Shown here piece after piece: positions 1 through 28,626 of a DNA stretch of 28,626 nucleotides. Positions within the stretch are counted from its first letter, which is position 1. The number at the start of each line of letters is the position of its first letter. The notes beneath the pieces are model-generated. The model was not told where the DNA came from. It saw only the letters and a program-made list of their open reading frames with translations, and ran no database searches. Location: positions 1 through 28,626 of IMG/VR virus record IMGVR_UViG_3300027741_000210. One strand, given 5' to 3'. A program made the position numbers and the translations under genes. Source of the DNA: a virus.

Positions 1-804
1 TCTTTAGATAATCGTGACAACTGGTGGCGTCCAGAGCCAGATAAAAGCGGAAATGGAATGGCCACTATTCGATTCCTTCCTGCATCTGAAGCAGATGGTG
101 AAGATGAGTTGCCATGGGTCAAAGTATTCTCACATGGTTTTCAAGGACCTGGTGGTCAGTGGTTGATCGATAATTGCTTGACAACTAAGAACCAACAATG
201 TCCTATCTGTGAACACAACTCTACTCTTTGGAACTCCGGCATCGAAGCCAACAAAGAAGTAGTACGGAAGCAGAAACGGAAACTATCCTATATCTCCAAC
301 ATCTATGTGGTATCTGATCCTAAGCGACCAGAGAATGAAGGTAAAGTATTTCTATTCAAGTATGGTAAAAAGATATTTGATAAGATTACTGAAGCAATGG
401 CACCAGAGTTTGCAGATGAAACACCAATCAATCCATTTGATCTATGGAAAGGTGCTAACTTTAAATTGAAGATTCGCAAAGTTGAGGGTTATCAGAACTA
501 TGATAAGTCTGAGTTTGATTCTGCCGAACCTTTATTGGATGATGATGATCAGTTAGAGAAAATCTGGAAGTCTGAGTATACTTTGAAAGATTTGGTATCT
601 GATAAGGAGTTCAAATCTTATGATCAGTTGAAATCTCGATTGGACAAAGTATTGGGTCTGAATGGTGAAGATGTACCAGCAAAGACTACAGTAGAACAGA
701 TGAAGTCTCTACCTAAGAAGCCAGTAGTAGATGAATCACAAGTGATGCCTGAAATTGAAGATGATGATATGGCCTATTTTTCTAAATTAGCCGAAGAAGA
801 TTGA
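1..804 (+). CDS. 32: gp32-like single-stranded DNA-binding protein (5' end outside window)
   Basis: T4 gp32 family. It coats single-stranded DNA during phage replication, recombination and repair and recruits replisome partners. The frame is open from base 1, and residues before the first internal Met (base 58) still match the family (a DNxxWW...P..D..GNG stretch, like T4 'DNAGNGQAVIRFLP'). The gene therefore starts upstream and Met58 is not the real start. Family marks visible: an IRFLP strand near the beginning; a zinc site formed by the His of SHGF followed by Cys in DNC and a CPIC pair, the same H-C-C-C order as T4 gp32; a PENEGKVFLFKYGKKIFDKI core; and WKGANFKLKI. The C-terminus is acidic (IEDDD...LAEED), as expected for the protein-interaction tail of gp32. 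All arginines use CGN codons and none uses AGA, unlike the tail genes downstream. The next gene starts 24 bases after the stop, suggesting co-transcription. Identity is secure; only the N-terminal arm is unseen. Confidence 0.95.
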   Translation, partial: SLDNRDNWWRPEPDKSGNGMATIRFLPASEADGEDELPWVKVFSHGFQGPGGQWLIDNCLTTKNQQCPICEHNSTLWNSGIEANKEVVRKQKRKLSYISNIYVVSDPKRPENEGKVFLFKYGKKIFDKITEAMAPEFADETPINPFDLWKGANFKLKIRKVEGYQNYDKSEFDSAEPLLDDDDQLEKIWKSEYTLKDLVSDKEFKSYDQLKSRLDKVLGLNGEDVPAKTTVEQMKSLPKKPVVDESQVMPEIEDDDMAYFSKLAEED

Positions 805-828
805 TTTTATATAATAGGAGATATTACT

Positions 829-1263
829 ATGGCAGCAAATATTAAAGGTAGTAAAACAGCAGAATGTCTCAAAGATGCATTTGCAGGTGAGTCGATGGCC
901 AATCGCCGTTATCTATACTTTGCAAACCAGTGTGACGTAGCAGGTGAAGCAGATATTGCATCCTTGTTCCGTAACACCGCTGAAGGTGAGACTGGTCATG
1001 CACATGGCCATATGGAATACTTAATTGAGGGTGGTGCTGGAGAACCTGGTACAGATATGCCCGCTAAGACACCACAAGAAATGTTGGAAGCAGCAGTTCA
1101 TGGTGAGACACATGAGTATTCTGATATGTATCCTGGTATGGCTAAAACTGCTCGTGATGAAGGTTTTGATGAGATTGCTGATTGGTTTGAAACATTGGCA
1201 AAAGCGGAGCGTTCACATGCAATGCGATATCAAAAAGCACTAGATACACTCAAAGCATCATAA
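829..1263 (+). CDS. Rubrerythrin-like diiron protein without rubredoxin domain
   Basis: Ferritin-like four-helix diiron protein of the rubrerythrin family, 144 aa. In bacteria these proteins reduce hydrogen peroxide, taking electrons from rubredoxin-type partners. All expected metal ligands are visible: E21 (AGES), E54 and H57 (EGETGH), E93 and E96 (GETHEY), E127 and H130 (AERSH). Other family marks are LYPxxAK-like '[14 protein letters not shown]' and '[12 protein letters not shown]'. Full-length rubrerythrins (about 190 aa) end in a CxxC...CxxC rubredoxin domain; this protein stops just after the second diiron half, with no trailing cysteine pairs. Electrons must come from another protein, or the protein could act in iron handling or peroxide sensing. 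A clear SD (AGGAGA) precedes the ATG. It lies directly after gene 32 and before a strong terminator, so both are probably on one transcript. Arginine codons are CGT/CGC/CGA only. The family call is firm; the role in infection is inferred. Confidence 0.93.
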
Positions 1264-1283
1264 CAAAATCCCATGCAAGTACC

Positions 1284-1311
1284 AACCCCGCTTCGGTGGG
1301 GTTTCTTTTTT
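1284..1311 (+). terminator. Intrinsic terminator after rubrerythrin gene
   Basis: Stem AACCCCGC / GTGGGGTT (eight pairs including one G-T) closed by a TTCG tetraloop in a C(TTCG)G context, followed by TCTTTTTT. This is a textbook rho-independent terminator for the plus strand, 20 bases after the rubrerythrin stop. The T-run ends at the stop codon of the convergent minus-strand gene at 1312. Read on the minus strand the same hairpin has no T-run after it, so it should stop mainly the plus-strand transcript. Confidence 0.93.
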
Positions 1312-3168
1312 CTATACCGTTCTGGTAGAATACATCGACAATCTTGAGAATGTATCTTCTTTACTTCTAACAGGTGGGATAGGTTGTCTTTCTGAACCAC
1401 CTGAAGAAGAAGATGATGAACTTGTATTGTTAATAACAGAAGGTTCTGATGGAGTATTTTCAGCCAACTTCATGTTTTGATTTTCAGATACCTTAGAATT
1501 CAACTCAGCACCTTTATTAGGTGATGGCGCAGGTGCGGCAGAAGGCGATGCTGAAGGTGATGCTGAACCACCACCACTTGAGGCGCCTCCAGGGGTAGGT
1601 TGCGATGACATACTATTACTCATCTGTCTACTCATTTCTTGACCACCAGCGCCCGATATACTTGTACTCATAGATTCTTTGGTCGTTTTCGGTGTAGCAG
1701 TTTCTGCTTTTCTTGCCGCTTGATCAGGATCGGCACCACCTTCAAAGAAGTCAAATAAAGCACCGGCAGCCTTCTTACCAATATACTCACCACCCATAAA
1801 ACCTGCAAGTCCACCTAACAGAGTTCCAACAACAGGAACAACAGAACCAACAGCAGCACCAATAGTTGCACCTCCAGCACCACCTAACGCACCACCTACC
1901 GCTTCAGTAATTCTCTTCTTCATTTCTTTTTCATCAATTGCACCACTTTCATGTTCATCAATTGCATCTTTAACATCCATCAACAATTGCAAACCTGCAG
2001 CAATTAATTGAATGCCAGGTATTCTTTCTAAGAATCCTAACACACTCTTACCCGCTTTTAATAATTTACCACCCATCTTTGATGCGGACTTTGTTACTTT
2101 ACCTCTAAGTGATTTTAATTTTTTACTTCCGCCCATTAAACTTGCAGCATCAGCCAGTGTTCCTAATATTCCACCACCTTCTTCTTTTTCCTTTTCTGCA
2201 CCAACAGCACCTGTACCTATAGATCGGATGGCTTCAATTAATTCTTTATGTTTCTTTTGTTGATCATCTCTTCTTGGTTTTTCAAAATCTTTATCTAATT
2301 CTTTTTGCTTAATATCATCATCTCTAGACTTCTTCATGAGATCATATATGTCAGTCAAGACATTGGTCATGGCTTCATATTCTTTATCCATTCCACCTGA
2401 TATTTTTGATGCGGTTTCTTTTTTATCTTTTGATGGACCTGATGTGAACTTGCCAATATCTTCTTTTGATCTGCCTGTTAATTTACCTAAAACTGTAGGT
2501 GCAATATCGGAATCAAAAGTTAAAAATCTTGCAATATTTAATGGATCAAATACGTCTTTTGCATAACTCTTTGTTTCTTTACCGGCGGTTGATAGAATAT
2601 CTTTAGCAGACATCTTACCATCAGTTTCTTTTAACTTGTCGGTGATTCTCTTTAATAATCCTGGTGATTTTTCAAATGGCGACTTACCATCATCATCTTT
2701 ATCTGCTGCATCTTTCTCGTTTTTCTTTTCAGAATCAAAGTTTGTAGAAACATATTTTGCAACTGCAATTTGAGCAGGATTTAATGTGTCTTGTAATTTT
2801 TTAGGTATAACTCTTCTAGCAGTAGATAAAACACTCTTAAAATTATGAGTATCTTTTTTATTGACAATTTTAGTCAATCTTTCAAGTGCGGATTCAATTT
2901 GCGGTATTTGATCTTGAGAAGGTATCTTCCTGTGTACATTATCAAGTTGTTCATACAACTTAGTAAAGTTTTCTTCAAGATTTTGATCTATATCTTGAAA
3001 GTCTCGTTCCACTCTTGCTTTGTAATCTTCAAACTCTTTTTTAAGATTCTGAAGTTCTTTCTTGGCAGAAAATCTTGTTTTTTTACTAGGTAATCTTTCA
3101 GCAGTGGGTTCTGTAGATACAGATTTCATTGGAATTACTTTAGATTCATTCTCGATATTATTAGGCAT
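1312..3168 (-). CDS. Tape-measure-like tail protein with glycine-rich hydrophobic segment
   Basis: 618 aa. I cannot assign it to a named T4 gene by direct recognition; tape measure or hub protein (T4 gp29 class, 590 aa) is inferred from position and architecture. Visible parts: a charged coiled-coil-like region at about 30-110; a lysine/aspartate-rich middle; a module at about 266-318 (IYDLMKK...HKELIEAIRSIG) that also occurs in the upstream lysozyme protein; a glycine/alanine-rich hydrophobic stretch at about 423-475 (VGGALGG..., GAAVGSVVPVVGTLLGGLAG) that could insert in a membrane or line a channel; and a Ser/Pro/Ala-rich tail with an INNTSSSSSSS run. It is the last gene of the minus-strand tail cluster and overlaps the preceding gene by 8 bases, implying coupled translation. 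It lies two genes after the gp26-like chaperone and its frameshift ORF, the usual place of the tape measure in tail operons. Confidence 0.72.
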   Translation of the reverse strand: MPNNIENESKVIPMKSVSTEPTAERLPSKKTRFSAKKELQNLKKEFEDYKARVERDFQDIDQNLEENFTKLYEQLDNVHRKIPSQDQIPQIESALERLTKIVNKKDTHNFKSVLSTARRVIPKKLQDTLNPAQIAVAKYVSTNFDSEKKNEKDAADKDDDGKSPFEKSPGLLKRITDKLKETDGKMSAKDILSTAGKETKSYAKDVFDPLNIARFLTFDSDIAPTVLGKLTGRSKEDIGKFTSGPSKDKKETASKISGGMDKEYEAMTNVLTDIYDLMKKSRDDDIKQKELDKDFEKPRRDDQQKKHKELIEAIRSIGTGAVGAEKEKEEGGGILGTLADAASLMGGSKKLKSLRGKVTKSASKMGGKLLKAGKSVLGFLERIPGIQLIAAGLQLLMDVKDAIDEHESGAIDEKEMKKRITEAVGGALGGAGGATIGAAVGSVVPVVGTLLGGLAGFMGGEYIGKKAAGALFDFFEGGADPDQAARKAETATPKTTKESMSTSISGAGGQEMSRQMSNSMSSQPTPGGASSGGGSASPSASPSAAPAPSPNKGAELNSKVSENQNMKLAENTPSEPSVINNTSSSSSSSGGSERQPIPPVRSKEDTFSRLSMYSTRTV

Positions 3169-4474
3169 ATGACTTTCTCATATAAGGAGATGCATCTTCC
3201 TTTTTAGGTGAAGATGCAGTAGGTGTATTTCTTTTTGATACTGACTGATTTGTTGTATTATTTACAACAACTGTTGATTGTTTTTGTGCAGTCATGTCAT
3301 CTTTTAAGTTTTTATTTGCATCTGATGCAGGAGTAACTCCGGCAGATTTGGGTGATGACTCTTCAGGTGATGCGGTTGATTTACCATCACCTGCTTGATC
3401 AACCAATGCGACAATTTCTCTTGCTCTATTTCCAACTTGTTGATACCATTTACTATCTTGTAAACCTTTAGCAGCAGAATGAAAGTCACCAGCATCTAGT
3501 GCCTTTGCTGTTGAGGGCCATTTTGGCCACCATTGACCCATATTAAATGCTAGGTCAATAAATGCACCTTTACCTGCTTCATTTGCTTTTTCATATCCAG
3601 GTGTTTTCTCAGCAATCTTAACATGTTTAGCAAAATCTTGTTCAAATAGTTGATTAACTTCATCATCAGATAAAGTTCTATTCCATTCTGGTGGTAAACT
3701 TTTACCATCACCAATCAAATGTCCAACACCAACTGTCCAAAGTCCTAATGAATCTTTATATGGTTTGTTTCTAACACCTTCGTGTCTCATCACCATCGAT
3801 TTTACATCTTTCATTCCAGTGATTGGTGGAAGTTTTACAGATGGTACTTCTCCTTTCGGTGCCGCACCTTTTGGTACTGCTTCTGCCTTTCCCTCTGGTG
3901 CTTTTCCTGATGGTGCCTTTTCCGCTTTACCTTTTTTTGGTGCTGCCTTTTTTGCTCTTGGTGGTTTCTTTGCAGATGGTTTTCTACCTTTAGCACCTTT
4001 TTTCTTAGGTATTTTAGGTTTCTTTGCCGCACTGACCTTTTTTGCAAATTCACTAGGTTCAGGTTTACCAACTTCTTCAAATGCTTCGATCAATTCATCA
4101 TGCATTTTATCAGAAGTTCTTGATTCTTCCTTTCTTTTTGTTTTATCTTCTTCTCTATCCAGAACCTGTTCTTCTCTATTTTTCTCCATTAGTTTGTAGA
4201 TGTAACCAAGAATCTCAGATGCGGATTCTTTATCTGGAACTTTCATAGCAGTATTACTAATTTGATCTGCTTTCTTTTCTGGTTCCATTGGCTCTGGTTT
4301 GAATTGCTTCGATTTCAAAAACTTGGGAAGAGATGGACCTTCAGATTTTTTATATTTATTTTTTGATTCTTTAGAATTCTGTTGTTTTAATTTATCAATT
4401 AAAGACGAAATGATCCCAGTCTGTTGATCTATGATCTTTTCAGTATCTTTTTTTGATGATTTCTTCTTGTCCAT
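3161..4474 (-). CDS. Tail protein with T4-type lysozyme domain (GH24)
   Basis: 437 aa. The lysozyme domain covers about residues 218-360 and cuts peptidoglycan between N-acetylmuramic acid and N-acetylglucosamine. The catalytic triad is intact with T4 lysozyme spacing: E232 (RHEG), D241 (YKDS), T247 (LWTVGVGH), i.e. +9 and +6 as in T4 E11-D20-T26. The downstream 'FIDLAFNMG' and 'GNRAREI' also fit the family. Before it lie a charged N-terminus, a module at about 84-136 (ILGYIYKLMEKNR...HDELIEAFEEVG) shared with the following 618-aa protein, and a Lys/Ala/Pro-rich linker at 140-215. After it comes a polar tail with VVVNNTTNQS. No signal peptide or transmembrane helix is seen. The tail-operon position and shared module argue for a virion-borne, cell-wall-penetrating tail protein rather than a lysis endolysin. 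The gene begins immediately after the TAG stop of the 61-codon ORF. Lysozyme domain certain; tape-measure or hub role inferred. Confidence 0.9.
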   Translation of the reverse strand: MDKKKSSKKDTEKIIDQQTGIISSLIDKLKQQNSKESKNKYKKSEGPSLPKFLKSKQFKPEPMEPEKKADQISNTAMKVPDKESASEILGYIYKLMEKNREEQVLDREEDKTKRKEESRTSDKMHDELIEAFEEVGKPEPSEFAKKVSAAKKPKIPKKKGAKGRKPSAKKPPRAKKAAPKKGKAEKAPSGKAPEGKAEAVPKGAAPKGEVPSVKLPPITGMKDVKSMVMRHEGVRNKPYKDSLGLWTVGVGHLIGDGKSLPPEWNRTLSDDEVNQLFEQDFAKHVKIAEKTPGYEKANEAGKGAFIDLAFNMGQWWPKWPSTAKALDAGDFHSAAKGLQDSKWYQQVGNRAREIVALVDQAGDGKSTASPEESSPKSAGVTPASDANKNLKDDMTAQKQSTVVVNNTTNQSVSKRNTPTASSPKKEDASPYMRKSYA

Positions 4475-4660
4475 CTATCGTTTTCTCTGTCTTTCTGCAA
4501 TCTTTTGATTTTCAGCCTCGATATAAGCAATCAACATAGAAACATAGATATCTCGTTCCCATGGTATCATATTTTCTAACTCCGTCAGATTATACTTGTG
4601 ATGTTGCATCATTGAGAAGTTGGTTTTATAATAATTCTCAAGTGTGTCGTGACGAAGCAT
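4475..4660 (-). CDS. Small tail-assembly ORF, candidate -1 frameshift extension of gp26-like protein
   Basis: 61 codons from an ATG that overlaps the upstream stop as TAATG. The product is charged and probably helical, with a 'MIPWERDIYVSMLIAYIEAE' segment and a basic end (ERQRKR). It lies in the -1 frame of the gp26-like gene. A U UUU UUU run two codons before that gene's stop would join the frames, giving a fusion of about 302 aa in which the last Ile is replaced by Tyr-Leu followed by this whole ORF. The only good SD-like sequence, GGAGGG, is about 22 bases before the ATG. That is too far for normal initiation but well placed to stimulate slippage. A stand-alone protein made by stop-start coupling is the alternative. 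T4 has gene 51 after gene 26, but gp51 is far longer and I see no basis for calling this gp51. Confidence 0.75.
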   Translation of the reverse strand: MLRHDTLENYYKTNFSMMQHHKYNLTELENMIPWERDIYVSMLIAYIEAENQKIAERQRKR

Positions 4661-4687
4661 TAGATAAAAAAACTTTCGAGACCCTCC
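4612..4687 (-). promoter_or_regulatory. Candidate programmed -1 ribosomal frameshift signal
   Basis: Read on the minus strand, the order is: GGAGGG (plus coordinates 4682-4687); a 9-base spacer; seven T residues (4666-4672) phased as AG-T-TTT-TTT, i.e. an X XXY YYZ heptamer; ATC then the TAA stop (4660-4662), which overlaps the ATG of the 61-codon ORF; and about 24 bases after the run a perfect 7-bp inverted repeat, TTGAGAA / TTCTCAA (4612-4618 with 4635-4641). A slip by -1 reads TAT CTA ATG and enters the next ORF without a stop. An SD-like element about 10 bases upstream of a slippery run is the arrangement known from bacterial dnaX. -1 frameshifts between chaperone ORFs just before the tape measure are conserved in many tailed phages (lambda G/GT type). 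The hairpin is further downstream than usual, so its part is uncertain. Confidence 0.6.
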
Positions 4688-5382
4688 ACATCAATCTCAT
4701 GATGAAATCCACATTTTCTACAATCTATATCAATTACTTTTCTTAGTTTTGGTAGTGCTGAAAAGAATGCCTCAATCTTTTCAAATTGAGCCTGACTTAA
4801 CTGTTCGACAAACTCAACAGTCTCTTGTATTGGTACTTCTTTAGTATAATAATACTGTTCACCATCATAGATATACTCAATAGATTTAGCAATCATATTG
4901 AAAGTTAATTCATTCACATCATCAAACTTTAAAGAATCTTTAATGTAGGAGAAGTCTGGATACTTTAACTTCACACTAATTGTATCTGTGAGTTGAACAA
5001 TAGGATCAACCAAATCTTTATTTTCAACTTGTATTTCTAAAAGATTAACATCTTTTTCCATAATGTTATTGCACTTTTTACCTTCAACGACATTATTGCA
5101 TCTATATCTTGTTTCAACAATCTCGCCTACTGATCTCGCACGAAGATTCATAAAGTAATATTCAACATCAACAATAGGTAAACTTTCAATATCAACATTA
5201 GGTGTAATAGTACAATTATTCAAAATATCTCGAACACTCTTTTGAATTGTTTCAGATTCCTGTGATTCTACTGCCATCAAAAGATTTCTTTGTTCTTTGA
5301 CAACAAAAGGTCGAAACTCTATTGTTGTTTTAGATAATGGTAACTGCAATCTATAAGTTGGTGCGTCAAGTTTTGGTAACAT
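4660..5382 (-). CDS. 26: gp26-like baseplate hub / tail assembly chaperone
   Basis: 240 aa, resembling the T4 baseplate protein family of gp26 (T4 gp26 is 208 aa). The family is thought to act in hub and tail-tube assembly and is a candidate tape-measure chaperone. Visible: an N-terminal 'LPLSKTTIEFRPFVVKEQRNLL' type segment (shown only in part here), which is characteristic; four cysteines in two groups, C95/C104 (RYRC...KKC) and C221/C224 (DCRKCGF), which could bind zinc; and an acidic GLESFFI end. The ATG is preceded by a good SD (GAGGAG). It sits between the tube-family gene and the lysozyme/tape-measure pair. Its last codons form the candidate slippery site, so two products, of 240 and about 302 aa, are possible. 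Family membership is judged from sequence character and gene order, not a database hit. Confidence 0.8.
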   Translation of the reverse strand: MLPKLDAPTYRLQLPLSKTTIEFRPFVVKEQRNLLMAVESQESETIQKSVRDILNNCTITPNVDIESLPIVDVEYYFMNLRARSVGEIVETRYRCNNVVEGKKCNNIMEKDVNLLEIQVENKDLVDPIVQLTDTISVKLKYPDFSYIKDSLKFDDVNELTFNMIAKSIEYIYDGEQYYYTKEVPIQETVEFVEQLSQAQFEKIEAFFSALPKLRKVIDIDCRKCGFHHEIDVEGLESFFI

Positions 5383-5403
5383 AATAACTCCTCAATCAAT
5401 TAA

Positions 5404-5922
5404 TTATATGGGTACTGATTCCCAATAAGTATAAGCAAATGTAACGGTTAGTTTATGAACAGAATCTGAACTCCAGTCTAAATCAAGTTGATTCATGTTG
5501 ATAGGAAAGGCACGGTGCATTGTAGCTTGATATGATAATTCTCCCATAACATCATATTGTAAAACATCAATATCAACAGCATAATCATCTTTATATTTGA
5601 AGTTGAAATTTTTTGATGGATTAATTACTTCCATCCATTGATCAAATGTATTTTTAATCAACATTGTATCATCAACAATAAATGTCAAATCAATATCATT
5701 ATAGTTTGACCAATATGGAAACTTTTCAACAGGTCCATAAGTTTTTTGTTCAACTGTTGAGAAATTTCTACCTGGTAATTGTGCAATTTCACATCGTTTG
5801 ATTAAATCAAAAGGTCCAGCAACAACACCAACAGGAGTTGATCCAAATCTTAATTCGAATCTACTTGCTCGTGCTGGATCTTTATTAAAACTTGATAAAA
5901 ATTCTGATATACTTCCTGCCAT
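5404..5922 (-). CDS. 54: gp19-family tube protein, probably gp54-type tube initiator
   Basis: 172 aa, in the T4 gp19 tail-tube fold family, to which the baseplate tube-initiator gp54 is related. Family marks: 'RFELRFG' at the first strand; 'LPGRN' and 'EKFPYW...DIDLTFIVDDTM' in the middle; a 'FDQWMEVINPSKNFNFKYKDDY' type helix and loop (in part); then 'AFPINMNQLDLDW' and 'LTVTFAYTYWE', which match the T4 gp19 ending 'LALDYWE'. Two placements are possible: the main tube protein gp19, or gp54. The baseplate setting (gp26, gp4 and gp48 neighbours, no gp18 sheath gene nearby) and a start resembling the gp54 N-terminus favour gp54. T4 gp54 is about 320 aa, so this would be a form without the long extension. 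The SD is AGGA before the ATG. Confidence 0.7.
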   Translation of the reverse strand: MAGSISEFLSSFNKDPARASRFELRFGSTPVGVVAGPFDLIKRCEIAQLPGRNFSTVEQKTYGPVEKFPYWSNYNDIDLTFIVDDTMLIKNTFDQWMEVINPSKNFNFKYKDDYAVDIDVLQYDVMGELSYQATMHRAFPINMNQLDLDWSSDSVHKLTVTFAYTYWESVPI

Positions 5923-5930
5923 ATTTTATC

Positions 5931-6530
5931 CTATGGTGTCTGTTTAATTTGGTCAACTGAATCTTGCCATACAGTCTTTGCTTTTGCTTTTCTGAACTGA
6001 TGAACGGGTAACATTGCTGCCACATCCCACTCATTTGGTTTTACAATCAATATCTTAGAACGCAAATGTGAGTATAGATATCGTTTCAAGCAAGGTTCAA
6101 ATGCTTTAAATCTTCTAGCTTCACTTAGTAATTCGTATGTCACACGCATTCTTTTAATATCATCATTATCATCTAGTAACGCCAACGGCATCAGTTTTTC
6201 TAAAAACTTAATTCTATAGGGTATTGGTAAATAATGTAGGTTTAATCCTAGAAAACCATCACTGTATTTCTCTAACATAATCACCAAAGGAAAAGTATCA
6301 TAGTACGGCAAACTGCCTTTAGTCTTTGGATCATAATAAAAGAAATACATCTTACCTAATGTAATTCTTCTGGTGTATCGGTCTATCTCTGCACCAATCG
6401 TAGGTGCAATTCGATACACGTTTCTCAGTTCATCGATTTTATCCTGTAACCAAACTAATGCCTTTTTGGACATAGTTTGTAGTTTCAGTGATGATTTTTC
6501 TTCAGCAAGTTGTGTTAGTTTTGATGTCAT
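5931..6530 (-). CDS. Unidentified conserved-looking tail/head-region protein
   Basis: 199 aa, not assigned. It is basic and aromatic-rich, with 'LGKMYFFYYDPKTKGSLPYY', 'FPLVIMLEKY' and 'GFLGLNLHYLPIPYR' motifs and a C-terminal 'KPNEWDVAAMLPVHQFRKA'. The run of Tyr, Phe and Pro-Tyr motifs and the lack of hydrophobic segments suggest a compact soluble structural or DNA-end protein. It lies 8 bases after gp4 and 8 bases before the gp54-like gene on the same strand, so it is almost surely co-expressed with head-to-tail joining and tube-initiation proteins. In T4, gene 4 neighbours genes 2 and 3 (DNA-end protection and tail completion). A distant gp2- or gp3-type role is possible but is only an inference from position. 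Confidence 0.75.
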   Translation of the reverse strand: MTSKLTQLAEEKSSLKLQTMSKKALVWLQDKIDELRNVYRIAPTIGAEIDRYTRRITLGKMYFFYYDPKTKGSLPYYDTFPLVIMLEKYSDGFLGLNLHYLPIPYRIKFLEKLMPLALLDDNDDIKRMRVTYELLSEARRFKAFEPCLKRYLYSHLRSKILIVKPNEWDVAAMLPVHQFRKAKAKTVWQDSVDQIKQTP

Positions 6531-6538
6531 AAATATAT

Positions 6539-6973
6539 TTAGTTGATTCCTAGGTCAATTTCTGATAATATGGAAAACTCCCAATTGCGATCTTTACAGT
6601 ACTCCTCTGCGGCTTTCCACTTGGCCTGATTGACTCCCCATGTGGTTATCTCGGTAATATACTGTTTGGTCACTCGACTTCTTTGTTTAGGTGGTTGAGT
6701 TTGTTTATATGGTTTAACTTCAATCATAATAGTTTTAGTTTTGTCACCAGTTTTAACCCGAATGATAAAGTCTGGAAAGTATCTGTGCATTCTTCCATCA
6801 ACTGGTGATCTATATGGTATCACAAGTTCTTCAGATGCCCAAGAGATAATCTCATCAGTACGATCAAAATAGGACATGCAACGACATTCCCATGATGAAC
6901 GATAGACGATATTATTTGGATCACCCACATATTTGTTTGGGTTCTTAGGAATAAATTTACCAGAATAACTCAT
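6539..6973 (-). CDS. 4: gp4-like head completion protein (nuclease-fold)
   Basis: 144 aa, matching T4 gp4 (150 aa), which finishes filled heads so that tails can attach. It begins MSYSGKFIPKNPNKYVGDP, closely parallel to the T4 start 'MAYSGKWVPKN', and has the family's 'YRSSWE', 'FPDFII', 'IEVKPYKQTQPP' and 'WGVNQAKWKAAEEYC'. A PD-(D/E)XK nuclease-like set is visible: E29, D68, E85 and K87. The frame is open for a further 30 codons upstream to a GTG, but that extension overlaps the divergent gene at 7006 and is not gp4-like, so the ATG at 6973 is chosen. It heads the minus-strand cluster; only 32 bases separate it from the divergent gp48-like gene. Confidence 0.93.
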   Translation of the reverse strand: MSYSGKFIPKNPNKYVGDPNNIVYRSSWECRCMSYFDRTDEIISWASEELVIPYRSPVDGRMHRYFPDFIIRVKTGDKTKTIMIEVKPYKQTQPPKQRSRVTKQYITEITTWGVNQAKWKAAEEYCKDRNWEFSILSEIDLGIN

Positions 6974-7005
6974 AAATAGTATATATTCAACATATTGGAA
7001 AGAAA
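6971..7005 (+). promoter_or_regulatory. Divergent intergenic control region with late-promoter-like box
   Basis: The 32-base gap between gp4 (minus) and gp48 (plus) must hold the start signals of both tail clusters, unless they are read through from elsewhere. On the plus strand CATAAATA (6971-6978) matches 7 of 8 bases of the T4 late-promoter box TATAAATA and lies 27 bases before the gp48 ATG, a workable distance. TTGGAAAG (6995-7002) is a plausible SD. No comparable box was found on the minus strand. In AT-rich DNA a 7-of-8 match is common, so the call is tentative. Confidence 0.4.
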
Positions 7006-7914
7006 ATGGCAGAGTTTGAAGAACTTCAAAACATAGTAGGAAGTGAGGGTGCGGTAACTTCACCAGATGTTACTCGAGGTCCTCTTGCTAGTTTACATAC
7101 AAACAAATACATTCCAACTAATCTAAAATATCCTTTAAATTTGGATGAAGATACTCGTGGCCATATTATTCAATTTTCTATTAATGATACCATACCCAGT
7201 AGTTATAAAGAAGATAATAAAAAATCTGAAGTATCCGATGGAAAAGTTACTACATTAAAAAGTAGTTTACCATTTCAACCAGAAAGAACAAGAATACAAC
7301 AAACAATATCATTATATATTCCAGATAGTATAGGAAATAACTATAATGCTTCATATACTGAAATTAGTGAGTTGGAAGCATTAGGTTCTGCTGCGGGTGG
7401 TATATCATCATTTGGAGGAAGATTAGGAAAATTCGCAGGTGGATTATCAACAGCAATAAGTGCTACGGACAGTCCCGCAGCAAAATTTGGATTATCAAGT
7501 ACATTAGGTATAGCAATTAATCCAAAGAAACAATTATTTTTTGATGGTATTGATTTTAGAACTTTTCAGTTTGCATTTACTTTTAGTCCATCATCACAAA
7601 AAGAATCTGATGCAGTAAATAATATAATAAAAACATTTAAACATCATGCAGCGCCAACAATAATGACCGAATATGGAGGATTTGCTTTTAAACCACCTTC
7701 ATCTTTCACTATTGAATATCTTTATAATGGAACAACAAATAATTATTTGAACAAGATTGAAGAATGTGTATTGACTGATATTGAAATAGGTTATGCACCA
7801 AATGGTGTATGGTCCGCTTTTGATTCAACAGGCGCACCAACTCAAATTACACTTTCTCTATCATTTAAAGAAATGGCACTCATTGATAGAACAAAAGTTG
7901 ATCAAGGATTCTAA
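7006..7914 (+). CDS. 48: gp48-like baseplate tail-tube cap protein
   Basis: 302 aa. Resembles T4 gp48 (364 aa), which sits on the hub and starts polymerisation of the tail tube. Support: an N-terminal 'LKYPLNLDEDTRGHIIQFSI' type strand; 'QTISLYIPDSI' followed by a Gly/Ser-rich central insert (residues about 125-165); then 'FQFAFTFSPSSQKESDAVNN' and 'IIKTFKHHAAP', typical of tube-like subunits in T4-like phages; and a C-terminal 'PTQITLSLSFKEMALI'. It is the first gene of the plus-strand baseplate operon, and its stop overlaps the next start as TAATG. AAGGA in the last codons (encoding QGF) is a good SD for the next gene. gp54 is the main alternative, but the gene at 5404 fits that better. Confidence 0.8.
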   Translation: MAEFEELQNIVGSEGAVTSPDVTRGPLASLHTNKYIPTNLKYPLNLDEDTRGHIIQFSINDTIPSSYKEDNKKSEVSDGKVTTLKSSLPFQPERTRIQQTISLYIPDSIGNNYNASYTEISELEALGSAAGGISSFGGRLGKFAGGLSTAISATDSPAAKFGLSSTLGIAINPKKQLFFDGIDFRTFQFAFTFSPSSQKESDAVNNIIKTFKHHAAPTIMTEYGGFAFKPPSSFTIEYLYNGTTNNYLNKIEECVLTDIEIGYAPNGVWSAFDSTGAPTQITLSLSFKEMALIDRTKVDQGF

Positions 7915-8513
7915 TGAGATATTTTCAACAACTACCAAAAATTGTGTATACTGATACTAACGGTATACAGTCTGCGATAATCAATTTACTACCAAGAACC
8001 AGTATTATTCAAACATTACTAACTAATCCTTTAATATATTATACCTATGACGTTCAAGAAGGTGATACGCCAGAAATTGTTGCCGATAAGTATTATGGTG
8101 ATAGTTATAGATATTGGTTGGTATTATATGCAAATCAAATGATTGATCCACAATGGTCTTGGCCATTAAGTTATGCACAATTTGCTGCCTACATGAGTAA
8201 TAAGTATCCAGCTACCAATGTATACAGCACAATTTATGAATATCAGAAGATTATCACAAAATATGATGCAAATTCTCAAACGACAACAATAGATACTATT
8301 GCCATTGATCAATCAGATTATAATACTTTATTTCCATACTCAACTACCGTAAATACCAGTACAGGTCCAGTAGGAATTAAAGTAACCAAAAACGCACAAA
8401 GTATTTATGACTATGAATTACAAGTGAATGAAAATAAAAGAAATATTAAAATAATCAACAAAATTTATGCAAACCAAATTGAAGCAGAATTTAAATCTTT
8501 GATGAAACAATAA
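7914..8513 (+). CDS. 53: gp53-like baseplate wedge protein
   Basis: 199 aa, close in size to T4 gp53 (196 aa), the last wedge component, which helps wedges join around the hub. Marks: 'NPLIYYTYDVQEGDTPEIVA' then 'DKYYGDSYRYWLVLYANQM', a LysM-like segment (the 'YGNPQLYWVLLMCN' region of T4 gp53); 'DPQWSWPLS'; and a C-terminal helix 'YELQVNENKRNIKIINKIY' like the T4 'LENEKLRQIKII'. Translationally coupled to gp48 by the TAATG overlap; one base separates its stop from the next ATG. Confidence 0.92.
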   Translation: MRYFQQLPKIVYTDTNGIQSAIINLLPRTSIIQTLLTNPLIYYTYDVQEGDTPEIVADKYYGDSYRYWLVLYANQMIDPQWSWPLSYAQFAAYMSNKYPATNVYSTIYEYQKIITKYDANSQTTTIDTIAIDQSDYNTLFPYSTTVNTSTGPVGIKVTKNAQSIYDYELQVNENKRNIKIINKIYANQIEAEFKSLMKQ

Positions 8514-8514
8514 T

Positions 8515-9882
8515 ATGGCAGACGATCAGTTCGCAGATCCGAAAGGAATTACATTTCCATCAGATTCGGAAATACAAAAACTCAATCTGATTACATCAGA
8601 TGGAAGTAAAATGAACATGAAAAAACTATTGATAGATTTTTCATATAATGAGGACATCTATAGTTTTTGCATTAATGGATATGTAACAGTTAATGATGCA
8701 CAAGGTTTTATTGAAAAACTTCAATTGACTGGTAATGAATTTATTGAAGTGAACTTTGGTAAAGTCAAAGACGCACCAAATGATGATGATCAAATATTTC
8801 GAGTATATAAAATAGATGATCGAAAACCTTCCGGAAATATGTCCAGTGAATCATATAAGTTATATTTCTGTTCTGAAGAATTTCTACTATCGGAACAAAT
8901 CAAAGTTACACAATCATACAAAGGTCAGAGAATATCAGATATAGTTACTGATATATTAACTAACAAGTTGAAAGTTTCAGATAAGATTGATGTTATTGAT
9001 GATACAACAGGTGTTTATGATTTTATTATTCCTAGAATGAAACCGTTAGAAGCCATCAGTTGGTTATCAACTTATGCTAGGCCTGCTGGTTATTCTGGTT
9101 CTGATATGTTGTTTTTCGAATCAAGATATGGTTTTACATTTAGATCACTACAATCAATGTACTCTGATGATATCTATCAGACATATAAATTTCAACCAAA
9201 AAACTTGAGCAAAGATTTTACACAAACTCAAGAAAAAGTAACTACAATATTAGATTATGAAATTATAAAAACATACGATGCTCTTCACGAAATTTCTGCT
9301 GGAACATTTGCCAATCGATTGATTTCTATAGATCCTCTAATTCGATCACACTATACAACAGATTTTGATTTTGCTAATTATATCAGTAAATCTGACAAAT
9401 TAAACGAATATGCACCAACAAACTATCTTGTCAATAGATTAAATAAAACACAAAATGAAAGTTATGAGAGTGTAGTAAAAGTTGTAACATCGAACAGTAA
9501 TGAAATTAATGTTCCATATATAAAAAATAAAAGTGGTGCCGGAATTGCTAAAGATATCTTTATTGAAACATATGTACCATATAGAACTGCACAAATAGCA
9601 CTAGCAAATTATACCACTATTAAATTAAATATACCCGGTGATTCTGGAATATATGTTGGAACACCTATTGAATTTAGTTTAAATACTTTAGATTCAGGCG
9701 AACCAACAAAAGAATCTGATCGTTTTTATTCAGGTAAATATCTAGTGACTGCTGTTAGACATATGATTCAAATGGGCGGTGTGTTTCAAACAACTCTAGA
9801 AATATGTAAAGAAAGCACTACAACTGCATATTCACCTATCGATAATAATCATCAAGCAATACAACAGGCGGTACAATCATAA
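8515..9882 (+). CDS. 27: gp27-like baseplate hub protein
   Basis: 455 aa; T4 gp27 (391 aa) forms the trimeric hub ring that holds the gp5 spike and matches the tube symmetry. Order of parts: an N-terminal 'SFCINGYVTVNDAQGF' strand region; 'RVYKIDDRKP' and 'YKLYFCSEEFLLSEQIKVTQ', typical of hub tube-like domains; 'IPRMKPLEAISWLSTYARP' (the W-L helix common to gp27 and VgrG/gpD-type hubs); and a C-terminal 'GKYLVTAVRHMIQMGGVFQT', the strand pair that closes the second tube-like domain. It lies directly before gp5 and its stop overlaps the gp5 ATG, exactly as expected for a hub-spike pair. Symbol assigned by architecture and position. Confidence 0.88.
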   Translation: MADDQFADPKGITFPSDSEIQKLNLITSDGSKMNMKKLLIDFSYNEDIYSFCINGYVTVNDAQGFIEKLQLTGNEFIEVNFGKVKDAPNDDDQIFRVYKIDDRKPSGNMSSESYKLYFCSEEFLLSEQIKVTQSYKGQRISDIVTDILTNKLKVSDKIDVIDDTTGVYDFIIPRMKPLEAISWLSTYARPAGYSGSDMLFFESRYGFTFRSLQSMYSDDIYQTYKFQPKNLSKDFTQTQEKVTTILDYEIIKTYDALHEISAGTFANRLISIDPLIRSHYTTDFDFANYISKSDKLNEYAPTNYLVNRLNKTQNESYESVVKVVTSNSNEINVPYIKNKSGAGIAKDIFIETYVPYRTAQIALANYTTIKLNIPGDSGIYVGTPIEFSLNTLDSGEPTKESDRFYSGKYLVTAVRHMIQMGGVFQTTLEICKESTTTAYSPIDNNHQAIQQAVQS

Positions 9883-10793
9883 TGGAAAACTTTATTGGTA
9901 AAGATGGATTCATTTGGTGGATGGGTGTAGTTGAATCGGTAGATGATCCACTTAATCTTGCACGAGTCCAAGTGAGAATCTTTGGATGGCATACAGATAA
10001 TCTTCAACAGTTACCCAAATCAGATTTACCATGGGCATTACCATCATTCTCAACAAATGTTTCTATGACAAGTGCAGTACCTGTTGTGGGTGATTACGCA
10101 TTTGGATTTTTTACTGATAATATATCAGGTCAGGCACCTATTATCATTGGTGTGTTTCCTGGTATTCCCGTAAATGGTGCAAACAAGTCTAAAGGATTCT
10201 CAGAGGGTACACATTATCCAGTTGGAGAACCTACTACTAGTAGATTATATCGAAATGAAAAAATAGAAACCACATTAGTAGGTAAACACAATAATAACTT
10301 AGACAATAATGTTCCTGTAGCAGATGGCACAACTTGGAGTGAACCTGCATCTAAATATGCCACAGTTCCACCATATAATAGAGTTACTGAAACATTATCT
10401 GGTCATGTATTTGAGATGGACGACACACCAGGTGCTGAACGGATTCATTTAAGTCATCGTGCAAATACTTTTTTTGAGATTGCGCCTGATGGATCTAAAG
10501 TCACTAAAGTGTATGGTAAAAATTATGAGATACTTTTATCGGATAATAATGTTCACATTAAAGGTACTTGTAATATAACTGTTGATGGTAATGCAAATCT
10601 CCAAGTAGGTGGTGATGTTACAGGTATAGCAAACTCATGGACATTTAATGGTCCACTACAATGGAATGGTAATATCAATGTCAATGGTGGCATTACTGCA
10701 ACAGGAGATGTGATTGGTGGAGGTATTAGTTTAGATCACCACACACACGATGGAGTAACAATAGGTGGTGACAATTCTGGTCCACCCCAATAA
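9882..10793 (+). CDS. 5: gp5-like central spike protein lacking lysozyme domain
   Basis: 303 aa, about half of T4 gp5 (575 aa). Residues about 10-110 are the OB-fold (GVVESVDDPLNLARVQVRIFG; VPVVGDYAFGFF; QAPIIIGVFPG). After a linker comes a beta-helix-type spike from about 185 to the end (GHVFEMDDTPGAERIHL; GSKVTKVYGKNYEIL; then NVHIKGTCNITVDGNANL-type strands). The tip has DHHTHDGV (H287-T-H289), like the HxH iron-binding tips of gpV/gp138-type spikes. In T4 a lysozyme domain lies between OB-fold and helix; here that space holds only a short linker with no catalytic triad. The enzyme is instead carried by the minus-strand protein at 3161-4474. It probably forms a trimeric membrane-piercing needle on gp27. 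Confidence 0.92.
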   Translation: MENFIGKDGFIWWMGVVESVDDPLNLARVQVRIFGWHTDNLQQLPKSDLPWALPSFSTNVSMTSAVPVVGDYAFGFFTDNISGQAPIIIGVFPGIPVNGANKSKGFSEGTHYPVGEPTTSRLYRNEKIETTLVGKHNNNLDNNVPVADGTTWSEPASKYATVPPYNRVTETLSGHVFEMDDTPGAERIHLSHRANTFFEIAPDGSKVTKVYGKNYEILLSDNNVHIKGTCNITVDGNANLQVGGDVTGIANSWTFNGPLQWNGNINVNGGITATGDVIGGGISLDHHTHDGVTIGGDNSGPPQ

Positions 10794-10809
10794 GTGTAAT
10801 AAATAAGAT

Positions 10810-11202
10810 ATGGCAAACATAACTAAAGTATTCTCCGACATAGACTTAACCTTCACCAGAAAACCTGCTGGAGGTGATATTGCTTTGAGTTATGATAGTC
10901 AAGCAGTGATTCGATCTGTTCGAAATTTAATTCAAACAAATCACTATGAAAGATTGTTTAATCCAGATTTAGGATCATCGATTAGTTCTTTGTTATTTGA
11001 AAATATTTCACCTCTTACTGGTGCAATATTAGAAAGAGAAATACAAAATGTTATTGAAAATTATGAACCTAGAGCAAAAGTTTCAAGTGTCGTTGCAACA
11101 CCAGACTATGATCACAATGGTTATAACGTAGCAATTACCTTTTTCATACAAAACTTAACATCGCCAACCACGATTTCGGTTATTTTACAGAGAAACAGAT
11201 AA
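10810..11202 (+). CDS. 25: gp25-like baseplate wedge protein
   Basis: 130 aa (T4 gp25 is 132 aa). GpW/gp25 family; in T4 it joins the gp6-gp7-gp53 inner wedge and touches the first sheath ring. Family marks: an N-terminal 'YSDIDLTF'-like segment (here FSDIDLTFTRKPAGGDI), 'AVIRSVRNLIQTNHYERLF' and 'NPDLGSSISSLLFE', then an 'ILEREIQNVIENYEPRAKV' helix and a 'VAITFFIQN' strand. The small gap before it and the single base before gp6 fit the conserved 25-6 pairing in contractile systems. Confidence 0.95.
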   Translation: MANITKVFSDIDLTFTRKPAGGDIALSYDSQAVIRSVRNLIQTNHYERLFNPDLGSSISSLLFENISPLTGAILEREIQNVIENYEPRAKVSSVVATPDYDHNGYNVAITFFIQNLTSPTTISVILQRNR

Positions 11203-11203
11203 T

Positions 11204-13282
11204 ATGGCAGCCAATTCATCCGTTCAGTTTACCGAATTAGATTTTGATAACATCAAAACTAATCTTAAGACATTTCTACAGTCACAAGATACCCTTAAAG
11301 ATTATAACTATGAAGGTTCGGCATTATCTGTTCTATTAGATGTTCTCGCATATAATACACAATATCAAGCATTTTATCTGAATCAAGTTGCAAATGAGAT
11401 GTTTTTGGATTCCGCTCTTCAAAGATCATCCGTTGTTTCCCATGCTAAGTTATTGAATTATACACCAAAATCTGCAATTGCACCTGCCGCTACAGTTAAT
11501 GTTACAGTAAATCAAGTATCAGATTCATCGTTGACTTTACCTGCCTATACTAATTTTCTATCAGAATCTGTTGATGGTACTAACTATAATTTCCTCACAG
11601 TAACAGATACAACAGTAAATGTTGTTGCAAACACCGCTACATTTAATAATGTGACCATCAAAGAAGGAACTTATGCAACATCAACTTTTACAGTTGATAA
11701 ATCTACAAATCCAAAATATACTTTCCAAATACCTAATGCGAATGTTGACACAACAACAATTCAAGTAAAAGTTCAACAATCATTATCTAATACATCATAT
11801 GTTGTTTACAATCTTGCATCAAACTATTTGACATTAGGTCCAACTGATAATGTATATTTCCTTCAAGAAGGTTTGACTGGATACTATGAAATCTATTTTG
11901 GTGATGGTATATTAGGTAGTCAACTCACTGATGGTAATGTTGTTAAAGTATCTTATCTAGTAACTAATGGTAGTGCTGCCGCAGGTGCTAATAGTTTTGT
12001 ATTAATGGATTCTATATCTGGTTATTCAAATACAATCACAAATTCGATTACTTACGCATCACATGGTGGTGACAAAGAATCTATAGATTCTATTAAATAT
12101 CAAGCACCTAAATCATTTTCTGCACAGAATCGTGCAGTAACTAAAAATGATTATATCACATTGATTCAACAAAACAAATTAGGAATTAATTTTGATGCTG
12201 TGAATGTTTGGGGTGGTGAAGAAAATAATCCACCAGTATATGGTCAAGTATTTGTTTGTCTGAAACCCAGTGGTTCATATACACTTACTCAAACACAGAA
12301 AAAATTAATTGTAGATCAGGTTATAAAACCAGTTTCAGTTTTGACTGTTACTCCTACTATTGTTGATCCAGATTACACATATATTCAGTTGACTGTAAAT
12401 GTGTATTATGATCCAGCATTGACTACCCTAACCTCGGCACAAATTCAAACTGGTGTATCGGGTGCAATTAGTAATTTTGCTAAGTCATCATTGAATACTT
12501 TCAACTCAAACTTCAATGCATATGACTTATTGAGTGCTGTTCAAAAATATGATACATCAATCATTACTAGTGAATATACGATGCAACTTCAAAAGAAGTT
12601 CTATCCAATTTTAACAAATACAGAAACTTATAATTTATATTATAATACTCCACTTGAAAGAGGGATATTATTAAGTGGAGTAAACAGTTCTCCAGCAATG
12701 CAATTTAGAGATCCATCTAATTTATCAAATATTCTTGAAGGTGTATATCTTCAAGAAGTACCAACAACAACAAGCGGTATCTCTTCTATTTCAGTTACCA
12801 ATCCAGGTTTCAATTATAAAGCAACACCTATAGTAACAATATTAGGTGATGGCACTGGTGCATCTGCACATGCAGTTATTGTAAATGGAAGCATTAGTAG
12901 TATAGTCGTGGATAATCCAGGATCTGGTTACACTTCAGCAATAGTAAATATCACTAATGCTTCTAATGATACAATAGGATCAGGTGGTGCAGCCTCAGTA
13001 ACTCTTACCGGACAAATTGGAACAATTGAAACATATTATTATAGTTCTGCTGGTGTAAAAACAATATTGAATTCAAATGCTGGAACAATCGATTATACAA
13101 ATGGAATTATTACTCTAAATAATTTTGGTCCATACAATATTGATAATCCATTAGGACAACTTACTGTTTCAGTCAAACCAACAACCTCAATTATATCATC
13201 AACTTATGATGGAATTATTACAGTTGATCCGTTTGATTCAAATGCCATCATTGTTAATGTTATCGCAAAGAAAAGTAGATGA
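11204..13282 (+). CDS. 6: gp6-like baseplate wedge protein
   Basis: 692 aa (T4 gp6 is 660 aa). Baseplate_J-related core wedge protein whose dimers form the inner baseplate ring. Start 'QFTELDFDNIKTNLKTFLQS' and 'ALSVLLDVLAYNTQYQAFYL' and 'NEMFLDSALQRSSVVSHAKL' are diagnostic of the gp6 N-terminus. 'YYEIYFGDGILGSQL' and 'APKSFSAQNRAVTKNDYI' are conserved baseplate_J features in the middle. At about residues 523-598 a glycine/tyrosine beta-repeat (ISSISVTNPGFNYKATPIVT...; ISSIVVDNPGSGYTSAIVN) appears to be inserted, the same kind as in gp7, gp8 and the 2129-aa protein. Its stop overlaps the gp7 start as ATGA. Confidence 0.95.
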   Translation: MAANSSVQFTELDFDNIKTNLKTFLQSQDTLKDYNYEGSALSVLLDVLAYNTQYQAFYLNQVANEMFLDSALQRSSVVSHAKLLNYTPKSAIAPAATVNVTVNQVSDSSLTLPAYTNFLSESVDGTNYNFLTVTDTTVNVVANTATFNNVTIKEGTYATSTFTVDKSTNPKYTFQIPNANVDTTTIQVKVQQSLSNTSYVVYNLASNYLTLGPTDNVYFLQEGLTGYYEIYFGDGILGSQLTDGNVVKVSYLVTNGSAAAGANSFVLMDSISGYSNTITNSITYASHGGDKESIDSIKYQAPKSFSAQNRAVTKNDYITLIQQNKLGINFDAVNVWGGEENNPPVYGQVFVCLKPSGSYTLTQTQKKLIVDQVIKPVSVLTVTPTIVDPDYTYIQLTVNVYYDPALTTLTSAQIQTGVSGAISNFAKSSLNTFNSNFNAYDLLSAVQKYDTSIITSEYTMQLQKKFYPILTNTETYNLYYNTPLERGILLSGVNSSPAMQFRDPSNLSNILEGVYLQEVPTTTSGISSISVTNPGFNYKATPIVTILGDGTGASAHAVIVNGSISSIVVDNPGSGYTSAIVNITNASNDTIGSGGAASVTLTGQIGTIETYYYSSAGVKTILNSNAGTIDYTNGIITLNNFGPYNIDNPLGQLTVSVKPTTSIISSTYDGIITVDPFDSNAIIVNVIAKKSR
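12770..13000 (+). repeat. Gly/Tyr beta-repeat insert in gp6
   Basis: Two protein repeat units of the form IsSIxVxNPGxxYxxxxxVxI, separated by GDGTGASAHAVIVNG. The same unit type is found in three neighbouring baseplate genes (see 14080-14960, 16870-17080 and 23350-23600). The DNA is diverged between units, so this is protein-level rather than recent DNA repetition. Confidence 0.7.
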
Positions 13283-16248
13283 TTCCAGATAGTTACAAAA
13301 CATCGTTACTGATACCATCACAACTTCCTGAATTTATTCGGGATGATCCTGACTATTCAAATTTTGTACTGTTTATCAAAGCATACTACGAATGGCTTGA
13401 ACAGGATAATAACGTAACAGATCGTGTTAAGAATATTCTCAATTATATTGATATTGATGATACTTCTGGTGAGTTTTTACAATATTTCTATAACGAGTTT
13501 CTTAAATATTTTCCATCGGAAATACTGGCAAATAAGACTGAAGTAGTAAAAATTGCAAAACAATTATATCAGGCCAAAGGTACAATATCATCCTATGAGT
13601 TTCTGTTTAGAATATTATATAACTCTTCTGTAGAAGTATTTTATACTAAAGATGTTGTACTTAAAGCATCTGCTGGTACTTGGTATGTTCCTAAGAGTTT
13701 AAGATTATTAACTCAAGATCCTAATTTCCTACAACTTTCTGATCCAAAGTATGGAAGTTTAAGAGTATTTGGTGAAACTTCAAAATCTATAGCAACAATT
13801 GAAAATGTTATACTATCAGGAGACAAAACTGAAGTATTCATCTCCGATATTGAAAGATTATTTCAGTCTGGTGAATTTGTCCATATCGTAGACAGTAACA
13901 ATCAAATACATCTAATCAATGGTGAAGAACTTCGTGCCAAGATTGTTGGACAAATTTCACAGATAAACATAAATCCAAATTACAGAGGTCTATCATATCA
14001 AGTCAATGATCCAGTTTCAATTTATGGTGGACTTTCATCAGTAAATGGTCATGGTGCATCAGCAGTGGTTGGATCAACAACTACTGGTTCTATTTCAAGT
14101 ATACTAGTTGACTCTGGTGGATTTGGATACACAAATTCAACATCGAATAATAGTCAAGGTGCTGTCAGTACTTCTATTAAATTTACAAATTTAGGTCAAG
14201 GTTCTATTACTCCAATTGCAACAGTTGGAAGTATTAATCCTGATCCAAATCTTACTAGTAATGTTACATTCTTACCAATTGATTATATTGGTTTAAAAGC
14301 AAACTCAAATATACTATTAGGTAATACAACTAATCCAGTTTCGTATAATTTTCAAGCAAATCCTTCAGCAAATATAAACACAAAACTTGCTGATGCTTTT
14401 ACTTTTACATCATTTCAAACATTTCCAATATCATCCGTGTTAGTTGAAAACGGTGGCGGCGGTATATCTGAAACACCTGTTATCACACCTCAGACATTAT
14501 ATAATACTGAAAGTGATTTAAGTCAATCCAACCTAAAAGATTATGGTATTCTTGCACCAATTCAGGTTGTATCCGGTGGATCAGGATATCAAGTAAATGA
14601 TACAATTAAATTATCAGGTGGATCAGGATACGGCGCCGCCGCAAAAGTAACTTCTGTTGGTGCAAATGGTAATATTTTAACAGTTACTTATGTTTCCACC
14701 AATAGTAATACATCAATTTATCCTATTGGTGGAATGGGTTATAAATCAACAAGTCTACCTACACCAATCGTAACATCTGCCAATGGTACAAATGCAATAT
14801 TACAAGTAAATAGTGTTCTTGGTGATGGTGCTATTCTTAATCCTACTGTTAATAGAATTGGTACAATTACATCTATATCTGTTACTGATTATGGTGAAGA
14901 TTATATTTCAACAGCTAATGTATCATTGAGAATTCAAGATATTATGGTTTCTGGTCTCACATTATCCAACTTACCAGTAAGTGGTGATATCGTATATCAA
15001 GGTGTGAATGAATTAGAATCTACTTATTTGGCAACAGTGGACACTATTTCTATTTTAATTCCGAATGTTGTACAAGAAAATGCCATATATTCGTTGAGAG
15101 TATTCAACTACAACTCTAAACCGCAGTATAATACAGCACTTAAAGTATTTTCAAAAAATATAACAATGAATTTATCTAATCAGATTTCATTGGAATCATT
15201 ACAAAAAATACCTTATTATTCTCAAATATCATTATCGTCATCAAAATATGATTCAGCAAATGGTATCATAACATATGGAGATGGAACAGCAAAGGCAAAC
15301 TCTACTTTTCTAAACGGATTAGTGGTTGGTACGGGTCAATATTTGGACAAATCAGGACAACCAAGTTCATTTGATGTATTACAAAGTACCCAATACAATA
15401 ACTATACTTATGAACTGACTGCTAATAAAGAGATTTCAAAATACAAAGATTTAGTACTGAATTTGTTACATCCAACAGGTATGCAAGTAATCGACAGATT
15501 CACTTTAGATTCTGAAGGAAGTTTAAATTATGGAATATCAGATGCACAACAAAATGGACATAATTTATCATATTATACTGGAACTACGAACTCATATGTA
15601 ATTATGACATCACCTTCAGTCGAATTCTTAGTTGATTCAGGTTATGTTACAGAACCAGTATATGAAGAACTAGATTTTGGTTTTGAAACTGATCCTATAG
15701 TGGCTGATTTAGATTTTCAATCAAATGCTCCACAATTTGCTGTCACAAACTATTCAAGTTCAGCAGTCAATACTATTTACTTTGAATATTTGAATGGTGC
15801 AAATCTGGCTAATTTTATTACATCAAATAGTGTAATACAATTTACAACAAGTCAAGGTGATATTGTTTATTCTACTGTCAATTTTGTAAATTATGTAGAT
15901 AATTACATCACTGTTACTGATAGTACTTGGTTAAATTATGGTAATGTTATGGTCATTTCTGGAAATGCTAATACTAACATTATAAATATAGAATCACTAA
16001 CTGGTGCTTATGATTTTTTCAATAATGGTAACTATACTGATTCAAATTATCCATTAAAAGATGTTCTTCGAGTTGGTGATAATATTGTGGTTTCAAATAA
16101 TATACCAACAATTGTTGTAGATATTAACTATTCTACAAATACAGCATACTTACAGTTAAATTTAGCAAATACTGTTAATAGTACAAATGCAAGCGTGAGT
16201 AGAACTTATACTTCATCAAATGTTCAAATATTTAATCCGGTTAATTAG
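13279..16248 (+). CDS. 7: gp7-like baseplate wedge protein
   Basis: 989 aa (T4 gp7 is 1032 aa), the large wedge protein linking inner and peripheral baseplate. Identity rests on size, the position between gp6 and gp8, and the N-terminus (ESFxxFxKAYYEWLEQ-type 'FVLFIKAYYEWLEQDNNV'; 'LFRILYNSSVEVFYTKDV'; 'GTWYVPKSLRL'), which is characteristic of gp7 relatives in aquatic T4-like phages. Residues about 267-560 hold several Gly/Tyr beta-repeats (DSGGFGYTN; SGGSGYQVNDTIKLSGGSGY; DYGEDYIST). The C-terminal part is an Asn/Ser/Thr-rich beta region (QVIDRFTLDSEGSLNYG; VDSGYVTEPVYEELDFGF). Coupled to gp6 by ATGA. Confidence 0.85.
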   Translation: MIPDSYKTSLLIPSQLPEFIRDDPDYSNFVLFIKAYYEWLEQDNNVTDRVKNILNYIDIDDTSGEFLQYFYNEFLKYFPSEILANKTEVVKIAKQLYQAKGTISSYEFLFRILYNSSVEVFYTKDVVLKASAGTWYVPKSLRLLTQDPNFLQLSDPKYGSLRVFGETSKSIATIENVILSGDKTEVFISDIERLFQSGEFVHIVDSNNQIHLINGEELRAKIVGQISQININPNYRGLSYQVNDPVSIYGGLSSVNGHGASAVVGSTTTGSISSILVDSGGFGYTNSTSNNSQGAVSTSIKFTNLGQGSITPIATVGSINPDPNLTSNVTFLPIDYIGLKANSNILLGNTTNPVSYNFQANPSANINTKLADAFTFTSFQTFPISSVLVENGGGGISETPVITPQTLYNTESDLSQSNLKDYGILAPIQVVSGGSGYQVNDTIKLSGGSGYGAAAKVTSVGANGNILTVTYVSTNSNTSIYPIGGMGYKSTSLPTPIVTSANGTNAILQVNSVLGDGAILNPTVNRIGTITSISVTDYGEDYISTANVSLRIQDIMVSGLTLSNLPVSGDIVYQGVNELESTYLATVDTISILIPNVVQENAIYSLRVFNYNSKPQYNTALKVFSKNITMNLSNQISLESLQKIPYYSQISLSSSKYDSANGIITYGDGTAKANSTFLNGLVVGTGQYLDKSGQPSSFDVLQSTQYNNYTYELTANKEISKYKDLVLNLLHPTGMQVIDRFTLDSEGSLNYGISDAQQNGHNLSYYTGTTNSYVIMTSPSVEFLVDSGYVTEPVYEELDFGFETDPIVADLDFQSNAPQFAVTNYSSSAVNTIYFEYLNGANLANFITSNSVIQFTTSQGDIVYSTVNFVNYVDNYITVTDSTWLNYGNVMVISGNANTNIINIESLTGAYDFFNNGNYTDSNYPLKDVLRVGDNIVVSNNIPTIVVDINYSTNTAYLQLNLANTVNSTNASVSRTYTSSNVQIFNPVN
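14080..14960 (+). repeat. Tandem Gly/Tyr beta-repeats in gp7
   Basis: At least four units spread over about 290 residues: SSILVDSGGFGYTN; SSVLVENGGGGISETP; IQVVSGGSGYQVND with SGGSGYGAAAKV; and ITSISVTDYGEDYIST. The units share I-x-x-I-x-V-x-x-G-G-x-G-Y spacing. This is the largest block of the repeat type in the window. Confidence 0.7.
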
Positions 16249-16262
16249 TATGAAACAAAGTT

Positions 16263-17648
16263 ATGACATATAAAAATATAATCACTTACGGATCAAAAGT
16301 CTCTCAAGTAGTACAAGACTATTTTTCACCTTCAGCAATGGTGTCTGGACAACAATTGACAACACTCTATGCATTTCTTTCTAGAGTTGATCCATGGTCT
16401 AATGATACTATTCCTGATCAACCAAAACAAGATCAAAAATACATTAAAAATGTATTTGCAAATATGTTTGTTGCCAAAGAAATAACATCTAACTATATCT
16501 CTCCAGTAATTCAGAGAATAGATTGGACATCTGGAACCGTTTATGATTTCTATCAAGATGATATTGATATGTTTGAAACGGATGATAATGGACTCCTTAA
16601 ACTTAAGTTTTATGTAAGAAATACTTACGATCAAGTGTTCAAGTGTCTTTGGAATAATAATGGCAATACGTCTATCAATATGCCTATGTTTCAACCTGGA
16701 AGTTATGGAACAAATAATATATACACTGGTGCAGATGGATACAAGTGGAAATATATGTATACCATTGATTTAGGTAGTAAAAGAAGTTTTATGGATGTAA
16801 ATTGGATGCCTATTCCTATTGGCACAATTACATCACCCAATTCAGTTAGTACAAGTGCAGGTTGGGGTGATGTTGAAGTTATAAATGTTACCAATGGTGG
16901 ATCAAACTACGATTTATCAAATACAATCATTCAAGTTGTTGTGGATGGTGCAAATTCCACTACATCCACGGCAAATGTAACTGTAGCAAATGGTGCGATA
17001 ACAGATATTATTGTTTCTAATCCTGGTAAAAATTACACATCAGCAAATGTTTCTATCAATGTATATGCATCATCAAATCTTATAACTGTAGGAACAGGAG
17101 CAACCGCAATAGCTCCAGTTTCTCCTGTAGGTGGACATGGATATGATCCAATATCAGAATTAGGAACAAAACATGTTATGTTTTCTGTACAGTTTAATGG
17201 ATCAGAAAACGGATATGTTCCTATCGATATTCATTATTATCAGATTGGTTTATTAATTACTCCAATCTCATATAAATCTAATCCTTATCCAGCGAATAGT
17301 GCAATATATAATACTTCAACAAGGTTTACAGTTGCAGCAGGATTTGGATTATATCAAAACGATGAGTTTATATATCAAGGAAACTCACTACAAACAGCAA
17401 CATTTTCAGCAAAAGTTCTAAGTTATGATGAGTCAACAGGTATTATCAGTCTAATAAATACAACAGGTACTCCTACAACGAGTGCGCCTGTATATGGAAA
17501 TACATCAAAAACTACAAGAACACTATTATCAGTAACTCTTCCTGATCTAATTCCATACTCTGGTTATATTTCATATATAGAGAACAGATCAGGTATTCAA
17601 AGAAGTGCTGACGGTATAGAACAATTTAGAATTGTTGTACAATATTGA
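16263..17648 (+). CDS. 8: gp8-like baseplate wedge protein
   Basis: 461 aa (T4 gp8 is 334 aa), a dimeric wedge protein. Diagnostic parts: 'QLTTLYAFLSRVDPWSNDTI' then 'PDQPKQDQKYIKNVFANMF' near the start; 'DWTSGTVYDFYQDDIDMFE'; 'NTYDQVFKCLWNNNG'; 'TGADGYKWKYMYTIDL'; and a 'PYSGYISYIENRSGIQRS' end. The extra length over T4 is largely explained by a Gly/Tyr beta-repeat block at about residues 202-272 (VINVTNGGSNYDLSN; ITDIIVSNPGKNYTSANV). No strong SD is visible before the ATG; a 7-codon out-of-frame ATG reading ends across it, so translation may depend on coupling. Confidence 0.93.
   Translation: MTYKNIITYGSKVSQVVQDYFSPSAMVSGQQLTTLYAFLSRVDPWSNDTIPDQPKQDQKYIKNVFANMFVAKEITSNYISPVIQRIDWTSGTVYDFYQDDIDMFETDDNGLLKLKFYVRNTYDQVFKCLWNNNGNTSINMPMFQPGSYGTNNIYTGADGYKWKYMYTIDLGSKRSFMDVNWMPIPIGTITSPNSVSTSAGWGDVEVINVTNGGSNYDLSNTIIQVVVDGANSTTSTANVTVANGAITDIIVSNPGKNYTSANVSINVYASSNLITVGTGATAIAPVSPVGGHGYDPISELGTKHVMFSVQFNGSENGYVPIDIHYYQIGLLITPISYKSNPYPANSAIYNTSTRFTVAAGFGLYQNDEFIYQGNSLQTATFSAKVLSYDESTGIISLINTTGTPTTSAPVYGNTSKTTRTLLSVTLPDLIPYSGYISYIENRSGIQRSADGIEQFRIVVQY
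16870..17080 (+). repeat. Gly/Tyr beta-repeat insert in gp8
   Basis: Two units, EVINVTNGGSNYDLSNTIIQ and ITDIIVSNPGKNYTSANVSI, joined by a TSTANVTVANGA linker. This linker resembles those between units in gp6 (SAHAVIVNGS) and the 2129-aa protein (ATANIANGV), so the whole two-unit module is shared. Confidence 0.7.
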
Positions 17649-17660
17649 TTAAGGAAGAAA

Positions 17661-20600
17661 ATGACTACTAACTTCAATGTAAAACCATACTATGACGATT
17701 TTGATTCATCCAAAAACTTTCATAGAATACTGTTTCAACCAGGTTACGCAGTTCAGGCTCGTGAGTTAACACAGGCACAGTCTATTCTCCAGAATCAAAT
17801 TACAAATTTTGCTGATAACATCTTCAAGCAAAACACACCTATCTCCGGTGGTCAAGTTACAACAAATCTAAACTGTAACTATATTAAACTCAAATCAACA
17901 GTCGGTAATACATCTATAGATGTCAGCAAATTCTTAAATCAAAATATCACAGATTCTACAGGTACGGTTTTAGCAAAAGTTATTCAAGTTGCTCAAGCAA
18001 CTGGAACTAGTGTTACTAGTGATCCACCAACTTTAATTGTTTCATATCAATCTGGTGGTCAATTTACTGACAATTCAACACTTTATGTTGTTAATAATCC
18101 TAATTTATCAGCCAATACCATAACAATAAATTCAACTGGTTCATCTTCAGTTGCTTCAATTGCTAATGGTGTGTTTTATGTTTTGGGTAACTTTGTTCAA
18201 GTTAATCCTTCAACAATTATTCTAGACAAATATGATAATACACCAACATTAAGATTGGGTTTAACAATTACAGAATCTATTGTCGATTATATTGCTGATA
18301 TATCACTTCTCGATCCTGCTGTTGGTGCATCAAACTATCAAGCTCCAGGTGCAAATAGATATCAAATTAATTTACAGTTAGATACTAGACTTATCACATT
18401 AGGTGATGATAGTAACTTTATTGAACTTATTAGATATGAAAACGGCGTAACTAGTAAATTAGTTGACAATACTGTTTATAATGTTATTGACGATTACTTT
18501 GCCAAAAGAGATTATGAGACAAATGGTGATTATGTTGTAAAAGATTTCAAACTAACACCTAAAACAACTTTAGTTACTGTTGATCCTCAAGCAAATACAT
18601 ATACATTAAGTGTCAGTAAAGGCTTAGCATATGTACATGGATACAGGTTGGAAAATCTTTCACCTGTAGATTTGGTTGCAACTAGATCAAGAAGTACTGC
18701 ATCACAGAATAACAATCCAATCTATATGAACTACGGTTCGTATTTTTATGTTGACACCTTACGTGGTGCTAATGGTTCGTTCTTTGATGTTACCACAGAA
18801 CCATCTATAGATTTACATTGTGTTTCAGTTGCAAATGTCAATCTCAGTTCAGCAAACACATACAAATCAACTTTAGTTGCAACTGGTTACATTAGAAACT
18901 TGTCATATGATCATTTTACTGATGAATCAAATACCTCAACTTATGTATATAAATCATATGTGAATGATTTACAGAATCAAGTTCTTTCAGCAAATGCAGC
19001 TGCTGCTACTGTAAATACTATCACATTCCCATCAACATACTCCGCTGTAAATAATGCATATGTTGGTATTAACATCAGTATCACCAATGGAACAGATGCA
19101 GGTGATTTTAGAACTATTACATCATATAATGGTTCAACTAAAGTGGCAACAGTTAATCAAAACTGGTCAGTGACACCTGATACATCTTCAGTATTTGCTT
19201 TAAATTTTGACACTAAAGATATCGAAACTATTGTTTCCGTAAATAAATCAACATCACTAGGAAACTCAGTATACACAATATTATCTACTGCTAATATTAA
19301 TGCGGAAGGTAAAACAAATGGTCTATCTACAGGTAACACCATTCTAGAAAATCCAAGCACTCCTGAATTGATTTTCCCAATAGGAAATCCATTCGTTGCA
19401 TCGTTGAGTGGAACAACATATCAAACTCAACAGTTGTGGAGAGGCATTCAGTTTAACCAATCTGCTAATAATTCTATATCAGCAACATTAAATTATAACG
19501 ATACAACGATTGAACATATCGGACCATTGAATACAAATCTAAGTACCGATACTGTTAAACAAAACTTTATTATTGTTGTAACGAATAAAGGAACAAACTC
19601 ATCAATTAATGTCGGTGATATTATTCCTTGGGGTACATCATCAAATCCATTAAGAACTATCCGAAACACCGGAACTTCTGTACAATTGACGGCAACTGAT
19701 GGTATCTTGTCAAACTTTACAGCTACTATATTTGAAAGAGTCGATGTTACCAATGCTGATAATACCAGTTATATTCTAAAAAGTAAAAACTTGATTCAAG
19801 CAAACACATCTACCATTTGTCCATTCAATCTTGTCGCAACAACAGTCAATACGTATACTCAGGTTGATAATAATCCAAATACATCAACTGGTCAAGTTTA
19901 TATTCGCAATGCAGGTATTGTTTCTCCTGGAAATAAGCAGAGTCTATATCTATCTGATGTTAAAGGCATCGTAAAGATTATTGATACCGGTAGTGCCGGT
20001 GTGGATCCAACATCAAATAATATTAGTACGTTGACAGATGTAACTAGTAACTTTACTTTTGACAATGGTCAAAGAGATTCTTTCTATGATCATGCATCTA
20101 TCACTTTGAAGCCAGGTGCACCAGCAGTGCGAGGTAATCTATTGATATATTTGAATTATTATCAGCATGTTGGTGGTGACGGTTACTTCACTTTGGCATC
20201 TTATATTGGTTCGGGTTCAACATTAAAAGATAACTATAGTCAAATTAATCCATATACTAGTAAACATGGTATGTCATATCAACTTCGTGATTGTATTGAT
20301 TTTAGACCTGCTAGATTAAATGCTCAAACATCATTCGCATTTAGATATTCAAATAATTCAAATACAAACTATGGTTTATTGATACCATCAGACTTATCGT
20401 TATTTACTGGAAACTATTCATACTACTTGGGTCGTATTGATAAATTGATCTTCAGTAAAGATAACAACTTAGCAATCATTCAAGGTTCACCATCGTTATA
20501 TCCTATTGCACCATCAGAACCTGATGGATCTTTAGTTCTTGCTACATTGACACATGATCCATACACCAGTTTCTTACCTGCCGAAGCTCCAGCTGGAACA

Positions 20601-23600
20601 TTAGCAAGTTTATCTATAGTTCCAAGTAAACATAAACGATATACGATGCAAGATATTGCAGGTTTGGATAATAGAATTACTAATGTTGAGTACTACACAT
20701 CATTGAATCAGTTAGAACAAAGTGCAAGTTCACTTCAAATCTCTGATGCTTATGGGTTGAACAGATTCAAAAATGGTATCATGACGGATAATTTTTCAGA
20801 TTATTCTACCACCGATACTTATAGTTCAGATTACTCTGCGTGTATAGACACATTAAGACAGCAAATGACTGCACCACAGTATGTACAAAACTTCCCATTA
20901 CAATCACTTGCACTTGCATATAACATGGGATCACTATCGAGTACATCGTTATCCAACTTAGGTTATGGAATTAATAAAGATGGTTTAGTAAATTATTTTA
21001 GTTTACCTTACACCACTGCAAATGCTATTGTTCAACCATATGCATCAAGAGATATTAATGTTAATCCATTTTCAGTGAGTTTAACACAAGGTACAGTATC
21101 ATTAACTCCAAATGTGGATAATTGGGTAGACAATCAAACATCTCCAGCATTGCTTGTTACTGATCCAAATCTACAAGTATTTCAGTCAACTTCTGGTGCA
21201 TTGAATGTTCTACAAGTAGGAAACTGGCAAGCAGTTTCTGGAACTTCATCATCAACGTCAAAATCAGTTGAAAATCATGGTACTCTTCCATCAGGTCAAA
21301 GTCCATTTGGCTCAGTTGTTGGATATACATCAACAACTACCGCAACATCTACAAACTTACAACAAAGCAATATCGTAGGTTCTTATACTAATATTGGTAA
21401 CACATATTCAATGAACAATGGATACATAACAAATGTGTCCATACTACCATATATACAATCTCAAAGAGTTGTGATTAGTGCATCTGGAATGTTATCTAAT
21501 GTTAAATACGTAAAATGTTTATTTGATGGTGTAAATGTTAACAATTATGTTCGTAGATTGAATACTATCGAAGTATCAAATGTATCAGGAACATTTAAAG
21601 TCAATGATACAATAGGATACTTGAATTCAAGCACTTTTGTAACGATAGCTTGGATTGTTGGAATATATCATTATCCAAATAGTACAAATGTTAGATTGTA
21701 CTTAGGTGGTGATGGTGGTCTTGATGTATATTCACCAACTGGAAATATTGTTACTGGTACATTTGACGAATACGGCAATTATCAATCATCTACAGCTTCC
21801 GGTACAATAACATCAAATAGTTATTATAGTGGTAGAGTTGAATCAGTTGATCATGTTAACAATACAATTACAATGTATGATCTAGCACCAAACGTAGATG
21901 GATATTATAGTAATTTTGTTAACGGTACAAGTAATACTATGTACATAGTACAGTCATCTTCATCATCAGATAATGGATTTGTTGCAGGAACTATTACTAA
22001 TTATGTTGGTGCAACAAGAACCGCAACTGTTACTAGCACCGCTGGAGTTTCTGTAGGTGATCTATTCTCTATTGGACCAGGACAAGGTCCATTTACAACA
22101 AATGAAGATGGTTCTTTCTATGCACTTTTCTGGTTACCTGGTGGTACTTTCCACACAGGTCAAAGAACATTTAGAGTAGATAATAGTATAAGTGTTAATG
22201 CAAATAGTGCAACTACTTTTGCAGAAGGTACATTCTATGCTGAAGGTCTACAAACTACTTCACAGGGTATTGATTTTGCTGCATCACCTGCTGGTGCCAA
22301 AGATACATTTATACAAACTAATAATCAGTCTGTTATCAACACAATAACAAATTATACACCATATGATCCAGTTGCTCAATCATTTATTGTGTATAAGGAT
22401 AAGTATCCAAATGGATTGTTTTTGAAATCAATAAAAGTATTTTTCGCACAAAAACCAACAACAACATCAACTCCTGTTAAACTATCAATTGTTAATACTA
22501 TTAATGGATATCCAAGTGGAGATACTTTAGATTATTCGGTTGTAACATTAACACCAAATCAAGTTAAGACCAGTGTAGCACCTCAATACTTAGATTCAAA
22601 CGCATACACGGAATTTGTGTTTGGTGCTCCCGTATACATTCAACCTGATGTGTTATACGCATTTATTATACATTCAACATCAAATGAATACCTATTATGG
22701 TCAGCAGCAGGTGGTGATACTGCTAAACCTTCATCTGTTAAGAATTTACCTTCAGATGCAACACCAACAGTAATAAGTAAGATTAGCGGTGCACCATATG
22801 TTGGTGGATTATTCTTATCTCAAAACTCACAAACATGGACGGCAGATCAAAATCAAAGTTTGATGTTTGTTGCGGAAAGATTTAAGTTTGATACAACTGC
22901 ACATCCAACTATTCCATTTGTTATTCCTAAAAAATTACCACAGAGAACAATTGTAGATGAGAGAATTGATTACTTCTTAAATGCTAATAATGTTTCAAAT
23001 ACAGTATCATACGTTTCAAATAGTGATATTCTTGTTGATGCATTTAATGTAACAACTACTGACTTTACACCATCAACCACATCAATTAACTATTCATACA
23101 ATGCAACATTAGTAAATGGTTCAGCTGCTGGTACTACGAATATTAATCCAGGTAAATTTGGTACAGCAACAAATGATGATATCTATTTGACTGATGGTAA
23201 AGGTGAAAGATTGTTAGTTGCAAACTCAAATGCATCTTTCACATTATATGCAACATTGTCATCAGGCGATGATGCTGTTAGTCCTATCATATCAGATTCT
23301 GGATTATCTACATATGCCATTAAATGGGGCATTAACAACTGCGAGTTGTCAAGTAACACGATTGTAATTTCAAGTGGTGGTTCTGGATACAATTCAAATA
23401 CAACTACAGTAACTATATCTTCACCAACAGCACCTACTGGTGGAGTACAAGCACAAGCCACTGCTAATATTGCAAACGGCGTCATTCAAAGTATTAATTT
23501 CACAAACTACGGTTCTGGTTATGTAACGACACCAACAATTACAATTAATGATCCATCAACTCGAAGTGGAAATTCAAATGTTTCAATTAGTGTTGTAGGT

Positions 23601-24050
23601 GAAACAAGTTCACATGGTGGAAACGCAGCAGCAAAATACTTAAGTAAGAAAGTTGCGCTTGCAGCAGGAAATGATTCTGGTGATTTGAATGTTTATATCA
23701 CTTCTTATCGTCCAGTCAATACTGATATTCTTGTATACTATAAAATTTTAAATAGAAATGATACACAAAAATTTGACGATAGTTCATGGCAGTTAATGAC
23801 AATGATTAATAGTTCACAGACACTATTCTCAACTGGTAGAACTGATTTACACGAGTTTGTATTTGCACCAGGAACTAGTAACACAGATCAAGGTTATATC
23901 ACCTACACAAGTACTAATGGCCAAACATATACTTCATTCAGTCAGTTTGCAATTAAGATTGTGTTGACATCATCCGATCATACGTTTACACCGTTCTTAA
24001 ATGACCTTCGTGTTATCGCTTTGCCATCCAATACTAATACAACGGTGTGA
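17661..24050 (+). CDS. Giant baseplate-associated structural protein (DUF4815 type)
   Basis: 2129 aa, the largest gene here. The N-terminus 'PYYDDFDSSKNFHRILFQPG' followed by 'YAVQARELTQAQSILQNQIT' and 'YVLGNFVQV' is typical of the DUF4815 structural proteins of aquatic T4-like phages. The place directly after gp8 corresponds to T4 genes 9-10 (fibre socket and peripheral baseplate). Further on: 'DYIADISLLDPAVGASNYQA' and 'GANRYQINLQLD'; a large Ser/Thr/Asn-rich beta middle; and a jelly-roll-like segment from about residue 1566 (YDPVAQSFIVYKDKYPNGLF, SIKVFFAQKPT, NGYPSGDTLDYS, 'YIQPDVLYAFIIHSTSNEYL'). A Gly/Tyr beta-repeat block lies at about 1896-1979, followed by a terminal beta domain. No transmembrane or enzymatic motif was recognised. 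A good SD (AAGGAAG) precedes the ATG. Likely a peripheral baseplate protein carrying fibres; T4 gene equivalence is uncertain. Confidence 0.85.
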   Translation: MTTNFNVKPYYDDFDSSKNFHRILFQPGYAVQARELTQAQSILQNQITNFADNIFKQNTPISGGQVTTNLNCNYIKLKSTVGNTSIDVSKFLNQNITDSTGTVLAKVIQVAQATGTSVTSDPPTLIVSYQSGGQFTDNSTLYVVNNPNLSANTITINSTGSSSVASIANGVFYVLGNFVQVNPSTIILDKYDNTPTLRLGLTITESIVDYIADISLLDPAVGASNYQAPGANRYQINLQLDTRLITLGDDSNFIELIRYENGVTSKLVDNTVYNVIDDYFAKRDYETNGDYVVKDFKLTPKTTLVTVDPQANTYTLSVSKGLAYVHGYRLENLSPVDLVATRSRSTASQNNNPIYMNYGSYFYVDTLRGANGSFFDVTTEPSIDLHCVSVANVNLSSANTYKSTLVATGYIRNLSYDHFTDESNTSTYVYKSYVNDLQNQVLSANAAAATVNTITFPSTYSAVNNAYVGINISITNGTDAGDFRTITSYNGSTKVATVNQNWSVTPDTSSVFALNFDTKDIETIVSVNKSTSLGNSVYTILSTANINAEGKTNGLSTGNTILENPSTPELIFPIGNPFVASLSGTTYQTQQLWRGIQFNQSANNSISATLNYNDTTIEHIGPLNTNLSTDTVKQNFIIVVTNKGTNSSINVGDIIPWGTSSNPLRTIRNTGTSVQLTATDGILSNFTATIFERVDVTNADNTSYILKSKNLIQANTSTICPFNLVATTVNTYTQVDNNPNTSTGQVYIRNAGIVSPGNKQSLYLSDVKGIVKIIDTGSAGVDPTSNNISTLTDVTSNFTFDNGQRDSFYDHASITLKPGAPAVRGNLLIYLNYYQHVGGDGYFTLASYIGSGSTLKDNYSQINPYTSKHGMSYQLRDCIDFRPARLNAQTSFAFRYSNNSNTNYGLLIPSDLSLFTGNYSYYLGRIDKLIFSKDNNLAIIQGSPSLYPIAPSEPDGSLVLATLTHDPYTSFLPAEAPAGTLASLSIVPSKHKRYTMQDIAGLDNRITNVEYYTSLNQLEQSASSLQISDAYGLNRFKNGIMTDNFSDYSTTDTYSSDYSACIDTLRQQMTAPQYVQNFPLQSLALAYNMGSLSSTSLSNLGYGINKDGLVNYFSLPYTTANAIVQPYASRDINVNPFSVSLTQGTVSLTPNVDNWVDNQTSPALLVTDPNLQVFQSTSGALNVLQVGNWQAVSGTSSSTSKSVENHGTLPSGQSPFGSVVGYTSTTTATSTNLQQSNIVGSYTNIGNTYSMNNGYITNVSILPYIQSQRVVISASGMLSNVKYVKCLFDGVNVNNYVRRLNTIEVSNVSGTFKVNDTIGYLNSSTFVTIAWIVGIYHYPNSTNVRLYLGGDGGLDVYSPTGNIVTGTFDEYGNYQSSTASGTITSNSYYSGRVESVDHVNNTITMYDLAPNVDGYYSNFVNGTSNTMYIVQSSSSSDNGFVAGTITNYVGATRTATVTSTAGVSVGDLFSIGPGQGPFTTNEDGSFYALFWLPGGTFHTGQRTFRVDNSISVNANSATTFAEGTFYAEGLQTTSQGIDFAASPAGAKDTFIQTNNQSVINTITNYTPYDPVAQSFIVYKDKYPNGLFLKSIKVFFAQKPTTTSTPVKLSIVNTINGYPSGDTLDYSVVTLTPNQVKTSVAPQYLDSNAYTEFVFGAPVYIQPDVLYAFIIHSTSNEYLLWSAAGGDTAKPSSVKNLPSDATPTVISKISGAPYVGGLFLSQNSQTWTADQNQSLMFVAERFKFDTTAHPTIPFVIPKKLPQRTIVDERIDYFLNANNVSNTVSYVSNSDILVDAFNVTTTDFTPSTTSINYSYNATLVNGSAAGTTNINPGKFGTATNDDIYLTDGKGERLLVANSNASFTLYATLSSGDDAVSPIISDSGLSTYAIKWGINNCELSSNTIVISSGGSGYNSNTTTVTISSPTAPTGGVQAQATANIANGVIQSINFTNYGSGYVTTPTITINDPSTRSGNSNVSISVVGETSSHGGNAAAKYLSKKVALAAGNDSGDLNVYITSYRPVNTDILVYYKILNRNDTQKFDDSSWQLMTMINSSQTLFSTGRTDLHEFVFAPGTSNTDQGYITYTSTNGQTYTSFSQFAIKIVLTSSDHTFTPFLNDLRVIALPSNTNTTV
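23350..23600 (+). repeat. Gly/Tyr beta-repeat block in the 2129-aa protein
   Basis: Two units, TIVISSGGSGYNSNTTTVTI and IQSINFTNYGSGYVTTPTIT, with an AQATANIANGV linker. Same layout as the blocks in gp6 and gp8. Confidence 0.7.
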
Positions 24051-24052
24051 TT

Positions 24053-24271
24053 ATGTTGATACCTATACCAGGAACAAAAATGATGCGTGATACAGAATCT
24101 ATGGCATTGATTAATAAAGATAATGTTGGACTTCAAGATTATTATACTAAACGAAATAGATTGGCGGCTGAAAAAGAGCAAATAAATAATATCAAATCAG
24201 AAGTTCAAAGTTTGAAAGATGATGTCAATGATATCAAACAGTTATTGAATCAAATATTGGAAAAAGTATAA
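24053..24271 (+). CDS. Small coiled-coil protein of the fibre region
   Basis: 72 aa from the ATG at 24053; a GTG at 24047 overlapping the previous stop (GTGTGA) would add two residues and cannot be excluded. The N-terminal part has a 'PIPGTKMMRDTESMALINKD' motif that recalls small proteins beside structural genes in T4-like cyanophages. The C-terminal half (AAEKEQINNIKSEVQSLKDD, then IKQLLNQILEKV) has hydrophobic residues in heptad spacing, a clear coiled coil. The stop overlaps the next ATG (TAATG). It could be a trimeric clamp or a chaperone for the adjacent large proteins; function unknown. Confidence 0.8.
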   Translation: MLIPIPGTKMMRDTESMALINKDNVGLQDYYTKRNRLAAEKEQINNIKSEVQSLKDDVNDIKQLLNQILEKV

Positions 24272-25872
24272 TGGCAAACACAATACCACTCTTAAGTTAT
24301 GCGAATACATTTGGTGATTGGATTATCACCACCAATGAACTTGTGCAAACCAATAATGATTTTGTTTCAAATACTTTTCACAAGTCTACAGGAACTTTGT
24401 TCTTAGATGATCCAGTATTAGGACTTCAAGTTGGAAATCAAATTGTTGCAGGAAGAATTCAAGTTCAAGGAATAGGTTCATCAGCATATGTTCAAAATAC
24501 ACTTCAAGTTGATGGAACAATGTATGCTAACAATTTCACAGTTAACAACACATTCACATTAACAGGTAGTACTGTTTTTAACTCTAATAATTTCACACTC
24601 AATGCAAATAATACAGTAGGTGCCAACGCAACTATTTCAGTAAATAGAGGTACATCTGGTGCAAATGCTTCAATACGATGGAATGAATCTGCACAATATT
24701 GGGATGTATTGGATGTAACAAACTCAAATTACTATCGTATTTTAACAAATGAAAACATCGTAGATAATGTTTTATCAACAAGTAATACAAGCGTTGCATC
24801 AGCTAATGTAGCATACAATCTTAATAATTATATTCAGTCTACAAACTCATTAGCACAGTCAGCTTTCAATAAAGCAAATACATCAACAGATAGTTTTGCA
24901 AGAAATACAGCAAATTCAGCTTTTGTTCAAGCCAATACAGCTACCAATAATGCTGCATCCGCTTCTTTATATGCAAACACAGGTATTACAATAGCGCAAG
25001 CAGCTTTCAATAAAGCAAATACTGGTGGTGGAGGTGGTATACAACCTAATAGTGATGCAACATTAAACTCTATAGGTGTTGGATCAGGAGTTTCTGCACC
25101 GGGAAATGGTGGAATATCATTCAATGGAAATCTAAATTTAACAGGATCAAGTCAAAGAATATATGGATCATTTGCTGTTACTCCACATGCAAATCGCATA
25201 TTATTTCAAGATCCAAATCCTAGTGCCGTGATTACTCCTATTGGTATAATAGGACCACCTTGCGCTCAAAATGTGCAAGAAGGTGGAAGACTTCTTGTAT
25301 ATGGAAATTCTGATCCAGATAATAGTGCAGTTACTTTATTTGGATGTGATCCATTAGTTGGAACTTCTTTTTTAAATGCCACATATAGAGGATCCGTCAC
25401 TAGTGGTTTACCTTTAACATTTGGAGTTGCACCAGCTGGAGAAGCAGCTAGAATTGTTCCATCATCTCTTAATTTCTTAATCGGCAAATCTAATGATGAT
25501 GGCAATAAACTTCAAGTTAATGGAACTATTAGTGCTTCAGGATTTAACAACACGTCCGACTATAGATTAAAAGAAAATGTTCAACCTATTACTGACGCTT
25601 TAGTAAAAATTACACAACTTAATCCAGTAACATTTAATTGGAAAAAAGATGGTTCTTCAGGTGAAGGTTTTATTGCTCATGAATTACAAGAAGTTTTACC
25701 AATAGCAGTTACTGGAAATAAAGATCAAACAAACTCTTTTGGTAAACCCATCTATCAACAAATTGATAAGACAACTTTAATTGCAACAATGACAGCAGCA
25801 ATACAAGAACTCAATGCAAAAGTTGTAGAGTTAGAATCTAAACTTAAATCTGCTGGTATCGATGGGTTTTAA
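24271..25872 (+). CDS. Tail fibre/appendage with self-cleaving S74 chaperone domain
   Basis: 533 aa. N-terminus (about 1-120): LSYANTFGDWIITTNELVQT, a segment seen in aquatic phage fibre proteins, then beta strands (FTLTGSTVFNSNN; FTLNANNTVGANATISV). About 170-252 is an alanine-rich helical repeat (AQSAFNKANTS; NSAFVQANTAT; AQAAFNKANTG). The C-terminal 105 residues are an intramolecular chaperone domain (peptidase S74): NTSDYRLKENV with the Ser429/Lys434 dyad, 'LNPVTFNWKK', 'GFIAHELQEVLP' and a closing coiled coil (ALIQELNAKVVELE-like). In this family the domain trimerises the fibre and is then released by cleavage just before the Ser, which would leave about 428 aa in the virion. Translationally coupled to the small coiled-coil gene. 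Receptor specificity cannot be told. Confidence 0.93.
   Translation: MANTIPLLSYANTFGDWIITTNELVQTNNDFVSNTFHKSTGTLFLDDPVLGLQVGNQIVAGRIQVQGIGSSAYVQNTLQVDGTMYANNFTVNNTFTLTGSTVFNSNNFTLNANNTVGANATISVNRGTSGANASIRWNESAQYWDVLDVTNSNYYRILTNENIVDNVLSTSNTSVASANVAYNLNNYIQSTNSLAQSAFNKANTSTDSFARNTANSAFVQANTATNNAASASLYANTGITIAQAAFNKANTGGGGGIQPNSDATLNSIGVGSGVSAPGNGGISFNGNLNLTGSSQRIYGSFAVTPHANRILFQDPNPSAVITPIGIIGPPCAQNVQEGGRLLVYGNSDPDNSAVTLFGCDPLVGTSFLNATYRGSVTSGLPLTFGVAPAGEAARIVPSSLNFLIGKSNDDGNKLQVNGTISASGFNNTSDYRLKENVQPITDALVKITQLNPVTFNWKKDGSSGEGFIAHELQEVLPIAVTGNKDQTNSFGKPIYQQIDKTTLIATMTAAIQELNAKVVELESKLKSAGIDGF
24830..25025 (+). repeat. Helical AFNKANT repeats in the S74 fibre
   Basis: Three units of about 22-28 residues with a common core (A-F-N/V-K/Q-A-N-T). 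The first and third encode SAFNKANT and AAFNKANT with nearly identical DNA (CAGCTTTCAATAAAGCAAAT at 24860 and at 25001 approx.), suggesting recent duplication. The same motif recurs in the 190-aa protein at 26261-26833. Confidence 0.75.
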
Positions 25873-25885
25873 TTAAGGAAATAAA

Positions 25886-26248
25886 ATGACAACAATTTTT
25901 ACATGGTCAATATCAGAATTGGAATGTTTACCAGTAGCTCTAGAAACTAATTTACCAAATTGTGTATGGGTAGTTCATTGGAATTGTACAGCAAGTAGTG
26001 ATCAAATAAATCCTGATACAAACAAACCGTACACTGCTTCTAGATATGGTACAGTACGTTTAACTTATGATTCATCTGAAACTTATATTCCATACGAAGA
26101 GTTAACAGAGTCTCAAGTAATAAGTTGGGTTCAAGAGATAATGAATCAAAATCCAGAATCAGATGTTTCTTCACTGGAACAAGGTCTTTCTACGTTGATA
26201 CAAAATCAAATGAATCCACCATCTATACAACCCGCATTACCTTGGTAG
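25886..26248 (+). CDS. Small fibre-region protein of unknown function (DUF7936-like)
   Basis: 120 aa. 'FTWSISELECLP' at the start, 'VVHWNCTA', 'RYGTVRLTY' and 'YIPYEELTESQVISWV' in the middle, then a helix and a 'NQMNPPSIQPALPW' tail. This pattern, especially 'L-T-E-x-Q-V-I-x-W-V' with a Pro-rich -LPW end, is common in small proteins near fibre genes of many aquatic phages. Its function is not established. It may be virion-associated or assist fibre assembly. The SD AAGGAA lies before the ATG. Family recall is from memory; no catalytic motif is visible. Confidence 0.85.
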   Translation: MTTIFTWSISELECLPVALETNLPNCVWVVHWNCTASSDQINPDTNKPYTASRYGTVRLTYDSSETYIPYEELTESQVISWVQEIMNQNPESDVSSLEQGLSTLIQNQMNPPSIQPALPW

Positions 26249-26260
26249 AGTTAAAAATAT

Positions 26261-26833
26261 ATGGCCACACAAGTACAATTTAGAAGAGGAACAACAGCAC
26301 AAACATCACTATTTACAGGTGCTGCGGGTGAGATTGTTGTTGATTCGACTCTACACACTATATCAGTTCAAGATGGAGTAACTCAGGGTGGAACTTATCT
26401 TGCTAGACAAATCGATCTGACTACTGGACTCAGTAATGCTGCATCAAATACGGCAAATGTCAGTTTAGTTACTACTGCGGCGTTCAATAAAGCAAACGCA
26501 GCAAACTCACTAGCACAATCTGCGTTTGATTCTGCTAACACAACATTTTCTGAGATTGAACAAGACTTTATTGAAATTTCAGGTATCGATGATACTCAAA
26601 ACAATAATATAATCTTAGCAAGTAATTTAGCACAGGCAGCATACAATACTGCAAATTCTGCTTTAGCATCATCTAATTCTTCGAGTATATCTGCCAACAT
26701 ATCATATATTATGGGTGTTGATATTTCACAGAACACTAGTATATCATCAACTCTAATTTTGGCACAAGCAGCTTTCGATAGAGCAAATACTATACCTTCT
26801 GCAAATTCGACAGTTGCGGGAGGTTCTTTCTAG
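26261..26833 (+). CDS. Short fibre-like protein with MTD-type N-terminus and helical repeats
   Basis: 190 aa. The N-terminal 50 residues (VQFRRGTTAQTSLFTGAAGE, IVVDSTLHTISVQDG) match the phage-binding N-terminal motif of fibre and tropism-determinant proteins. The rest is an alanine-rich helical region with the same repeat as the S74 fibre (AAFNKANAANSLAQSAFDSA; LAQAAFDRANT). There is no receptor-binding head or chaperone domain. The protein stops with GGSF soon after the last repeat, so it is either a natural stalk or adaptor or a shortened fibre. A 48-base gap with a late-promoter-like box follows. Confidence 0.85.
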   Translation: MATQVQFRRGTTAQTSLFTGAAGEIVVDSTLHTISVQDGVTQGGTYLARQIDLTTGLSNAASNTANVSLVTTAAFNKANAANSLAQSAFDSANTTFSEIEQDFIEISGIDDTQNNNIILASNLAQAAYNTANSALASSNSSSISANISYIMGVDISQNTSISSTLILAQAAFDRANTIPSANSTVAGGSF

Positions 26834-26850
26834 ATACAAAAGTTTACTTT

Positions 26851-26858
26851 TATAAATA
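26851..26858 (+). promoter_or_regulatory. T4-type late promoter box
   Basis: TATAAATA, an exact match to the T4 late -10 element, in the 48-base intergenic space before the 112-aa gene. It is 24 bases before the ATG, leaving a leader that includes an AGGA SD at 26872-26875. Exact copies are expected several times by chance in 28 kb of AT-rich DNA, and one occurs inside gp7. The intergenic place and good spacing are what support this one. Confidence 0.6.
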
Positions 26859-26881
26859 ATCAATGATATATAGGATATAAC

Positions 26882-27220
26882 ATGCCAGCAGCTATTGCAA
26901 ATTTATATATAGAACAAAATGCTGATTTTGCAGCAACTATTACTATTGATGATGTTTACGGTAATTTATACGATCTAAGTAATTTTTCATCAAATAGTCA
27001 AATTAGAAAATCTTATTATTCTACAAACTCAACCGCTATTTTTACGTCGAGTGTAAATGCTTCAGATAGTACACTATATTTAGAATTAGACGCAAACACA
27101 ACAGCAAACATTGCACCAGGTCGTTATGTGTATGACGCTTTACTTATAAACTCAGTAACAAATGAAAGATTGAGAATAATTGAAGGTGTTATTGATGTTT
27201 CACCTTGCGTTTCAAGATAA
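26882..27220 (+). CDS. Small beta-sandwich-like structural protein
   Basis: 112 aa. 'AIANLYIEQNADFAATITID' then 'DVYGNLYDLSNF', a Ser/Thr-rich middle, and 'IAPGRYVYDALLINSVTNER' with 'LRIIEGVIDVSPCVSR' at the end. This strand pattern is the one often found in small proteins of aquatic T4-like phages beside fibre genes: a quasi-immunoglobulin beta sandwich, with GRYVYD and the EGxxxVxPxV end conserved. It is probably a virion decoration or a baseplate/fibre accessory; its role is unproven. First gene after the likely late promoter. Confidence 0.82.
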   Translation: MPAAIANLYIEQNADFAATITIDDVYGNLYDLSNFSSNSQIRKSYYSTNSTAIFTSSVNASDSTLYLELDANTTANIAPGRYVYDALLINSVTNERLRIIEGVIDVSPCVSR

Positions 27221-27237
27221 CTAAAAAAGATAAATAA

Positions 27238-27456
27238 ATGACTACCGTTCTCAATGCTCGAATTAATAATATTAATCAACCAAGAGTTCGTGCTATTAGT
27301 TATGGTGGTAAATTTGCTATGAAACAAGCAACTGATTTAAATTTTCCTAGTTTTGCTGATGGTGATCTTGTAGCGTATCAAGCCAATACACAGACTTTTG
27401 TTGGTGAAGCTATATCCGATATAACAATAGTAAATTTAGACGCAGGATATTTCTAA
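27238..27456 (+). CDS. Small fibre-region protein, 72 aa
   Basis: Not recognised as a named family. N-terminal 'VLNARINNINQPRVRAISYG' is followed by 'FPSFADGDLVAYQANTQTFV', whose 'DGDLVAYQANTQTFVG' resembles the 'DGELAYSFVSNTMFIGD' segment of the next gene, and it ends LDAGYF. It may be a minimal fibre-adaptor or tip protein. It lies 17 bases after the previous stop and one base before the next ATG; the GCAGGATAT encoding its own end may serve as SD for that gene. Confidence 0.75.
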   Translation: MTTVLNARINNINQPRVRAISYGGKFAMKQATDLNFPSFADGDLVAYQANTQTFVGEAISDITIVNLDAGYF

Positions 27457-27457
27457 A

Positions 27458-27736
27458 ATGTCAAATACACACATTCAAATTTTACGTTCACGAAATGTTT
27501 CAACTCCATCGAATTTATTTGATGGAGAGTTAGCATATTCTTTCGTTTCAAATACCATGTTCATTGGTGACTACACTGGATCTGGTAGTAATAATATTAT
27601 TAAAATTGGTGGTGAGCATTATACAAATATGATTGATAATGCCACATATAATGACACGGCAAATACTTTAGTTATTCGTGATGAAAATGGTGCAGCAAAT
27701 CTTATATTAACTTTGATAGATGGTGGGAATTTCTAA
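27458..27736 (+). CDS. Short protein related to the N-terminus of the downstream fibre
   Basis: 92 aa. Residues about 1-75 align by eye with the first 85 residues of the incomplete fibre at 27825: 'HIQILRSRNVSTPSNLFDGE' against 'HTTLLIKRSTGVATPTGLKA', then LAYSFVSNTMFIGD against LAYSYLSNTMFIGD, and VIRDENGAANL against VKRDSNNAFFG. The chain ends IDGGNF where the fibre continues. It looks like a paralogous virion-attachment module without a shaft: a stand-alone adaptor, or the remnant of a lost fibre. Confidence 0.8.
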   Translation: MSNTHIQILRSRNVSTPSNLFDGELAYSFVSNTMFIGDYTGSGSNNIIKIGGEHYTNMIDNATYNDTANTLVIRDENGAANLILTLIDGGNF

Positions 27737-27824
27737 TATTTTTGTTATACCTAGGTAGCAATATAGTAAGTAGTAGTACTTTAAATTAGTTTAATTAAAC
27801 AACAATAAAAAAAGGAATTAAAAA
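27737..27824 (+). promoter_or_regulatory. Intergenic leader before the last fibre gene
   Basis: An 88-base gap, the longest among plus-strand structural genes here. It holds two perfect short palindromes, TACCTAGGTA (27748-27757) and GTTTAATTAAAC (27789-27800), and a strong SD, AAAGGA (27811-27816), 8 bases before the ATG. No TATAAATA box or convincing sigma70 pair was found; a promoter or mRNA processing site here is only a possibility. Confidence 0.4.
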
Positions 27825-28626
27825 ATGACAGCTCCACACACAACCCTCTTAATTAAGCGTTCGACTGGTGTTGCAACACCAACTGGTCTTAAGGCTGGTG
27901 AGTTAGCATATTCTTACTTGTCAAACACAATGTTTATTGGCGACAGTACTGGTACTTCAGTTGCTAATGTTGGTGGTTTGTTTTACACAAGTCAAGTTGA
28001 TGCTGCTACTCATGCTAACACTGCTTCTACCATCGTTAAACGTGATTCAAACAACGCATTCTTTGGTCGTTTGTATGGCAATGCTAACACATCAACTGCA
28101 TTAGAAACAGCTCGTGACTTCTCAGTTTCTGGCGATGCAACTACAGCAACCGCAGTATCATTTGATGGCACAGGCAATGTTGATTTAGCTATCACATTGA
28201 ATACTGTTAATGCAGATGTTGGTACTTACGGTGGTGCAACACAAGGTAGTACAACAATCCCAGTAATTACAGTAAATGAAAAAGGTCTTATTACTGCAAT
28301 TTCTAATGTATCTGCAACATCATCTTTCACTGTTACTGATGGTACATCTTCCAACACAGTATATTCTGGTTCAACATTAACATTTGCTGGTGAAACAGGT
28401 ATTACAGCAACTGTAAATGCTGCAACAGAAACTGTAACATTTGGTACAGATCGTACAGTTTTACGTTCAAATACATCATCTGTTGGACCACAGACAATTG
28501 GTACAGATTTGAATGTTACAGGTAACTTAGTTATTTCTGGTACAACAACAACTGTTAATTCAACAACAACTGTATCTACAGACTCATTATTACAGTTAGC
28601 AGCGAACAATACAGTTGGTGACGTTA
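27825..28626 (+). CDS. Tail fibre protein, 3' end outside window
   Basis: Open from the ATG at 27825 to the window edge (267 codons seen). It begins MTAPHTTLLIKRSTGVATPT, then GELAYSYLSNTMFIGD, a virion-attachment type N-terminus. It continues with Thr/Ser/Gly/Asn-rich beta repeats typical of shafts (DFSVSGDATTATAVSFDGTG; VITVNEKGLITAISNVSATS; LNVTGNLVISGTTTTVNSTT), close to fibre proteins of many tailed phages. All six arginines in the seen part use CGT, while the baseplate genes mostly use AGA; this hints at strong expression or a different origin. The receptor-binding end is not in the window. Confidence 0.88.
   Translation, partial: MTAPHTTLLIKRSTGVATPTGLKAGELAYSYLSNTMFIGDSTGTSVANVGGLFYTSQVDAATHANTASTIVKRDSNNAFFGRLYGNANTSTALETARDFSVSGDATTATAVSFDGTGNVDLAITLNTVNADVGTYGGATQGSTTIPVITVNEKGLITAISNVSATSSFTVTDGTSSNTVYSGSTLTFAGETGITATVNAATETVTFGTDRTVLRSNTSSVGPQTIGTDLNVTGNLVISGTTTTVNSTTTVSTDSLLQLAANNTVGDV

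Follow-up and report, generated by a model that had tools for sequence, protein, structure and literature searches.

The tail gene cluster of a single virus record of 28,626 bases (analysed at its full length and referred to as the window; the record has no further contigs) raises the question of how a 61-codon open reading frame that overlaps the end of a gene for a T4 gp26-like protein is expressed. All genes of this cluster are encoded on the minus strand:

5931-6530, minus strand: DNA end protector
5404-5922, minus strand: tail-tube-like protein
4660-5382, minus strand: gp26-like gene, 240 aa, the short product (TAC-N-like; PF12322, phrog_150)
4475-4660, minus strand: 61-codon ORF (matches to phrog_634 and phrog_150)
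3161-4474, minus strand: the next gene, for a 437-aa protein with a phage lysozyme domain (PF00959, E 3.7e-14)
1312-3168, minus strand: 618-aa protein, candidate tape-measure protein on the basis of weak family matches and gene order

The 240-aa product belongs to the T4_baseplate family (PF12322, E 1.1e-56) and to a baseplate hub family (phrog_150, E 2.5e-59). The 61-aa ORF matches phrog_634, a 'baseplate hub assembly catalyst' (E 3e-29, positions 59-118 of 121), and also positions 236-276 of phrog_150. The 618-aa protein, whose gene lies two genes downstream of the gp26-like gene with only the lysozyme-domain gene between them, is a candidate for the tape-measure protein: it has a charged, probably helical N-terminus and a hydrophobic stretch with a glycine zipper, and it weakly matches tail lysin and tape-measure families. 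In HTVC008M a 'putative tail tape measure' is annotated at a similar position in the gene order; BLASTP of the 618-aa protein against this annotated protein gave no significant match. At 829-1263 on the plus strand there is also a 144-aa ORF that we take to resemble a rubrerythrin-type ferritin-like protein, an unusual neighbor for phage tail genes.

The gp26-like gene ends, on the minus strand, with GAG GGT CTC GAA AGT TTT TTT ATC TAA TG. The following elements can be distinguished at and beyond this junction:

4682-4687, minus strand: GGAGGG, complementary to the anti-Shine-Dalgarno (SD) sequence, candidate 5' stimulator 9 nt before the heptamer
4666-4672, minus strand: slippery heptamer T_TTT_TTT within the codons AGT TTT TTT, in conserved phase
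4660-4662, minus strand: zero-frame stop TAA, one codon (ATC) after the heptamer, closing the 240-aa product
4658-4660, minus strand: ATG overlapping the gp26-like stop (TAATG), at which the 61-aa ORF might start by itself; not conserved
4475-4672, minus strand: -1-frame extension from heptamer to stop, 65 codons (FFYLMLRHD...RQRKR), supported by homology and open in relatives
4612-4641, minus strand: perfect 7-bp inverted repeat TTGAGAA/TTCTCAA, starting 24 nt past the heptamer

The spacer between GGAGGG and TTTTTTT is nine bases (TCTCGAAAG), and the -1 frame runs from the heptamer (FFYLMLRHDT...) without a stop to position 4478; fusion of the gp26-like protein to this tail gives 302 aa, of which 62 residues are added. 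A preliminary description of this DNA had pointed out the GGAGGG, the nine bases, the phased T-TTT-TTT, the single codon before the stop and the open -1 frame, and every one of these elements was found where it had been placed. In-frame heptamers of the form X_XXY_YYZ are present at 41 of the 9,061 codon pairs in the genes of the window, T_TTT_TTY at only three, and the heptamer at 4666-4672 is the sole place where a -1 shift connects two ORFs of phage families.

Judging from the sequence comparisons below, it is very probable that ribosomes undergo a programmed -1 frameshift at U_UUU_UUU, shortly before the gp26-like gene ends. Phenylalanyl tRNAs in the P and A sites would slip one base back, UUU UUU re-pairing perfectly, and the slip would be aided by pairing of GGAGGG with 16S rRNA 9 nt upstream. 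Most ribosomes would terminate one codon later to yield the 240-aa short form, and a minority would read on through the 62 additional residues to yield the 302-aa long form; together, the short and long forms would, like gpG and gpGT of lambda, cover the tape-measure protein and bring in subunits of the tail tube.

Conservation of the heptamer and of the -1 frame

In a first set of 62 relatives drawn from IMG/VR, with protein identities of 42-100%, every junction reads xxT TTT TT(T/C), one further codon and then the stop. The comparison was extended to 244 junctions, comprising the IMG/VR relatives, loci obtained with cyanophage queries, and named phages. The pattern that the preliminary description had named as evidence against a frameshift, relatives lacking the T-run or carrying the second ORF in other frames, was looked for among them and did not emerge; an in-frame heptamer was found at 240 of the 244 junctions (223 TTTTTTC, 16 TTTTTTT and 1 TTTTTTG), nearly always three codons ahead of the zero-frame stop. 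The phages that have it include members of Kyanoviridae, Emdodecavirus, Pootjesviridae, Schizotequatrovirus and Angelvirus, as well as pf16 and Moby. With so few T_TTT_TTY heptamers in the window, two ORFs joined at this one and such consistency among relatives, the site is more than a chance occurrence.

The four junctions without it belong to three Ackermannviridae-type phages and to a single contig. The former (Vibrio D504, Det7 and VP-1; L236, L239 and L242) keep the overlapping -1 frame but have CTT TTC, ATT TTC or GTT TTT in place of the heptamer, and likely use a different slip site. In the contig (L163:1870-1910), the end of the gp26 gene including the heptamer is apparently deleted and the tail ORF is joined to it directly, by either an assembly error or a true deletion.

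Constraint on the nucleotides of the site was evaluated with 106 clusters at 80% identity, and again with 25 clusters at 60% identity. The codon ahead of the first phenylalanine is AGT, TCT, GCT, GAT, AAT or GGT, specifying five amino acids with a third base that is always T. This third-base T precedes the heptamer in 106 of 106 clusters (61 expected from codon usage) and the first phenylalanine codon is TTT in all 106 (73 expected), while the 25 clusters give a probability of about 10^-4 for each of the two features (log10 P -4.1 for the third-base T), all of these statistics ignoring shared ancestry and so overstating the surprise. Because the amino acid varies and yet the T is retained, selection on the protein hardly explains the xxT pattern.

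The -1 frame itself behaves as coding sequence. All 237 complete -1 tails are open, with lengths of 58-68 aa, and in 61 of the 62 first relatives the frame stays open for 179-194 nt beyond the zero-frame stop (it closes at 134 nt in the remaining one). A +1 shift was rejected as an alternative: the +1 frame is shut no more than 22 nt past the stop in the same 62 relatives. In the clade of the window (22 clusters), from the heptamer to the inner methionine, codon differences of a single base leave the amino acid unchanged in 70% of cases in the -1 frame versus 20% in each other frame, and entropy peaks at the third positions of -1-frame codons (0.47, 0.32 and 1.03 for the first, second and third positions). 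This pattern of substitution indicates purifying selection on the tail of the window clade in the -1 frame. The proposal that a -1 shift gives rise to 240-aa and 302-aa forms, which originated with the preliminary description, is thus strongly supported by comparison, through the heptamer, its phase, and an open -1 frame under selection.

Candidate stimulators and alternative modes of expression

GGAGG or GAGG is present 10 nt before the heptamer in 72 of the 106 clusters, and the SD-like element stands 9 nt from the heptamer in the window, and at 9-10 nt in the majority of relatives, within the 9-14 nt upstream that a 2016 review gives for stimulation of -1 frameshifting by SD sequences. Its predicted pairing with the 16S rRNA tail averages -7.7 kcal/mol, compared with -5.5 kcal/mol for synonymous recodings and -2.2 kcal/mol elsewhere in the gene, and is stronger than the synonymous null by a Wilcoxon test that ignores phylogeny (p 1e-14). 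The SD-like element that had been claimed upstream of the heptamer is real, suitably spaced and stronger than synonymous recoding would give, and GGAGGG is a candidate 5' stimulator of the shift.

The 7-bp hairpin, which had been put forward as a further element of the shift, is present in the window but not conserved. Across the window clade, 65% of cells are paired, no more than in shuffled or slid controls. The z-score is -1.6, the clade alignment contains no covariation in this hairpin, and neither RNAalifold nor fold_alignment predicts a consensus RNA structure. It was rejected as a 3' stimulator in this clade, and the inverted repeat is probably incidental.

A different stem is found in the P-SSM2-like clade, where 11 covarying base pairs begin 5 nt after the heptamer (L065:2986-3035, alignment A3). 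Pairing is possible in 90% of cells, versus 26-44% when the stem is slid; at two pairs both partners have changed, and one of these pairs varies among four standard types. The fold of P-SSM2 itself has z = -3.1, and the annotated start codon of its gp51 lies within the stem. RNAalifold predicts no consensus for this clade, the support for the stem coming from pair counting on the named stem.

It is improbable that the two ORFs are separate genes and that the 61-aa ORF is translated by termination-reinitiation at TAATG, with no frameshift. Database records do annotate two coding sequences, and an ATG occurs 4-10 codons into the -1 frame in roughly two of every three clusters, chiefly P-SSM2-like ones, but in the P-SSM2-like clade this ATG is buried in the stable hairpin. 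The TAATG overlap is present in the window and in L001, L002 and L004, and in no others of the 62 relatives compared; an independent start there was rejected, the ATG not being conserved beyond the nearest relatives. Most members of the window clade reach an in-frame ATG only 20-21 codons into the tail, although the preceding stretch is conserved as -1-frame protein, so a start at this inner methionine would leave a conserved stretch unread. Furthermore, the gap of 21 nt between GGAGGG and the ATG exceeds the normal spacing for a start, whereas the gap to the heptamer fits a stimulator, and reinitiation leaves the xxT constraint unexplained.

Slippage could instead take place during transcription, with RNA polymerase gaining or losing a U on the T-run so that the second frame is then read normally. 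The homopolymer is of seven T in the window and of eight in HTVC008M and Melnitz-1, but the usual run (223 of 244) is just six T followed by C, shorter than the runs of about nine discussed for transcriptional slippage in the review, and the strict codon phase and the ribosomal spacing of the SD-like element suit translation better, which makes this explanation very unlikely. Almost no credence can be given to the idea that the T-run is a by-product of a Gly-Leu-x-x-Phe-Phe protein motif and that the frame of the second ORF is accidental. Phe-Phe is indeed conserved in the short protein, including T4 gp26, but the motif demands neither a preceding third-base T nor TTT as the first phenylalanine codon, and it requires no stop one codon later and no -1 frame that is open and under selection in all relatives. 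Programmed -1 frameshifting by the ribosome remains the favored explanation.

Relation to T4 gp26 and gp51 and to known frameshifting systems

Phage T4 encodes gp26 (208 aa) and gp51 (249 aa), both members of PF12322, on opposite strands. T4 gp51 matches phrog_150 through position 280, tail included, and the alignment of -1 tails matches the alignment of T4-type gp51 C-termini (hhalign, 95.9% probability, E 5e-9), which indicates that the -1 tail and the C-terminal part of T4 gp51 are homologous. T4 gp26 ends with GLKEFFELL, which aligns with GLESFF at the shift site, and by their sequences the short gp26 and the long gp51 of T4 are paralogs. From the homology of the gp51 tail and the ending of gp26 at the shift site, it follows that T4 has two genes where the window phage would have one gene with a shift. 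The window locus thus resembles T4 in that both have PF12322 proteins and gp51 bears a tail homologous to the 61-aa ORF, and differs in that T4 has no need of a frameshift, its genes being separate and on opposite strands. In a review of T4, gp26 and gp51 are counted among the chaperones of hub assembly, and the two forms predicted for the window phage are likely to be short and long tail assembly chaperones equivalent to them.

The AlphaFold model of the short form is a confident one (mean pLDDT 89.6), and its best matches among predicted viral structures are members of its own family, which are baseplate hub proteins. No match of this model in the PDB was significant by Foldseek; of the matches listed, the HK97 chaperone 2ob9 had the highest probability (0.51, E 1.6), a similarity of the modeled gp26-like protein that is only suggestive. 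A model of the long form, for which a T4-type in-frame gp51 was folded, had no match in the PDB, and no solved structure turned up when one was sought for the family.

In phage lambda, short and long chaperones, gpG and gpGT, are made by -1 frameshifting. The window locus would likewise combine a -1 shift shortly before the first gene ends with two chaperone lengths, and it lies upstream of a candidate tape-measure gene; its overlapping frames encode the short and long forms as in the lambda G/GT and HK97 gp14 chaperones. It differs from lambda in its slippery site and its protein family, and no sequence match to gpG/gpGT was found here. With E. coli dnaX it shares an SD-like element some 10 nt ahead of the slippery site, here a candidate stimulator, and P-SSM2-like phages also have a 3' stem (of 11 bp), but the dnaX site is A_AAA_AAG in an unrelated gene, and the window clade has no conserved 3' stem. 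The tail assembly chaperone gene of phage Adele (Vandenendeviridae/Andersonviridae) lies upstream of the tape measure and has a conserved -1 frame and the poly-T motif GTTTTT (PMC12846349); the -1 frame and poly-T are alike, whereas the phage families are others and the motif is GTTTTT rather than T_TTT_TTY.

The 2016 review described G-T frameshifting as widespread and conserved among phages with long tails, 'except T4'. The preliminary description supposed that a frameshift in this family might be undescribed, a supposition that later papers contradict. A passage of PMC12846349 credits Vladimirov et al. 2022 (PMID 34826709) with poly-T -1 signals in the TAC-N genes of T4-like phages, the summary of the same work in PRFect (PMC10885494) mentions that some T4-like phages encode the short and the long form separately, and the title of Vladimirov, Gautam and Davidson 2022 (PMID 34826709) stresses a non-frameshift mechanism. 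As those passages present them, the T4-like chaperones of Vladimirov et al. 2022 have the same short and long forms, the window phage being of the frameshift type; since the citing papers credit that work with T4-like poly-T signals, this kind of finding is already known. New here are the breadth of conservation, the SD-like element 9-10 nt upstream and the 11-bp covarying hairpin of P-SSM2-like phages.

We somewhat favor the view that T4-like phages make one and the same chaperone pair by interchangeable means: by an SD-aided frameshift at U_UUU_UUY, by such a frameshift plus a hairpin that buries the annotated gp51 start, or from two paralogous genes. The window clade would then exemplify the SD-like element alone, P-SSM2-like phages the SD-like element with the hairpin, and T4 the two genes, each of which would have fixed one of the two products; the frameshift may be ancestral and the duplication derived. 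The frameshift arrangement persists within Straboviridae, in Schizotequatrovirus, Angelvirus and Citrobacter phage Ci1, near phages that have two genes in its place; phi-Grn1, AsFcp_4 and Ci1 (L238, L240 and L241) have it, unlike T4 of the same family.

The 'gp51' of cyanophages and pelagiphages would accordingly be the end of a longer chaperone, which would explain a tiny gene with an odd start and its absence from some annotations. In every named record of the frameshift type that was inspected, the tail is either annotated as a separate gene or omitted. The record of S-WAM1 (L228), for example, leaves the tail ORF at 2486-2689 unannotated, and the long form was missed.
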